This document shows, piece by piece, positions 1 to 64,000 of a DNA stretch of 64,000 nt. The notes under the pieces were generated by a model. The model saw nothing but the letters and a program-made list of their open reading frames with translations. It had not been told where the DNA came from and searched no databases. Source of the DNA: Pirellulaceae bacterium (GTDB lineage Bacteria; Planctomycetota; Planctomycetia; Pirellulales; Pirellulaceae); the NCBI GenBank assembly GCA_022448315.1, contig JAKVCA010000016.1, forward strand, positions 118,684 through 182,683. The letters run 5' to 3'. Numbering within the stretch: position 1 is the stretch's first letter; each line of letters opens with the position of its first letter. The position numbers were made by a program, and so were the translations under genes.

Positions 1-2
1 CG

Positions 3-1016
3 ACAGGTTTTCAAACCCCTGGATTTCCAGGTGCCGGGTGCTGGATCAGTTATGCACTTGGCAGTGAGAACGAAAATTTGCCGACGTTTGTGGTGCTGCC
101 AGATCATCGGGGGTTTGCGTCAAACGGTCCCAAAAATTGGGATAGTGCTTTTCTGCCCGCCCTGCATCAGGGGACCACTATCTTTCCCGGCACTGATCCT
201 CCGATCCAGGACCTATTTCCGCAGAATCGCCGGTTCACGACGACTCAGGGTGATGCGGAAGGACAAAACCTTCTTGAAGTTCTCAATCGCGAACATATGA
301 ACGAACGAGCTGGCGATTCTCGCCTTGAGGCCCGTATTCGGAGTTATGAACTGGCGGCGAAGATGCAGCTTGCGGCGCCGGAGGCCCTTGATCTTCGGGA
401 CGAGCCCAGCTATCTCCTCGAACAGTATGGAGTTCCGGAAGACCCTCGTGAGTATCCGGCTGAGATCAACCCGGAAGAAGAAGCGGAATACTTTGGGAGA
501 AAGTGCTTGGTCGCGCGCAGGTTGCTGGAGCGTGGAGTGCGTTTTGTCCAGATCTGGTCCGGCAATGATAACGGTTTTCCGCGACGTAATTGGGATTCTC
601 ATGAGAACATCAAGCGGGATCACGGGCCATTGGCGTCGGGGATGGCTCGAGGCGCCTCGGCGTTGATTCGTGACTTGAAACAACGGGGGATGCTTGAGGA
701 TACACTCATCCTGTGGACCACCGAATTCGGTCGGATGCCGTCTTCTCAGGGAGGGAGCGGTCGGGACCACAATCCGTTTTGCTTTACGAATTGGTTGTGC
801 GGTGGTGGAATCCGCGGGGGAGTCAGTGTCGGACCAAGTGACCAGTGGGGATTCAAGCCATTGGATCGAGAGCATCCAACCACGGTTTACGATATCCACG
901 CGACGATCATGCACCTGCTGGGTATCGATCATCAGCGACTTACCGTCAGGCATAATGGCATCGATCGAAGGTTGACCGACGTTCACGGGCGAGTCATGAA
1001 AGAGATCCTTGCCTAA
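3..1016 (+). CDS. DUF1501 family protein (sulfatase-like), C-terminal part
   Basis: The reading frame is open from the window edge, so the 5' end lies outside; about 337 residues are visible. The first visible residues (GCWISYALGSEN, then LPTFVVLPD) and the later LWTTEFGRMP, RDHNPFCFTNWLCGGG and YDIHATIMHLLGID stretches are typical of the DUF1501 family, an alkaline-phosphatase/sulfatase-like fold that planctomycetes carry in many exported copies, usually beside DUF1549/DUF1553 cytochrome-like proteins. The Asp/His residues in the last 130 residues match the metal-binding part of that superfold, but whether it is an active hydrolase is unknown. The usual DUF1549/1553 partner would lie upstream, outside the window. 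Family assignment is firm; substrate is not known. Confidence 0.9.
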   Translation, partial: TGFQTPGFPGAGCWISYALGSENENLPTFVVLPDHRGFASNGPKNWDSAFLPALHQGTTIFPGTDPPIQDLFPQNRRFTTTQGDAEGQNLLEVLNREHMNERAGDSRLEARIRSYELAAKMQLAAPEALDLRDEPSYLLEQYGVPEDPREYPAEINPEEEAEYFGRKCLVARRLLERGVRFVQIWSGNDNGFPRRNWDSHENIKRDHGPLASGMARGASALIRDLKQRGMLEDTLILWTTEFGRMPSSQGGSGRDHNPFCFTNWLCGGGIRGGVSVGPSDQWGFKPLDREHPTTVYDIHATIMHLLGIDHQRLTVRHNGIDRRLTDVHGRVMKEILA

Positions 1017-1231
1017 AACTTTGACGGTGCGTTCGGCTTGTTGCGGACCTTGACACTCTTCGTCAGAATCACGGTTTCGCAATCTCCCTGCTCAAACTGC
1101 CATAAGGAATCGCTCGTATCACGAATCGCGGGAAACCGGCGGTTGGATGATGTCAGGTGAATCCGTTGCACGACCTCAAGGACCGCTCATCCGAGTCTTC
1201 TGTTCTAAACGTCTTAAAGAATGAAATCGAA

Positions 1232-3037
1232 ATGGCCAAAGTTAAAAAATTGCCGTCGCGTAATAAAGTGAAAATCGGAGATACCTGGGACCTAACGCAA
1301 CTCTATGAGTCGGACGAGGCGTGGGACGAGGCGTTTCTGAAGTTGGAGCGAAAGCTTCGTCAGTTTGCCAAGTTCAGAGGCAAGCTGGGAGAAAGCACGG
1401 CAATGTTGGCCAAGGCGCTCAAATTTGACAGCGACTTTGATCGGCAGATCGAGCGACTTGGTAACTATGCCTATTTGAAAACCACGCAAGATCAGGCAAA
1501 TGGTGAATATCAAAGGATGATTGGCCGTTTTCAGAACTTGGCGACCCGGTCTGCGGAAGCGGCGAGCTACATGAGGCCAGAGCTGCTGGAAATTTCAAAA
1601 ACCAAGATGAAAAAGTATCTTGCGGACCCTGCGATCAAACCGTATCGGCTAAATCTTGAAAGGTTGCTCCGGTTTAAACCGCATACCCTGACGGATCGGG
1701 AAGAGCAGCTTCTTGCCATGCAAGGCGAGATGGCTTCTGCCGCGGGAAAGGCCTTTCGGCAACTGTTGGATGCTGACCTCAAGTTTGGAAATGTCACGAA
1801 CGAGAAGGGAGAGGAAGTGGAACTCTCCAACTCGACATTTTCCGAGTTGTTGTATAGCCCGAAACGCACCGTGCGCAAGAACGCTTTCAAGATGTACTAT
1901 GCCCAGTTTCAAGGGCACGAAAATACGCTGGCCGCAACCCTCAACGGTTCGATTCAGTCGGATGTCTATTACGCTCGAGTGCGAAACTATGACAGCGCAT
2001 TAGATCAGGCCCTGTTTGCGGATGATGTTCCTCGGTCGGTCTACACGAATTTGATCAAAACGGTTCGAAAGCATCTACCCGCGTTGCACCGGTTTTATGA
2101 TCTCCGCCGCCGAGCAATGAAGCTCAAGAAGATTCACCATTACGATACATACGTCCCGATTATTCGCTCAATCGAATCCCAGTACAGTTGGGATGAAGCC
2201 GTTGATCTCATCATGGAGTCTCTGCAGCCGTTGGGGCAGGAGTATACGACGACGCTCGAAGAGGGACTCAAGGGGCGTTGGTGCGACCGGTATCCTAATC
2301 AAGGAAAGCAATCTGGAGCCTTCAGCTACGGGGTTTATGATGGTTTGCCGTACATCATGATGAACTATCACCCCACGGTGCTGAATGATGTCTTTACGTT
2401 GACTCATGAAGCTGGGCATTCGATGCATTCTTACATGTCCTCAAAGCATCAGCCCTACGAGTACTACAACTACACGATCTTTGTCGCTGAAGTCGCCAGT
2501 ACCTTCAATGAACAACTGCTCTCCCGACATCTTTTGGACAATGCCCAATCGGACAAACACCGAGCGTACCTTATCAATAACGAAATCGACGACGTTCGCT
2601 CCACCATCATCCGGCAGACGATGTTTGCGGAATTTGAAATGATCACCCACGAGATGGCGGAAGCGGGTGAGCCTCTGACGGTGGATGCATTGAAATCCAC
2701 CTACCGTAAGTTGCTCGAGGATTATTTCGGACCTGACTTCGAGCTTGACGAAGAATTGCCACTGGAATGCCTCAGGATTCCTCACTTTTATCGGGCCTTT
2801 TATGTTTACAAATACGCGACTGGCTTATCCGCGGCGATCGCCCTGAGCCAGCGGGTTCTCGATGGAGGCCAGCAGGAGCTGAGCGACTACCTCTCGTTTT
2901 TGAAAGGCGGCTGTTCCAAGTATCCCCTGGAATTGCTTAAAGATGCCGGAGTCGATATGACAACTCCAAAACCGGTCGATACGGCGCTCAAGCATTTTGA
3001 GCATCAGGTGGATTCACTGGAAGCGTTGTTGTTTTAG
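1232..3037 (+). CDS. pepF: Oligoendopeptidase F (M3B metallopeptidase)
   Basis: A 601-residue zinc metallopeptidase that in the family cleaves oligopeptides of roughly 7-17 residues in the cytoplasm. The zinc motif HEAGH lies at residues 392-396 (THEAGHSMHSYM), with the third ligand region FVAEVASTFNE about 30 residues later and the substrate-pocket stretch PHFYRAFYVYKYATG near the C-terminus. Length matches the family (about 600). An in-frame GTG at 1157 would add 25 residues of non-conserved sequence; I prefer the ATG at 1232 because MAKVKKLPSR followed by WDLTQLY is where family members begin. No signal peptide is seen. It stands about 85 bp upstream of the helicase gene on the same strand, so co-transcription is possible. 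Confidence 0.93.
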   Translation: MAKVKKLPSRNKVKIGDTWDLTQLYESDEAWDEAFLKLERKLRQFAKFRGKLGESTAMLAKALKFDSDFDRQIERLGNYAYLKTTQDQANGEYQRMIGRFQNLATRSAEAASYMRPELLEISKTKMKKYLADPAIKPYRLNLERLLRFKPHTLTDREEQLLAMQGEMASAAGKAFRQLLDADLKFGNVTNEKGEEVELSNSTFSELLYSPKRTVRKNAFKMYYAQFQGHENTLAATLNGSIQSDVYYARVRNYDSALDQALFADDVPRSVYTNLIKTVRKHLPALHRFYDLRRRAMKLKKIHHYDTYVPIIRSIESQYSWDEAVDLIMESLQPLGQEYTTTLEEGLKGRWCDRYPNQGKQSGAFSYGVYDGLPYIMMNYHPTVLNDVFTLTHEAGHSMHSYMSSKHQPYEYYNYTIFVAEVASTFNEQLLSRHLLDNAQSDKHRAYLINNEIDDVRSTIIRQTMFAEFEMITHEMAEAGEPLTVDALKSTYRKLLEDYFGPDFELDEELPLECLRIPHFYRAFYVYKYATGLSAAIALSQRVLDGGQQELSDYLSFLKGGCSKYPLELLKDAGVDMTTPKPVDTALKHFEHQVDSLEALLF

Positions 3038-3123
3038 TCTTTGGAGGGACCTCGGCGGCAGGCAACAGTATGAGCAGGTTTTGAAGGTAGGGATGGCTGG
3101 GTGGACCACTTACGGAGTTGCAG

Positions 3124-5559
3124 ATGAGTTCCTCAAAACCAAGCCGCGAGGCCCTGTGGGACGAATTTGTCAGCCAGGTCCCTTACGAGTTGTATCCGGT
3201 GCAGGAAGAGGCGATTCTGCAGTGGTACACCAGCGAACAGGGCGTGTTGATCTGTGCGCCGACAGGGACCGGGAAAACTCTTATCGCAGAAGCGGCTGTC
3301 TACGAGGCATTGAGGACAGGTTCAAAACTCTATTACACCACGCCTTTGATCGCATTGACGGATCAGAAGCTTGACGAACTTCAATCGGCGGCTGAAAGAT
3401 GGGGCTTTGATCGAAATCAAGTCGGACTCGTGACAGGCAATCGCCGTGTGAACCCGGATGCCAATGTGCTGGTCGTGGTGGCCGAGATTCTGCTGAATCG
3501 CTTGATGCACGATGAAGCATTTGATTTTCGGGATGTCAGCGGTGTTGTGATGGACGAGTTCCACAGCTTCAATGAGCCGGAGCGTGGAATCGTGTGGGAA
3601 CTTTCTCTGGGCTTGCTGCCTCGTCATGTCAGGACCATGTTGCTTTCGGCGACGGTGGGTAATGCGTACGAGTTTTGTAGTTGGCTGCGAACTCGACATC
3701 ATCGAGACCTGACTCTGGTTCAAAGTGACGATCGAAAAGTTCCACTTGCTTACCACTGGGTGGGCGACTCATTGCTCTCGGACCATCTTGAGTGGATGTT
3801 CGAGGGGCCCGCCGCGGCGAGAAAAACGCCCGGACTCGTTTTCTGTTTTAATCGCGAGGAGTGCTGGACGGTTGCACAGCAGTTGCGAGGGAAAAGACTT
3901 GTGGATTCAGAAACCCAAGCCGTCCTTGCGAAACGGCTCGAAGATTTTGACTTCAAAGGAGGGGCAGGACCAACACTAAAACAGTTGTTGTTGCGGGGTG
4001 TGGGGGTGCATCACGCAGGTCTCTTGCCCAAGTTTCGTCGGGTGGTCGAAACGCTCTTTCAGGAAAAGTTGTTGTCCGTCACGGTCTGTACAGAGACGCT
4101 GGCTGCAGGGATTAACTTGCCTGCGAGAAGTGTGGTCCTGCCAACGCTACTCAAGGGACCACCCGACCGCAAAAAGGTGATCGAGCCGAGTGCCGCACAC
4201 CAGATGTTTGGAAGGGCAGGGCGTCCCCAATTTGACTCGGAGGGATTTGTTTACGCGCTGGCGCATGAGGACGATGTCAAGTATCTGAGGTGGAAGGAAA
4301 AGTACGATCAGATACCCGAGGATACCAAGGACCCAGGTTTGCTTAAGGCGCGGAAGGCATTGAAAAAGAAGATGCCAAAGCGGCGGGAAACCCAGCAGTA
4401 CTGGACCGAAGCCCAATTTGAAAAATTGACCAACGCTCCCCCGAGCAAGTTGGTCAGTCGAGGCGGATTTCCCTGGCGTTTGCTTGCCTACATGCTGCAG
4501 GTTTCTTCAGACGTTGCACCGCTTCGTGAATTTGTCCGCAAGCGGCTGCTGCCAGAATCCAAAATTGATCCTGCCATCAAGGAACTTCATCGGATGCTGA
4601 TGACGCTCCACAAGGCGGGATACGTGGCGTTGGAGCCTCGGCCGCCGCTTGAGAGCAAGTCGAATTCGGAGGCTGACGAAACACACGGCCCCTCCTCACC
4701 AGATGTGACCGCGTCAGAAAGTTCGAACGCGGGACAACCATCGTTGCCCAAGCTGATGTTGGGCCAGAGTCGAGAGCCTATGCCAAAGGCTCCGTCAAAA
4801 GAGACGGCGAAAACGACGGTTGAAGTCAACAAAAAATACGAGCCCTCGGTCGCTCAGCCCGAAGAGGCAATCGCGAGACTCTTGAAGATCCGAAGTGTGA
4901 ATCCACTTTACGGTCTTTTTTTATTGAATCATCTCGGCATCGCGGATTTTAATGAACGACTGCAGTTGTTTGAGAGCGTTTTGGAGCTGCCAAACTCCTT
5001 GGGGAGGAGCATTCGCGTTCCGAATCGAGAAGACCTTCCCGCCGGGCCATTGGCGACGCAACGAATCGATCACGAGTTGTTGCAATCTGGTCTGGCTTCT
5101 GCTGAAGAACTGGGCATGAAAGTCGGTTCGGGGGAAACAGCGGCGGAGAGTGAGTCAGGTTACCGATGGGAAGATGAGCGAGTTTATGAACTCAAACTCG
5201 CCGATAAGATGCGGCGTCTCTTCGACTATGAGTTTCCAGGCGTGGTGCCTCTCAGGACCAATTCGGTCTGGGTTGCAGGAGAACTACTTGAATGGGGAGG
5301 TGACTTTGAGAAATACATTTCAAGCAAGCGACTGCACAAACAGGAGGGCATGATCTTCCGCCATTTATTGAGATTGATTTTGTTGCTTGAGGAGTTTGCG
5401 ATACTCACACCGGCGGAAGTGTCGGCCGAGGAATGGCAGGATGATCTTTATGGCCTTGCGGATCGGATCACTGAAATCTGCCAGAGGGTTGACCCGACGT
5501 GCACTGACGAGGTGCTTAGCGCTGCGAAAATGCGAGAAGAAAACGAGCTGGGATTCTAG
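3124..5559 (+). CDS. Ski2-like DEAD/DEAH-box helicase
   Basis: An 811-residue superfamily 2 helicase. Walker A APTGTGKT is at residues 45-52, the DEFH Walker B box at 144-147, motif III LLSATVGN shortly after, and motif VI QMFGRAGR at 360-367; TLAAGINLPAR is the Ski2-type motif V. Residues about 500-580 form a low-complexity acidic/Ser/Pro linker, followed by a C-terminal helical region of about 230 residues. This core resembles Ski2/Mtr4/Hel308-type enzymes, so an RNA or DNA unwinding role is likely, but which one cannot be decided. The ATG at 3124 is preferred over an overlapping TTG at 3118 because GGAG sits six bases upstream of it. Confidence 0.88.
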   Translation: MSSSKPSREALWDEFVSQVPYELYPVQEEAILQWYTSEQGVLICAPTGTGKTLIAEAAVYEALRTGSKLYYTTPLIALTDQKLDELQSAAERWGFDRNQVGLVTGNRRVNPDANVLVVVAEILLNRLMHDEAFDFRDVSGVVMDEFHSFNEPERGIVWELSLGLLPRHVRTMLLSATVGNAYEFCSWLRTRHHRDLTLVQSDDRKVPLAYHWVGDSLLSDHLEWMFEGPAAARKTPGLVFCFNREECWTVAQQLRGKRLVDSETQAVLAKRLEDFDFKGGAGPTLKQLLLRGVGVHHAGLLPKFRRVVETLFQEKLLSVTVCTETLAAGINLPARSVVLPTLLKGPPDRKKVIEPSAAHQMFGRAGRPQFDSEGFVYALAHEDDVKYLRWKEKYDQIPEDTKDPGLLKARKALKKKMPKRRETQQYWTEAQFEKLTNAPPSKLVSRGGFPWRLLAYMLQVSSDVAPLREFVRKRLLPESKIDPAIKELHRMLMTLHKAGYVALEPRPPLESKSNSEADETHGPSSPDVTASESSNAGQPSLPKLMLGQSREPMPKAPSKETAKTTVEVNKKYEPSVAQPEEAIARLLKIRSVNPLYGLFLLNHLGIADFNERLQLFESVLELPNSLGRSIRVPNREDLPAGPLATQRIDHELLQSGLASAEELGMKVGSGETAAESESGYRWEDERVYELKLADKMRRLFDYEFPGVVPLRTNSVWVAGELLEWGGDFEKYISSKRLHKQEGMIFRHLLRLILLLEEFAILTPAEVSAEEWQDDLYGLADRITEICQRVDPTCTDEVLSAAKMREENELGF

Positions 5560-5851
5560 AACGCTTCATCAAAGACTCGAGTTCCATTGAGGAGATCGAT
5601 ACTTGGAAAAATGGTGCTCTCGTTAATCGTCAGCTGGTAAACCCCCTTTTCCTCCGAAGATGCTAGCGTTCAATCGTTTTTTTGCACTATTCTTAAATGC
5701 TTTGGCATGCTGCGGCCGGTCCTAGACGATTTGCCCTTTTCTCTGCCTCGTCATTCTGCTATTCCCCGCGATGGAACTTTCAGACGGACGGCTTGCTGCG
5801 AATGAAAATGCAGATTCGCGCGAGGTATGTCGATGCCGCAGAGTAATAAAA

Positions 5852-8800
5852 ATGGCCATTAAAAAGTTGAAGTTGAGTAAGTCTCTCGCCGCGCGAACTG
5901 CAGCGATCTTCGTCCTTGTAGGCATGGGTGGATTCGCCGTCTGGCAATCAAAATCGAGGCAGGAGGAGACAGGCGGCCAAGACAAGGAGCAAACCCTTGT
6001 CGCGGCCGCAGATTCCGAATCCTCTGAAGTTTCTCAAGATGCGCAAACTCGTCCTGCCGTGCCTTCTACAAGTCAGGAACAAAATTTAGAGGTTCGTACA
6101 CCTCCACCACTCCCCGTGCCCAGCACCTTCAAAGCGGAAGCCGAAGAAACGGGGACTCTCGTTGCCGGGGCGAACCCTCGCCCCCCCTCAAAACCTAGCA
6201 GTTTTCGGCCTGCGGAAGGTTCGCGTGATCAGAACGCGGTCGATCTGTTGATGCGGAACGACTCCGAGAAAGAGGATTCAAGCGAAGCGTCTGGCGAAGA
6301 CGGGAGCGGCGATAGCAACGGACGGTCAACGGAGCTTGGTGGTTTCAAACCACCCGGTGCTTTACCAATATCAAGCGGACACGCAACCCCGAAGCCTTCG
6401 GGAATCTCGGCTTCGAGGGACTCTCAAAAGCCTCCGAGCATACCTGCGTCCGGAGGCACTTTTGGCGGAGGAAGCCCGCCGGCCTCTAACGACGTCACTG
6501 CAGCCTCGTCGGTTCTGACGGAGGGTGACAAAGAGACGACTCAGGCTGCGCCCAGTTTGTTGACGAATTCCGAAGTCGATTCATCAACGGGCTCGACCGC
6601 AAAACTTCCCGGGGGAGGCTTTCGACCACCAACTCAAATCATTGGAAATACGCAGACTGAAACGCGGCAGAAACAGAGTCTTAATCGTGACAGCCTTGAC
6701 GGTGACAACCGCGAATTTTCGCCAGAAGATACCACGGAGGACAGGTCCGCGTCCCCAACATTCGGTGGCCTTTCGACTCCGGTTGATCCCAAACCTCGAC
6801 CTCTGACGGGCGGGCTGGGGCGTCCTGCGATCAAACCAGAAAACACCATTGAATCAGGGGGGAGCAACTCGCAGGAATTTCGACCTGGCACCGTTGCCAC
6901 GCCGGGTCAGTCCTTTCCAAATCAACGGGGAGAGACGACCGGGATTGCAAGCAACGGTAACCGTGCTAATTCTTCCGCATCGACGAGTCCGGGATTTCGA
7001 GGGAATCCAAAGCCGCTGCTGTCAGGAGATAAATCCGAATCAGGAAGCAGTTCGATGTTGTCCTCACAAGGCGAGGCAACAGGTTTACCGGTTGAACCGC
7101 GAGGCACTACCGACTTAACCCCTCGTCCCACAGCGCGACCCACGGATATTGGGCCGCCCGCAAGCCTAGGAATTCCTCAAGGTGCTTCACCTCGCGGTCC
7201 CTCGTCGGGAAGTGGAGGGTCCGTTTCGGGGCAAACGAAAATCCCAAGTCCTAATGTTCCGAAGCCCGGCGGCAACGCATTTTCTCGACCTAGGGATAAT
7301 GGGCCTGCATCATCGGGAGTTGCAAACCAGAATACGCCTCCACTCAATTCAACGCCTCTCGGTTATCCCGCAGGCTATCGTGACCCAACGGCTGATCGGG
7401 ATTCGATTGACAACAGCCGATCGAACTTTGGGGCCAATGCCTCCGAGCCAAATTTTCAGCATCCGGACCATACTCTTGGGTTGCCTGGTGATGCCGCCCT
7501 TGAAGGGCTGCAGACTCCTGCATTGGTGATCGAGAAACGGGCTCCTGCTCAGGTTCAGCTTGGCAAAACCACTCTGATTCAATTGATCGTCAAGAATGTG
7601 GGAGGCACGAAAGCCTCCGACGTTAAGGTCGTTGATCGCGTCCCAAGAGGTTCCAAGTACGTCTCTGCAAAACCCAAGCCAAGCATGTCTGGAGATCAGT
7701 TGACTTGGGATTTAGGAGATGTTCAGCCGGGTGATGAGGTTGTCATTGAAACGTCTCTGGTTGCAGAGAAGACTGGAGAGTTGGGGAGTGTTGCCCAAGT
7801 TTCGTTTAGCTCCATCGCAACCACCCGCACACTCGTGACGGAACCAAAACTGACGATAACCCAGTCTGCCGCAAAATTCGTCATGATCGATGATGAGATC
7901 AATCTCCAAATTAGAATTGAGAATGTCGGAACCGGCGCTGCCGAAAACGTGACCGTCGAAACCGACATCTCTGAGCAGGTTGCTCATCCCGTGGGAAGCG
8001 AATTGAGGTACGAAGTTGGAAGGTTGGAGCCAGGCGATTACCAAGATTTGACGTTAACATTGAACGCGAAAAAACCGGGGAAAATTCAACAGCGAATTCT
8101 TGTGCAAGGAGACGGCACAGAGGTTGTCGAAGAAGTCACTAATTTTGAAATCATCGCTCCTGAGCTGGATCTACAGGTCAAGGGCCCTTCCTTGCGATAT
8201 CTCGACCGTAAAGCGATTCACAAGATTGCATTGGATAATCTAGGAACCGCGGATGCGACGAATGTGGAACTTGTCGCCGTTTTATCCCCAGGATTGCAAT
8301 TCATCAGCGCGGATCGAAACGGTTCCTATGACGTAAGGACCCATGCGGTTTACTGGTCACTGGAGTCCCTGCCCAAGGGCGACGGTGATACGGTGCGTCT
8401 GACCACGATTCCGACCCAAATTGGCGAGGCTTCAATCGATTATCGGTTGCGGTCGGAGCTGGTATCGGAAATCGTCGACCGACAGAAAATGGAAGTTCGT
8501 GAATTGGCCGAGCTCTTCTTCGAGATCGATGACGAAGTGGATCCCATTGAGATTGGTAGTGAAACGATTTACCGAGTGACGGTGACCAATCAGGGTTCAA
8601 AAGATGCGACGAATGTGAAAATGCGAATGATCTTTCCTAAGGGAATTCTCGTGACTGATGACATTGAGAGTCCGGTTGACTACAAGCAGACATCCGGAAC
8701 GATCACGTTTAACGATGTGGAACGCATCGCGCCAGATCAGAAAATCGAGATTGTTGTTCGAGCTGAAGGAACAAAGGCGGGGGATCAACGTGTCGCGTTC

Positions 8801-8872
8801 GAACTGAGTAGCGACGAAAGACCCGATTGGGTACGTAAGGAAGAGAGCACTCGGGTTTACTCGGATCAGTAA
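5852..8872 (+). CDS. Membrane-anchored protein with long disordered linker and DUF11/CARDB-like repeats
   Basis: A 1006-residue protein. A basic N-terminus (MAIKKLKLSKSLAAR) precedes one hydrophobic segment (residues about 17-36, AAIFVLVGMGGFAVW), reading as a signal anchor. Residues about 40-530 are rich in Ser, Pro, Gly, Thr and Glu with no predicted fold, and contain recurring GGF[KR]PP-like motifs. From about residue 545 there are four beta-sandwich repeats of roughly 100 residues, each with a VxNxG core (for example LIVKNVGGTKASDVKVVDRV and VTNQGSKDATNVKMRMIFP), the DUF11/CARDB pattern that planctomycetes use in surface or periplasmic proteins. The ATG at 5852 is preferred over an in-frame start at 5771 because the extra 27 residues are not leader-like. 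Function is likely structural or adhesive (inference). Confidence 0.8.
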   Translation: MAIKKLKLSKSLAARTAAIFVLVGMGGFAVWQSKSRQEETGGQDKEQTLVAAADSESSEVSQDAQTRPAVPSTSQEQNLEVRTPPPLPVPSTFKAEAEETGTLVAGANPRPPSKPSSFRPAEGSRDQNAVDLLMRNDSEKEDSSEASGEDGSGDSNGRSTELGGFKPPGALPISSGHATPKPSGISASRDSQKPPSIPASGGTFGGGSPPASNDVTAASSVLTEGDKETTQAAPSLLTNSEVDSSTGSTAKLPGGGFRPPTQIIGNTQTETRQKQSLNRDSLDGDNREFSPEDTTEDRSASPTFGGLSTPVDPKPRPLTGGLGRPAIKPENTIESGGSNSQEFRPGTVATPGQSFPNQRGETTGIASNGNRANSSASTSPGFRGNPKPLLSGDKSESGSSSMLSSQGEATGLPVEPRGTTDLTPRPTARPTDIGPPASLGIPQGASPRGPSSGSGGSVSGQTKIPSPNVPKPGGNAFSRPRDNGPASSGVANQNTPPLNSTPLGYPAGYRDPTADRDSIDNSRSNFGANASEPNFQHPDHTLGLPGDAALEGLQTPALVIEKRAPAQVQLGKTTLIQLIVKNVGGTKASDVKVVDRVPRGSKYVSAKPKPSMSGDQLTWDLGDVQPGDEVVIETSLVAEKTGELGSVAQVSFSSIATTRTLVTEPKLTITQSAAKFVMIDDEINLQIRIENVGTGAAENVTVETDISEQVAHPVGSELRYEVGRLEPGDYQDLTLTLNAKKPGKIQQRILVQGDGTEVVEEVTNFEIIAPELDLQVKGPSLRYLDRKAIHKIALDNLGTADATNVELVAVLSPGLQFISADRNGSYDVRTHAVYWSLESLPKGDGDTVRLTTIPTQIGEASIDYRLRSELVSEIVDRQKMEVRELAELFFEIDDEVDPIEIGSETIYRVTVTNQGSKDATNVKMRMIFPKGILVTDDIESPVDYKQTSGTITFNDVERIAPDQKIEIVVRAEGTKAGDQRVAFELSSDERPDWVRKEESTRVYSDQ

Positions 8873-8899
8873 TCGTGGTCATCTAAAGGTCGCGGAAGT

Positions 8900-10195
8900 T
8901 CACTTTCGTATCCGTGGTTTCAGTTCTACGGCTGAGATGCCGCGAAACTGAACGAGACTCATCGGGTCATGTCCTTGGAGCATGAGAGTTCCGGGTTGTA
9001 ATCTCAAGCCTCTGCGGGGATTGAGATCTTCTTTTCGGTCATCTCGCCAGTCTGTGACCTGAAGTCCATTGACCCACGCTGAAAATCGTGGGCCAACCGC
9101 AATCAACGTCATGGTGAACCATTCTCCATCCTGAGCGTTGACTCGTCTCGCGTCGACCCGACGAAAAATTCCACCGGTACCGCAATCCGCCGGTTGTTCG
9201 GGATTTCCATCGACGATTTCGTTTTGAATCTGCGCTTCGTAACCATTCATTTCTTCCGTGGGGATGCAGCGAAAGAAGACCCCTGAATTGGTTAAGGGAG
9301 TCAGGGTTCTACATTCAAGTTGCAGGACAAAGTCGCCGAAAGTTCCCATCGATTCAATCTGACCTCGGCCACCCGCCAACTCAAGGGCGCCTTCGTTGGT
9401 GACAGTTGACTGAGTTTTCATTTGAGGGTAGGTTCGCCAACCGCTCAGGTCACGCCCATTAAAAAGCGGAGCAAGACGCAGAGGTTGCAAGAAGATGTTG
9501 CAGAATTTTGTTTCGCCCTGATTGAATTGCAATCCGATAAAGCCCCGCCCGCTCGGACTCTGTATTTCCTCATCGAGGATCATTTGCCCGTCCAGTTCAA
9601 CAACAACTCGCTGAGGAAGCAGCTTAATGTCAAATCGATGCCAAGTGTCTGGTGTAACATCTTCGTCAATTGACTTGCGTTCCACGAGAGATCCAGTGGG
9701 GAAGGGACTTAAATCTCTTTGGGCAATGTTCAATTCAATACAGTCGCGACTCGGAGACTTGGGGCGTGGGCTTGTTCGAAGAAATATTCCACTGTTCGTT
9801 TCGGCTGATGCCCAGAAGTCGACTCGGAGTCGATAGCAGTCAAATTGAGTTGTCGTCGCCAGCAAGCCGGGGGCTTGCCCTTGATCCACCGTCAGGCATC
9901 GATCTTGGATTTCCCAGTTGGCCGTGGATGCGTTCTGCCATCCGAAAAAACTCTCACCATCAAAAAGCTGAAGCCAACCCTGTCGGATCTCTTCTTGGCT
10001 CAGTACGCGGGGTTGGCCAATGGAGTCTGAGTTGCCTACATCGGCGTGCAGTTGAGAGCCGTTGAAAGTGAAAAGCATCATCAAAGCAAAGAGAACGGTG
10101 TGGCCGGTCCATCTTCCAGATCGACCCGAGGCATGGGACGATTCCGAAGTAGGCGAGAAAACACCGTTAGATCGAGAAGCCAATTGATGATGCAT
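8900..10195 (-). CDS. Exported protein with two DUF1080 (3-keto-disaccharide hydrolase-type) domains
   Basis: About 431 residues. A hydrophobic leader near residues 32-50 (HTVLFALMMLFTFNGSQLHA) suggests export. Two concanavalin-like beta-jelly-roll domains follow: the first begins at LFDGESFFGWQNAS and the second at LFNGRDLSGWRTYPQ, each with the family's LF(D/N)G...GW opening and later NSG(I/V)F(F/L)R motif. DUF1080 proteins are abundant in planctomycetes and some hydrolyse 3-keto-glycosides; catalysis by this one is inferred only from family. The start is uncertain: ATG codons at 10195, 10270 and further up are in frame; 10195 places the hydrophobic segment closest to the N-terminus. It is transcribed divergently from the SDR gene across about 280 bp. 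Confidence 0.82.
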   Translation of the reverse strand: MHHQLASRSNGVFSPTSESSHASGRSGRWTGHTVLFALMMLFTFNGSQLHADVGNSDSIGQPRVLSQEEIRQGWLQLFDGESFFGWQNASTANWEIQDRCLTVDQGQAPGLLATTTQFDCYRLRVDFWASAETNSGIFLRTSPRPKSPSRDCIELNIAQRDLSPFPTGSLVERKSIDEDVTPDTWHRFDIKLLPQRVVVELDGQMILDEEIQSPSGRGFIGLQFNQGETKFCNIFLQPLRLAPLFNGRDLSGWRTYPQMKTQSTVTNEGALELAGGRGQIESMGTFGDFVLQLECRTLTPLTNSGVFFRCIPTEEMNGYEAQIQNEIVDGNPEQPADCGTGGIFRRVDARRVNAQDGEWFTMTLIAVGPRFSAWVNGLQVTDWRDDRKEDLNPRRGLRLQPGTLMLQGHDPMSLVQFRGISAVELKPRIRK

Positions 10196-10476
10196 GGGAA
10201 TTTCCAGATGAACGATGAAAATGCAGTGGGGCATCAAAAGTGACTGGCCCCATTTGGACGACGGTGCCATTGTAGTACGTATATGGATTTGAGGGAATTT
10301 AAGCACTGCAACTCGAATGATTTCCAAGATGCGTGGGGAGAGAGTTTCTATTTTATTAAATTTGGCCTAATTGTTTTTTGTGGATTGTTGATGTCCGACG
10401 GTCCAATTAGCATCAAACAATCAGGTTCGCACCGTCTCAATGCGAACTTTCGCGTCGTTGACGGAAGGGATGATTC

Positions 10477-12021
10477 GTGTCCAACGAATCCTGTTCTGAA
10501 AAATCCCAATTGAAATATACGCTTCTGACCGGCGCCACCGGCTTGTTGGGTGAATATCTTCTCCGAGATCTCCTGCTGAAGGGGATTCGAGTCGCGGTTC
10601 TTGTTCGGCCCACTAAAAAGATGACGGTCACTCGCCGTATCGAAGAAATTTTGTTGCGTTGGGAGCGAGAACTTCGAGTGGCGCTGCCCCGTCCGGTGAT
10701 TCTGAGCGGTTGCCTGACGAGTCGCAATTGCGGACTGACAAACGCTCAGATCGACTGGCTTCGCTCTTCTTGCGAACGGGTGCTGCATAATGCGGCGGTT
10801 CTGACTTTTGTGGGCGTCGATCGCGCACGCGAACCATGGGTGACCAATGTTGGGGGGACTCAGAATGTTCTGAATCTCTGCCGCGAAACGGGTGTCTCGG
10901 ACCTTCACTATGTTTCGACGGCCTATGTCTGTGGAGAGCGTAAGGGACTGATTGGCGAAAACCAGTTAGATGTAGGACAAGGTTTTCGCAATGACTACGA
11001 ACGCAGCAAATTCGAAGCGGAGTGTCACGTCCGTGAGTGCAGTTGGTTGGACGACCCAACCATCTATCGGCCCGCCGTTATCTCAGGGGATTCAGAGACA
11101 GGTTACACCTCGACTTATCATGGCCTCTACCTTTATCTACGCTTGATTGCGATGCTGGTGCCTCGCGTGCCGGCCGATGAAAATGGTATCCGACATACTC
11201 CGATTCGGCTGCCCATGAGCGGTGGCGAACCTCGAAATGTGGTTCCTGTCGACTGGGTCGCGAAGGTCATTACACGTTTGCTGACAACGACTGAAGCACG
11301 AGGGAACACGTTTCATATTTCACCCGATGTCCCTCTCACCCCAAGGCAAGTTGTTGAATACTGTTACTCGTATTTTAATTCTGAAGGTGTGATCTATTGC
11401 GCTGATCAACCTGCCGATCGCGATGAAGTCAGCGAATTCGAACGCGAGTTTCTTCAGAATATCCAAATGTATCAAGCGTATGATCGAAGCGATCCGATCT
11501 TCGACCGTACCAATCTGCTGCGTTTTTCAGGGGATATACCGTGTCCCGAAATCGATGAGCAGTTGTTGCATCGCTACCTCGACTTCGGAGAGCGTGACCG
11601 TTGGGGCAAACGTCGCAAGAATGCTGCTCCCCATCTTGATCCTGCAGAGGTCAGAACAACGCTTCCGCGACCTGAAGCCGATCCCGAAGCCTACGCATCC
11701 AGCGGTTGGTCAACGTTGACCATCGAGAGCAGCGGACCACCTCTTCCACCTTTCGAAATCGGCTTGGATCTCCATGGGCCATGGGGCGGGCAATGGCACA
11801 TGGTCGGGAATGGTGGAAACCGGATGAAAGTGCGACCGGGACTTCCTCTCAAGGCAGATGTTCCCATTCTGCACATCCCGCTCGTGGAACTCATGAACCA
11901 CTTTGATGACTTGGAGCGGCCGCTTCATCAGTATTTCAAAAACGTCGCCGCATTCGACGATGGGCGGTGGTGCCTTCCTCTTGTGTCAAGCCTGCGGCAA
12001 AGCTTGACTGCGACGCAATAG
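10477..12021 (+). CDS. Extended short-chain dehydrogenase, thioester-reductase-like, with extra C-terminal domain
   Basis: A 514-residue protein. The N-terminal 350 residues are an extended SDR of the NAD_binding_4 (thioester reductase/male sterility) type: dinucleotide motif TGATGLLG at residues 19-26, VRP at the end of beta-2 pointing to NADP(H), LHNAAVL, active-site YVSTAYVCG, and the YxxxK pair in YERSKFEAE. Such domains reduce acyl thioesters or act as sugar/sterol epimerase-like enzymes; no carrier-protein or adenylation domain is fused here. The last 110-130 residues (from about LPPFEIGLDLHGPW through WCLPLVSSLRQ) are a compact region I do not recognise. The GTG start is supported by GGAAGGGA seven bases upstream. 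Confidence 0.8.
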   Translation: MSNESCSEKSQLKYTLLTGATGLLGEYLLRDLLLKGIRVAVLVRPTKKMTVTRRIEEILLRWERELRVALPRPVILSGCLTSRNCGLTNAQIDWLRSSCERVLHNAAVLTFVGVDRAREPWVTNVGGTQNVLNLCRETGVSDLHYVSTAYVCGERKGLIGENQLDVGQGFRNDYERSKFEAECHVRECSWLDDPTIYRPAVISGDSETGYTSTYHGLYLYLRLIAMLVPRVPADENGIRHTPIRLPMSGGEPRNVVPVDWVAKVITRLLTTTEARGNTFHISPDVPLTPRQVVEYCYSYFNSEGVIYCADQPADRDEVSEFEREFLQNIQMYQAYDRSDPIFDRTNLLRFSGDIPCPEIDEQLLHRYLDFGERDRWGKRRKNAAPHLDPAEVRTTLPRPEADPEAYASSGWSTLTIESSGPPLPPFEIGLDLHGPWGGQWHMVGNGGNRMKVRPGLPLKADVPILHIPLVELMNHFDDLERPLHQYFKNVAAFDDGRWCLPLVSSLRQSLTATQ

Positions 12022-12150
12022 CTTCAAGTCGGGACAGACTCCACGCGGTGGGGATCTTCTGTTGAGTCGCCCAACAAAACCCCGTGGTGGACTCGCTTAC
12101 CGTGATCGTCGCCCGACAAGAGGGTTATGTTATCCCCCCGACGATGTGAT

Positions 12151-12986
12151 TTACTGCCGAGAGCCGGGAGTGATTTCAAAATCAAGACGCTACTTGCCGC
12201 ATCGAACTCCAATGGACATTTTTTGTCCAATTTTCAGTGCTTCAATGGCGTAAGTGTAATCGTAAGTGTTTTCAATTTTACGACCGGCAAGTTCAACGAT
12301 GATGTCGCCGTTTCTCGCTCCCGCTTTACCGCCGGTCCTCATTTAGCCACGGAGGAAAGCAGGAAGCCCATGGCGTCCTCCTCAGCATAGTCCGGTACGG
12401 TGCCCAAATAGGCTCGCAAGGCAGCGCGGGGCTGTCGGTCATCCTCGACGGACATTTCGATGCAGTCCGGAGCGTCGGGTTGGAGCGACAAGAATCGCGC
12501 CACAAGGCCCATGAAGCGTGCAACTTGAGCCGCTCCTTCGTAGTTCAGCGTGTCTGGCGATCGTAAGCAAACAGGTCAAAGTACGTGTCGTAGTCCCAAG
12601 AGTAACGCCGTTGAGTACCATCAAGCCTTGCCCGAATCTCGTCTTCCTGCTCGGTGACGGCGTCTGGATCTTCGTGTGTGGATGCGAATAAGACTTGGTT
12701 CCCGTCAGGGTACATCCACGTACACGTCGTTTTGCCTTGTGCCAGTGAAATCCGTTCAAGATCGCCCGTATCAAAATCCATGACATAGATCTGGAAAAAT
12801 GGATTTCCTTTTTCACGTTCGCTCTGGAAGACCATCTGTCGGCCATCCTTGCCGAAATAACCTTCCCCGGCCCTTCGTCCTTCGAAAGTTAACTGACGTA
12901 TCTTGGTAAGAAATCGTGCTTCTAATTCCGCCGCCATTTTGGCATCGCGTTCAACCACATGCAAAGTTTCGTCTTGGGACGATTCC
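12151..12986 (-). pseudogene. Decayed PD40/M28 aminopeptidase/PDZ gene
   Basis: Three pieces of one ancestral protein lie in the family order but in different frames. Piece 1 (about 12545-12986) encodes a beta-propeller (PD40) segment with GKDGRQMVFQSER and YPDGNQVLFAS, ending at FDLFAYDRQT then TGA. Piece 2 (about 12339-12560) encodes the end of an M28 peptidase domain (DTLNYEGAAQVARFMGLVA) and the start of a PDZ domain. Piece 3 (12151-12338) is the PDZ end: GARNGDIIVELAGRKIENTY, then an in-frame TAG at 12190, then RLDFEITPGSRQ and an ancestral TAA at 12151. The catalytic M28 core, roughly 250-350 residues, and the N-terminal leader are missing. The combination is a dead gene with a large internal deletion, frameshifts and a nonsense codon. 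Confidence 0.85.
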
Positions 12987-13359
12987 TAACCGCAGAGTTG
13001 TGGGACCCACCGTTCGTGCGAGATGGAGGAGCTGACAAGAGCAACACTGAAGATCTTGATTCATTTGAATTTGCGACTCATGTCTTTCTATCTCCAAGAG
13101 GCTTATTGGCCGTTAGATTCTTTAGGTCAGGCTCTCAAGCGGAGGTAACGGTCTTTGGTGATCCGAGGTTTGAGGATTTCACCGTCGCGAAAGACTCGCC
13201 AGTTCAACCTTCTTGGGAAGTCGGTTTGCCAGAAATCAGGCGTCTTCCCAAAAGGCAATTCGAAACTTTTGTGAAACTCGAACATGTACCCTGAAATGCC
13301 TGGCTAATGATTTCGTTTCAAGGGGTTGGTGGCAAGCCCTTCGGCAAAAAGCCCGTCGT
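12987..13359. other. Gap between decayed peptidase and RND gene
   Basis: No convincing gene. A minus-strand frame at 13127-13285 could encode a 52-residue basic, aromatic-rich peptide starting MFEFHKSFELPFGK, with AGGG five bases upstream of its ATG, but I recognise no family and give it about 15 percent. It may be more debris from the neighbouring dead gene. Confidence 0.4.
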
Positions 13360-15693
13360 TTAGGATGTCGATGGAGCTTCATTTGATTCAAGTGGTAATT
13401 CTGACGGGCGACGTTCAGATCGGTAGAACCACGCGAGCAACGCTGGCAGAAAAATAAGATCTCCCAAGAGTGCGGTTGAAATTGTGCATACGGCCATGGC
13501 ACCGAAAATTCTCTGTGCCGGCATCTCACTCATGAGGACTGTCGCGAAACCCACCGCCATGATGAGCGTTGTGATCATCAGTGCGGAACCGACTCTGCGG
13601 TAGCTGACTCGGATCGCCTCATCCGTGTCTCCCAAGCGTTCTCGCTCTTGCAAAAAACGGGAAACGAAATGAATCGTATCGTCCACCGCAATCCCCAGGC
13701 AGACAGTAAACGCACATGCGGCAGAAACATCCAGGCTGCGTCCCAGAAAGATCAGCATGGAAGACGTGGCCACGATCGGGAGAAGATTCGGTACGATTGC
13801 CAACAGGCCGATTCGCCAAGATCGGTAAACAACCGCGAGCAGTGTGAAAATAATCAAAGCAGCGCCCACCAGGCTCTTTTGGAGATCGCTAACCACTTGG
13901 ACAATTTTCCGACTCCGAACGACGGTCTCGCCGGTCAGGCCAATCTTAATACCGGAGTATTGGTGCTGCAGTTGGTCAAAAGTCGTTCGCAAACGCTCAA
14001 ATACCGGTTCATAGATCGCAATGCCGACATCCTGGAAGCGAACGCTGACCATCGTCCTTCTGAGATCTTCGCGGTATACGGAATCGCGTAACGCCGAAGG
14101 TAAGAGGTTCAGCATCTCAAGGGAATTCGAGGATTGCTCGCCACTCGGAAGTGCCTTGAGGATCTGGTTAATGGACAGGGGGTGTCGGAGTAAGGGTTCT
14201 CTGGAGATCGCTTGCTCAACCTGTTGGACAATTTCTACCAAATCCGAAGGAGGCCCTTCGGCCGTGATCTCATTGTCAGACCACTCGATCACGACCCGCG
14301 CAAGTTCGATTCCTCCCACACTCTCGTCGCATTGCTCCAACGCGCGGAATGACGGACTCCGGGTTGGCAGTCCAAAAGATCGTTTTTCATCTGGAGTCAG
14401 GTAGAACAGTGAGATGCTGAGGGTCAATGTCAGAAGAATACCCAGAACGCTCACTAGACGACGATGCTTGAGCCAGTGTTCCACCCAAGGTGTCCAAAAA
14501 CCCAGTTTTGTTTCCACCAGATCTCTTTCCGTAGACTCTGGCAAACGTCGCGCCAGTCGTGTTCCAGCCATCAAAGGCAGGACGGTAACCATCGACAGAA
14601 ATGCCATGGTCACTCCGATAGCACAAGACCGACCGAAACCACGGACAAGTTCAGAGTCCGCCCACATCAACGAAGCAAACCCGATTGCTGTTGTGAGTGA
14701 CGTCAGGAAGCATGCCAATCCGACGTGCCTCACCGCACTGGCTGCGGCCTGTCGGGGGGGGTGGCCCGAGTCCAACGCCGTTCGAATGTAGGCGAGCAAG
14801 TGAATGCCATCGGTGATGCCGACAATGGCGACGAGAACGGGCAGGACAGCGTCGCTTAGCGGATTGTCCGGTTCATTGAGCCATCGACGTATGCCCAGCG
14901 ACCACAGGATCGCGAGGGCTGGTGCCGAAGAAACCAGAAGCACCGGAATCAAGCTCCGGTAAATCCCAATTGCCAGTATGAGAACCAGGCCAAAACCTAT
15001 CGCCTGAAAAAAATGTTGGTTCCAACGATGTGCTGCCATCTGATCCAAAAACAGAGGAATATCACCGGTTGCGGTAAACTCCACCAAATGCCCTGAGACC
15101 TGATCCGCTGCCGCTCTCGCGGTGGACAAAATTTCTTCCCGCACGTCCTCATCTGACGTGACCTCCAGCCAATCCATCTGCAGCGGTACAAGCAGCACCC
15201 TGCCGTCTTCGGAAATAAGGTGCCCGACAGCGATCGGATTTTTGAGAATTTTTGCCTTGGATTCTTCAAAACTTGCATCCGACGCGCCGTCTGGAGGCAG
15301 CGACGAATTGGCCAAGCCAAATACATTGAGTGTCGGAAGCGTATCGACCCAGAATGCTTGCTGCACTTGTGGGAGATTCTCAAGTGCCGTGACCGCACAA
15401 CGCATCGCTTGAACATCAACTTGATTCAACGACCTCGGACTCGTCATCACAATGATCTGTTCAGGACGTTGGAGGTTGAATTGCGTGCGCAACTCTTTGT
15501 ATAGCGAATCGGCCTCTTGAATATCGGTCTGTCGGCTTTGAATCGCCTTGATGCCCGCGAATCGTTCCGGCTGATTACGCAGAAAACCGATGGACGTCCA
15601 CAAGCTGAATGCCAGCACGGCCACGAGAATGACTTTCCGATGATTCGTCAGTAGGTTCGAATATGCCCTGAGAAGTCGCAAGCTGGGCCTCAC
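13360..15693 (-). CDS. RND/MMPL-family transporter with sterol-sensing-like domain
   Basis: A 777-residue inner-membrane protein with the duplicated layout of small RND exporters (one TM helix, a large periplasmic loop, then five TM helices, repeated). TM1 is near residues 20-36 (KVILVAVLAFSLWTSIGF). The first five-helix block contains VAIVGITDGIHLLAYIR and the second VCLGIAVDDTIHFVSRFL, the paired G(I/V)xxDxxHxxxx motifs of helix 4/10 that carry the proton-relay aspartates in the MMPL/Patched-like branch. Family members export lipids, hopanoids or other hydrophobic compounds using the proton gradient; the substrate here is unknown. It starts at GTG and lies about 100 bp downstream of the fusion gene at 15792-17813, so both may be in one transcript. 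Confidence 0.87.
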   Translation of the reverse strand: MRPSLRLLRAYSNLLTNHRKVILVAVLAFSLWTSIGFLRNQPERFAGIKAIQSRQTDIQEADSLYKELRTQFNLQRPEQIIVMTSPRSLNQVDVQAMRCAVTALENLPQVQQAFWVDTLPTLNVFGLANSSLPPDGASDASFEESKAKILKNPIAVGHLISEDGRVLLVPLQMDWLEVTSDEDVREEILSTARAAADQVSGHLVEFTATGDIPLFLDQMAAHRWNQHFFQAIGFGLVLILAIGIYRSLIPVLLVSSAPALAILWSLGIRRWLNEPDNPLSDAVLPVLVAIVGITDGIHLLAYIRTALDSGHPPRQAAASAVRHVGLACFLTSLTTAIGFASLMWADSELVRGFGRSCAIGVTMAFLSMVTVLPLMAGTRLARRLPESTERDLVETKLGFWTPWVEHWLKHRRLVSVLGILLTLTLSISLFYLTPDEKRSFGLPTRSPSFRALEQCDESVGGIELARVVIEWSDNEITAEGPPSDLVEIVQQVEQAISREPLLRHPLSINQILKALPSGEQSSNSLEMLNLLPSALRDSVYREDLRRTMVSVRFQDVGIAIYEPVFERLRTTFDQLQHQYSGIKIGLTGETVVRSRKIVQVVSDLQKSLVGAALIIFTLLAVVYRSWRIGLLAIVPNLLPIVATSSMLIFLGRSLDVSAACAFTVCLGIAVDDTIHFVSRFLQERERLGDTDEAIRVSYRRVGSALMITTLIMAVGFATVLMSEMPAQRIFGAMAVCTISTALLGDLIFLPALLAWFYRSERRPSELPLESNEAPSTS

Positions 15694-15791
15694 TGATGCG
15701 GAAAGTCATGTTGGCAAGAGATCGAGTGGGTCAACCTATGGGAGCATCGCTGGTAACATCGCCGCAAATCCAAGCTACTGCAGTGCGGAAT

Positions 15792-17813
15792 TTACTGACT
15801 CCAAAGCTCTTCCAGACTGAGACGGTTGTCATTATTTCGGTCGTACTTTCCAAAGGCGAATGCGGCAAAAGCTTCTGGAGCTTCACGCCGTTGGATGAAG
15901 CCGTCTCCGTCATGATCAAACCGTTCCATGCACTGTTGAGCTTTTTCCAGCGATGCTGACATTTCCATCTGGTTGCTGCCCGGTAGCCACTCGAAATTTG
16001 ACCCGCGTGGCGTCGAGAAGTTGACGAAGACAACCGCCATCTCTTGCCACGTCTGGTCACCCCACCTTACGAAGACGTTGGGATCCGGGTTGACGGGATT
16101 ACTGCTTGAATTGTTGAATTTCGCCTCAAAGGAAATACGACTATCGGATCCTAATGGAATCGGTTTCACAAACTCATAATTGTGTTGCCAGTTGAAATCG
16201 TACTTCGGCACATCCAAGACCGATGATTCACCCGAATCCTCGGATCTGTCGTTGGCCCAAATACGGATCGACTGTCCGCGGACATGCATATGAGGGGTCA
16301 GTGACAAGAGCCGGCTCCCTTCTGGAAACCCACTTAACGCGGCTTCGACCCGATACTCCGCCGTGTTTGGAGGGATCTCGAAGTCTTGATTTAACAAAAT
16401 TCCCGTAAGAACCTCTTCCTTGACCTCGGATTCATCAGCAAACCAGATCCCGATTTGAGTTTGATCGTCTTCAGGACGACCGGTGGGTGTGTAGTGCATC
16501 TGGAATACCAATTTTGAGCCTGCGGGCACTCGCCTTGCTTGGTGACTTTCAAGCATGGATGGGGTTTGCCCTGGAACGTAACCCCCAAGCCATCCAAGTC
16601 CGTCGAAGCGTTGCGTTTCAGGTGTTCTCAGGAAAACAATGGCGTGGTGAACGACACGAGGGTTGCCCGGCAGAACCTGTGTGGCTCTTATCCAGCGGTC
16701 TTCCGTCCACCCCGGATCAACGACGTAGTACTGATAATCGATGACTCCGTGTGCGGGAACTTTGAATGACTGGGTGGACATCGTGAGTATTTCGTCCGGC
16801 GGCGTTTCGAGTCGCCAGCGATCGGCAAAGATCGGAATTGCAGGTGTTTTCGTCAAGTCGCCTGAGGGCATGCCAAGATCGACCCAATGCCGCAGGGTTT
16901 CAATTTCGGAGGGGGCCATTTTCTGTTCGTTTTGGAATGTCCCAGATGGGTTCGACGCGTGCCATGGCGGCATGCGACCGTCTTCGATCACCTCTAAGAT
17001 GGTCTCGCCCCATCCGGTCACCTCGTCATAATCAACGAATGACATGGGACCGATATCGCCTTCCCTGTGGCAACGGACACAATGTCGATTGAGGATAGGA
17101 GCAATCTCGGTCGCATAGGTAGTGTTGCGGTGAGCTTCAATTGAATCGACTCGAATGTTATCAGCGGGCCGCCTGCCGATGAAACATCCCTGGGCGGGTG
17201 TGTTTTGAGTACGGACTTTCTCGCCTGCCAAAGTTTCGTTGAGAGCGACTTTCAGGTCCTCGCGAGTGATTTGCGGGCGAACAATGCCAACCTGATACTG
17301 GTCATCCACCCGTCCCCGGTAAAGCACTTGCCCCCGTGGATTCAGAATGAAGGCTTCAGGAGTTCGAACTGCTTTCAAGCAATCCGAGAAATGTTGATCC
17401 AGATCCTTCAACACTGGAACTTCAAGATCGTTCGCGGCGATGAATCGCTGCAGATCAGCCAAGGAATCTTGGACGTTCGCGTCGACCATGACAAAGCTGC
17501 ACGGCCGATTGTTGAACTGCCGAGCAATGTCAACGAATCTCGTGGAGTAGAGCCGGGCCAACGGGCACTCAGTCCCAACGATGAGAACGACCAAATACTC
17601 CTCCTCCCAAACGTCGCTCAGCGGTGTGATGCGTCCCCAAGGGTCTGACAATCGCGAGTTGGACGACAGTTTGGATGGATGCCCCGCTTCAAAAGGGGCC
17701 GGTTCTACCTTCGGTGGTCCATCCGCTTCTTCGGATCGACCCCAAGTCGGCAAGCAAAGGAACATCAGTATGAAGTAGCTTGCGAGTCGAATGGGTGTTG
17801 ATTCGCCAACCAT
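15792..17813 (-). CDS. Redoxin + cytochrome c + copper monooxygenase-like + EF-hand fusion protein
   Basis: A 673-residue exported multidomain protein. Residues 1-27 form a signal peptide (ASYFILMFLCLPTWGRSEE). Residues about 45-200 are a thioredoxin-fold redoxin with VVLIVGTECPLARLY; it has a single Cys where resolving pairs usually occur. A c-type haem site CVRCH follows near residue 245 (NRHCVRCHREGDIGPM), then a copper type II monooxygenase-like region with PRVVHHAIVFL, QMHYTPTG and LTPHMHVRG, the HH and HxH ligand patterns of PHM-type folds. The last 45 residues form two EF-hand loops, DHDGDGFIQRREA and DRNNDNRLSLEE. This architecture recurs in planctomycetes; an extracytoplasmic oxidative role is likely but the substrate is unknown. 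Confidence 0.87.
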   Translation of the reverse strand: MVGESTPIRLASYFILMFLCLPTWGRSEEADGPPKVEPAPFEAGHPSKLSSNSRLSDPWGRITPLSDVWEEEYLVVLIVGTECPLARLYSTRFVDIARQFNNRPCSFVMVDANVQDSLADLQRFIAANDLEVPVLKDLDQHFSDCLKAVRTPEAFILNPRGQVLYRGRVDDQYQVGIVRPQITREDLKVALNETLAGEKVRTQNTPAQGCFIGRRPADNIRVDSIEAHRNTTYATEIAPILNRHCVRCHREGDIGPMSFVDYDEVTGWGETILEVIEDGRMPPWHASNPSGTFQNEQKMAPSEIETLRHWVDLGMPSGDLTKTPAIPIFADRWRLETPPDEILTMSTQSFKVPAHGVIDYQYYVVDPGWTEDRWIRATQVLPGNPRVVHHAIVFLRTPETQRFDGLGWLGGYVPGQTPSMLESHQARRVPAGSKLVFQMHYTPTGRPEDDQTQIGIWFADESEVKEEVLTGILLNQDFEIPPNTAEYRVEAALSGFPEGSRLLSLTPHMHVRGQSIRIWANDRSEDSGESSVLDVPKYDFNWQHNYEFVKPIPLGSDSRISFEAKFNNSSSNPVNPDPNVFVRWGDQTWQEMAVVFVNFSTPRGSNFEWLPGSNQMEMSASLEKAQQCMERFDHDGDGFIQRREAPEAFAAFAFGKYDRNNDNRLSLEELWSQ

Positions 17814-18245
17814 GGGGGGAGTCCGGGTGGAGGTGAGGTGGAATTGAGGCTGCCTGCCGTTTCATAAGACTTAGTGTCATTGTTGGTTTTTCGTAAAGCT
17901 TGCCAACAGGGGAGATGACTCAAGAGGAGTCAAAATCATTACAAATGACAGGAAAATCGCACGTTATGTTCAGAGGAATTCCGCAGGATCAATTCGAAGT
18001 TAACCTCGATATGATGGAAACGCTGGGCGAAAACGCGGTTTCTACCGCCGGCTTCAGCCTTCCTCGCGACGACGATACCTTCAGATTCAGTAGGCATCTT
18101 CAATGGGACCGAACCGATGCCAATTTTGCATCGTTCGTACGGAGCGAGAGTCGGGTAGCTACAAGGCGCGGAGGCAGCAACGAAGTGTCATTTTACAGGT
18201 TAGTACCCCGTCCCAACCCGAGCAGAAAATTTTTTGACTGGGTGG

Positions 18246-18273
18246 GAAAGGGTGTGGATTGCCACACCCTTTC
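18246..18273. repeat. Perfect hairpin, 12-bp stem
   Basis: The arms GAAAGGGTGTGG (18246-18257) and CCACACCCTTTC (18262-18273) are exactly complementary around a four-base loop ATTG. No T-tract follows on either strand, so this is not a textbook intrinsic terminator; it may be a protein-binding palindrome or RNA structure. Confidence 0.75.
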
Positions 18274-18562
18274 GAAATCAATCTTCAAGCGCCCTGTCAT
18301 GTCCGTTCCACGTTTTAAGATCGGCGACCAAGCACATCTGCATGTCTGGGATAGCGATCCTCGAACATGGTTCAGTCACGCGCAACTTGTCGCGTCGCAT
18401 TTATTTGCGGGTGTCAGAAAACACGAGGCCGATCTTAACGACTCGATCGAGTATCTGATTCGACAACCCCCTCGAAGTGGATCGCCAAGCAGTTTGAACA
18501 GTTACCGGTGGAGAAGGCGAAAAGATCGGTCTTAACGCAAAGAATGGCTGATCAAGAAAAGC

Positions 18563-18635
18563 AGCGAGCCAAACCTTGGCCCGCCTGCATCCAGTCTTCG
18601 CCGTGGGCATCCATACCAACAAGGTTTGGCTCGCT
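18563..18635. repeat. 16-bp perfect inverted repeat with 41-base centre
   Basis: AGCGAGCCAAACCTTG at 18563-18578 is exactly complementary to 18620-18635. The 41 bases between can form a further short inner stem (GCCC at 18579-18582 with GGGC at 18605-18608). It could be a structured RNA, a small non-autonomous mobile element, or a recombination site; no flanking target duplication was obvious. Confidence 0.75.
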
Positions 18636-18991
18636 TTGAGTCTCTTTGTTACCGTAACGAGAACGCCGATGCAAGGCTTTGATGGGCGATAGTTCTTGAA
18701 AACTTTTTGTTTATCGTTCCAACAGGCAAATTGAAATTGGGTTCGATTCAAAACGCCACTTGCTGATTTTTTACGATTGACTTATTACGGACGGGCGTGA
18801 TTCAAAGTGGGGCGATGTGGGGGTGTGATCGTTGCAATGTGGCAAGAGTTGTCCTCAGTCTGTGCGTTTGCCATCGATTGCAATGTCACAATAATTTATC
18901 GAGATACCGACAGTGAATCAGGTCGAGCGTGGAGTCGCAGCGTCGAGAATTTCAATTCCTGAAACATGCACCCATCAGTGCTGTAAGACAA

Positions 18992-19939
18992 TTATTCCCC
19001 GGTGAACCGGTGTCCTCGAGAGCTCATCTTCGCACGATACAGGCCGGTTCGAGCGGTGACGTAGAGAGTGTCGAGGTTTCTGCCACCAAACGTCACGTTC
19101 GCTGGATGCTCGGGAAATTCAATAATTCCCAAACGCTCACCATCGGGGCTGATCACTTGGACGCCCAGGCTCGTCGTGATGTAGATATTGCCCTGAATAT
19201 CCACCGCACATCCGTCGCCACCGGATCCAGCTCCTTCGCTTCCTTCCGGTTGAGCTAGTTTACAAAGCAACTGGCGCGGGCCAAGTTTGCCTGGTTCAGT
19301 GACGGCATACTTCCACATGCGTTTTTCTTGGCTTGGAATCACATACAGAGTTTTTTCTTCGGGCGACAAATTGATTCCATTTGGGGCAGGCAGTGACTCG
19401 ATGACTCGAGTCACTGCCCCATTGGCAGCGATGTAGTACACACCCATCGTGGCCTGGGGTAATGGGGTTGGGGCACGGTAAAGCGGGTCGGTGAAGTAAA
19501 TCCCGCCGCTTGAGTCCACGACGAGATCATTCGGCGCGTTGAATCGTTTCCCTTGATATTCCTTGGCCAACACTTTGAGGGAGCGATCTGACGGGTCAAT
19601 CGCGACCACCTGACCGTCCATCTGGCAGGCCAGTAAACCGTATTTTGCTGTCCAAAGCAGCCCATTGGCGTGCCCCGACGGCTCAAGGAAAACTTCAAGT
19701 TCTCCTTCGGACGTCCATTTGTAGATTTTATTTGCGGGGATGTCGGTAAAGTAGAGATTCCCTTGGTCGTCCGGGGTCGGGCCTTCCGTAAATTTGAGGT
19801 CACCTGCAACCTGAGACACCTTCGAAATGGGTCCAATCGTTTCGCTGAATTTCTGCTCAGTCTGTCCGAACACCGTCGAGGTGGAGAGCGAGGCGGAAAA
19901 AAGAGTCACAAGCACGAAGAAAAAAGGCAGTCGGAACAT
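18992..19939 (-). CDS. SMP-30/gluconolactonase-family exported beta-propeller
   Basis: A 315-residue protein with a signal peptide (residues 1-25, RLPFFFVLVTLFSASLSTS). The six-bladed propeller signature is clear: FTEGPTPDDQGNLYFTDIPA, GHANGLLWTAKYGLLACQ, RFNAPNDLVVDSSGGIYFTD and PNGINLSPEEKTLYV, which carry the metal-binding Glu, Asn and Asp of the SMP-30/GNL family (calcium-dependent lactonases such as gluconolactonase). The ATG at 19939 has GAGG seven bases upstream; reading further upstream in frame would overlap the neighbouring gene and lose the leader. It is 76 bp downstream of the Gfo/Idh oxidoreductase gene, suggesting a sugar oxidation then lactone hydrolysis pair (inference). Confidence 0.9.
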   Translation of the reverse strand: MFRLPFFFVLVTLFSASLSTSTVFGQTEQKFSETIGPISKVSQVAGDLKFTEGPTPDDQGNLYFTDIPANKIYKWTSEGELEVFLEPSGHANGLLWTAKYGLLACQMDGQVVAIDPSDRSLKVLAKEYQGKRFNAPNDLVVDSSGGIYFTDPLYRAPTPLPQATMGVYYIAANGAVTRVIESLPAPNGINLSPEEKTLYVIPSQEKRMWKYAVTEPGKLGPRQLLCKLAQPEGSEGAGSGGDGCAVDIQGNIYITTSLGVQVISPDGERLGIIEFPEHPANVTFGGRNLDTLYVTARTGLYRAKMSSRGHRFTGE

Positions 19940-20015
19940 GGGGGTCCTCAAATGAGCTTGGCTTTTGGAAGGGAAAATTGCCGCGAAGTTGCACCGCGAG
20001 AAGGGACATCGCAAA

Positions 20016-21305
20016 CTAAGAGATCGTGGGGGTCCAGCCTTCGCGGTAATCTTTGGTCCAGAGTTTTGAGGCTTCCGCATCGTCCAAGATATGACCATTT
20101 GTCGGGTCGGTATCCAAGGAGCGACCTGTCTGCTGTGCGATGTTGCCAAGGTGGCACAACAGCGTGCTTTTATGGCCTTCTTCGATGTCCGCAGTGGGCC
20201 GACCTCCCTCTCGGATGCAACCGAGGAAGTCATTGAAGTGTTCCGAGTCACCACCGCTGCCTGTGACTTCGTCAACGACCTTGCGTTGCATGTCATAGAT
20301 ACGGAAACCGGTGTCAAACATGTGTAGCATTCCGTTTGTGCCATGAAAGGTGACTCCGAAACCACTTTCATAGAGACCGTGAGGAGACCAGCTAAGCCCT
20401 TCCCACATCATCATCCGATCTCCAAATTCAAAGCTCACGAGATGAGTGTCCGCGGTCTCCTGGTCATCGTCAAAGCGATATCTTCCTCCTCCGCTGACAA
20501 CACGAGTTGGGTAATCGACTTGCATGCCCCAACGTGCGACGTCCAATGCGTGCACGCCATTGTTCCCAAGTTCTCCGTTACCCCAGTGCCAATGCCAGTG
20601 CCAGTTGTAGTGGACCAGATTGTCTTTGAAGGGTTGCTCGGTACACGGACCCTGCCAAAGTTCGTAGTCGAGCCACTCAGGCAGTTCGACATTTTTGCCT
20701 TTTCCGATGGAACCTCGACGATTGCTGTACCAACAGCGTGAATAAAGAACGTCCCCTATTTCTCCATCGTGGATTCGCTGAATGCCTTCCTGAAGTATCT
20801 CGCGACTACGACGCTGGCTTCCCATCGTCACGACACGGTTGTGATGACGGGAAGCCTTGACGGCCATCTCTCCCTCCCAGGGTGTGTGACTGCAGGGCTT
20901 TTCGACGTAGACATGCTTGTTGTGATTACAACCCAAAATAGTTGCTGGAGCGTGCCAGTGATTTGGCGCAGCAACCACGAGGATATCCAAGCTCTCGTCT
21001 TCCAACATTTTTCGGATGTCACTGAACGCGTTGGGGACCCGCTTTTGCAAGCCCTCCACGGCGGCTTGTCCCTTTGCAATAGCCCGAGAGTCGACATCGC
21101 AAACTGCGGAGACTTCACAATTGTCCTGCTGAGCAAATCCTCGAGCCAGAGAGCTTCCACGTCCATTGACACCCATCACTCCCACCACCAAGGTCTCATT
21201 CGCAGAGGCGGATGCGGTCTTGGGAGCAACGGAGGCCGTCGCAGTCAGGGTCGCCCCTGTGGCAACCGTCGATTTGAGAAAAAAACGACGTGAGGGTGAG
21301 GACAT
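20016..21305 (-). CDS. Gfo/Idh/MocA-family oxidoreductase, exported
   Basis: A 429-residue NAD(P)-dependent oxidoreductase. The leader SSPSRRFFLKSTVATGATL has the SRRxFLK twin-arginine pattern, so the folded, cofactor-loaded enzyme is probably exported. The Rossmann fold begins at VVGVMGVNGRGSSLARGFA, followed by AVCDVD, VVAAPNHWHAPATI and YVEKPCSHTPWEGEMAV; EKP is the hallmark of the family. The C-terminal half is the alpha/beta substrate domain with NWHWHWHWGNGELGNNGVHA and a final KDYREGWTPTI. The ATG at 21305 is chosen because AGGAG lies about nine bases upstream and the Tat motif follows immediately. It sits between the NHL and SMP-30 genes with gaps of 67 and 76 bp, a likely three-gene operon. 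Confidence 0.92.
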   Translation of the reverse strand: MSSPSRRFFLKSTVATGATLTATASVAPKTASASANETLVVGVMGVNGRGSSLARGFAQQDNCEVSAVCDVDSRAIAKGQAAVEGLQKRVPNAFSDIRKMLEDESLDILVVAAPNHWHAPATILGCNHNKHVYVEKPCSHTPWEGEMAVKASRHHNRVVTMGSQRRSREILQEGIQRIHDGEIGDVLYSRCWYSNRRGSIGKGKNVELPEWLDYELWQGPCTEQPFKDNLVHYNWHWHWHWGNGELGNNGVHALDVARWGMQVDYPTRVVSGGGRYRFDDDQETADTHLVSFEFGDRMMMWEGLSWSPHGLYESGFGVTFHGTNGMLHMFDTGFRIYDMQRKVVDEVTGSGGDSEHFNDFLGCIREGGRPTADIEEGHKSTLLCHLGNIAQQTGRSLDTDPTNGHILDDAEASKLWTKDYREGWTPTIS

Positions 21306-21372
21306 GTTTTCAAGCTCCTGTTCGCGTTGGTTTGATCGAGGGAGTGTGTTGAACCTGGGCTTTTGTTTCATC

Positions 21373-22503
21373 TTATTTGCGTCGGCTCAGCTCGCGGACG
21401 CGGTGGTTCAGGGTATCGCCGACATAGATGCGCCCTTGTGTATCGACAGTGACACCGTGAGGACGATTCATTCTGATTGGGTGATTCCCAATGCCGTTTT
21501 CCTGAAAGCCAGCGTCATCAGGACCCGATCCAGCGATGGTCGTCACATGACGGTCGCTGGGCGAGTAAATTCGAATGGCGTGATTTTCAGTGTCTACGAT
21601 GACGATGTTGCCGTTCGGAGTCAAAGCAATTCCTTTAGGGCCTCTGAAATGTGCTTTTTTTGCGGGGATGCGATCCTGCTCGAAACCCTTCTTGCCCACG
21701 CCTGCTGCGTGGTGTAGTGTTTTGCTTTCCAGATCGAGATACCACAGGCTGTGCCCTTCACGCAAAGCAATCCAGAGTTGGTCCGCTTGCAAGGCCAATG
21801 CTCGAGGGCCGAGGATGGGACTGCCTTCAGAGGTTTGTCCGTCAGTGGGCAATTTTTTTTCCCCTGTGCCGGCCAATGTCGAGATGATGCCCGTGTCTAA
21901 ATCGATCGCACGGATTCGATGATTACCAATGTCAGCCACATAAATCTTCTGATGATGATCGTCGATGACCAGGCTATGAGGGCGATTGAGTTTCGCTTCG
22001 TTTGCCGGTCCGCCATCACCGGAGAATCCGGGTAAGCCTGTTCCGGCAATGGTTGAAATGACGCCCGTTTTTTTAGCAACTTTCCGAATGACGTGATTCT
22101 GCATTTCCACAAAGTAGATGTCGCCTGACCGACTGAAACGAAGCTCGTATGGCTCGTTGAGTTGAGCGTTCGTTGCAGCATCGCCGTCACCTTGATAGCC
22201 TCGGCGCCCGGTACCCGCAATGAGGGTTTTCTGGTCCGTATTCAGGTCGACTTTCCAGATCCGATGGTGGGCGACTTCCGTGATGAATAAATGCCCCTCG
22301 GGACCGATTTCGACGCCGAAGGGTTGGCCAATTTGGCTTCCGGTGGCCGGCTTCTCGCCGCGTTCCAGTTGGTCTCCCCCATTTCCAGCCACCGTTCGGC
22401 TGTTCCAACCGTTTCTTTCCTGTCCGGCAAGCTTCATCTCCGGAAGGAGGTTGGTGAATGCAAAACAGTAAAATAGGATCGGCATGACAAGACGTTGCCG
22501 CAT
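21373..22503 (-). CDS. NHL-repeat beta-propeller protein, exported
   Basis: A 376-residue protein with a hydrophobic leader (RLVMPILFYCFAFTNLLPE). At least five NHL blades are visible, each with the G(V/I)xxxxxGxxxxxxxxNHR(I/V) pattern: FGVEIGPEGHLFITEVAHHR, LRFSRSGDIYFVEMQNHVIR, SLVIDDHHQKIYVADIGNHR, IALTPNGNIVIVDTENHAIR and VTVDTQGRIYVGDTLNHRV, alternating with TIAGTG linkers. NHL propellers mediate protein or ligand binding and in some planctomycete proteins substitute for lyase folds; a catalytic role cannot be read here. The ATG at 22503 is preferred because the leader follows directly and GGAAGG lies about 11 bases upstream. It heads the NHL/Gfo-Idh/SMP-30 run. Confidence 0.88.
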   Translation of the reverse strand: MRQRLVMPILFYCFAFTNLLPEMKLAGQERNGWNSRTVAGNGGDQLERGEKPATGSQIGQPFGVEIGPEGHLFITEVAHHRIWKVDLNTDQKTLIAGTGRRGYQGDGDAATNAQLNEPYELRFSRSGDIYFVEMQNHVIRKVAKKTGVISTIAGTGLPGFSGDGGPANEAKLNRPHSLVIDDHHQKIYVADIGNHRIRAIDLDTGIISTLAGTGEKKLPTDGQTSEGSPILGPRALALQADQLWIALREGHSLWYLDLESKTLHHAAGVGKKGFEQDRIPAKKAHFRGPKGIALTPNGNIVIVDTENHAIRIYSPSDRHVTTIAGSGPDDAGFQENGIGNHPIRMNRPHGVTVDTQGRIYVGDTLNHRVRELSRRK

Positions 22504-22814
22504 GGCGTTTTCATCCTTCCGGTACAGAAGCCCGCGAGTGGGATTGTACGAGTGGGAGAAGTAAAACATCTGGAAGTCCGGTTGCAGATCGTGAGGCCAA
22601 GAAGTCGGCGTTTGCCGCGAAGCGGCCGATCATTATGGGCGACCCTGTTGCCCGTCACAAATAAAAAACCCGCCGGCTTGGAAACTCCGTTTCACGAATA
22701 AGGAGCAGGTCCGTGATCTACACGAGGATGCAGGGAATTTCGCCTTTCTCTTGCCTGATGTCAGATGGCGTCACTCTCGATCGGCCGTTGGAGCCTGAAG
22801 TTGGGTCAGGTGAG
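22504..22814. other. Intergenic gap between flavin oxidase and NHL genes
   Basis: I see no gene here. It should hold the promoter of the NHL-led gene run (reading leftward). No strong terminator was recognised. Confidence 0.5.
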
Positions 22815-23948
22815 TCAGTTGGATGTAAAACGGCGACGGTGAAGAAACTGGGCATCCTCAGCGAGCTCGTCTGAAAGCACCCAGCGAGACATGACTTCCC
22901 CAAGTACAGTCGCAAATTTGAAGCCATGTCCTGACAGCCCTGCAAGATAGTGAATTCGAGGGTCCAGCGGACTCTGTCCGAACACAAATTGCTCGTCTGC
23001 ACTCATGGAATATCGACAAGATGCTGTCTGTTCTACGTGTTCCAGGGAAGGGGTGAAGTGCCTTGCCGCGAAGTCCAAAACCGAATGCTCCTCCTCCGTG
23101 GCATCGACTTGCTGGTGGACGCTCTGGATCGGGACGCCACCGTCGTGGCGGGCCAGTTTAAGCCCTACCTGGTCATAGGCCGGCATGCCGTAGAAGAACT
23201 GATTTTCACTCTCAAAAAGAAAGCAAGGGCAGTTTCCTTGGATCCAGTGATTCTGGTGTGATGGCCGGAACCAGAGGAGCCTCTTGTGTAATAGGCGAAT
23301 GGGAATATCGACGTGTGATTTCCACAGAGGGGACCAGGGTCCAAGAGTCAACACGACTTTGGCGGCGATGATTCGCCGTGCGCGGGTCACGATCTCAACG
23401 CCGCGATTGAGAGAGGTCATCTCTTCGATGGGGTGGCCCAAAGATTGGGTTGCACCTAATTGTTTTGCGAGGCCCAATGCCGTCTCAATGCATGCCTCAG
23501 GACGCAAAAACCCAGCCTCTTTTTCAAAATGCATCTGCCAGTGAGACGGAAGGTTAAACCCGGGGTATCTTCTGGCCACATTCTCGGCTGAGACGATGGG
23601 TAGATCGAGGTTGTGTTGTTCAATGGACTTCTGGAGTCCCTGCACGAGCGTTCCGTTTTCCGGTCCACCCTCCAGAATACCGCATTGGGTCCAGAGGTTC
23701 TGAGAGCCTTGTTGCTGCAAGGCTGCCCAAAGCTCGAAAGCGCGCTCGATGAGCGGGACATATTCAGGGTGCTCGAAATATCCTTTGCGGATCAGGCGAG
23801 ACAAGCCATGGGAGCTACCGTAAGTGTGAGGCGGAAAATATTGATCAACGCCAATCACTTGGCAGCCCGCTTTCGCCAGATGGAGGAGCGTTTGGCTGCC
23901 CATACCTCCAAGGCCAAGAACCGCGACATCGAATTCGTCAACCGGCAT
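22815..23948 (-). CDS. FAD-dependent N-methyl amino acid oxidase (MSOX/MTOX family)
   Basis: A 377-residue flavoenzyme of the monomeric sarcosine oxidase/N-methyltryptophan oxidase family, which oxidatively demethylates or deaminates N-methyl amino acids giving hydrogen peroxide. The FAD-binding motif VAVLGLGGMGSQTLLHLA starts at residue 8, followed by the characteristic PPHTYGSSHGLSRLIRKGYF. Cys311 in TASCRYSMSADEQFVFG corresponds to the cysteine that holds FAD covalently in MSOX. GLSGHGFKFATVLGE near the C-terminus completes the FAD site. Length fits the family (about 370-390). The exact substrate cannot be chosen from sequence alone; annotated homologues are often named solA. It ends 311 bp before the NHL gene and starts 30 bp after the lipoprotein gene, so it may be co-transcribed with the latter. 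Confidence 0.88.
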   Translation of the reverse strand: MPVDEFDVAVLGLGGMGSQTLLHLAKAGCQVIGVDQYFPPHTYGSSHGLSRLIRKGYFEHPEYVPLIERAFELWAALQQQGSQNLWTQCGILEGGPENGTLVQGLQKSIEQHNLDLPIVSAENVARRYPGFNLPSHWQMHFEKEAGFLRPEACIETALGLAKQLGATQSLGHPIEEMTSLNRGVEIVTRARRIIAAKVVLTLGPWSPLWKSHVDIPIRLLHKRLLWFRPSHQNHWIQGNCPCFLFESENQFFYGMPAYDQVGLKLARHDGGVPIQSVHQQVDATEEEHSVLDFAARHFTPSLEHVEQTASCRYSMSADEQFVFGQSPLDPRIHYLAGLSGHGFKFATVLGEVMSRWVLSDELAEDAQFLHRRRFTSN

Positions 23949-23978
23949 GGAAGATCTCTCGAGTCAAGCGTCTGACGA

Positions 23979-25466
23979 TTAACGAACGCGAAATGCAACG
24001 GGCGGAGATTGCGTCGTTTTTCCTGCTTTGACGTCCTCGACCTGTAGAGAAAGCGTGTAGTTTCCCTTGGGCAGGTCGTCAGGGATCGTAAGCGTATAGT
24101 GGATGTAGAAGTCGCGTCGTCGTCGGCGTGCCTTATCGATAATCGGTTGATAGGTGAATTGTCGAACGACTTGACGATCTTCGTTTACGATCGAAATACT
24201 CGACTGGAACTCGGATTCAAATTGGGGTCCGAAGCCTCGCGATGAGACGGTCTTGGAGGTTTTGTAGTTTTCAATTTCGCAATAGACGATCGTCGCTTGA
24301 CCCGCGTTGAGGGTGCTTGAGGGGAAGGCCGTATAATTGCCGAACCCTTTGACCTCCTCACAAAGGATGATGTTATTGACCTGCAAGCTCGCGAGTGGAC
24401 TTAGGCCATCCTCGGCCTTGCGGAGATGATCCAGTGCCAGAGAAGCTCTCCGGTGATCACCGACAAAAAATGGGGCGTCGATATCGAGTTCTTCGGGTTC
24501 GAGGATGACCGACACGGCGTAAACGAGTTCTTTCCAAAAGGCTTCTTTTTCTGGCTCTGCGAAGTCGAGTCGCTCCAGTGCAGAATCGCGGTCACTGGCC
24601 AGCAGGTAGCACAACGAAAGCACGGTTTCGAAATGCTCCTGTTCATTTTCGGTCAGTGATTTGTTCTTGTCCAACTGCTCTTCCAGTGACGCGATCGTGT
24701 CGCTCAATTGGCTTTTCCAATGGCCTTTCGAAGAGCTGGAAGATTCGGCAGTGAGTGGGACTTCCGATGTTGAAGCAGGAGTTTCATGATTTGCGTTTGC
24801 CACCGCGGAGGGACTGGCATTTTCCAACTCAAAATTCTCCGTCATACCCACTTCAGCGACAGTCGCAATTTTCTGACTTGCCATTTCGGCGGATATGCCG
24901 GCGGTTTCAGTCGCGTACTCAGCTGATGCAGCCGCCTCATCAGTTGCTTGCGAGTTGTCGTCGGTAGGTGTAAGTTTCCGCGGCGGAGTCCGCGAGACTT
25001 TGGAAGTGACGTTGTCAGACCCGAGTGTCCGTCGTTGGCTTGCTTCGCTGGGGTTGGGTATCGCGGTCTGCTTTTCGAGCTGACTTGGCGAAGAAGTCGT
25101 CTCTTGGGCTTTTGGACCTTCCTGATTTGGATTCAGGTCTCGATTCACGTCCTCCGAGGTGGGGTCCGCCTCGTTTTCGGAAAAAATCGTGCGAGTTGCG
25201 ATATCGCGATCTCCATCCAACATCTCCTTGAGCGCTTCTCTTACGAGAGGGTCCTGAATGTTGGCATTCAATTCCTTGAGCTTGGCATCAACGCCCGCTG
25301 TTGCCGTATCCGAGCTCTCTTTCGATCCGCTGCCACTAATGCTTTCAGGGTCGTTTTGTTTCGAGGTTTTCCATTGGATAGTCACAGGCATCGCTTTTTC
25401 GACAACGGCACATCCCGCAACGATTGTCATTGTTAGCGTCAGTAAAATAAGCGTCAGCGTCTTCAT
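23979..25466 (-). CDS. Lipoprotein of unknown function
   Basis: A 495-residue putative lipoprotein: MKTLTLILLTLTMTIVAGC has a basic start, hydrophobic core and a lipobox (VAGC) with Cys19 as the lipidated residue. Residues about 30-260 are low-complexity, rich in Ser, Glu, Ala and Thr. The C-terminal 220 residues look folded: a helical stretch (ETVLSLCYLLASDRDSALER) and then a beta-rich domain ending in YTLSLQVEDVKAGKTTQSPP, reminiscent of planctomycete proteins that summarise as extracellular beta-sandwich proteins. I do not recognise a named family. It lies 30 bp upstream of the flavin oxidase gene on the same strand. Confidence 0.75.
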   Translation of the reverse strand: MKTLTLILLTLTMTIVAGCAVVEKAMPVTIQWKTSKQNDPESISGSGSKESSDTATAGVDAKLKELNANIQDPLVREALKEMLDGDRDIATRTIFSENEADPTSEDVNRDLNPNQEGPKAQETTSSPSQLEKQTAIPNPSEASQRRTLGSDNVTSKVSRTPPRKLTPTDDNSQATDEAAASAEYATETAGISAEMASQKIATVAEVGMTENFELENASPSAVANANHETPASTSEVPLTAESSSSSKGHWKSQLSDTIASLEEQLDKNKSLTENEQEHFETVLSLCYLLASDRDSALERLDFAEPEKEAFWKELVYAVSVILEPEELDIDAPFFVGDHRRASLALDHLRKAEDGLSPLASLQVNNIILCEEVKGFGNYTAFPSSTLNAGQATIVYCEIENYKTSKTVSSRGFGPQFESEFQSSISIVNEDRQVVRQFTYQPIIDKARRRRRDFYIHYTLTIPDDLPKGNYTLSLQVEDVKAGKTTQSPPVAFRVR

Positions 25467-25739
25467 AACGGCAGGCCGATTTTTGAGGGGGATTGAACTC
25501 GGGGACCATAGAAGATTGCGTCAATGGACTCAAGGTCGGTTTCAACGCATGGAATAGACCGAGGGTTGGCGGATCGCCGTTGCTAGCAGCCCATGTGGGA
25601 AGCCGGCGGAATCATGGGGAGGATTCGGGTAGACTTCGATGACACGTCGTTCCTCCAGCGCAGAAACGGCCGCCTTGGAGCGGCAAGCTGAAACAAGTCG
25701 TCTGGTGATGGTCGCTATTTTCCAGAGGGTGAATACGGC

Positions 25740-26426
25740 TCAGGTGCCGCGGATGGGCCCAAACCACTCAATCTGCTTTCGGGGACAGAAACGGTAGCCC
25801 GCTTGAAGACAGTAATCCTCAAGCCATTCGCCGGTACGGGCAAGCTCATCAATTTCGATCCCTTGAGGCATCATGTAAACGTTGGACGACAAAATGTTGG
25901 GCAGGTTTTCCAGATACTGAACCACCTCGGCTAAGTCACCTTGCTTATCAATGACGAACTTAAGTTGATAGTCATGTTCCTGAATAAGCTGGGCAACGAT
26001 TTCAGGGGTGACGCGCGCTTTTTCGTGTCGTTCATTCCACCGAGGCGACTGGAGTGGTGACGGGGTTGAGTTGGCAAGTTTGGGGCTGATCGACATCAGG
26101 TCACAGTCGAGCGGCAAGTAGAGGGTGCCAGAGGTTTCGATCGTGATGTGAAATTCAGCCTCGCGAAGTCGTGTGCAAAGCGGGCGGAGTTCTGAAAAAA
26201 GCATGGGCTCGCCACCTGTCAGAACCACATGGGTCGCTTCCAGGCGGCAAATGGCATCGAAGATTTCCTCGACGCTCCGGTCTTCGCCTTCTGGCTTCCA
26301 CGATGCGTACGGCGTGTCACAGAACCAACAGCGAAGGTTGCATCCTGACGCGCGGACAAAGGTGCTTGGCTCGCCAGTAAACTTGCCCTCGCCCTGAATT
26401 GATCGATAGATTTCTGCAATCCGCAT
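25740..26426 (-). CDS. queE: 7-carboxy-7-deazaguanine synthase (radical SAM)
   Basis: A 228-residue radical SAM enzyme that rearranges 6-carboxy-tetrahydropterin to 7-carboxy-7-deazaguanine in queuosine/7-deazaguanine biosynthesis. The N-terminus IAEIYRSIQGEGKFTGEPS is the family signature and binds substrate; the [4Fe-4S] cluster cysteines are C29, C33 and C36 in CNLRCWFC (CX3CX2C). VVLTGGEPML is the GGEP SAM motif. The C-terminal VYMMPQGIEIDEL and YRFCPRKQIEWFG are also QueE-like. It is divergent from queF, 97 bp apart, so the two pathway genes probably share a control region. queC and queD are not in the window. Confidence 0.95.
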   Translation of the reverse strand: MRIAEIYRSIQGEGKFTGEPSTFVRASGCNLRCWFCDTPYASWKPEGEDRSVEEIFDAICRLEATHVVLTGGEPMLFSELRPLCTRLREAEFHITIETSGTLYLPLDCDLMSISPKLANSTPSPLQSPRWNERHEKARVTPEIVAQLIQEHDYQLKFVIDKQGDLAEVVQYLENLPNILSSNVYMMPQGIEIDELARTGEWLEDYCLQAGYRFCPRKQIEWFGPIRGT

Positions 26427-26523
26427 CGAAAAGTTACCGGGACAGGGTGAAAGGGGACCTACTCAGGTTCGACTTGCCATGCCAGAATACTCGGTTTGGT
26501 AAAAAAAGACAGTCCAGGAGCGA

Positions 26524-26886
26524 ATGATGACCGAGAGCTTTCGTACTTCCCTCGAAGTGTTTGACAATCAATTCCCGGGGCGGGACTACGAGATCGAAAT
26601 TGTCTGTCCAGAATTTACGTCGGTATGTCCAAAAACGGGCCAACCCGACTTCGGGACACTGATTTTCCGATATGTACCCGACCAGCGCTGCGTCGAGTTG
26701 AAAAGCTTGAAGCTCTATCTGCAGAAGTTCAGAAACGAGGGGATTTTTTATGAGAATGTCTCCAACACCATTCACGATGATTTTTGTGCGATGGTCGAAC
26801 CACGCAAGTTTTTGCTGATCGCGGACTTCAAAGCACGTGGTGGAATTACGTCGAAGATTGCGATCGGCGATGCCGGCCTTAAATAA
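26524..26886 (+). CDS. queF: NADPH-dependent 7-cyano-7-deazaguanine reductase
   Basis: A 120-residue short-type (YkvM-like) QueF, the tunnelling-fold enzyme that reduces the nitrile preQ0 to the amine preQ1. The catalytic Cys35 lies in [15 protein letters not shown] with the proton donor Asp42; the QueF motif is [20 protein letters not shown] (residues about 58-78), followed by HDDF. RBS AGGAG precedes the ATG at 26524 by five bases (an immediately following ATG at 26527 is also possible). Its TAA shares one base with the ATG of the nagB-like gene (TAATG at 26884-26888), so translation of the two is probably coupled. Confidence 0.96.
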
Positions 26887-27662
26887 TGGTCGAAACCAAA
26901 ATGGAAGGGCGGTTCAGTATGCAGGTCAATATCCTTGCGACTCCAGATGATCTTGGGAAATCGGCTGCGGAAAGTGCGGCGAGTATTCTTCGTGAAAGAC
27001 TATCAGGCCAACGGCGAGTCCACCTGATTCTGGCCACGGGCGCTTCGCAATTTGCAACACTCAAGCATCTTGCTGCGTATCCAGGGATCGAGTGGGGACG
27101 CGTTGCGTGTTTTCATCTTGATGAATATTTAGGTCTGGCCGAAAGCCACCCTGCATCCTTTCGCAAGTACCTGCGTGAGCGTTTTGTCGAGGTGCTACCT
27201 GAACCGCTCGCGAGTTTCGAATACATCGATGGTGAAGGCGACCCGAATGCGGAGTGTCAAAGGTTGGCTTCGGCGATTCAGCAGGTCGAAATTGACCTTG
27301 CGTTGATCGGGATTGGCGAGAATGGTCATCTTGCATTCAACGACCCACCCGCCGATTTTTCGACCGAGTCACCTTATCTGGTGGTGGACCTTGATGAGGC
27401 GTGTCGCCAGCAGCAACAAGGTGAAGGATGGTTTCCAACGTTGGAGGCGGTTCCAACGCATGCTATCTCCATGTCGGTGAAACAGATCCTCAAATCAGAT
27501 TCGATTATCTGTAGCGTTCCGGACGAGCGTAAGGCAACCGCGGTGCAGCGCGCCGTGGAGGGAGAAGTCAATCCGGACTGTCCAGCTTCCATCCTTCAGA
27601 CTCATCCGTCCATGCAGCTTTACCTCGACGAGGCCGCAGCGTCGAAACTAACGTTGTCTTAG
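26886..27662 (+). CDS. nagB: Glucosamine-6-phosphate deaminase-like protein
   Basis: A 258-residue NagB/RpiA/6-phosphogluconolactonase-fold protein. [17 protein letters not shown] is the phosphate-binding loop, [20 protein letters not shown] the GlcN6P deaminase signature with the catalytic Asp, and [19 protein letters not shown] the second active-site block with the Gly-Glu-Asn-Gly-His motif. These features favour GlcN6P deaminase (glucosamine-6-P to fructose-6-P plus ammonia) over 6-phosphogluconolactonase. Its start overlaps the queF stop by one base; an internal ATG at 26922 is an alternative. The pairing with queF is unusual and is discussed as a finding. Confidence 0.86.
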
Positions 27663-27735
27663 CTGACACCGATCTGTTTTGTTGCCCGTCATCGTTTTTG
27701 TTCAACCATTCGCCCGAAAGAGATGAGGACCAGCC

Positions 27736-28746
27736 GTGAGTCGACCAACAGTACTACTTAGTGGTTTTGCCGACGAATCCGCCAATCAAAAGACGGCCGT
27801 CCAGCAATTCACAGCCTTTGCAGCACTCGGCTTGAAGTATTACACGATTCGTTTCATCGACGCGGGCAATGGAATCAAAAACGTCATGCAGTTGACGAAA
27901 CCCGAGATCAGGTCGATCAAGAAACTGCAAGACGAATATGGCTTGCAGGTCTCGTCTCTGGGGTCGCCTATCGGCAAGGTGAAATTGTTGGATGTCGACG
28001 ACGGGAGTGCCAATCGCTACGTCCCATTCGGAAAATATCTGAAGACTGATGTGAAAAAAGCCTGTGAACTGGCATGTCAGTTCGAGACCAAACTGGTCCG
28101 TGGATTTTCTTTTTACCATCCTCGAGACACGGATCCGCGGGAGCATCTGACCCAAACGATCGATCAACTTGCGCAGGTCGCTGAATTGTGTCAGTCCTAC
28201 GGTCTGATTTTTGGCCTGGAATTGGAGGCCAATCTAGTCGGTCAGAGCGGAGATATTCTCGCGGATATTCACCAGAAGGTTGCAAGCCAGCACCTCGTAA
28301 CGATCTTTGATGCTGGAAACGTTGTGACGCAAGGCTGTCCGGCTGATGAAGTCTATCGACAATATCAGGTCATGAAAAAAGGTCTTGGCTGGTTACACAT
28401 CAAGGATTATCGACATCCAGTTCCAATGGCACGTGTGACCCATGTGGATGAAGAAGCGCTCAAGTACTTTGTCCCCGCAGATCTGGGTGACTCGGGGCAC
28501 GAGCAGATTTTACGTGACTTTGCCCAAGTGGTTCCCAAGCTGGAGCGTAAACTCAAGAAGCTTGGTGTTCCCGGCGTCTTCCTGGATCTTGAACCTCACG
28601 TGAAAGGTGGTGGCCAGTTTGGCGGATTCAGCGGTCCGGATGGCTTTGGTGTTGCCTTGCGTGGATTGTGTCGGATGCTTGATTACGTTGGACTTGGGTA
28701 CGACCTGAGGGAGTTTGACGATGTGCTTGCCGCCCGTGATCGGTAA
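27736..28746 (+). CDS. Sugar phosphate isomerase/epimerase (TIM barrel)
   Basis: A 336-residue cytoplasmic TIM-barrel protein of the xylose isomerase-like/AP-endonuclease-2 superfamily. Visible elements: SGFADESANQKTAVQQFTAF at the start, LGLKYYTIRFIDAGNGI, metal-site strands LIFGLELEANLVG, LVTIFDAGNVVTQG and LGWLHIKDYRHP, and a C-terminal VFLDLEPHVKGGGQFGGFSG. The Glu, Asp and His residues at strand ends fit a divalent-metal site. Specificity is not readable. It starts at GTG with GAGG nine bases upstream and lies 73 bp after nagB, so a queF-nagB-isomerase transcript is possible. Confidence 0.85.
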   Translation: MSRPTVLLSGFADESANQKTAVQQFTAFAALGLKYYTIRFIDAGNGIKNVMQLTKPEIRSIKKLQDEYGLQVSSLGSPIGKVKLLDVDDGSANRYVPFGKYLKTDVKKACELACQFETKLVRGFSFYHPRDTDPREHLTQTIDQLAQVAELCQSYGLIFGLELEANLVGQSGDILADIHQKVASQHLVTIFDAGNVVTQGCPADEVYRQYQVMKKGLGWLHIKDYRHPVPMARVTHVDEEALKYFVPADLGDSGHEQILRDFAQVVPKLERKLKKLGVPGVFLDLEPHVKGGGQFGGFSGPDGFGVALRGLCRMLDYVGLGYDLREFDDVLAARDR

Positions 28747-28909
28747 GTTTGACATTCGAGTCACGATAATCCTTTGACGTGGGTGGTTGTATCGACCAAC
28801 CCTCGATGCCAGCTGTTGCCCATTTACGTTGGCTATTCACGTTGGCCACGCAGGCAGGCGGCAATGATGCACCATCGCGTGGCGAACTGTGACGAAGCCG
28901 CGATACGCG

Positions 28910-28942
28910 ACTCGTCCGGTGCTTGAGCGTACCGGCGCGAGT
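28910..28942. repeat. Imperfect hairpin, possible dispersed intergenic repeat
   Basis: ACTCG/CGAGT and CCGGT/ACCGG pair around a 10-base loop GCTTGAGCGT, with a small internal bulge. GC-rich palindromic units of this kind occur as dispersed intergenic repeats in planctomycete genomes; copy number cannot be judged from this window, where I see only one. Confidence 0.5.
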
Positions 28943-29277
28943 TGGGCTCTTCGAATCTTAGCCCGCACTAAATCTCTGCCGACCTCGATTTCGGTCACTG
29001 GGCACGAATAGTTGGCTTTGTGTTTCCGCGGAAGTGGTCGCACGAGACAAAAAGGTTGTTCAAGGGAACCCAGCAAATGGGCATGGCCGAGTGACCTGCT
29101 GGAGATTCGAATCTGGCTCTCGGGGCGCCGGGGCAAAACGTCACCGCCAGCGGCCATGTCGGGGCTGGAGCTTCCCCGAAGTTTGGATGACCGGGGATCT
29201 CGTGTCGACACTTGAGTTCTCAGAATCGCTACATCCAACTGATCGCTTTCTCCATCAAGGTTATGGGTTCCCGCCAA

Positions 29278-29319
29278 CCGTGTTTGGGCAGCCGTGTTTG
29301 GGCAGCCGTGTTTGGGCAG
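29278..29319. repeat. Tandem repeat, three 14-bp units
   Basis: Three identical copies of CCGTGTTTGGGCAG stand head to tail and are followed by a partial CCGG. The unit length is not a multiple of three and it lies outside any called gene. Confidence 0.9.
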
Positions 29320-29687
29320 CCGGAGGCCTTGGATGATGTGCGGTCGTCGCAATCCATCGAGTCCTCAAAATGCGCATATTCCGGAGAAGTAAGCGTCAGG
29401 GCGATGGAAAAACCCCCACAGTTTGGGTTGAAGGAGTTGGAAGACATTAGATGAGGGGTTGCAGGAGATGAAGGTCCATAAAAAACAGAACAGTTTCAGG
29501 TATGACGCAGAAGAGGTTCTATATTTTCGTGCTGCGCAGAGATGACTTCTCCTCACCGGGCCCTGGTTCGAAAACGGGTATATCGTCTTTTGAGCGGCAA
29601 TTCGTCTTATCAGCTTATGACCAGGCTGAACTCATCGCCGTTTGGAAAACCTGTTGTTAGGCAGGTCTGCAACAAGGACTTAACACC

Positions 29688-30131
29688 ATGGCCCGCAAAG
29701 ATGCCTTACTGAGTTTGCGTGAAACTCTTGTCACACGCCGTGATGCCCTTCGCATGGCACTCACAGGCGATATGAGCTTGCTGAATGAACTGGCCAGTCA
29801 GGCCTCGGGAGATGTAGTCGATTGTGCGTTAGACGCAGCACACAGCGAGTTGGGTTCGCAGCTTGCTGAGGTTGAAAGTCGCGAACTCGGCATGATTGAA
29901 AATGCGTTGAAGAGAATGAAAAAAGGCGAGTATGGGGTTTGTGAGGGGTGCGGATCCAATATCCCTCTGGCACGGCTTCAAGCTCTACCTTACGCCACTC
30001 ACTGCATTGAATGCCAACGTCAGTCCGAGCGCAAGGACTCCACGGGCAATGTCAACGCGGATTGGTCACGTGTGGTTGATCTGCCCGGCGACGACCTGCT
30101 TCGACAAGACTTCAATATCAATGTCAGCTGA
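29688..30131 (+). CDS. DksA/TraR-type zinc-finger protein
   Basis: A 147-residue cytoplasmic protein. An N-terminal coiled-coil hairpin (residues about 1-80, ALLSLRETLVTRRDALRMAL and LAEVESRELGMIENALKRM) is followed by a C4 zinc finger, YGVCEGCGSNIPLARLQALP then THCIECQ. DksA-family proteins bind the RNA polymerase secondary channel and, with ppGpp or alone, change transcription initiation. The tip of the coiled coil has DMSLLNE, not a clear DxxDxA motif, so full DksA activity is uncertain. It lies 64 bp upstream of the HtrA protease gene on the same strand. Confidence 0.88.
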   Translation: MARKDALLSLRETLVTRRDALRMALTGDMSLLNELASQASGDVVDCALDAAHSELGSQLAEVESRELGMIENALKRMKKGEYGVCEGCGSNIPLARLQALPYATHCIECQRQSERKDSTGNVNADWSRVVDLPGDDLLRQDFNINVS

Positions 30132-30195
30132 GGTTTGACCTCACAACTGTACTCACATGCTCTCGGTCGGACTGCTTCTAGGATAGGAATTGGAA

Positions 30196-31359
30196 ATGGT
30201 TTCAGGCGGATTTCCAGAATCTCGCAAGGCTGCATGGGTCCTCATTCTCGCGGGCCATTTCATAGGGCTGCAGTGTGTCGGTGGGCAAAGCGTTCTCGCG
30301 CAGGCGACCTTGACGGTGTCTTCAAGGGATGCTGAGTTTGATGAAATTGAACGGCAAGCCGGCCTTTTCGAGCCCCGTGTAAACCTGCTGAAATCTGTCA
30401 TTCGGGTTTGCCAGCCCTCTGTCGTTCATATCAAGGCGATTAAGGGTGAGGTTGATTCGTCCAAGCGTTCAAGGACAGTCGAGGAAGCGGGTGCGGGAGT
30501 GATCTACCGCTACAAAGGGCATGATTATGTTCTCACGAATCGTCATGTCATCAAGTTTGCCGAGCTGAATAAGATTCATGTCTATACATTGGCCGGGCAG
30601 CATGTGAATCCGGAGCGACTGTGGACAGACGCGGCGACAGATATCGCGGTGATGAAGTTGCCCGATGGTCACTTCGTTCCCGCGCGTTACGATGAGGCCA
30701 AAGATCTTGAGGTCGGTGATTTTGTCGTTGCGATCGGCAGTCCATTTGGTCTTAACCACTCCGTTTCCTACGGGATCATAAGTGCTCTCGGGCGGAGGGA
30801 TTTGCAACTGGGCGACGACGGAGTTCGCTATCAGGATTTCATTCAAACCGATGCGGCTATCAATCCGGGTAACTCCGGTGGTCCACTGATTAACCTTCGC
30901 GGCCAGGTGGTCGGCATCAACACGGCTATCGCGAGTAATTCCGGGCACAATGAGGGCATTGGTTTTTCAATCCCGATCAAGATGGTTCTGGAAATTTCAA
31001 GACAACTGGTGGATCACGGAAAGGTGACTCGCGGGTTTCTTGGCGTTTCGCTTGATGCATCCTTTACGCCGGACCGTGCCAAGGCTTTGGGACTGGACAC
31101 ATTTTACGGGGCGAGAATCAGTGGCATCACGCCGGAATCGCCCGCAGAGGCTGCTGAATTGCAAGTCGGCGACGTGATTGTCGACTTTGGTGGTATCCAG
31201 ATTCAAAATGATTCCCATCTGGTAACACAGGTCAGTCGGAGTTCGCTCGGGGAATCGGTACCACTGAAGATTTTTCGAAAGGGCGTCCTCAGGGAGATGA
31301 GTGTGGTGCTTCAGAGCCGAGAAGAATTTTTGCTGCTGCGTTCCAGTATCACTCAGTAA
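30196..31359 (+). CDS. HtrA/DegP-type serine protease with PDZ domain
   Basis: A 387-residue periplasmic protease. The N-terminus (GFPESRKAAWVLILAGHF) is a signal peptide. The trypsin-like domain carries His117 (LTNRHVIKF), Asp149 (TDIAVMKL) and Ser227 in NPGNSGGPL, the complete triad. One PDZ domain follows (residues about 280-375: GFLGVSLDASF, ISGITPESPAEAAELQVGDV). HtrA proteins degrade or refold damaged envelope proteins. The ATG at 30196 with AGGA a few bases upstream is preferred to a TTG two codons earlier. Its last 11 bp overlap convergently the end of the nucleoside hydrolase gene. Confidence 0.93.
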   Translation: MVSGGFPESRKAAWVLILAGHFIGLQCVGGQSVLAQATLTVSSRDAEFDEIERQAGLFEPRVNLLKSVIRVCQPSVVHIKAIKGEVDSSKRSRTVEEAGAGVIYRYKGHDYVLTNRHVIKFAELNKIHVYTLAGQHVNPERLWTDAATDIAVMKLPDGHFVPARYDEAKDLEVGDFVVAIGSPFGLNHSVSYGIISALGRRDLQLGDDGVRYQDFIQTDAAINPGNSGGPLINLRGQVVGINTAIASNSGHNEGIGFSIPIKMVLEISRQLVDHGKVTRGFLGVSLDASFTPDRAKALGLDTFYGARISGITPESPAEAAELQVGDVIVDFGGIQIQNDSHLVTQVSRSSLGESVPLKIFRKGVLREMSVVLQSREEFLLLRSSITQ

Positions 31360-32302
31360 GTTCGCCGGCTCTCTGCAGCCCGTCAATCACGTTTTGTCGG
31401 ATTCGAGGCACGTCAATCACCTTAGCAACCTCCATATTGCAGCTCCATTCTGGTTGCGGCCGACGATCGAATATCGTCATGCCCTGAGTGAGTTCTCCTT
31501 GCACCTCCACGTCGCCAGCAATTTCCTCTGCTTGAATCAACTCGGGGGAGATCGCGGCCATCAAAGCAATGACGTCGTTCAACTGGATACACTCTTGCCC
31601 AAGTTGTTGCCGATAGGCGCGGAAAGAGTAGGGCAAGAGGCCTCTTAGGAGTCGGCCAGCTCTCGACGTCACGCGAGGAATCGTCTCCAGAAGGTCCATG
31701 TACCAAACTACCTGTCGAGTGATATCGAGCGGGATAAGGGTCTTGGTGGTCTTCGATCGGAATACAGCGCGTGCGCTGTGCGGGTCATAGTAGATATTGA
31801 ATTCAGCGCTGGCGGTAATGTTGCCCACACCAGTCATGGATCCGCCCATGATGATCAGGCGATTGATCAACCCTGCCAAACCAGGGTCTCTCTGGAAGGC
31901 TCGAGCAATATTGGTGAGCGGACCAAGCGAGATGATGGTGACATCTCCGGGATTTGCTCGGACCGTATCCGCAATTACTTTTTCCGAGGGGTGCTGGTGA
32001 TGGAGTTCGGAAACATTCCAGTTCAGGTTGCCGAGGCCAGAATCCCCGTGTAAAAACCTCGTATTGACGGCTGGCGCATTTTCAGCCGGTGATGCCGCGC
32101 CCAATCGAGGATGTCGATCGGGATCCAGCTGTTCCAGAATGGACTGAACATTACGGTTTGCTTGGTGTGCCGACACACAACCTTCGACCGACGTGATGGC
32201 CAGAATTTCAATGTCGGGATCAAAAAGGGCAAGACATAGGGCAACGGCATCGTCAATGCCCGGGTCACAATCAATGATCACCTTCCGAATTGGCATGCTC
32301 AT
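31349..32302 (-). CDS. Inosine/uridine-preferring nucleoside hydrolase
   Basis: A 317-residue nucleoside N-ribohydrolase that splits ribonucleosides into base and ribose. The calcium-binding N-terminal motif is VIIDCDPGIDDAVALCLAL (residues 8-26, DxDPGxDD), followed by ILAITSVEGCV and NVQSILEQL; VTIISLGPLTNIARAF and LIIMGGSMTGVGNITASAEFN are the further family blocks, with FNIYYDPHSA supplying the ribose site. Specificity (purine or pyrimidine) is not decided. It converges on the htrA gene with an 11-bp overlap and no room for a separate terminator. Confidence 0.93.
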   Translation of the reverse strand: MSMPIRKVIIDCDPGIDDAVALCLALFDPDIEILAITSVEGCVSAHQANRNVQSILEQLDPDRHPRLGAASPAENAPAVNTRFLHGDSGLGNLNWNVSELHHQHPSEKVIADTVRANPGDVTIISLGPLTNIARAFQRDPGLAGLINRLIIMGGSMTGVGNITASAEFNIYYDPHSARAVFRSKTTKTLIPLDITRQVVWYMDLLETIPRVTSRAGRLLRGLLPYSFRAYRQQLGQECIQLNDVIALMAAISPELIQAEEIAGDVEVQGELTQGMTIFDRRPQPEWSCNMEVAKVIDVPRIRQNVIDGLQRAGELTE

Positions 32303-32480
32303 CGTTCAAACTTCCTTGATGGCCAGACTCTGGTTGGGAGCCGTGAATTGTATCTGGGGCCGGGCGGGTCGCAACGTCTATGGAAGAACGACACAATTGA
32401 TAACTTTAAACCACATCGGTGTTTGCGAGTCTCGTTCTAAACGACAGTTGGACATTTGGTAGAGAAGAGACGGAATCGTT

Positions 32481-33488
32481 ATGGAAAGCGTGCTTGAGAA
32501 ACTGGCGGCCCAGCAAGATCTGACAGAGAACGAAATGGTGGAGGCAATGCGTCCCATCATGTCAGGTCAGGCGGAAGTGGAAGATGTGAAACGTTTTCTG
32601 CTGTCGTTGAGAGCGAAAGGCGAAGCGGCAAGCGAGTTGGTGGGGGCAGCTCGAGTGCTCCGTGAATGTATGACCCCAATTCCTTGTCGACGTCGCCCGC
32701 TGACGGATACCTGTGGGACAGGCGGGACCGGCGCAGGTATTTTCAATGTCAGTACCGCAGCGGCGCTGGTCGCGAGTGGGGCCGGGATTTCGATTGCTAA
32801 ACACGGTAATCGAAAAGTTACCAGCCGATCAGGCTCGGCAGATGTCCTCGGTGCGTTGGGGGTCGATATCGAAGCGAGTCACGAAACGGTGGCAAAGTGC
32901 ATTGATTCGCTAGGGATCGGCTTCTGCTTCGCCCCGATGTTTCATCAGGCCATGAGGCATGTGGGGCCAATTCGGCAAGAGCTCGCGGTGCCTACCATTT
33001 TTAATTTGCTGGGCCCTCTCTGTAACCCTGCGTCCGCGTCTCGACAGGTCCTAGGGGTAGGACGGTCAGAGCTGGTTGAAAAAATGGCCCATGTTCTAGT
33101 TGGGCTGGGAACCGAATGTGCTTTGGTGCTTCACAGTCGCGATGGCTTATGCGAGGTCAGTAACTCTTCGGCAACCGATCTTGCGGTGTGCCGGGATGGA
33201 GAAGTGACACGCATGACATGGACCCCTGAAACATTCGGTGAGGAGGTGTCTGGCCGTTCAGCGATCGAAGTTGAATCGCCGGAGCAAAGTGCAGATTTTA
33301 TTATGCGGGTACTCCAAGGTGAGCAGGGGCCTGCGAGGTCCATCATTGTCTTGAATGCTGCGGCTGCCATCTGGCTGAACATGCCAGAAATGACTGAGAA
33401 GCAGGCTGCCGATGCCGCACGGTCTGCCATCGATTCAAAGGCCGCCCTCGAAAAGCTTGAGCAACTTTCGAGTCTAAGCCAATCATGA
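32481..33488 (+). CDS. trpD: Anthranilate phosphoribosyltransferase
   Basis: A 335-residue enzyme that joins anthranilate to PRPP in tryptophan synthesis. The PRPP loop is DTCGTGGTGAGIFNVSTA (residues about 74-91), with SIAKHGNRKVTSRSGSADVL and FCFAPMFHQAMRHVGPIRQE as the other signature blocks; NLLGPLCNPA follows. Length matches bacterial TrpD (330-345). No other trp gene is nearby. Its TGA overlaps the ATG of the MFS gene (ATGA at 33485-33488), so translation is probably coupled. A more distant thymidine phosphorylase-type relative is unlikely given the intact PRPP loop. Confidence 0.94.
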   Translation: MESVLEKLAAQQDLTENEMVEAMRPIMSGQAEVEDVKRFLLSLRAKGEAASELVGAARVLRECMTPIPCRRRPLTDTCGTGGTGAGIFNVSTAAALVASGAGISIAKHGNRKVTSRSGSADVLGALGVDIEASHETVAKCIDSLGIGFCFAPMFHQAMRHVGPIRQELAVPTIFNLLGPLCNPASASRQVLGVGRSELVEKMAHVLVGLGTECALVLHSRDGLCEVSNSSATDLAVCRDGEVTRMTWTPETFGEEVSGRSAIEVESPEQSADFIMRVLQGEQGPARSIIVLNAAAAIWLNMPEMTEKQAADAARSAIDSKAALEKLEQLSSLSQS

Positions 33489-34699
33489 GCCCGCAGATTT
33501 GGAGGTTCATATTCGTCATTTCTCTAACGCATGCTCTTGTTCATACCTATGAGCTTGCGTGGCCCAGCATCGAGCAAGAGGCGACGACAGGATTATTTCC
33601 TCATGACGCGATTCGCGGTAAAGAGATCTCTGGTTGGTTGGCAGGGATATGGCGAATGTTGTTCGGTGGGGGGAGTCTGCTCGTTGGCGTGCTGATTACC
33701 CAGAAGTCGGCGACAAAATGGTTGATTCTTTATTTGGTGGGCTGCGCCGGTTGTTCCGTGATGGCAGGCCTGAGTTCCAATCTTGTCGGGCTCGGCGTCA
33801 GTCTCGCGGGGATGGGGGCGTTTGCCTCCATTTATCATCCCGCCGGTCTGAGCATCATCAGTTTTCGTACAACGCCGGAGCAGCGGCCAATGGCCTTGGG
33901 GATTCATGGCATCCTTGGTTCGCTGGGAATTGCGGTCGCACCTCTGTGGGCAGCCATTTGGATTGGTTCGGGGGGAGCTTGGCGAACCTATCTGATTGGT
34001 CTGGCGGTTCCAGGGCTCATGCTCGCTTTCATTGTGTATCGTGCAAGGGGGCAGGAGCCTGGGGTTGAGGAAACTGAGATTTCAAACGAAGGCGAGCAAG
34101 CCATGCAACTTCTAATGCTCGTGTTGATCGGTTCCATTGCCGCGATTCAAGGGTTTGTTTACTCGGCGCAACTCAGCTTCTTGCCTCGATACCTATCAGA
34201 GATTCCCGGATTTACCGACGCTGGGATTCGGGGCGATGTTCTCGGCGTGCAGGGAAAATTCTTGGCGGCTGCGGCGTTACTCGTGGGATGCCTCGGGCAG
34301 TTTATCTCCGGATGTGTCGCTCGGCACCGACACCTTGAGAAACAACTGATTATTATTCTATCCCTTAATGTCCCATTTCTTATCTGGATGGCCTTTGCGA
34401 CCCCCGGATCGCGCGTCTACGCGGCGGGCGGGTTCGCCCTCGTTCATTTCATGTACCAACCGGTCTACAACAGTTTGGTCGCAAAACACGTTGCCACTCG
34501 TTACCGCAGCCTTGCATTTGGAACAAGTTTTGCGATCAGTCTCGGTCTTGGGAGTCTGGGAGCCATATTTGCAGGACGGTTTCAAACCGATCCGCCGTTA
34601 TTCATTTCTTTGGCCGTTGTGACCCTTGCTGGAAGTTTGGTGGCCACGTTGATGGCCCTGTTTTCTTTCAAAACCAGGCGCAAGCCAACTCGGGGGTAA
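33485..34699 (+). CDS. MFS transporter (Fsr-like)
   Basis: A 404-residue inner-membrane protein with about 12 hydrophobic segments, for example WLILYLVGCAGCSVMAGLSS, AVAPLWAAIWIGSG and SLAVVTLAGSLVATLMALF. The start (FVISLTHALVHTYELAWPSI) and the ASIYHPAGLSIISF and GIHGILGSLGIAVAP segments resemble the fosmidomycin-resistance (Fsr) branch of the major facilitator superfamily. A central cytoplasmic loop (about residues 185-210) is charged. Translationally coupled to trpD by a four-base overlap. The substrate is unknown; export of an aromatic or phosphonate-like compound would be a guess. Confidence 0.88.
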   Translation: MSPQIWRFIFVISLTHALVHTYELAWPSIEQEATTGLFPHDAIRGKEISGWLAGIWRMLFGGGSLLVGVLITQKSATKWLILYLVGCAGCSVMAGLSSNLVGLGVSLAGMGAFASIYHPAGLSIISFRTTPEQRPMALGIHGILGSLGIAVAPLWAAIWIGSGGAWRTYLIGLAVPGLMLAFIVYRARGQEPGVEETEISNEGEQAMQLLMLVLIGSIAAIQGFVYSAQLSFLPRYLSEIPGFTDAGIRGDVLGVQGKFLAAAALLVGCLGQFISGCVARHRHLEKQLIIILSLNVPFLIWMAFATPGSRVYAAGGFALVHFMYQPVYNSLVAKHVATRYRSLAFGTSFAISLGLGSLGAIFAGRFQTDPPLFISLAVVTLAGSLVATLMALFSFKTRRKPTRG

Positions 34700-34854
34700 C
34701 CCCTACAAACACCAAATATTCCTTCATTCGACGAGAATAAACTGGCGAATTCGTACTTGGAAACGCCTTTTCCGTCCCTACATTTCCTGCTATCCTCTCC
34801 GGTTTGGCCGGGAATCAAGGGCCATGCGTCTGCAATTGAGGAGCATTCATACCG

Positions 34855-34956
34855 ATGGCAAAGCCACACCGAAAATTGAAAAAAGCCAATCACGGTCGCC
34901 GTCCGGCCAATAGCAAAGCACGCAAATCGAAGCGTAAAAATCTCAAAACGGGCTGA
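34855..34956 (+). CDS. 33-residue very basic microprotein
   Basis: An ATG at 34855 opens a 33-codon frame: MAKPHRKLKKANHGRRPANS followed by KARKSKRKNLKTG and TGA at 34954-34956. Fifteen of 33 residues are Lys, Arg or His-type basic residues and there are no acidic residues. GAGGAG at 34839-34844 lies ten bases upstream, a strong ribosome-binding site. Composition and placement beside trmB suggest an RNA- or ribosome-associated small protein, like short basic ribosomal proteins; I recall similar short sequences in other planctomycetes but cannot confirm this. It is too short for default gene callers. Confidence 0.75.
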   Translation: MAKPHRKLKKANHGRRPANSKARKSKRKNLKTG

Positions 34957-35025
34957 ACGGTTGTTGGCATAGACCAACAATTATCTTCACCTATTGGGCC
35001 GTTATTCCCGGAAGCATAGACGGAA

Positions 35026-35670
35026 ATGGGACGCCGCGCTCTTCCCAAAATCGACGCCTCGATTTCGCTGGATCGTCATCTTTTCGCAGTTGAGGATCTG
35101 GAAGGGATGTTCCAGCCGGATTCGTATTTTCCTGCGGAGCAACCGTTAGTGCTCGAAGTTGGGTGTGGCAAAGGATTGTTCCTGCGTAATTCGGCAGTGG
35201 GCCGACCCAAACTCAACTTTATCGGCATCGAGATCGCTAAAAAATATGCGAGCTACTGCGCCCACCAGTTGGTGCGGCGAGAACTGTCGAATGCCATCAT
35301 GTTTCAAGGTGATGGGCAAAGGTTTGTCAGAGAGCATGCCGTTAGAGGGACTTTTCAAGAGGTCCATGTCTACTTTCCTGATCCTTGGTGGAAAGCTCGC
35401 CACCGTAAACGCCGCGTCTTGAATGAGACCATGTTGAAGGGGATTGAAACCATCCTTTCAGTAGGTGGTGAATTCCATTTTTGGACGGATGTGCAAGAGT
35501 ATTTCGACGTGACCCTTGAACTCATTCCTGAAGTCACCAACCTTCGCGGCCCACTGGATGTTGTTGAGGCAGCGCCCGACCACGATATGGACTACCGCAC
35601 CCACTTCGAAAGGCGGATGCGGCAAGCAGACAAGCCGATCTACCGAAGCCTGTTCCTGAAGCAAGACTGA
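35026..35670 (+). CDS. trmB: tRNA (guanine-N7-)-methyltransferase
   Basis: A 214-residue SAM-dependent enzyme making m7G46 in tRNA. VLEVGCGKGLFLRNSA is SAM motif I, NFIGIEIAKKYASYCA motif II, and VHVYFPDPWWKARHRKRRV the TrmB signature with PDPWxKxRHxKRR. The C-terminal EFHFWTDVQEYFDVTLELI and THFERRMRQADKPIYRS are also TrmB-like. It lies 69 bp after the microprotein gene, and co-transcription is plausible. Length is typical (210-240). Confidence 0.95.
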   Translation: MGRRALPKIDASISLDRHLFAVEDLEGMFQPDSYFPAEQPLVLEVGCGKGLFLRNSAVGRPKLNFIGIEIAKKYASYCAHQLVRRELSNAIMFQGDGQRFVREHAVRGTFQEVHVYFPDPWWKARHRKRRVLNETMLKGIETILSVGGEFHFWTDVQEYFDVTLELIPEVTNLRGPLDVVEAAPDHDMDYRTHFERRMRQADKPIYRSLFLKQD

Positions 35671-36095
35671 AACCACATGTGTCCGTCCCGGTTGAAGTCG
35701 CTGTAGCGGGCGCCCTCGCAGTAAAAACGATCGGTTAGCTGCCGCTTTCTGAAATTGGGCTCCTGTCCCGTCGCGTTTGCTTCCGTATGAACACCGCTCA
35801 AGGCGACTGCAATGACTCAAAGCGAAGAGATACGATTTATAGAATAACTTTTCGGTACCTTAAATTTGAAACAGCAGGGGCGGCTGCCGGACAGCGATCG
35901 GATGGCCCCAATTACAGCAAGAGGCAGAGGAAGGTAAGGCGGTTTCTGGGAGTTGAAAGGCTGGTCCGCAAGTGGACGTCGATGGTCCTTCTCCGCGTGA
36001 CGAGTATGGCAAACGGCGAAGCGTAAGACGGTATGAAAAGCGTCGAGTAATTCCGAGAGTCTTCGCAATCCGGAGAATTCAGCAAGCGACCCAAA
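35671..36095. other. Intergenic gap between convergent trmB and photolyase genes
   Basis: Genes converge on this stretch from both sides. I see no gene and no strong terminator hairpin; the short open frames on both strands have no recognisable product. Confidence 0.5.
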
Positions 36096-37595
36096 TCAGA
36101 TGGCGGTCGATTCGGCGGTCTGCTCGCGATTCCAACGCTTCAGGTAATTTCGTACTGACATCTTTCGAGCGGTGTTCTCACTCGACATGTATCTGATCTT
36201 TCCAAAAATGGGGCGTTCTGGCCCCCACGCTCGGTCGTAGCGTCCCAAAACCCAGAAGACTCCGCTGTAAGAGTTGGGGTTCCGTCCGTCCAAAGCATAT
36301 TTGTTGTTGAGTTCCAGCATGCAGTACAGCGCATCTTGGGGCGTCGCAGACCACTCCAAAATCTTCTTGCCCCAAAGCATCCGAAGGTAATTGTGAATTT
36401 TGCCCGATTGGACCAACTGATTTTGCGCAGCGTTCCAAAGAGGGTCGTGAGTTTCGGCTTTTTCAAACTCTTCGTGCGAGTAGACAAATGGTCGGGGGTC
36501 GGAAGCATGTTCTGCGAGTGTTTTCCGTGCCCAGTCAGGAAGGGATTCATACCGGTCGTAATCTGTTCTTTGCCAGCACATGTTGTAGCCAAGTTCTCGC
36601 CAAGTGATCAATTCATCGAGGAATGACTCAGACGATGGCGACATGCCCCACCAACCTTCAGATTTGCCCTTGGTTTCGCCGCTGAGCTGGTCCTGTTGCC
36701 AAGACTCAAGATTCGCGATTTTGTGAAAGATCTCATGGGCCGAGATGTGGCCAAAATGCAGGAAGGGTGATAATCCGCTGGCCACATCATCATCGACATC
36801 GCTCCTCCGCTCTCCGTAAAGTGAAAGGTGACGCTCCAGAAACTGGTGCATTTTTAAATTCGCCACACTGCTGCCACCCTTAACTGCGGATGGGGTGACG
36901 CCATGGTCGATTGGGAAACTGGAGACTAGTTCGTCCAGTTTCCCAGTTTCTGGTAGTTTCGCGGCGGGCCAACGCTTGAGGACTTCTTCTGGGACTCGAG
37001 CCACGCCGACCGCTTGGTGATCAGGAGTACGGGAACGGGGCGCGTCGGAGAGATGATTCGGTAGGTTTTTCTGCAGATACCTTCTGAAATCGTAGGCGCG
37101 ATTGAACACCCGATCAGCAGATCTCATGGGAAAGATGCCGTTGGAGTCGACGCATTCGAAGAGGCAAGGCACCTCACGCGTCGCGACCTTGAGCATTCGT
37201 GGGATAAAGAAGCACGGAAAATCATCCGAAACAACGACGGCAGCACGACTTGCCAACGCTTTCAGAAGACCTGAGCCGGCACCGTGAGTGGGTTCAAGGT
37301 AGGGATAATAACAGAGCCCATTCCTGCTCGCCTCCTTCTGATTGTCGATCATTCCCTCGATCACAAAATTGTGAATGCGGTCACTTGCCCACTGGTAGCC
37401 AGTCCTGAGTGCTTCGAAGATGAGCAGCGGTTTGTTTAACTTTTGGCTCCAATCTACGGCACGATCAAGACTGTAATTCCAGTTCAGGCGCCGATTTGCA
37501 ACCATCCAATACAGGACGTAATCTCCATCCGTATTGATCGCCGCATCGAGGGCCGTGCGGATTCTGACTTCGGGAATTTTGGAGCTTTGAGACAT
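36096..37595 (-). CDS. phr: Deoxyribodipyrimidine photolyase, class II type
   Basis: A 499-residue light-driven DNA repair enzyme that splits cyclobutane pyrimidine dimers with FADH-. It follows the class II layout: YVLYWMVANRRLNWNYSLDR at the start of the alpha/beta domain, then the FAD domain with LSPFLHFGHISAHEIFHKIA, ELITWRELGYNMCWQRTDYD, THDPLWNAAQNQLVQSGKIH, YLRMLWGKKILEW and YALDGRNPNSYSGVFW, and FGKIRYMS near the end. The ESxW..R, LWNAAQ and GKIHNYLRMLWGKK blocks separate it from class I enzymes. The ATG at 37595 is the likely start. Photolyase suits a bacterium exposed to sunlight. Confidence 0.93.
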   Translation of the reverse strand: MSQSSKIPEVRIRTALDAAINTDGDYVLYWMVANRRLNWNYSLDRAVDWSQKLNKPLLIFEALRTGYQWASDRIHNFVIEGMIDNQKEASRNGLCYYPYLEPTHGAGSGLLKALASRAAVVVSDDFPCFFIPRMLKVATREVPCLFECVDSNGIFPMRSADRVFNRAYDFRRYLQKNLPNHLSDAPRSRTPDHQAVGVARVPEEVLKRWPAAKLPETGKLDELVSSFPIDHGVTPSAVKGGSSVANLKMHQFLERHLSLYGERRSDVDDDVASGLSPFLHFGHISAHEIFHKIANLESWQQDQLSGETKGKSEGWWGMSPSSESFLDELITWRELGYNMCWQRTDYDRYESLPDWARKTLAEHASDPRPFVYSHEEFEKAETHDPLWNAAQNQLVQSGKIHNYLRMLWGKKILEWSATPQDALYCMLELNNKYALDGRNPNSYSGVFWVLGRYDRAWGPERPIFGKIRYMSSENTARKMSVRNYLKRWNREQTAESTAI

Positions 37596-38092
37596 GGCTT
37601 CAATTTCGCAGCGAAGAAAAATGACGTTGGTAACCCGATCGACGGAGCGGGTTTAGTTATCATTACGGAGACTTGCCGATAGCCCAGTGTTTGACCTGGC
37701 AAAGGGGCGGAAATCAGGGGAGCGACGGTTGCTAGCGGGAACGTGCCGACATCTGGCCAGACCGGCCAGGGCCAGCAAGGGCCGTCGTTTTCCAAACGTG
37801 GTGGTGAGGCAGGTGTTTCGCAGTACCTTCCCTAATCGCACGACGAAAATTTTTCCAGAGGCCCCAAATGCGGTGGGGAAATTTCATAATCTTGACCCGT
37901 ATTAATCTGTTCACCTTCGGCTGCGGGGCAGGCGAAGGGATAGCCCAGAAGTCATCCAATTAAGCGGAGAACGCGTTCTTGATCAGAACAGAAGTTCACC
38001 CTGAAGCGCTGTCGGATGGGGGCAAGATACCGAACGACGCGGTGGCGGTGATGGCAACCGGCCAAAGTATTCCTTCAGCGCGAGTCAGAACG
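37596..38092. other. Intergenic gap between photolyase and pyruvate kinase genes
   Basis: It contains the promoter side of the photolyase gene (left end) and the downstream flank of pyk (right end). No gene or clear hairpin terminator was seen; a GC-rich stretch with GGCCAG/CTGGCC elements lies near 37755-37780. Confidence 0.45.
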
Positions 38093-39532
38093 TTAAGAGT
38101 TTGAGGGTGGGAGATCGGAAAATTCATAGACGAGGATGGAGTCATGTCCGGCAGGATAAACCAGCCGATCCGAGACGATGACGATCCGGTCATTTTTACC
38201 GAGAAGGTGAGTCCATTCATTCCAGTCGTGGATCGCCTGAAACAACTCGCCTTCGCGATCCAGCGATTCGACGTACCACGGCGTGACGCCCCACCACAAA
38301 CAGGCCTGCCCATGTATCGCTCTGGAGTCCGTGATGCAGAGGGTGGGAGTTTTGTTTCGCAATTTACTTTTGATGATGGCCGGCGAGCCTGTTTTGGTTG
38401 CGACGGCCACAATTTTTGAATCAATAGTCCTGGCAATATGGGCGGCGCCCTGCAGGACCGACTCGGTGAGCCCCATCTGCTGCGAGTGATCGTCTCGAGA
38501 CACAAGGTCCATGCCGGGGGAAAGAGGTTCGGCTTCCTGCTGGATGCTGGCCATCATTCGGACCGTATCCACCGGGTACTTTCCTACTGCTGTTTCTCCA
38601 GAAAGCATGCAGGCGTCAGCACCATCGAGGATGGCATTTGAAACGTCGGAGACCTCGGCCCGCGTTGGGCGTTTGGCGTGATGCATGCTTTCAAGCATTT
38701 GGGTCGCAACGATGACAGGTTTCTGATGTGCCTGACACCGTGCGATGATCTTTTTTTGCACTACCGCGGTGCTGGCGATGTCGATTTCCAATCCAAGATC
38801 ACCTCTGGCCACCATGATGCCATCCGCGGCTTCGATGATTTCATCCAAACAATCGATCGATTCCCGTTTTTCGATTTTGGCAATGATCGCTGCGGTTGCC
38901 TGGCAGTCCTCAAGATGCCCCCTAAGTTCTTCAATGTCGGTGGCAGAGCGAACAAAACTAAGGCTCACGTAGTCGAGTTTCATTTCTGCGGCCCATCGAG
39001 CGTGTTCGTAGTCTGCAGGCCGCAATGTTTTGATGCTGAGTCGTGTGTGAGGCAGGGCCAAGCCTTGGCGAGAACGAATGGCCCCACCGTCGATGACTCG
39101 AAGTTGTGCTTCCTCACCCTTCGCCTCGATGACCTCAAGGGAGATCGTGCCATCACCAATGATGATCCTGTCGCCTTCCCCGATTTCATCCAGCAATAAC
39201 TCATATTCACTGACCAGTTCATTCGGCCGGCTTGCTTCGCGGCCTCGCCGAAGGAACAAGGTATCACCCGATACACATTGAATGCCCTCGCCAGTCAGTT
39301 TGCCCAGTCTGAGTTTGGGACCTGCAAGATCGGCTAGAAGTCCTATCGGCCGGCGGGCTTGTTCAGCGGCCTCTCGTATTTGTTCGACCATGAAGGTGTG
39401 CGTTTGAATATCGCCGTGGGCCATATTCAAACGGAAAACATTGACGCCCGCCTGAATCATGGCGGCGAGAGTGTCGACGTTCTGGCACGCTGGGCCCACA
39501 GTAGCCACGATTTTTGTTCGACGAATTGACAT
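38093..39532 (-). CDS. pyk: Pyruvate kinase
   Basis: A 479-residue glycolytic enzyme converting phosphoenolpyruvate and ADP to pyruvate and ATP. RRTKIVATVGPACQNVDTLA and NVFRLNMAHGD open the TIM barrel; the active site has DYVSLSFVRSATDIEEL, AIIAKIEKRESI (catalytic Lys), IMVARGDLGLEI and SDVSNAILDGADACMLSGET. The B domain (DLAGPKLRLGKL to GLALPHTR) and the C-terminal regulatory domain (VAVATKTGSPA) are present. A GTG one codon upstream (39535) is possible; the ATG at 39532 has AGGA upstream. Confidence 0.95.
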   Translation of the reverse strand: MSIRRTKIVATVGPACQNVDTLAAMIQAGVNVFRLNMAHGDIQTHTFMVEQIREAAEQARRPIGLLADLAGPKLRLGKLTGEGIQCVSGDTLFLRRGREASRPNELVSEYELLLDEIGEGDRIIIGDGTISLEVIEAKGEEAQLRVIDGGAIRSRQGLALPHTRLSIKTLRPADYEHARWAAEMKLDYVSLSFVRSATDIEELRGHLEDCQATAAIIAKIEKRESIDCLDEIIEAADGIMVARGDLGLEIDIASTAVVQKKIIARCQAHQKPVIVATQMLESMHHAKRPTRAEVSDVSNAILDGADACMLSGETAVGKYPVDTVRMMASIQQEAEPLSPGMDLVSRDDHSQQMGLTESVLQGAAHIARTIDSKIVAVATKTGSPAIIKSKLRNKTPTLCITDSRAIHGQACLWWGVTPWYVESLDREGELFQAIHDWNEWTHLLGKNDRIVIVSDRLVYPAGHDSILVYEFSDLPPSNS

Positions 39533-39994
39533 CACTCTCGTCCTTTTTCCGATCGAAACAACTTCGTAACCGCCTCAAAACCGCAGCAATGAACCGCAGC
39601 AGCACTGACGCGATCATACCGCTGAACTATCACAAAACAAGTGAGGACCGAGTTCCCGTTCACGAACAAAAATGGGCTGAGGTCCATAAAATGCTTGGAT
39701 TTTGCTTTTACTCCATTAAACTGCTCCGACATCCTTTGCATCTTTCGCTCGTCACGGTTCCGCCATTGCGCGGGATCAGGTGGTGAGAACGAACGTTGCA
39801 GGCTTGAGTTTGCTGCCCAAGTGGACAATTGCCCATGCGGAATTCTGCCCGTGGCTCCAAATTCCTGCTGGGTGAGCCATGGGGCGTGAGACGTCATTAC
39901 GGGGTTTCAAGTTGATGCAGGGTGTCAAGGCGATTCAGTGGACGCCGTTGTCGATGATGATCTTAAACTTACCTTTTTTCGCGAGTAAAACGTG
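39533..39994. other. Divergent intergenic region, pyk and Gfo/Idh genes
   Basis: About 460 bp between two divergent starts, so it should carry both promoters. No gene, RNA family or strong hairpin was recognised. Confidence 0.5.
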
Positions 39995-41359
39995 ATGCGC
40001 AAGTTGGCTACACAACGTCGAGACTTTCTTAAAACCACAGCGGCAGCTGCCACTGCGGCCGGGATGATTCCTTACTTCAATACCCAACCGGTCCATTCGT
40101 CGCCCTTTCGGCAAAATGAAAGGCCGATCCTCGGCTGCATCGGTACGGGCAGTCGTTGGAATGCCGTTGGTCCCAATGCCATGGCCTTCGCTGACTGTGT
40201 CGCGGTTTGTGATGTCGATGCCAATCACCGCACTCGGGCCAAGCAGCGGGTCGCAGATATTCAGGGCCGCGCTGCTGACGAATACGAAGATTATCGTAAG
40301 GTCCTCGATCGCAAAGACATCGATGTTATCACGATCGTGACCCCCGACCATTGGCATACGAAGATTGCAATTGAAGCCATGCAGGCAGGGAAGGACGTTT
40401 ATTGCGAAAAGCCGCTCACGCTCACCATTGAGGAAGGCAAGCAGATTATCAAGGTCCTGAAGGAGACCGGGCGGGTATTTCAGGTTGGCACCCAGCAACG
40501 AAGTGAGATGGGGCTAAGGTTTCTGCAAGCTGTGGCCCTGATCCGAGAGGGGCGTATTGGAGAGGTGACTAAAGCGACTTGTGCGATTGGCGGTGCGCCG
40601 ACCAGTGGTGAGATTCCTGTGGCGGACGTGCCCAACGGATTGAACTGGGATCTCTGGCTTGGGCAGGCGCCCAAAGTGGATTATCGAGCGGCACGAGGGA
40701 AGACGCGTTGCCACTACGAATTTCGATGGTGGTATGAGTACTCAGGAGGAAAAATGACCGATTGGGGGGCTCATCACCTCGACATCGCCCACTGGGGAAT
40801 GGGCTTTGATAATACGGGACCGACAAGTGTTGTGGGGGAAGCCGTGCATCCCGTTCCATACAAAGCTGGGTACCCGACTCAAGACAATCAATACAACACC
40901 GCGACTCAGTTCAATATCTCGTGTCAGTTTGATGGAGAGAAAGAAATCATCATCCGAGACCGCGCCAAGGATCTGGGGTTCGACAACGGGATTCTGTTTG
41001 AGGGGACCCGCGGTCGATTGTTTGTCAATCGTGGAAAAATTACGGGCAAGGCTGTCGAAGAACTCAAGGACCGTCCTCTGCCTGAAGATGCTTTGGTCAA
41101 GGTCTACAAAGGGAAGCAGCCGGGAGGAGGCAACGCGCACATGCGGAACTTCTTTGAGTGCATTGCTTCTCGAGAGCAGCCCATTTCAGATGTGATGACC
41201 CATCACCGCGCGATGACCACCTGCCATTTGGCCAATATCGCCATCCGACTCGAACGCCCTGTTCGCTGGGATCCTGTCGAGGAGCATATTGTTGGAGATG
41301 CCGAAGCACAAAAGTGGGAGCGACGAGAACAACGCGAAGGATTCGAGATCAAGGTCTAA
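39995..41359 (+). CDS. Gfo/Idh/MocA-family oxidoreductase, exported (second copy)
   Basis: A 454-residue NAD(P)-dependent oxidoreductase. The leader [20 protein letters not shown] has the QRRDFLK twin-arginine pattern, so export of the folded enzyme is likely. The Rossmann fold begins at [49 protein letters not shown] and [15 protein letters not shown] follow. The substrate domain has [20 protein letters not shown], with the conserved WGAHHxDI motif. It is about 26 residues longer than the 20016-21305 copy and not closely similar to it outside the family motifs. Nearest neighbours do not suggest a substrate. An in-frame GTG lies one codon upstream. Confidence 0.92.
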
Positions 41360-41664
41360 AAGCGAACCTCGACTCATGGCGACGTCTCCATGTGTCAAGG
41401 ATCTCATTTCGTGATCTCGCGAATCATCGTGAGTCGCGTTTCCTAACACCACGAGAGAGGACAGAAGGGTGGGGCTCCTACCCTTCTGCTTTTGTTTCAG
41501 CCCTTGGTCGTCATGAAGATGTCGTTTGACGTGGGGCTGGGAGAAATCTAGCGACTCGAATAAAATCACAGACCGCGTGGGCGGCGACTCTGCCGACAAG
41601 AGGGTCCGCGGTTCCCAAAAATTTTCGAGCCTCCTCATTTCATGTTTTCAACGCGAGTTTAAGA
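41360..41664. other. Intergenic gap with terminator
   Basis: Contains the Gfo/Idh terminator hairpin (listed separately) and presumably the promoter of the truncated aminotransferase gene. No gene seen. Confidence 0.5.
41462..41497 (+). terminator. Rho-independent terminator after the Gfo/Idh gene
   Basis: CAGAAGGGT (41462-41470) and ACCCTTCTG (41480-41488) form a nine-bp stem around a nine-base loop, followed by CTTTTGTTT. It lies about 100 bp after the oxidoreductase stop codon. Confidence 0.7.
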
Positions 41665-42399
41665 ATGAAGCAACTTGCACCTTCAGAAAGAGTTCTATTG
41701 GGACCGGGTCCGAGTGCCGTTCCCACGCGAGTTCTGCAGGCCTTGGCAGCTCCCACGGTTGGCCATCTCGATCCCGAATACTTGCAGATCATGGATGAAA
41801 CTCGGCAATTGTTGCAGACGGTTTTTTCTACCAAAAACGACATGACCATGGCTGTATCTGGCACCGGAAGCGCCGGGATGGAAGCTTGTGTCTGTAATTT
41901 GGTTGAGCCGGGCGATGAGATGATTGTCTGTGTCAATGGTGTTTTCGGCAATCGAATGAAAGACGTGGCCGAAAGGTACGGTGCAACTGTGCATCCTATC
42001 GAAGTTGAATGGGGACAGATTATTGATCCCGAACAGGTGGCCGTGGCTCTCACGGAACATCCCAAGGTGAAAATGGTCGGTGTCGTGCACGCCGAGACCT
42101 CGACCGGTGCTCATCAGCCGATCGAGGAGATTGCCAAACTTGTCCATGACGCGGGTGCGCTATTGGTGGTTGATTGCGTCACAAGTCTTGGGGGTTTGCC
42201 TGTGCCCGTTGATGATTGGGAGGCCGACGCGGTTTACAGTGGCACCCAGAAATGTCTGTCGTGTCCTCCTGGGCTGGCGCCAGTCACTTTTTCGGAACGT
42301 GCCATGGAGAAACTGGAGGCGCGTTCAACAAAAGTGGGCAGCTGGTATCTCGATTTGACCATGCTCAGAAATTATTGGGGTGATGCTGTGGCTAGGTGA
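41665..42399 (+). pseudogene. Truncated PLP-dependent aminotransferase (alanine/serine-glyoxylate type)
   Basis: A 244-codon frame matching the N-terminal two thirds of class V aminotransferases of the alanine-glyoxylate/serine-glyoxylate type. [18 protein letters not shown] opens it; [32 protein letters not shown] and [13 protein letters not shown] are family blocks, and Lys196 in [14 protein letters not shown] is the PLP lysine. The sequence stays family-like to [13 protein letters not shown], then becomes AVAR and stops. Family members continue about 140 residues with a YHHTAP motif; none of the three forward frames in the 176 bp before the next gene shows that part. The small domain is therefore lost and the product is probably inactive. 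The promoter side looks intact. Confidence 0.8.
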
Positions 42400-42575
42400 G
42401 TTGTGCGAGACACGGTTGTGGGCTGAGATCTTGTGAGACTGTTCAGTCGTCCGAAACCATCACCTCCATTGGCCGAGCCGGCTCGCCGCTTCGGGACAAT
42501 AGCCTCATAAAGCATGAGCCCAAAGTTGTCATGGAAAAAGCATCTTTTTAGATCCCCAGCAACAGGAAAAAGCGT

Positions 42576-43568
42576 GTGACGCAAAAAGTGGATATTCAAC
42601 TGGACGCTGGTGATCGGATCGTCTTTCTCGGCGATTCCATCACGCAAGCCGGCTCCCGTCCAGGGGGATATGTCGATCTGTTTCGAGAGTCCATCGATCG
42701 TTTCTCTGATCCTTCGGAAGTCGAAGTGATTGCGTCTGGAATGAGTGGGGATCGGGTTCCCAACTGCCTCGCGAGGTTAGAACGTGATGTCTTGTCACAT
42801 CGGCCAGCGTGGGTTGTGGTTTACGCAGGCGTCAATGATGTCTGGCACTCGACCCGAGGCGAGGGGACCGACGCCGAAGAGTTTCGTGAGTCTCTGCATG
42901 AAATCGTGACCAGGTGTCAAGATCACGGTGCCAGAGTCTGCCTTGTCACGCCAGGCCTGATTGGAGAGAAGACCGACGGATCCAACTCACTAGACGCTCA
43001 ACTCGATGACTACTCGGATATTGTTCGTGAAGTCGCAGATCTGGCCGACTCACATCTTGTGGACTTGAGAGTCGAATTGCTCAGCCATTTGCGAAAGATC
43101 AATCCCGTCGGACGACCTCACTCGATTATCACGACCGATGGAGTTCATCTCAACGCCTCGGGGAACCAATTCGTATCTGGGGTGTTCATTCGCTTCTTTG
43201 GGTTCGATGAGGGCCCCGCGGACTCGAAAATTTTGCGGCATATTGTTTTGTTTCGATTTCGACCTGAGACCACGGCTGCCACAAAGGCGAGGTTGGATGA
43301 TGCGTTCATGCAGCTGAAAACTAAGATTCCAGAAGTCATCTCCATCGAGGCGGGAACCAATAACAGCCCAGAGGGCCTGTCCGATGGATTTACCCACGGT
43401 TACGTGGTCACCTTCCGATCCGAAAATGATCGCGCCCTTTATCTGCCACACCCGGAGCATCAGAAATTTGTCACATTGGTGAAGCCCCACCTCGAGAAAG
43501 CACTGGTCTTTGATTTCACGACTGATGCTGATCAGGGGATTGACTCTTCGGTAAGTTGCTCGGATTAA
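42576..43568 (+). CDS. SGNH/GDSL hydrolase fused to a Dabb domain
   Basis: A 330-residue two-domain protein. Residues 1-215 form an SGNH hydrolase: block I IVFLGDSITQAG with Ser21, block II Gly in ASGMSGDRV, block III VVVYAGVNDVW, and block V TTDGVHLNASGN with the Asp-His pair. Residues about 222-322 form a stress-responsive A/B barrel (Dabb) domain: ILRHIVLFRFRPET at its first strand and SDGFTHGYVVTFRSENDRAL and YLPHPEHQKFV at the end. The family use of the hydrolase half is ester or acetyl removal from carbohydrates or lipids. No signal peptide is visible, so it should be cytoplasmic. GTG start with AGGAAAAAG upstream. Confidence 0.88.
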   Translation: MTQKVDIQLDAGDRIVFLGDSITQAGSRPGGYVDLFRESIDRFSDPSEVEVIASGMSGDRVPNCLARLERDVLSHRPAWVVVYAGVNDVWHSTRGEGTDAEEFRESLHEIVTRCQDHGARVCLVTPGLIGEKTDGSNSLDAQLDDYSDIVREVADLADSHLVDLRVELLSHLRKINPVGRPHSIITTDGVHLNASGNQFVSGVFIRFFGFDEGPADSKILRHIVLFRFRPETTAATKARLDDAFMQLKTKIPEVISIEAGTNNSPEGLSDGFTHGYVVTFRSENDRALYLPHPEHQKFVTLVKPHLEKALVFDFTTDADQGIDSSVSCSD

Positions 43569-43974
43569 AAGCCGAATTGAGTCGACGGGTTGGAACGATA
43601 GCCAGACAGGGTGGCAATGGGAAGGTCCGGTGGTAGTCTGAGCAAAATTAAATAGCGAAGAACTTTTCACTCGAGGTGAACGTGCTACACCCCAAATCCG
43701 TGAGGTGAAACATGGGGGGCCTGAAAAAAAGCCTGAACATGTCCATCAGTTGACGGAGGCTCTGTTTTCGCCCCTTCCCGGGATGGAATTTCGAATCGAA
43801 TTTATGTCGATGAGAAGGGGAGCGAATTTCAGTTGACGTGGTGATTGATTGGGAGAGACGCAGCATGTTTGTCCTGCGGAAAAACTCAGATGGAATCGAC
43901 GTTGGACTGATGAGAAGTTCAGTTCATTCGCTTCGACCCAAGGAAGAATGAAGAGTCGAGTTCGGGGACCTTTT
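43569..43974. other. Intergenic gap, convergent genes
   Basis: The SGNH and zinc-ribbon genes converge here. No gene, repeat or strong hairpin was recognised. Confidence 0.5.
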
Positions 43975-44508
43975 TTACGATTTTCTCTGGCTAACCAGCG
44001 AGAACACCGAGGTGCCAAGGCCACCTAGAGCAATAACTCCGGTAACGATTGAAATTTGAAGATAGAGCCTTGCCTGACGACGCGCAATGGTCACAGGACT
44101 GGGAACCCAGTCTCCGAGTTCCGTGCTCCGAACGCTCTCTTTCCACTTCAGCCAAAGTCCATCGATCGGTGTGTTTTCGACAATGGCCAAAAACGCCTCT
44201 TCTTCTGGGATAGGAGGGATTTCTGTATCCAGTTGGGAACGCAACAGGAGAAAAACCACCGTTATCCCCACTCCGATGAGGAAGGCCGCCAGTCCGCCTG
44301 CAAACATCGACCGTCGCTCAAAACTCCATTGGGCCGTCGATTCAGCCACCTGATTTTCGTCCAGCGGAAGCTCTCGAATCTTTCTCAGCGTGGGAATCGG
44401 CACAACCTGTGAACATTCAGGGCACCCCGTCGTTTGCCCCGCTTGGGTGGGTTCGATCGACAGTCGTGTTTCACAGTGAGGGCAAGGGAGGAGGTGACGC
44501 TGAGCCAT
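43975..44508 (-). CDS. Zinc-ribbon membrane protein of unknown function
   Basis: A 177-residue protein. Two CxxC pairs near the N-terminus (LLPCPHCETRL and TTGCPECSQVV) form a zinc ribbon like those of planctomycete zinc-ribbon proteins. One TM helix lies at residues about 72-93 (GGLAAFLIGVGITVVFLLL) and a second near the C-terminus (LYLQISIVTGVIALGGLGTS), with a loop between them of about 60 residues. The family is not recognised; a regulatory or scaffold role is possible. The ATG at 44508 is preferred because it starts directly at MAQRHLLPCPHC; an upstream in-frame start at 44646 would add non-conserved residues. Confidence 0.75.
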   Translation of the reverse strand: MAQRHLLPCPHCETRLSIEPTQAGQTTGCPECSQVVPIPTLRKIRELPLDENQVAESTAQWSFERRSMFAGGLAAFLIGVGITVVFLLLRSQLDTEIPPIPEEEAFLAIVENTPIDGLWLKWKESVRSTELGDWVPSPVTIARRQARLYLQISIVTGVIALGGLGTSVFSLVSQRKS

Positions 44509-45466
44509 GGTAATCACGTTCTTTGATGGACCTGGAAATGAACTGACCTCCAATCGGCTCCAGAAACGAGGACCGAGGGTCGAACTCAAAACATCTTCAA
44601 CATCATAGCAACATAAGTCCACTTGGTGCGAGGGACCCGAGCTCATTCGTTTTTAACGGATTTTCGGGCTGGACCCGGCATTTCTGGTAGGTAAAATCTA
44701 GTGGTCGCAGGGTGGCAGAGTCCACTTCATCGGATCACGGATGGCTGAATCGCTTTGACATATTGGTGTTGCGGGCGGTTTCTTCGTGGGGTTGGGTGAA
44801 GAGCGACGGCAGTAAGGCTCAGACAAGATTTGATCGCGTGCAGATTTCCCTTGAAATCAAACTCTCTGCAAGATCAGAGAAACATTCCGGCGATTCTAAA
44901 GTGCACTGGACCGAAGCCAATGGAACATCTGAGGTTCCGAAGAAGAGCTGAGAAGATTAATGCGCTCTCCATGAGAACTAAGTGGAGAGGAGGGCGTATG
45001 AATCTCGAAAACCCCTGTCGGGGGTATTGGGCGTAATCTGATCAACTCGGAAATGAAAAAGGTTCAACATCGAATCTCAATGGTTCGAGGTCGAGTCTTT
45101 CTCTCTTTTTGATTCATGGACGTACTTGGCTAATCCGTAAGAATTGCAATTTCGTTGGTTTGCGTTTGAATTGCCTTGTCGGAATCTTTTTCCAAATAAG
45201 GTCTAAAATCCACGCGCGCCACCAGCGGTGGTAGACTATCGTGCTTCCATTTCGCAGATCACATTACGGCTGCCTTTTTCGCTGAACAAATACATGTGGG
45301 GATGCAAAGAAAATGATGTCCTTGTATCCCCAGTGTCAATGTTGACTGGTCAGTGAAGGAACGTTGGTTTTCACGTTTCTGGCGAGCAGGCGTCGGTGCC
45401 TTTTCCTAGCGCGTGGGAATCTGAAGTGTTGAATCAACCAAAACCAAAAGGCGTAGGAGTAGGACC
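44509..45466. other. Intergenic region upstream of the sigma factor gene
   Basis: Almost 1 kb between the divergent zinc-ribbon and sigma-factor genes. No gene is supported. Short hairpins at 45011-45025 (ACCCC/GGGGT) and 45219-45231 (CCACC/GGTGG) are weak. It presumably holds promoters for both directions, and may contain a long leader for the sigma factor mRNA. Confidence 0.5.
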
Positions 45467-47032
45467 TTGTACGACGCATTTGTCGACGAATTCGAAGACG
45501 AAGCAACTCGGACGCGTGTTGATAACTCATTTGATGATGCCGTTGCCGGCAACTCAGATGAGAGTGACGATCGCGTCGATGTCATCGATGCACAGAATAA
45601 CGCAGAAGTTGATTCGCAGGCCGAACGGGACGAGATTTTCTCCGGTATCGACGACGTCGAGTCGTGGTCTGATGACCCGGTACGGATGTACCTGACGCAG
45701 ATGGGCGAGATCCCATTGCTGACGAGGCATGAAGAGATCACGCTCGCTAAGCGAATTGAAGATACACGTCGCCGATTTCGTACCAAACTGCTCGAATGCG
45801 ATTATGTGATCCAAACCGCGTTCAAGACACTGAAGCGAGTGCATGAAGGTGAGCTTCCTTTTGACCGAACCGTCCAGGTTTCGGTGACCGACCGGTTGGA
45901 AAAAGAACAAATTTTGGGGCGTATGCCCCACAATTTGAAAACCGTTGAGATTCTTCTGAAACGCAATCGTCACGATTACCTCACGGCGGTCAACAAGCGA
46001 AAGCCTAAAGGAAAACGGCTCGAAGCCTGGCAGAGACTTTCTCGTCGGCGTCGTCGTGCCGTTCGTCTGATCGAAGAGATGGGCTTACGTACGCAGCGAG
46101 TTGAAACGATGATCCGCCACCTTGAGGACTTCAGTCGAGAGATTGATGGACTGCAAGAGAAAATCTCGCAGCACAAGCGTGAACGTGGTAATCCGGCTGA
46201 AAGAAAGCCTTGGGTACTCAGATTTCGTCAACTGTTGCTGACGACCCAAGAGTCGCCTAACAGCTTGCGAACAAGAGTCAAAGAACTGAAGGTGGTCTAC
46301 TCCAGGTACCAGAAGGCAAAACGCGAGTTGTCCGAAGGTAACCTTCGGTTGGTCGTTTCGATCGCGAAAAAATACCGAAATCGTGGCCTCAGCTTTCTGG
46401 ATTTGATCCAAGAGGGGAACGCGGGTTTGATGCGGGCGGTCGACAAATTCGAGTACCGTCGTGGTTTCAAATTTTGTACCTACGCCACTTGGTGGATTCG
46501 CCAAGCCATCACGCGGGCAGTTGCCGACCAAAGCCGAACCATTCGTATTCCCGTTCATATGGTTGAAACCATGTCCCGGGTGCGCACGGTTAATCGGCAG
46601 CTTCAGCAAGAGCTTGGTCGTGAACCCACGCTCGAAGAAACGGCAAAGCGAGCTGAAACGACTATCGAGGAAGCTCGCCGAGTATTGGCCATGAGCCGTT
46701 ACCCCATCAGTCTGGATCGACCTGTCGGAAACAGTGAAGACAGCCACTTTGGTGATCTCTTGCCGGATGGCGAAGCGGAGAGTCCAGCAACCGGAGCTTC
46801 TCAAGAGATGCTTCGTCATCGCATCGACCGGGTGCTCAAATCGTTGAGCTATCGTGAGCGAGAAATTATCAAGTTGCGATACGGTCTCGGCGATGGTTAT
46901 AGCTATACCTTGGAAGAGGTGGGGCACATCTTCAAGGTGACCCGAGAACGTATCCGTCAAATTGAGGCCAAAGCGGTTCGAAAGCTTCAGCAACCGAGTC
47001 GTAGCCAGGAGTTGGTTGGTTTTCTCGACTGA
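45467..47032 (+). CDS. rpoD: RNA polymerase primary sigma factor (sigma-70)
   Basis: A 521-residue primary sigma factor (also named sigA). Region 1.2 is [20 protein letters not shown] (residues about 67-86), then a long non-conserved insertion of about 170 residues; region 2 runs from [20 protein letters not shown] through [20 protein letters not shown], region 3 [20 protein letters not shown], region 4.2 [20 protein letters not shown]. It begins at TTG (45467) with GGAG and AGGA just upstream; region 1.1 is short. TTG starts are used to keep essential proteins modest in amount. A strong terminator follows directly. Confidence 0.95.
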
Positions 47033-47462
47033 TGACGCGTATAGATTCCATATAAGGCCGGTCTTTGACCGGCCTTTTTTTATGGTTGATGATTTTAAGT
47101 TAGGGTCAGCCGTGTATCGCCGTCCGTTTTAGGTTCTCCGGGTTTGTGTCGGCAAATCTCTGGCCAGTTCAGTCCAGTTGCGAAGGAAAGATGTTGCATG
47201 GACGCAACGTTCCGGTGCAAACGGTTCATGTTGAGTCGCAAGTGGACCCAATCTTCCAACACTTCTTTGACGCCGACTTGCTTGCAAGTTACACATCCAT
47301 GATGGGATGTCCCCGAGTAGATGCTGTCGGCTCGCTCGCCTCGACATTGTCCATTTCCATCGAGGATGACTCCGGGCGAGGCGGCTTGAAAGTACGGAGC
47401 GAAGTCGCTTCATGGGTTGTTTTGCTGCAACGTCAGTCTGATTTAGTCGAAAAGGTGAGTCG
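47033..47462. other. Gap after the sigma factor gene with terminator
   Basis: Starts with the terminator at 47054-47081. A plus-strand open frame from ATG 47191 to 47628 (145 codons) has GAAGGAAAG just before it and coding-like composition (ASYTSMMGCPRVDAVGSLAS), but it would overlap the coiled-coil gene by 166 bp, so it is not called. Confidence 0.4.
47054..47081 (+). terminator. Rho-independent terminator after rpoD
   Basis: AAGGCCGGTC (47054-47063), loop TTT, GACCGGCCTT (47067-47076), then a T-run to 47081. A ten-bp perfect GC-rich stem with a T-tract, 22 bp after the sigma factor stop codon. Confidence 0.92.
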
Positions 47463-49520
47463 ATGGATGAGGGTGCAGAACATCTGGCGAAAGATCAAAC
47501 ATCGGCTCAGTTGTCTCCTGAAATCCCTCGAAATTCGAGTGGTGATGGGAATTCAGATGGCCCTGCTCGCCCGTCGGTGGAACGAATGGATTCGACGTAT
47601 GACCGACACCCTGTCGCCGCTTTGGTGACTTTCGAAGGTCAGGGATTGCCCGACGCGCACGAAACACGAACGCCGTCAACTCTCGAAGATCTATCCGCTG
47701 AAATGAACCGTTTGGCCGTGGCGCAGAAGAGCATCGAGAACCACTTGCATGCCATCGAGGACACGGTAGTCCATTCGAAATGCGACGCCAACATGGGGCT
47801 GCATTCATCAATCAGGAAGATATTGGAGAACGCCCTTCCACTGTCTCATGACCTCCAGGAGTTTAAAACGTGGTCACAGCAAGTGATCCATCAGTCAGAA
47901 ACTTCTGCAATGCAATACAGTACGCTCCAACTCGAGTTGACTAGGATTCGTTCGGATCAGGCTGAGTTGAAGGCCCAAATGAAGGCTGTCGAGCGGGTGT
48001 ACTTGGAGCCGAATGACCCAGCAGTTCATGAGTTGCGAGTGAAATTGGACCAGCTGATCGACTCCTCGGCTCGATTCGGACTGGAGCTTCAAAACAACTT
48101 GGGTGGTGAAAGTGCTAACAAGACGAACCCTCTGACGGAGTTGTATCTGCGCGAAGTCTCCAAATTGAATCAGTCTCAACTCGAGTCCAAGCTCGAATTG
48201 AGAGATCTTCAAAAGAGCTTGACTCACCACGCATTGCCCATGATCTCTGAGCTCACTTCTCAATTGGATCAAGGATTCGCCGAGGTCAATAAGCTCGCGT
48301 CAGACTTTTCGACGCTAAGGTCGCTCGTTTTTCATACAGGTCAGGAAAGTTCTGGTGAGATGGTGGCTGCAGAGTCACTTTTTTTGGAACTCAGTCGTCT
48401 CCATCATTGCCAGCAAGAGGTGCTCCGCAGGATTGAACGGGCCGATACCGAAAATACGAAACATGAAACCACTTGGCGAAACCTGGTAGAAAACGTCACT
48501 CAATTGCGAGAAGATCTGCGTGAGATGAAAGCGGGGACACAGGAAGCTGCGAACGTCGCACAGGTGAACACGCCCATTGGAGGAGTCGAAGAAGAGGCCC
48601 TTGTCGATCGTTTGGAACTTTTGGGCAAGGTGTCGAGACTCGAGCAGGAACGTGATGAGCTCGCGGTTCAACTGATACAGCTAACGGATAGCCCAAAGTG
48701 TTCAGAGGAAGATGGCGAGTTTCAGAATCGACTCGGCCAAGCTGAGCGTGATCTGGCAGATGCCCTGCTGAGGATCGAAGAACTTACCCGTGATTCCGCC
48801 GTTGGGAACGAGCAGCTCGTCTTGCAGATATCTCGACTTGAAGAGGAGAAGGACAACCTCCAAAGCGAGCTCAGATCCGCCAAGCTAGATCCTCAAACCT
48901 TAGAGTCCAATGATCCACTGCTCGATCAGCTTTATGATTTACGCGAGGAACTACGACATTCTCAGGAGGAGGTTGCTCGCCTTGAGGTGGCAGCTCAAAA
49001 CCCCGCGGATCTTGGGCCCGCGGTTCAGGGTGACTGGGAATCTCAGAAGCGAGCGCTTTTAGCTCAACTGGAATCAGAAGATCTGCCTGATGCTGATCGA
49101 TCAGGTCAGCTTATTTCGATGCGTGAGGTCATTTCTGCAACAGATGAAGCGGTTGAGGCGAAAAACCGTGAAGTGTCAGAATTAAAGCAGTTGTTGGCCC
49201 TGCAGTCTGAAAGCATTGGTGAGGTCGCTGTCGGCGCGGCAGCGATTGACGAGATCTTTAATCATGATGATTTGATTCAGCAAGAGCGTGCGTCGCTTGA
49301 AAAGATGAAGGTGGAGTGGCGCGAGAAGCTCAGCCAGGCGGAAATTGAAGTCTCCATGGAGCGTGCTAAGATCGCGCGGGAACGAAAAGAGCTGGAAGCC
49401 GAGTTCGAGCGTTTGCAGGATGAAATAAAGCAGACCACTGATGCGAAGTCCGAAGGCAAAACGTCATCGTCCGCCCAAAAAAACCGCTGGTTTGCAAAGT
49501 TGGGGCTGGAAAATCGTTAG
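47463..49520 (+). CDS. Long coiled-coil protein
   Basis: A 685-residue protein dominated by heptad-rich helices. Residues 1-55 are low complexity; from about 70 to the end it is almost all helical, with dense Leu/Glu/Lys/Gln heptads such as LEEEKDNLQSELRSA, ERDLADALLRIEELTR and ISRLEEEKDN. The last 90 residues (RKELEAEFERLQDEI, then KNRWFAKLGLENR) form another long helix and a short basic tail. There is no signal peptide or TM segment, so a cytoplasmic scaffold, like MreB-less cytoskeletal or nucleoid-associated helical proteins, is possible (inference). The ATG has AGGTG just upstream. A later in-frame ATG at 47586 is an alternative start. Confidence 0.8.
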   Translation: MDEGAEHLAKDQTSAQLSPEIPRNSSGDGNSDGPARPSVERMDSTYDRHPVAALVTFEGQGLPDAHETRTPSTLEDLSAEMNRLAVAQKSIENHLHAIEDTVVHSKCDANMGLHSSIRKILENALPLSHDLQEFKTWSQQVIHQSETSAMQYSTLQLELTRIRSDQAELKAQMKAVERVYLEPNDPAVHELRVKLDQLIDSSARFGLELQNNLGGESANKTNPLTELYLREVSKLNQSQLESKLELRDLQKSLTHHALPMISELTSQLDQGFAEVNKLASDFSTLRSLVFHTGQESSGEMVAAESLFLELSRLHHCQQEVLRRIERADTENTKHETTWRNLVENVTQLREDLREMKAGTQEAANVAQVNTPIGGVEEEALVDRLELLGKVSRLEQERDELAVQLIQLTDSPKCSEEDGEFQNRLGQAERDLADALLRIEELTRDSAVGNEQLVLQISRLEEEKDNLQSELRSAKLDPQTLESNDPLLDQLYDLREELRHSQEEVARLEVAAQNPADLGPAVQGDWESQKRALLAQLESEDLPDADRSGQLISMREVISATDEAVEAKNREVSELKQLLALQSESIGEVAVGAAAIDEIFNHDDLIQQERASLEKMKVEWREKLSQAEIEVSMERAKIARERKELEAEFERLQDEIKQTTDAKSEGKTSSSAQKNRWFAKLGLENR

Positions 49521-50026
49521 ATGCGAGCTGGTCATAAAAACGCAGAGTAAGAGGATAACACCGAAGTAATCCATTAGTGATTATCCTTGACTGCCCACCG
49601 CGATCACCGGTCTCCGGTTGTGAAGTCATGTCGAGCATGCATCGGCGGCGGCAAACTCAACCTTAATGCCTAACCAAGTGCTTTGTCTGACGCCTATTTC
49701 TGGGCTTCACGTCTCATTAAGTCTCACTGAGGAAACACTTTCCGTACGGACAACTGAACTGCTGAGGATTCAGGGCAGGGAAGTAGGGATTCGTTGTCTG
49801 CTCCGGAATGCTGCAATGGACCGTTGTGTCAGTGTGTAGTTTTTCGGGAATTTTAGGGGGGCATGCGATTTGGAATTTGTCGTGAGTTACCACCGCTGCG
49901 TGTTTCAGTCGTGCCAATAACCGGATAAAATGTCGTCGTGGAGTTGTCTGAAGGTGGGACCCCAAGGTGGGAACCGCCAGCCCTTGCAGGCCGACGTGAA
50001 CTTTTGAAATTAGGCGAAAAAGAGCA
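49521..50026. other. Intergenic gap upstream of floA
   Basis: No gene seen on either strand. In many bacteria an nfeD-type gene precedes floA, but I see no NfeD remnant here. Confidence 0.5.
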
Positions 50027-51097
50027 ATGCTATTTCCCTACGCTGCAAGTCTCATTGCACAACAAGGTCCTAACCCCGGTAATATTTTGCTGCTCGGTTT
50101 GCTGGTGGTCGGCTTACTGATTGTCGTGGCCTTTATCGGTCTTTTTGCAGCTTTTTTCCGGTGGTGGATTCAGTCAGTGCTTACTGGAGCGGGCATCGGT
50201 TTGCTCGATTTGCTCGGGATGACGTTTCGCAAAGTAAAACCGGCGGTCATCGTCCGTGGCATGATCATGGCGAGGCAGGCAAACATTCAGGATCCAGAAC
50301 TGAAGACAGATGCGTTGGAAGCTCATTATTTGGCTGGCGGTAACGTCCCGCTCGTCATTCGCGCACTGATTGCGGCAAATAAGGCCAAGACCATCAGCCT
50401 GACATTCCGTGAGGCGACGGCGATTGACCTTGCGGGAAGAAATGTCCTTGAGGCGGTGCAGACCAGTGTGTATCCACGTGTCATTGATTGTCCTGCAAAA
50501 GATGACGCACGCAAAAGCCTTGATGCGGTGGCGAAAGACGGTATCCAGTTGAAGGTGCGAGCGCGGGTGACCGTTCGAGCGAATCTTCAACAGTTGATCG
50601 GTGGTGCGGCAGAGGAAACCATCATGGCTCGCGTCGGTGAAGGAATTGTGAGTTCCATCGGGTCCTCAGAGAGTCATAAAAAAGTGCTTGAGAATCCCGA
50701 CATGATCTCCAAAAACGTACTTGCTCGCCGACTGGATTCTCAGACCGCTTTCGAAATCGTTTCCATCGATATCGCGGACATTGATGTGGGGAGCAATATT
50801 GGGGCCCGTTTACAGGCAGATCAAGCCGAAGCGGATACGCGAGTTGCACGGGCTCGGGCTGAGGGGCGACGTGCAAATGCAATCGCCTCCGAACAGGAGA
50901 ATGTTGCGACCATCGAGGAAAGTCGGGCCAAACTGGTTGACGCGGAATCGGAAGTTCCCCGCGCCATTTCGGAAGCATTTCGCACCGGAAAACTGGGCGT
51001 ATTAGAATATTACAAACTTCGGAATCTGCAGGCCGACACCGAAATGAGAAAGTCGATTTCGAATGTCGGGAATCAGAGCCCAAGCCCGGCAACTTAG
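50027..51097 (+). CDS. floA: Flotillin-like protein FloA (SPFH domain)
   Basis: A 356-residue membrane-scaffold protein of functional membrane microdomains. An N-terminal hydrophobic hairpin (residues about 20-60: [20 protein letters not shown] then [12 protein letters not shown]) inserts in the inner membrane; the SPFH domain follows with [20 protein letters not shown] and [20 protein letters not shown], and [14 protein letters not shown]. The C-terminal part is a coiled coil with [20 protein letters not shown] and [19 protein letters not shown], as in bacterial flotillins. Family members organise signalling complexes and affect cell shape and secretion. The ATG at 50027 is preceded by AAAAAGAG. 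Confidence 0.92.
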
Positions 51098-51122
51098 TCC
51101 GGCGAGCTGCAGTGATTTGAGA

Positions 51123-51144
51123 GACCGCAACGCGGTCGCTTTTT
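51123..51144 (+). terminator. Weak hairpin after floA
   Basis: GACCGC (51123-51128) and GCGGTC (51132-51137) form a six-bp stem with an AAC loop, followed by GCTTTTT. It may act as a partial terminator, letting some transcripts continue into the small gene at 51177. Confidence 0.5.
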
Positions 51145-51176
51145 AGATGTCCGTTCCTCATCTGGGATAGTTGATC

Positions 51177-51593
51177 ATGCCTCGCGATCTGGAAGAGTTT
51201 CTTCGCCGAGCGGCCCAAAGGCGTAATCAGCAAGGAAATCCGAATTCGGGCACCGCGCGGTCCAAGAATCAGATGCCGGTGGCAAAAGGTTCCCCACGAG
51301 ACTCCTCCGAGAAATCTCAGGATCGGGTGGGTGATCATCGACTTCTCAACGCGAGTTCAGTCGACCGGGCGGATGAACGCATGGAATCTCACTTGCATGA
51401 TCATTTTGACCAAGGGTTGGGCGAGCTTGCCCAACCGGAATCCTCGATGGACGCGTTCACTGCAGGCAACCCAAACGAAGAGTCCCCGGGTATGGTCTCC
51501 GGGATTTTTGCCATGTTGCGTGATCCGCAGGGTGTTCAGCACGCCATTTTGCTCAACGAGATTCTCAATCGTCCGACACATCGTTGGGATTGA
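51177..51593 (+). CDS. Small conserved-looking protein after floA, function unknown
   Basis: A 138-residue protein beginning MPRDLEEFLRRAAQRR, a basic amphipathic helix. Residues about 17-70 are low complexity and hydrophilic; the end (GIFAMLRDPQGVQHAILLNE, then ILNRPTHRWD) looks like a folded helical domain. No TM segment or signal. The gene lies 80 bp downstream of floA in the same direction, so it may be a FloA partner (inference). The ATG at 51177 is preferred over TTG 51171; GGGATAG lies upstream. Confidence 0.7.
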   Translation: MPRDLEEFLRRAAQRRNQQGNPNSGTARSKNQMPVAKGSPRDSSEKSQDRVGDHRLLNASSVDRADERMESHLHDHFDQGLGELAQPESSMDAFTAGNPNEESPGMVSGIFAMLRDPQGVQHAILLNEILNRPTHRWD

Positions 51594-51770
51594 TGGTCAA
51601 GACGGTTAATTCGACACTGGTTGTCAATTCATACCGCCAATCGGGTCCAGGTTCTGTCCTGAAATTGTCAGGAAGCCGTCGTCTTTAATCGTTTGTGGTG
51701 AACCGTATTGGATGGATGCGGTCGTTCTGATGGACGAACTCCATTTGTTGAGTTGGAAGAAAGGGTAGTT

Positions 51771-52694
51771 ATGAAAGTGTCTACGCCTGAACCTGGTGCG
51801 ACAAAAATTGGTTGGATTGGCACGGGCGTTATGGGGCGAAGTATGTGCCGACATCTGATGTCGGCAGGATACGAGATGACCCTGTACAGTCGGACCCCTT
51901 CCAAAGCGGCTGAACTCCTCGAAGCAGGCGCCGCCTGGGCGGAGACACCGAAGGCGGTTGCAGCCCGTTCCGATATCGTCTTTTCCATCGTTGGCTTTCC
52001 GAGCGACGTTCGGGAAGTCATTTTGGGTGAGAATGGAGCCGTCCACGGCGCGAAGGCTGGGAGCGTCCTTGTGGACATGACGACAAGTCAGCCGTCTCTG
52101 GCGGAGGAAATCGACGCTGTCGCTCGGACGCAGGGGCTTCACAGCATTGATGCCCCGGTTTCTGGGGGGGATATCGGGGCCCGGGAAGCTCGACTTAGCA
52201 TCATGATTGGCGGCGAGAAAGAGGTCGTCGAGGCGTTGATGCCTTGTTGGGAAGCCATGGGGAAGACGATCGTGTATCAGGGAAGCGCCGGCGCGGGGCA
52301 GCATACCAAGATGGTCAATCAGACGTTGATTGCGACCAATATGATTGGGGTGTGTGAGGCTTTGCTGTACGGTTTCAAAGCCGGGTTAGATCTCGAGACG
52401 GTCATGAAGTCGGTATGTTCGGGTGCGGCTGGGAGTTGGTCGCTTTCCAACTTGGGGCCTCGTATTATCAATAATGACTTTGATCCCGGTTTTTTCGTCG
52501 AGCACTTCATCAAGGACATGGGGATCGCTCTGGACGAATCGAAGCGGCTTGGCATCTCCCTGCCCGGCCTGGCTCTTGCTCATCAGCTCTACCTCGCGTT
52601 GGCTGCTCAAGGGCATTCCCGCGACGGCACTCAGGCTTTACAACTGGCCCTTGCGAAACTGGCTGGCTTCGATTGGAAGGCCAGCGTGAAATAG
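51771..52694 (+). CDS. 3-hydroxyisobutyrate dehydrogenase-family oxidoreductase
   Basis: A 307-residue beta-hydroxyacid dehydrogenase. The N-terminal NAD(P) domain has [20 protein letters not shown] with the GxGxMG pattern and [14 protein letters not shown], and the core motif [20 protein letters not shown] is the substrate-binding block. The catalytic lysine lies in [19 protein letters not shown], followed by [12 protein letters not shown]. Close relatives act on 3-hydroxyisobutyrate, tartronate semialdehyde or glyoxylate-type substrates; the exact one is not decided. The ATG at 51771 with AAAGGG upstream is preferred to an in-frame ATG at 51708 that would give 21 extra non-conserved residues. 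Confidence 0.9.
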
Positions 52695-52828
52695 CACTCT
52701 CCAGTTCGTGAAAGCTTTGCAGCACGCCACAAGCGTGGACAGCCAAGATGGCGGACGCGTCTGGCCGAGATCGACCGATTCAAAGACCACAGAAACTCAC
52801 TTACAGGAGTGCCAGACAGGCATCACTG

Positions 52829-54055
52829 ATGAACGAAGCCATCTCAAAAACACGTGAGGATTTTCCGATCCTTTCTCGGACCGTTCATCGAAAACGTCCA
52901 CTCGTGTTTCTGGATAATGCCGCCTCGACCCAACGACCGCGGCAAGTGATCGAAGCGATGTCCGAATTCTACGAGCAGGACTATGCGAACGTTCATCGAG
53001 GCGTTCATGCATTGAGTGAGATCGCGAGCGATGCGTTCGAGGCGGCTCGCTATCGTGTTGCCGAATTTATCCATGCTGCCTCAGCGAGTGAAGTGATATT
53101 CACCGCGGGGACCACCATGAGTATCAACTTGGTGGCAAATTCACTGGGACAGATGGGGGTGGGCCATGGCGATGAAATCCTGCTGACCGAACTTGAGCAT
53201 CACTCAAATATTGTTCCATGGCAACAACTTGCGAGTCGATTGGGTTGCGTGGTGCGTTTTCTACCCCTGAGTGAAGAGGGGGACCTCGATTACGATCGTC
53301 TTCCGGAGTTTCTGAATTCAAAGACAAAGGTCTTTGCCTTTTCAGCGTTGTCGAATGTTCTCGGAACGGTGTTGCCGGTGAAAGCACTGGTGAAGCAAGC
53401 GAAGGCGGTAGGCGCCTACGTTCTGGTCGATGCAGCGCAGCATACACCCCACAGTTCTACCGACGTTCAAGCCTGGGACGCGGACTTCGTGGTATTCAGT
53501 GGACACAAAATGCTCGGTCCAACAGGGATTGGGGTACTGTGGGGCAAGCTCGAACTTTTGCGACAACTCCCTCCGTTTCTCGGGGGTGGCAGCATGATTC
53601 AAACGGTGACGACGGACGGATTCGTGCCGAGTGAACCACCAGCGAAGTTCGAAGCAGGGACGCCTCCTATCGTGGAAGCGGTTGGATTGGGCGCTGCGAT
53701 CGATTATCTGAACCAGGTCGGCATGGATGAGATTGAAGCCCACGAGAGGAATCTCACAGCCGCTGCGTGTGAGGGTATACGGGATCTTCAGGGAGTGCGT
53801 CTTCTTGGGTCTGATTCGGCACAACGCTCGGGTATCCTGTCCTTCGTCGTGGAAGGAGTCAACGCTCAAGACATCAGTACCTTTATGGATCTCAAGGGGG
53901 TGGCGACACGGGCGGGCCACCATTGTGCGATGCCTCTGCATCAGAAATTGGGTGTGCCATCGAGCTGCCGAGCCAGTTTTTACCTGTACAACACGAACGA
54001 AGAAGTTGAGATCTTCCTGAGTGCCCTCCAAGATGTGATCGCGAAACTCGCCTGA
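52829..54055 (+). CDS. sufS: SufS-type cysteine desulfurase
   Basis: A 408-residue PLP enzyme supplying sulfur from cysteine for Fe-S cluster assembly. VFLDNAASTQRPRQVIEAM opens it; the PLP lysine is Lys227 in VVFSGHKMLGPTGIGVLWG and the catalytic Cys366 lies in TRAGHHCAMPLHQKLG, the group II pattern (GHHC). ANVHRGVHALSEIASDAFEA and TTDGFVPSEPPAKFEAGTPP are other SufS blocks. No sufB, C, D or E gene lies beside it. The ATG at 52829 is used; an in-frame ATG at 52748 would give 27 non-conserved residues. Confidence 0.92.
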   Translation: MNEAISKTREDFPILSRTVHRKRPLVFLDNAASTQRPRQVIEAMSEFYEQDYANVHRGVHALSEIASDAFEAARYRVAEFIHAASASEVIFTAGTTMSINLVANSLGQMGVGHGDEILLTELEHHSNIVPWQQLASRLGCVVRFLPLSEEGDLDYDRLPEFLNSKTKVFAFSALSNVLGTVLPVKALVKQAKAVGAYVLVDAAQHTPHSSTDVQAWDADFVVFSGHKMLGPTGIGVLWGKLELLRQLPPFLGGGSMIQTVTTDGFVPSEPPAKFEAGTPPIVEAVGLGAAIDYLNQVGMDEIEAHERNLTAAACEGIRDLQGVRLLGSDSAQRSGILSFVVEGVNAQDISTFMDLKGVATRAGHHCAMPLHQKLGVPSSCRASFYLYNTNEEVEIFLSALQDVIAKLA

Positions 54056-54149
54056 ATTCTCTGCATGTGGAGAGGTGATCCGGTCGAACTGTTTCTCAGG
54101 GAGAGTGCTTTCTCCGGATAAATTGCCTCCAGTGAATGAGAGCTGATCG

Positions 54150-54899
54150 ATGTCTTCGCGGATTACGACGTTCTTTCTTCCTTCGCTCCTGAATCCACCT
54201 GATGAATCATGGCATAGCTGCACGGCTGTCGTGATTGATATTCTGCGAGCCTCTTCGACCATGATTACCGCCCTCGCCAATGGCGCTTCCGCCATTCATC
54301 CCTGTCTCGAGGTTGACGAAGCGAGGGCACTCAAAGAGCGTTTAGACGATGCATTGGTAGGGGGCGAACGAGGGGGGAAACCAATTGAGGGGTTCGATTG
54401 CAGCAACTCGCCAGTGGATTATTCCAGCGATCGGGTTAAGGGGCGACCGGTCGTTTTTACGACCACCAATGGAACCTTTGCATTAAGCCGGGTGTCCAAC
54501 TGTAGGGAGGTGCTGATTGGCGCTTTTCTAAATCTCTCCGCCTTGTGTGACGGTCTTCGCGAATGTCGCGATGTCGTGCTGCTTTGCGCGGGAACTAACG
54601 GCCGTGTGACCCGTGAGGATATCCTGTTTTCCGGTGCGGTGGCCGATCGTCTGACGGCGGCGAACCCGGCTGCGGTTTACAACGATGAAACGCGACTTGC
54701 CATTTCAGCTTGGCGGGATGTGGCTCGACAGGCGGGAGACCTGAAGAAGAATCTCGCCAGAAGCTTGCAGGACACACTCGGAGGACGCAATCTCATGAAG
54801 TTGGGTTATGTAGAAGATCTGGATCGAGTCGCAGAAGTTGATCGATATGAGATTGTGCCGAGGTGGTCGCAAGAGCAGGCGAGGATCAAAGTCCCGTAG
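54150..54899 (+). CDS. comB: 2-phosphosulfolactate phosphatase
   Basis: A 249-residue ComB family phosphatase, which in methanogens removes phosphate from (2R)-phosphosulfolactate to give sulfolactate during coenzyme M synthesis. The signature blocks are present: AVVIDILRASSTMITALANG, EGFDCSNSPVDY, VFTTTNGTFALSRVSNCREV and VVLLCAGTNGRVTREDILFS. Bacteria without coenzyme M often carry ComB alone; a role in sulfolactate or another phospho-sulfonate metabolism is likely (inference). It lies between sufS (94 bp) and the glycyl-tRNA synthetase (79 bp) in one direction. Confidence 0.88.
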   Translation: MSSRITTFFLPSLLNPPDESWHSCTAVVIDILRASSTMITALANGASAIHPCLEVDEARALKERLDDALVGGERGGKPIEGFDCSNSPVDYSSDRVKGRPVVFTTTNGTFALSRVSNCREVLIGAFLNLSALCDGLRECRDVVLLCAGTNGRVTREDILFSGAVADRLTAANPAAVYNDETRLAISAWRDVARQAGDLKKNLARSLQDTLGGRNLMKLGYVEDLDRVAEVDRYEIVPRWSQEQARIKVP

Positions 54900-54978
54900 A
54901 CCTCAAGTCCGGCTACGGGTTACACTTCTGAATCCGAAAAAGGCATCACCATTCCGAATTGATCAGGAAGAACAATCA

Positions 54979-56589
54979 ATGGACATGGATAAGTTGGTTT
55001 CGCTCTGCAAGCGTAGAGGATTTCTCTTTCAATCCAGTGAAATCTATGGCGGAATCAATGGATTCTGGGATTACGGTCCGTTGGGCGTCGAGCTTAAGAG
55101 GAATATCAAGCAGGCCTGGTGGCAGGATATGATTACCTGCCACAACGATTTGCAATCTCCGGAAGGTGCGCCGTCAGCGTATTCCATGACGGGCCTCGAC
55201 TGCACCATTTTGATGCATCCACAGGTATGGAAATGTTCCGGTCACTATGACCTCTTTCATGATTTCATGATCGATTGCCGTGAATCCAAGAGGCGTTACC
55301 GACATGATCAGGTCAACGGGCGTTGGGTTGAAGCGAAGGGTAAAAAGATCTTTGTGACAGCCCCGGCTTCCACCGAAGAACAGGACCTGATGACCCGCCA
55401 GGCGGCGAAGTTTTTTAACTTTCGCAATAAAGATTTGGACCAGTTGAAATGGGATGGAAGCGTTGTCAGCCTCACGACGATCGAATCGTTTGATGAGGTG
55501 CTTGGTCCCGACGCGAAAACACTCGGGACTTTGACCGAGCCTCGCGAATTCAATTTGATGTTCAAGACCTTTGTTGGAGCTCTTTCAGGTGAGGAAGGCG
55601 CAGCGTTTCTTCGGCCAGAGACCGCGCAGGGGATCTTTGTCAATTTCAAAAATGTCATCGACAGTACACGATACCGCTTGCCTCTCGGAATCGCCCAAGT
55701 CGGCAAGAGTTTTCGGAATGAGATTACCCCGAGAAACTTCACGTTTCGCTCGCGTGAATTTGAACAAATGGAGATCGAGTTTTTCTGCCACCCTGACCAA
55801 TCGCAAGATTGGTATCGCTACTGGCGAGATCGGAGAATGAAGTGGTATCAAGATCTGGGACTCTCGGGAGAACGGCTCATTCTTCGCGAGCATCACAAGG
55901 CCGAACTGGCCCATTACTCAATCGGTACAGCGGACATTGAATATGCCTTTCCCTTCTTGCCGGAAGGTGAATATGGAGAGTTGGAAGGAATTGCCCATCG
56001 AGGTGACTTCGATTTGAGAAGTCATATGGAGGGTAAATTGGATGAAAATACCGATCCACTCGAACTCCAACTGAATGAGAACGGTAAACCGAAATGGAAA
56101 GGGAGTGGGAAAGATCTTACCTATCGGGATGAATTGACTGGCGAGCGTTACACGCCGCATGTCATCGAGCCTTCCGCCGGTGCTGATCGTGCCGCATTGG
56201 CATTTCTGTGTGAGGCCTACACCGAAGACGAGGCGCCGGACGACAAAGGCAAATTGCAGAGTCGGGTGGTCATGCGGTTCAACCCTCGCGTCGCTCCGAT
56301 CAAGGCTGCCGTTTTTCCCTTGGTGAAAAAAGATGGGTTACCCGAAATCGCTCAACGAATTTACATCGACCTGAAAAAGAAATTCAATGTGTTCTACGAT
56401 GAGAAAGGGGCGGTAGGGCGTCGCTACCGGCGGCAGGATGAAATCGGAACCCCTTACTGCATCACCGTGGATAGCCAAACGCTAGATGACCAAACGGTTA
56501 CGGTCAGAGACCGGGATACTTTGGAACAATGGCGAATCGGTATCGACGAGTGTCGAAGTGTCATCGCGGAGAAGTTGGAGTCGGAGTAA
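54979..56589 (+). CDS. glyQS: Glycine-tRNA ligase, single-chain (alpha2) type
   Basis: A 536-residue class II aminoacyl-tRNA synthetase charging tRNA-Gly, of the homodimeric type found in archaea, eukaryotes and many bacteria, not the alpha2beta2 GlyQ/GlyS type. MDKLVSLCKRRGFLFQSSEI and YGGINGFWDYGPLGVELKRN are its N-terminal signatures; class II motif 2 is IAQVGKSFRNEITPRNFTFR with SREFEQMEIEFF, and motif 3 is EPSAGADRAALAFLCEAY. The C-terminal anticodon-binding domain begins near FNPRVAPIKAAVFPLV and contains GRRYRRQDEIGTPYCITVD. The ATG at 54979 has AGGAAGAAC upstream. Essential housekeeping gene. Confidence 0.95.
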   Translation: MDMDKLVSLCKRRGFLFQSSEIYGGINGFWDYGPLGVELKRNIKQAWWQDMITCHNDLQSPEGAPSAYSMTGLDCTILMHPQVWKCSGHYDLFHDFMIDCRESKRRYRHDQVNGRWVEAKGKKIFVTAPASTEEQDLMTRQAAKFFNFRNKDLDQLKWDGSVVSLTTIESFDEVLGPDAKTLGTLTEPREFNLMFKTFVGALSGEEGAAFLRPETAQGIFVNFKNVIDSTRYRLPLGIAQVGKSFRNEITPRNFTFRSREFEQMEIEFFCHPDQSQDWYRYWRDRRMKWYQDLGLSGERLILREHHKAELAHYSIGTADIEYAFPFLPEGEYGELEGIAHRGDFDLRSHMEGKLDENTDPLELQLNENGKPKWKGSGKDLTYRDELTGERYTPHVIEPSAGADRAALAFLCEAYTEDEAPDDKGKLQSRVVMRFNPRVAPIKAAVFPLVKKDGLPEIAQRIYIDLKKKFNVFYDEKGAVGRRYRRQDEIGTPYCITVDSQTLDDQTVTVRDRDTLEQWRIGIDECRSVIAEKLESE

Positions 56590-56667
56590 GCGGAGCCCGC
56601 GGATGGAAAAGACTCGACGACATGAGCGATGTCTGATGTTCGCGAACATGGCTTGAGGTTTGCTGGG

Positions 56668-57744
56668 CTATTGATCCAGCACGACTACCTTTTCCGCTCC
56701 CTCTTCCGCCTCAGCGGCTTGACCAATGACCCAGGTGTTGAGACCGCACGCGTGGATCTCGTCCCGTATCGGCTGGGCATAGTAGGGGCTGGCAATGATC
56801 ACCATTCCCAGGCCCATGTTGAAAACTCTCGACATCTCTTCCGAGTCAATTTCCCCCAAGCCCTGAAGCCAGCCGAACACCGGGGGAATTTCCCAGCTGC
56901 CTCGATGGATCTGCAGCTGAATTCCGGACGGTACGATACGCTCAAGGTTCTCGCCAAGTCCGCCGCCTGTAATGTGCGCAAGTCCGTGGACCGGGCGTTT
57001 GACCTTGTAGTGCTCCAGGACTCTACGGATTGCCTTGACGTAGATGGTGGTGGGTTGCAGGAGTAGTTCCCCCACGGTCGCGTCACATTCGGGGACTTCC
57101 GATTCGGGACTCAATCCTGCGTGGTCGAACACCACTTTACGGACAAGGCTGTACCCGTTTGAGTGGAAACCGCTCGAATTGACTCCGATCAGCACATCAT
57201 CCGGTTGAATGGCCTGGCCGGTGATCAGGTTCTTTTTCTCAACAACGCCGACGCAGAAACCAGCAAGGTCATACTCGCCTTTGCGGTACAAGTCAGGCAT
57301 GACGGCGGTTTCACCTCCGAGGAGGGCACAGTCTGCTTGAACACAGCCCTCGCTGATTCCCTGAACGATTTGCTCCAGCAGCGGTGGGTCATCGTGTGAA
57401 ATCGCAACATAGTCGAGAAAGAACAGGGGTTCGGCGCCACAGCAGAGGACATCATTGACACACATCGCCACCAGATCGATGCCGACCGTATTATGAGTAT
57501 CCGTCTGATTGGCCACTTTCAGTTTGGTTCCGACACCATCGGTGCCCGAAACGAGCACAGGTGTGTCATATCGCCGGTTGAAGAGTTGGCCAGGGAAATC
57601 GAGTTGAAAGAGGCCTGCGAAACCTCCGTCGAGCTTCATGACTCGTGGCGAGTAAGTTCGATGAGTCCAGCGGGGCAGGCGAGCCATTGCGTCCGCGTAA
57701 ACATCTAAATCGACGCCGGCGTCCTTGTAGGAGAGCTTGGCCAT
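56668..57744 (-). CDS. purM: Phosphoribosylformylglycinamidine cyclo-ligase
   Basis: A 358-residue enzyme closing the imidazole ring in purine synthesis (FGAM + ATP to AIR). SYKDAGVDLDVYADAMARL opens the family; LVSGTDGVGTKLKVANQTDT and NTVGIDLVAMCVNDVLCCGA are the AIRS signature blocks, and ALLGGETAVMPDLY, GVNSSGFHSNGYSLVRKVV and HITGGGLGENLERIVP continue it. Length fits (345-360). It converges on the glycyl-tRNA synthetase gene, 78 bp away. Confidence 0.95.
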   Translation of the reverse strand: MAKLSYKDAGVDLDVYADAMARLPRWTHRTYSPRVMKLDGGFAGLFQLDFPGQLFNRRYDTPVLVSGTDGVGTKLKVANQTDTHNTVGIDLVAMCVNDVLCCGAEPLFFLDYVAISHDDPPLLEQIVQGISEGCVQADCALLGGETAVMPDLYRKGEYDLAGFCVGVVEKKNLITGQAIQPDDVLIGVNSSGFHSNGYSLVRKVVFDHAGLSPESEVPECDATVGELLLQPTTIYVKAIRRVLEHYKVKRPVHGLAHITGGGLGENLERIVPSGIQLQIHRGSWEIPPVFGWLQGLGEIDSEEMSRVFNMGLGMVIIASPYYAQPIRDEIHACGLNTWVIGQAAEAEEGAEKVVVLDQ

Positions 57745-58440
57745 ACTGACTTCAAATCTAACCTTGGGGTGAGTTTCGCGACCACGATCTTCGTGATGAC
57801 GGGAAAAAGGCAGTAAATTCCGAGAGAAGATCCGCTATCGAGCGACGATTTCTGCGGCAGGCCGTTGTCGGCCTGCTTTTGCCGCTTTTACCCAGCGATT
57901 TTAGCACTTACTGGCCGCTGAATGTCCCTTAATTACAATCTGCGGAGATCGATCGTCCCCGTAGACCCTCAAGTGTGAAGATCGACCGGTGATCCTACCT
58001 CGAACATCCCCACAAACAAACACCCTCAATTCTCGCAAATGGGGAAAATGTCTGCGAAGCTTCTCTGTTTTAGCCGAATCTTGTTTTTGTTGCGACTGGA
58101 CTACGAGGCGAACGAAAACCATCATTGGGCCTGCTTTCAAGTTCTCCCCTCGATAAACGAGTGGTACTCTTTGGCGTGTTCAATGACCCCGATGTCCTGT
58201 CTGGAAGATGTGACGATGATCGCGATTCTGGCGATCGTCTCGATAATCGGCTTCCAGGCCAGCCAAGCTTATCTGACGCTTCGATCTCACGGGTAAGCGG
58301 AACGAAATTGTCTCCTTCGCCCAAAAGTTGGCCGGAATGCCAGTATCTGGTGGTTTCTGGTCTGCAAAAGAAAGACGATTTCGAGCGACTGGTTTCGCAG
58401 AAATGACGAATGGGAATCACTCCAGGAGACGTCCCAACTG
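57745..58440. other. Divergent intergenic region upstream of purM and glgX
   Basis: About 700 bp. It contains the hairpin at 57857-57880 (listed separately). A plus-strand ATG at 58216 with GGAAG upstream opens a 26-codon hydrophobic peptide frame (IAILAIVSIIGFQASQAYLT) ending at 58296; this could be a tiny membrane peptide but is unconfirmed. Otherwise no gene was recognised. Confidence 0.45.
57857..57880 (+). terminator. Hairpin with short T-run
   Basis: GCAGGCCG (57857-57864) and CGGCCTGC (57869-57876) pair around a TTGT loop, followed by TTTT. It reads as a terminator for plus-strand transcription, but no plus-strand gene precedes it directly, so its role is unclear. Confidence 0.5.
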
Positions 58441-60522
58441 ATGCTCATGCGGCACTCACACCCCGAATTACAGTTGACTCATATTCTCCCCTACGGTGCC
58501 GTGGTCCACGACCGCGGTGTCCAGTTCGTGATTTTCAGTCGCTCTGCGACAAGCATGCGTTTATTGCTTTTCGATGATGTCGATGACTTCGAGCCAGCAG
58601 AAATTATCGAGTTTGACCGCGAATCGGATCGTTGGGGAGATATTTGGAGCGTCTTTGTACCGGGTGTGGGAGCGGGGCAGCTTTATCAGTTTCAGGCAGA
58701 CGGCCCCTATGCGCCGGAAAAAGGGATGCGTTTTGATGGTAATGCCCGTTTAATCGACCCCTATGCCAAGGCTCTTGCTGGCACTTTCCAGAAGTCCACC
58801 GATGGTGTTATCCGTCCCCCAAAGTGCGTCGTGGTTGACGACTTTTTCGACTGGGAAGGGGATCGACACATCAAGCGCGAACTGTCCGAAAGTGTCATTT
58901 ATGAGTTGCATGTTCGCGGCTTTACCAACAGTCCGACCAGCGGTGTCGAGCATCCAGGGACCTATCTCGGGGTCATTGAGAAGATTCCGTATCTCAAGGA
59001 CCTCGGGGTAACTGCGGTCGAGCTCATGCCCATCCATGAATTTCCGATTCTCGACATCTATGGCAACCCGCCAAAAAATCCCAACTACTGGGGTTACGAC
59101 TCGATGGCATTTTTTGCCCCACATCGAGGGTATGCGGCAAGTGCAACGCCAGGGAGCCAGGTGACCGAATTCAAGCAGATGGTCAAAGCTTTGCATGAGG
59201 CTGGGATCGAAGTCATTCTTGATGTGGTGTTCAATCACACTTGCGAAGGCAACGAACAGGGACCTGTACTGAGTTTCAAGGGTCTGGAAAACTCCGTGTA
59301 CTACATGCTGGAATCTGATCCGAAGTACTACAAAAACTATTCGGGTTGCGGAAACACGGTCAATGGAAATCACCCCATCGTTCGCGAGATGATTTTTCAC
59401 TGCCTGAGGCACTGGGTGCACAACTATCACATTGACGGATTTCGTTTTGATCTGGCCTCCATTCTCAGTCGAGATCGTAACGGTGATCTGGTTCCGAATC
59501 CTCCTTTGGTCGAAGCCATTGGCGAAGATCCGCTTCTTGCGGATACAAAGATCATTGCTGAAGCCTGGGATGCGGCCGGGGCTTATCAAGTTGGCTCTTT
59601 CGGTGACCATCGATGGGCCGAATGGAATGGTCGCTACCGGGATGATGTTCGGCGATATTGGAGGGGCGACGGGGGGATGCTCGGTGCCATGGCGACCCGG
59701 CTCTCGGGTTCAAGTGATCTGTACCAGTCGGGTGGCCGTCAACCTCACTGCAGCATCAATTTCGTGACCTCTCATGATGGTTTCACGATGAACGACCTTG
59801 TCAGTTTTCGAGAAAAACATAATTACGAAAACGGCGAGGACAACCGTGATGGCGACAACAACAACCATAGTGATAACTATGGTGTAGAGGGACCGACGGA
59901 TCGGAAATTGATCGATGATCTTCGTCTCCGCCAGATCAAAAACATGATGGCGACACTGTTGCTTAGTCAGGGTGTGCCGATGATGGTCGCCGGCGATGAA
60001 ATTCGCCGAACACAAAACGGCAACAATAACGCCTATTGCCAAGATACACCTGTTTCCTGGTTTGACTGGGATTTGGTGGGTGAGAATCAGGAGCTGCTGC
60101 GTTTTTCCAAGGCTCTGATTCAATTCAGGAAAATGCAACCTGCCGTGCGACGCCAGTCATTCCTTACGGGGGATGCCGTCGCACCGGATCAACTACCCGA
60201 CGTGAGCTGGTACAGCCCGATCGGTACCGCCGTGGATTGGCACCATGATCAGGCCATGATCTGCCTGTTGTTGGCACCTCCAGCCAATGAGGATCCCGAG
60301 GGAGCGGGGCGTGATGTGCTATTCATGCTGAATGCGAGTGCTTACGGTCGGGAATTCATTGTTCCGCCGGTGGCAAAATCGACTCAATGGCGTTTGTTTA
60401 TCGATACGGCTGAGAAGGAACCTAACGACGCTTTCCCAAATCTTGACGGTCCCCCGCTGCCCGGGGATGGTCGCTTGACCCTGCCAGATCGAAGCCTCTG
60501 TTGCTTTATCGCGGAACCTTGA
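58441..60522 (+). CDS. glgX: Glycogen debranching enzyme GlgX-type
   Basis: A 693-residue isoamylase-type enzyme that hydrolyses alpha-1,6 branches in glycogen. An N-terminal CBM48 domain (residues about 10-110) precedes the GH13 barrel. Conserved regions are visible: I VILDVVFNHTCEG, II DGFRFDLASILSRD with the catalytic Asp, III IIAEAWDAAGAYQ with the acid Glu, IV INFVTSHDGFTMNDLVSFRE. YELHVRGFTNSPTSGVEHPG and LLLSQGVPMMVAGDEIRRTQ are GlgX/TreX-like. No other glycogen gene is in the window. The ATG at 58441 is used; another in-frame ATG lies two codons later (58447). Confidence 0.94.
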   Translation: MLMRHSHPELQLTHILPYGAVVHDRGVQFVIFSRSATSMRLLLFDDVDDFEPAEIIEFDRESDRWGDIWSVFVPGVGAGQLYQFQADGPYAPEKGMRFDGNARLIDPYAKALAGTFQKSTDGVIRPPKCVVVDDFFDWEGDRHIKRELSESVIYELHVRGFTNSPTSGVEHPGTYLGVIEKIPYLKDLGVTAVELMPIHEFPILDIYGNPPKNPNYWGYDSMAFFAPHRGYAASATPGSQVTEFKQMVKALHEAGIEVILDVVFNHTCEGNEQGPVLSFKGLENSVYYMLESDPKYYKNYSGCGNTVNGNHPIVREMIFHCLRHWVHNYHIDGFRFDLASILSRDRNGDLVPNPPLVEAIGEDPLLADTKIIAEAWDAAGAYQVGSFGDHRWAEWNGRYRDDVRRYWRGDGGMLGAMATRLSGSSDLYQSGGRQPHCSINFVTSHDGFTMNDLVSFREKHNYENGEDNRDGDNNNHSDNYGVEGPTDRKLIDDLRLRQIKNMMATLLLSQGVPMMVAGDEIRRTQNGNNNAYCQDTPVSWFDWDLVGENQELLRFSKALIQFRKMQPAVRRQSFLTGDAVAPDQLPDVSWYSPIGTAVDWHHDQAMICLLLAPPANEDPEGAGRDVLFMLNASAYGREFIVPPVAKSTQWRLFIDTAEKEPNDAFPNLDGPPLPGDGRLTLPDRSLCCFIAEP

Positions 60523-60742
60523 TCTTTGTTTTCCAATGCTCACGCCGCCTTCGCCTAGACCCTTTCGTCTCTCTGAAAGGGGGTCGTCCACCCTCCTTAC
60601 TTCAAGAGTCAAATTTTTTCAAAAAAAAAAGACCCAAAACGGAGTTGCGCGCGAATAGTGTCACGAGCTCAAAACGAATCGCGAGAAACAACCTGAGAAA
60701 TCAGGCTTACAACACAATTTTCTGAACGTAAGGATTTGAAAC

Positions 60743-61231
60743 ATGTTGAAGTACGCTCTGGTCGCACTCATCGCTGCTACCGCTTCTTTTTCCGCCACTG
60801 ACGTCAAAGCGGAAACCGCTGGCAAGACGATCGTTGAGATCGCTGCAGGGGCTGAAGATTTCAGCACACTTGTTGCTGCAGTGAAAGCTGCTGGTTTGGT
60901 CGACGTGCTTTCCAGCAAAGGACCCTTCACCGTTTTCGCACCAACAAATGAAGCCTTCGCAAAGCTTCCAGAAGGAACGGTTGAAAGCCTCTTGAAGCCC
61001 GAGAACAAGGACAAGCTCATCGCTGTCCTGAAGTACCACGTTGTGCCTGGGAAGGTCATGGCAAAGGACGTTGTTAAGGTCGACTCCGCAAAAACCGCTC
61101 AGGGTTCCAGCGTAACAGTGACTGTCGAAGGTAAGACCGTGAAGGTTGACAATGCGACTGTCGTCAAGACCGACATCGAAGCAAGCAATGGCGTCATTCA
61201 CGTCATCGACACCGTGATCATTCCCGAATAA
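60743..61231 (+). CDS. Fasciclin-domain exported protein
   Basis: A 162-residue protein with a signal peptide (residues 1-23, [20 protein letters not shown]). A single FAS1 domain follows: [39 protein letters not shown], and [15 protein letters not shown], then [13 protein letters not shown] at the end. FAS1 domains mediate adhesion or matrix binding. The ATG at 60743 has AAGGA about ten bases upstream. Codon choice (many GCT, AAG, CTT) looks biased toward high expression. A terminator follows directly. Confidence 0.93.
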
Positions 61232-61260
61232 GACCGGTCTGAAACGCGTGATTCGATCAT

Positions 61261-61302
61261 AAAGCCGAGTGTTCGCCCCGCGTGTGAACACCCGGCTTTT
61301 TA
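61261..61302 (+). terminator. Terminator after the fasciclin gene
   Basis: AAAGCCG (61261-61267) and GTGTTC (61269-61274) pair with GAACAC (61286-61291) and CGGCTTT (61293-61299), then TTTA. A long GC-rich stem with one mismatch, 30 bp after the stop. It also ends just before the opposing gene's stop at 61300, so it may serve both strands. Confidence 0.85.
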
Positions 61303-63681
61303 TTGCGCTCTCCTCCCGTAAAGAAGATGCTTGGCTCGCCTTTCTCGGAAGCCGACAAGTTGTTCGGCACACAATTCTTGAAGTTCCGCGGAAGTGCTTC
61401 CACCGCGAAATGCTTCGAAAATTTCTACATTGCCCAGCAACCGTGCGTAGTTTTCAGACTCCCATGCATCGGTATACAGGTCTCTTAGTGCCGTTGCTAC
61501 GGTCCATCCCAGTTGAAGGGCGTTCAACGCCTCATGCTGCGTGATGATGAAAGAGGTTCCTTGGCACTCGACGCCTTGATACTTACTTGATTCTGGAGTG
61601 AAACGAACCGGTACGAAGGCGACACCACTCAAGCCTTGCCGGTTAAGATGAGCTGACAGTGCGACGCCGTCGATCCATGGTGCGCCAATCCACTCAAAGG
61701 GTGTGTCGGTTCCTCGCCCTACTGAAAGATTGGTCATTTCCATGAGTCCAATACCGGGGTAGAGCCGCGCCGCATTGAGACGTCGCATGTTGGGGGAGGG
61801 GGATGTCCAAGGAAGTCCGGTTTTTTCCAGAGATTGTCGGCCTTCCCAATTCTCGCAACGCACGACATCTAGCTTGAGGTTCATTCTTCGTTCTTCACGG
61901 AACAGCAACGACAATTCACCGACCGTCATCCCATGCTGGACCGCGATCGTGTGGTAGCCGACAAAAGACTCCTTATCAGCATCCAGAATGGGCCCACGAA
62001 CGTCTTTTCCTCCGAGTGGATTGGGTCGATCAAGAACCAGAAATTCAATGTTTTGCTCAGCGGCCGCCTCCATCGCCAAACCCATCGTGGAAATGTAAGT
62101 GTAGAACCGTGTTCCGATATCCTGGATGTCGAACACCAGAGTATCCAATCCCTCCAGCATCTCGGGGGTAGGTCTTCTTGTTTTGCCATAGAGGCTGAAG
62201 ATCTTTAATCCACTGATAGGGTCCCGTTGATCGTCAATCTGTTTTTGATCCAGTTCTCCTTTGAAGCCATGCTCAGGACTGAAAATGGCGTGAAGATCGA
62301 CGTTTTCGGAGTCTTTCATGAGTTGGACGAGTGAAATCCCGTCTCGGGTTTGACCGGTATGGTTGGTGATCAGTCCGACCCGTTTGCCTCGCAAAGCTTT
62401 AAAGTTGGTTTCCGCAAGAATGTCAGCCCCTGTTTTGACCTTGGTCATGACAGGTTGATCGTTTTTAAGCTTCAGGGTTTCAGGATCCAAGGAGGCAGCA
62501 GCGATGGTGCCGATTGCACCCGCAACGCGATTCACCGATCCTTTGCCGTCAGGGTGAAGCCGATTGCTCAGGAAAATGACGAATAGATCGAGGGCTGGAT
62601 CCACCCACAAGGATGTTCCAGTGAAACCACCATGACCGATCGCTTCGGGTGAAAAATACTCACCGCGGTTCGACGAGTAAACGCTTAATTTGTCCCAGCC
62701 AAGGCCACGGATCTGCTGCTTCGGCAGGTGTTCTGGTACAGACATTCGTCGAATGGTTGCGGGGCTAAGGATGCGTTTTTCTTTCCATTGGCCTTGATTG
62801 AGAATCATGCGACAGATGATGGACAGGTCCCCGGCGGTCGAAAACAACCCTGCATGCCCGGCGACCCCATCGAGCAGGTACGATCGAGGATCGTGGACCT
62901 CTCCGACGATCCACTGCCCATTTCGCATCTCGGTTGCCGCCGCGTTTTTCTTCAGGTCTGTTCGCGGCTTAAAGCCGGTCGATTCAAGTTCCAACACGTC
63001 GTAGAGATGACGTTGGGTATAGTCATCGAGAGCGAGGCCGCTGACCTTCTCGACCACCTTGCCCAGGACAAGGAATCCAACGTCGGTGTATTTGAACTGA
63101 GTCCCCGCGGGTGTCGAAAGTGGAAGCTCGTAGATGCGTTGCCATGCCTTTTCAACGCCGTCTTCGTAATCGGCTAAGGCATTATCTGGAATAAGGCCTC
63201 CTTGATGGGTCAGGAGTTGCAGGATGGTCACTGACTCTTTCCCGTTCTGACCAAACTCTGGTAAATAAAGGCGGACTGGATCTCGCAGGCGTACTCTTCC
63301 CTCCTCGACCAATTTCATGACACTGAGACCCGTTGCCAGAGGCTTGGTGAGTGAGGCGAGGTCGAACAGCGTCGTTGTTGTCATGGGGTTGGGAGTGGGT
63401 TCAACCTGGCGATCGCCAAATGCCTCGAAATAGGCGATCCCATCACGTCTTCCAATGCAAACAACGGCTCCAGCCATCTGCCCATTTTGTAACGCGTTAT
63501 GGATTAACGGGGGAATTGCTTCGAGTGTCTGTGCATCGAGTCCAAGCTCACCAGAATCTTGCTTTCCCGGGGCTTTAATCTGGGCATGAAGTTGTGAAGT
63601 GGATCCGTATGATGCTGTTGCCAACGTCAGGGCCATGAAAATCAGGGTGGATAATCGGTGTGGGAGTCGTTGAAATTTCAT
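61300..63681 (-). CDS. Serine beta-lactamase-like/DUF1343 (NamZ-type) fusion, exported
   Basis: A 793-residue two-domain exported protein. A signal peptide (LIFMALTLATASYGSTSQLH) is followed by a class C/esterase-type beta-lactamase domain (residues about 45-400) with SLTK (Ser110, Lys113) and YTD (Tyr198). A DUF1343 domain follows (about 425-790) with VGLITNHTGQTRDGISLVQL, AIFSPEHGFKGELDQKQIDD, FDIQDIGTRFYTYISTMG and LVLDRPNPLGG; DUF1343 members include NamZ, an exo-N-acetylmuramidase. So it may cut peptide or ester bonds and MurNAc ends of peptidoglycan fragments (inference from families). The ATG at 63681 is preferred to a TTG at 63702. Confidence 0.9.
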   Translation of the reverse strand: MKFQRLPHRLSTLIFMALTLATASYGSTSQLHAQIKAPGKQDSGELGLDAQTLEAIPPLIHNALQNGQMAGAVVCIGRRDGIAYFEAFGDRQVEPTPNPMTTTTLFDLASLTKPLATGLSVMKLVEEGRVRLRDPVRLYLPEFGQNGKESVTILQLLTHQGGLIPDNALADYEDGVEKAWQRIYELPLSTPAGTQFKYTDVGFLVLGKVVEKVSGLALDDYTQRHLYDVLELESTGFKPRTDLKKNAAATEMRNGQWIVGEVHDPRSYLLDGVAGHAGLFSTAGDLSIICRMILNQGQWKEKRILSPATIRRMSVPEHLPKQQIRGLGWDKLSVYSSNRGEYFSPEAIGHGGFTGTSLWVDPALDLFVIFLSNRLHPDGKGSVNRVAGAIGTIAAASLDPETLKLKNDQPVMTKVKTGADILAETNFKALRGKRVGLITNHTGQTRDGISLVQLMKDSENVDLHAIFSPEHGFKGELDQKQIDDQRDPISGLKIFSLYGKTRRPTPEMLEGLDTLVFDIQDIGTRFYTYISTMGLAMEAAAEQNIEFLVLDRPNPLGGKDVRGPILDADKESFVGYHTIAVQHGMTVGELSLLFREERRMNLKLDVVRCENWEGRQSLEKTGLPWTSPSPNMRRLNAARLYPGIGLMEMTNLSVGRGTDTPFEWIGAPWIDGVALSAHLNRQGLSGVAFVPVRFTPESSKYQGVECQGTSFIITQHEALNALQLGWTVATALRDLYTDAWESENYARLLGNVEIFEAFRGGSTSAELQELCAEQLVGFRERRAKHLLYGRRAQ

Positions 63682-63746
63682 CAGGGGACTTACCGGTATC
63701 AAGGAGGGTTATTGGTCGTAATTTTGGGTTTCAGGGGTATTTGAAT

Positions 63747-64000
63747 TCACAGATTCGTCCCCTTTGAGGAGCGGCCCAAAGGACTTCGTCCATGAAAGAA
63801 TGCCGAAAATAAGAGTCCAAAAACTGCGACGAAAGCAGTGCCGAGCAACGCATGCCAGGGCCATGCAATGTCCGTGAAAAATCGGATTAATGTCATGGCG
63901 ATGAGCCCCACGAGGAAAGCGGCCATGACGGACCTTGACGACAGTTGGCGTGGGTAGAAACAAAGCACCAGCAATCCGAGCAAAAGGCCTGTCGTGTAGG
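63747..64000 (-). CDS. Sodium:solute symporter, C-terminal part
   Basis: The frame is open to the window edge, so only the last about 84 residues are seen; the start lies outside. Two to three hydrophobic helices are visible (GLLLGLLVLCFYPRQLSSRS, then AAFLVGLIAMTLIRFFTDIA and HALLGTAFVAVFGLLFSAFF), as at the end of sodium/solute symporter (SSS) family transporters. It reads into the NamZ-type fusion gene with 65 bp between, so co-transcription is probable. Family assignment is moderate because only the end is visible. Confidence 0.6.
   Translation of the reverse strand, partial: YTTGLLLGLLVLCFYPRQLSSRSVMAAFLVGLIAMTLIRFFTDIAWPWHALLGTAFVAVFGLLFSAFFHGRSPLGRSSKGTNL

What the first reader, a model, noticed from the sequence alone, without database searches (positions are those of the whole stretch)
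34855..34956. 33-residue highly basic microprotein gene before trmB
A clean ATG-TGA frame with GAGGAG ten bases upstream encodes a peptide with about half basic residues and no acidic residue (KPHRKLKKANHGRR at the start, KARKSKRKN later). Strong ribosome-binding site, extreme composition and its position in front of a tRNA-modification gene suggest an RNA- or ribosome-associated protein missed by standard gene callers. I recall similar short sequences from other planctomycetes but cannot check this.
Basis: partly seen in the sequence, partly recalled or inferred. Interest (0 to 1): 0.6.

Follow-up and report, generated by a model that had tools for sequence, protein, structure and literature searches.

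The report
Planctomycete ribosomal protein bL37 gene
The tiny 33-residue basic gene is real, but it is a known ribosomal protein (bL37, already catalogued for planctomycetes by NCBI) predicted to sit in an RNA pocket next to the ribosome's catalytic centre; it is an ordinary gene with a mildly interesting evolutionary story.

Summary
In detail: 34855-34956(+) is a clean ATG-TGA frame encoding MAKPHRKLKKANHGRRPANSKARKSKRKNLKTG, and it is a genuine conserved gene. It matches the curated NCBIfam model NF047429 (ribo_Plancto_bL37, "50S ribosomal protein bL37") over the model's full length at 65.4 bits against a cut-off of 40, so the protein is already known, not an uncharacterised microprotein. 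It is present in 37 of 40 related genomes and under clear purifying selection. In near relatives it is usually followed by a FabZ-like gene and then trmB; here the FabZ-like gene lies on another contig. Profiles built here independently recover mycobacterial bL37 from solved 50S structures through an ANHGxRP core, and also ciliate mitoribosomal mL102 (E 3e-7). Most likely function: a structural peptide in the 23S pocket of H39-H42, H72 and H89 beside the 5S tip, supporting the peptidyl-transferase centre. Ribosome binding in planctomycetes is inferred, not shown. Two modest extras: the planctomycete form has a basic C-terminal tail that mycobacterial bL37 lacks, and it occurs in a phylum without uL30, which sits awkwardly with the proposal that bL37 arose by splitting uL30.

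The parts
34838..34843 (+). Shine-Dalgarno-like GAGGAG, 11 bases before the ATG
   Evidence: read directly from the sequence; leaders of relatives vary, some with GGAG or GAGGAG
34855..34956 (+). gene for ribosomal protein bL37, 33 aa plus TGA
   Evidence: translation; NF047429 65.4 bits, cut-off 40; orthologues; purifying selection
34885..34905 (+). codons for the ANHGRRP core (residues 11-17); six of the seven residues invariant in the phylum-wide alignment A2
   Evidence: shared with mycobacterial bL37 and ciliate mL102
34906..34953 (+). codons for the basic C-terminal tail (residues 18-33), absent from mycobacterial bL37; predicted helix 20-30
   Evidence: mycobacterial chain ends at RPNS just after the core; AlphaFold2 model, mean pLDDT 82 for residues 21-30
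35026..35670 (+). trmB, tRNA (guanosine(46)-N7)-methyltransferase, downstream neighbour
   Evidence: TIGR00091 130.9 bits, cut-off 112.65; synteny

Best explanation
The gene encodes the planctomycete form of large-subunit ribosomal protein bL37. By homology to the solved mycobacterial and Cutibacterium proteins, the peptide would be threaded into a pocket of 23S rRNA made by H39, H40, the base of H41/H42, H72 and H89, under the tip of 5S rRNA. Its ANHGxRP core and flanking Lys/Arg would neutralise the rRNA backbone and brace H89, a helix of the peptidyl-transferase centre. Shown here: the gene, its conservation, selection on it, and its sequence homology. Inferred: expression, ribosome binding, position and the H89-bracing role. 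The extra basic C-terminal tail probably forms a short helix lying on rRNA next to the core; where it goes is not known.
For: NF047429 full-length match, 65.4 bits against cut-off 40, and a weaker match to the mycobacterial model NF047428. Profiles made here from planctomycete sequences recover solved mycobacterial bL37 chains, 7kgb_v at E 9e-4, and the real segments outscore all 5000 shuffles of the same composition (27.2 bits against a shuffle maximum of 19.6). NF047429 rings in only one of 14 control genomes, the actinobacterium Corynebacterium glutamicum. Present in 37 of 40 genomes. pN 0.11-0.23 against pS 0.58-1.01; entropy by codon position 0.56, 0.41, 1.39 bits. Position of bL37 on the ribosome: PMC5876184, PMC10085706.
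Against: No paper on a planctomycete bL37 was found, so the binding site rests on homology over a core of 13-16 residues. Some planctomycetes (families f21, f22, f23) show no convincing copy, so it is not needed by every planctomycete ribosome. The mycobacterial model NF047428 is not passed (17.7 bits against 30).
Confidence: 0.9

Rival explanations
1. It is a basic nucleic-acid-binding peptide that shares a short motif with bL37 but acts elsewhere, for example in ribosome assembly or in tRNA modification together with TrmB.
For: Conserved linkage with trmB and a FabZ-like gene in near relatives; the core shared with mycobacteria is short.
Against: The match is to the order of residues, not to composition (shuffles). 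The trmB linkage is absent in many relatives while the peptide stays conserved.
Confidence: 0.07
2. It is another short basic ribosomal peptide, bTHX (S31e/Thx), of the small subunit.
For: Similar size and charge; one PDB deposition labels a mycobacterial bL37 chain '30S ribosomal protein THX'.
Against: The NCBIfam scan up to E 10 lists only the two bL37 models and no Thx model. Two Pirellula genomes were reported to lack Thx (PMC3353972).
Confidence: 0.02
3. It is not a gene: a chance open frame, or part of a leader of trmB.
For: The frame is short, a longer antisense frame of 132 codons overlaps it, and no sigma-70-like promoter was found.
Against: Start, length and stop conserved in dozens of genomes, third-position bias, and presence away from trmB.
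Confidence: 0.01

Closest known systems
NF047429 ribo_Plancto_bL37 (NCBIfam equivalog, 50S ribosomal protein bL37)
   Same: Match over positions 1-32 of 32, far above cut-off
   Different: One extra C-terminal Gly in the window copy; nothing else seen
Mycobacterial bL37 (M. smegmatis 5o60_3, M. tuberculosis 7kgb_v; organism names from my own knowledge of these entries)
   Same: KANHGxRP core, short, highly basic
   Different: 24 aa, with about five more residues before the core, ending at RPNS; the planctomycete protein has about 16 mostly basic residues after the core
mL102 of the Tetrahymena mitoribosome (6z1p_AQ)
   Same: NRNARPPKKANHGARPCSSVMRRLKKKYF aligns over positions 2-30 of the planctomycete profile, E 3.1e-7, the C-terminal tail included
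Borrelia uL30 N-terminal extension and Coxiella CLaSP
   Same: Reported to occupy the same pocket as mycobacterial bL37
   Different: CLaSP was described as lacking substantial sequence similarity to bL37; the uL30 extension belongs to a protein not detected in planctomycetes

Membership tests
bL37, planctomycete (NF047429) | Score above the curated cut-off over the whole model | tested here: met
   65.4 bits against 40, model 1-32/32
bL37, planctomycete (NF047429) | Single copy, conserved in relatives | tested here: met
   one match in own genome; 37 of 40 genomes
bL37, mycobacterial (NF047428) | Score above the curated cut-off of that model | tested here: not met
   17.7 bits against 30; only the core aligns. 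It is therefore not filed under the mycobacterial model
bL37 in general | ANHGxRP core shared with solved chains | tested here: met
   beats 5000 shuffles
bL37 in general | Binds the 23S pocket H39/H40/H72/H89 under the 5S tip | not testable with these tools
   needs a planctomycete 50S structure
bTHX | Match to a Thx family model | tested here: not met
   no Thx model among NCBIfam hits up to E 10

The most novel reading that the evidence does not exclude
Planctomycete bL37 and ciliate mitochondrial mL102 are homologues that share both the ANHGxRP core and a basic C-terminal tail. bL37 would then be an older and longer ribosomal protein, shortened in actinobacteria and independent of uL30, whose tail might reach towards the A-site tRNA end as described for mL102.
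Probability: 0.4. Interest if true: 0.45.

Novelty: already known. Interest (0 to 1): 0.2.

Why it matters
As a gene it is a correct catch of a small ribosomal protein that is easy to overlook, already catalogued by NCBI. The papers found here still describe bL37 as actinobacterial or mycobacterial only, so the planctomycete family, its longer form and its occurrence without uL30 bear on the published idea that bL37 and a short uL30 came from one long uL30 (PMC10618245).

Tried and rejected
Pfam gave no family. Single-sequence phmmer against the PDB found only mL102 at E 0.11 and not bL37; profiles were needed. A deeper search of 22 genomes that had no clear copy gave only weak hits, the best at E 0.005 with a stop inside, so I treat the gene there as absent or unrecognisable; the first-look filter scored at most 150 candidates per genome, so absence is not proven. 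A chance frame, a trmB leader and bTHX were considered and rejected. The first shuffle script failed to build its profiles and was redone; the first extraction script ignored strand and was redone. No papers were found on planctomycete bL37 or on a trmB-fabZ linkage. The AlphaFold2 model of the lone peptide is of modest confidence (mean pLDDT 73, pTM 0.32) and was not used for a fold search.

Full report
Observation. The frame at 34855-34956(+) is as described: ATG to TGA, 33 residues, MAKPHRKLKKANHGRRPANSKARKSKRKNLKTG. It has 14 Lys/Arg, two His, no acidic residue and a pI near 12. GAGGAG at 34838-34843 ends 11 bases before the start, a little further than stated.

Identity. NCBIfam holds an equivalog model for this protein, NF047429 ribo_Plancto_bL37. 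The window protein matches all 32 positions at 65.4 bits against a cut-off of 40; the mycobacterial sister model NF047428 is matched only weakly, 17.7 bits against 30. Pfam has no family for it. The gene is therefore already known in kind and name.

Independent check of the homology. I did not rest on the label. A profile of 18 relatives found mL102 of the Tetrahymena mitoribosome (E 1.8e-4) and solved bL37 chains of mycobacteria (7kgb_v, E 9e-4; 5o60_3, E 0.04). A wider profile of 23 planctomycete sequences gave mL102 at 3.1e-7 and 7kgb_v at 9.4e-4; a further bL37 chain, 8crx_V, was matched only at 2.9. Real segments scored 27.2 and 26.3 bits (mycobacteria) and 43.1 bits (mL102) against maxima of 19.6, 19.7 and 15.7 among 5000 shuffles each, so composition alone does not explain the matches.

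Conservation. 37 of 40 genomes, own included, have a strong match. In a phylum-wide draw, 85 of 393 genomes pass the cut-off and 124 match at E 0.01 or better; of 14 control genomes only Corynebacterium glutamicum rings, below the cut-off. Start, length and stop hardly vary. Against 28 relatives pN is 0.11-0.23 and pS 0.58-1.01, the latter close to saturation; mean entropy by codon position is 0.56, 0.41 and 1.39 bits. This is purifying selection on the peptide. Across distant planctomycetes only the start Met and A11 N12 H13 G14 R16 P17 are invariant.

Neighbourhood. Upstream are trpD and a transporter-like gene, downstream trmB. Of 76 named loci with at least 700 bases of downstream sequence, 70 have a FabZ-like gene and 64 have TrmB downstream on the same strand; 60 have both. 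These loci are the closest matches and so are biased to near relatives; in many other loci of the class no TrmB lies within 1.5 kb. In the window the FabZ-like gene (PF07977) is missing between the two, and its best match lies on another contig of the same genome, beside a SecA-like frame. The linkage is real but says little about function.

How it most likely works. In M. smegmatis and C. acnes bL37 lies in a 23S pocket of H39, H40, the H41/H42 joint, H72 and H89, below the 5S tip, and contacts H89 near the peptidyl-transferase centre (PMC5876184; PMC10085706). I infer the same for the planctomycete protein through its core. The planctomycete form differs by a basic tail after the core, predicted as a helix at residues 20-30 with modest confidence.

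Relation to uL30. The Borrelia ribosome paper proposes that bL37 and a short uL30 derive from one long uL30 (PMC10618245). No genome of 386 planctomycetes passes the uL30 cut-off, while 12 of 14 control genomes ring. In the window's genome the S5 and L15 genes overlap by four bases, leaving no uL30 gene at its usual place. Loss of L30 in this superphylum is already reported (PMC7203096). bL37 without uL30 does not disprove the proposal, but it is not what a simple split predicts.

Verdict.

Noticed in passing
PDB chain 6z1p_AQ residues 61-89 (not in the window): Tetrahymena mitoribosomal protein mL102 matches the planctomycete bL37 profile at E 3.1e-7 over core and tail; no paper linking the two was found.
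   Followed up: partly
L142 1480-1520: In the window's genome rpsE and rplO overlap by ATGA with no rpmD between, and uL30 is undetected in 386 planctomycete genomes. Loss in the superphylum is known.
   Followed up: yes
L175 from about 1462 (G000 contig C52): The FabZ-like gene that stands between bL37 and trmB in relatives lies here on another contig, next to a SecA-like frame.
   Followed up: partly
window 34961-34980: Inverted repeat TTGTTGG-CATAGA-CCAACAA between the bL37 gene and trmB, without a following T run; not called as a terminator.
   Followed up: no
L190 (G000 contig C42 98297-98446): The small basic protein family TIGR04137 is present at 83.2 bits. It may be the small protein proposed as an L30 substitute in PMC7203096; this identity is my guess and was not checked.
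   Followed up: no
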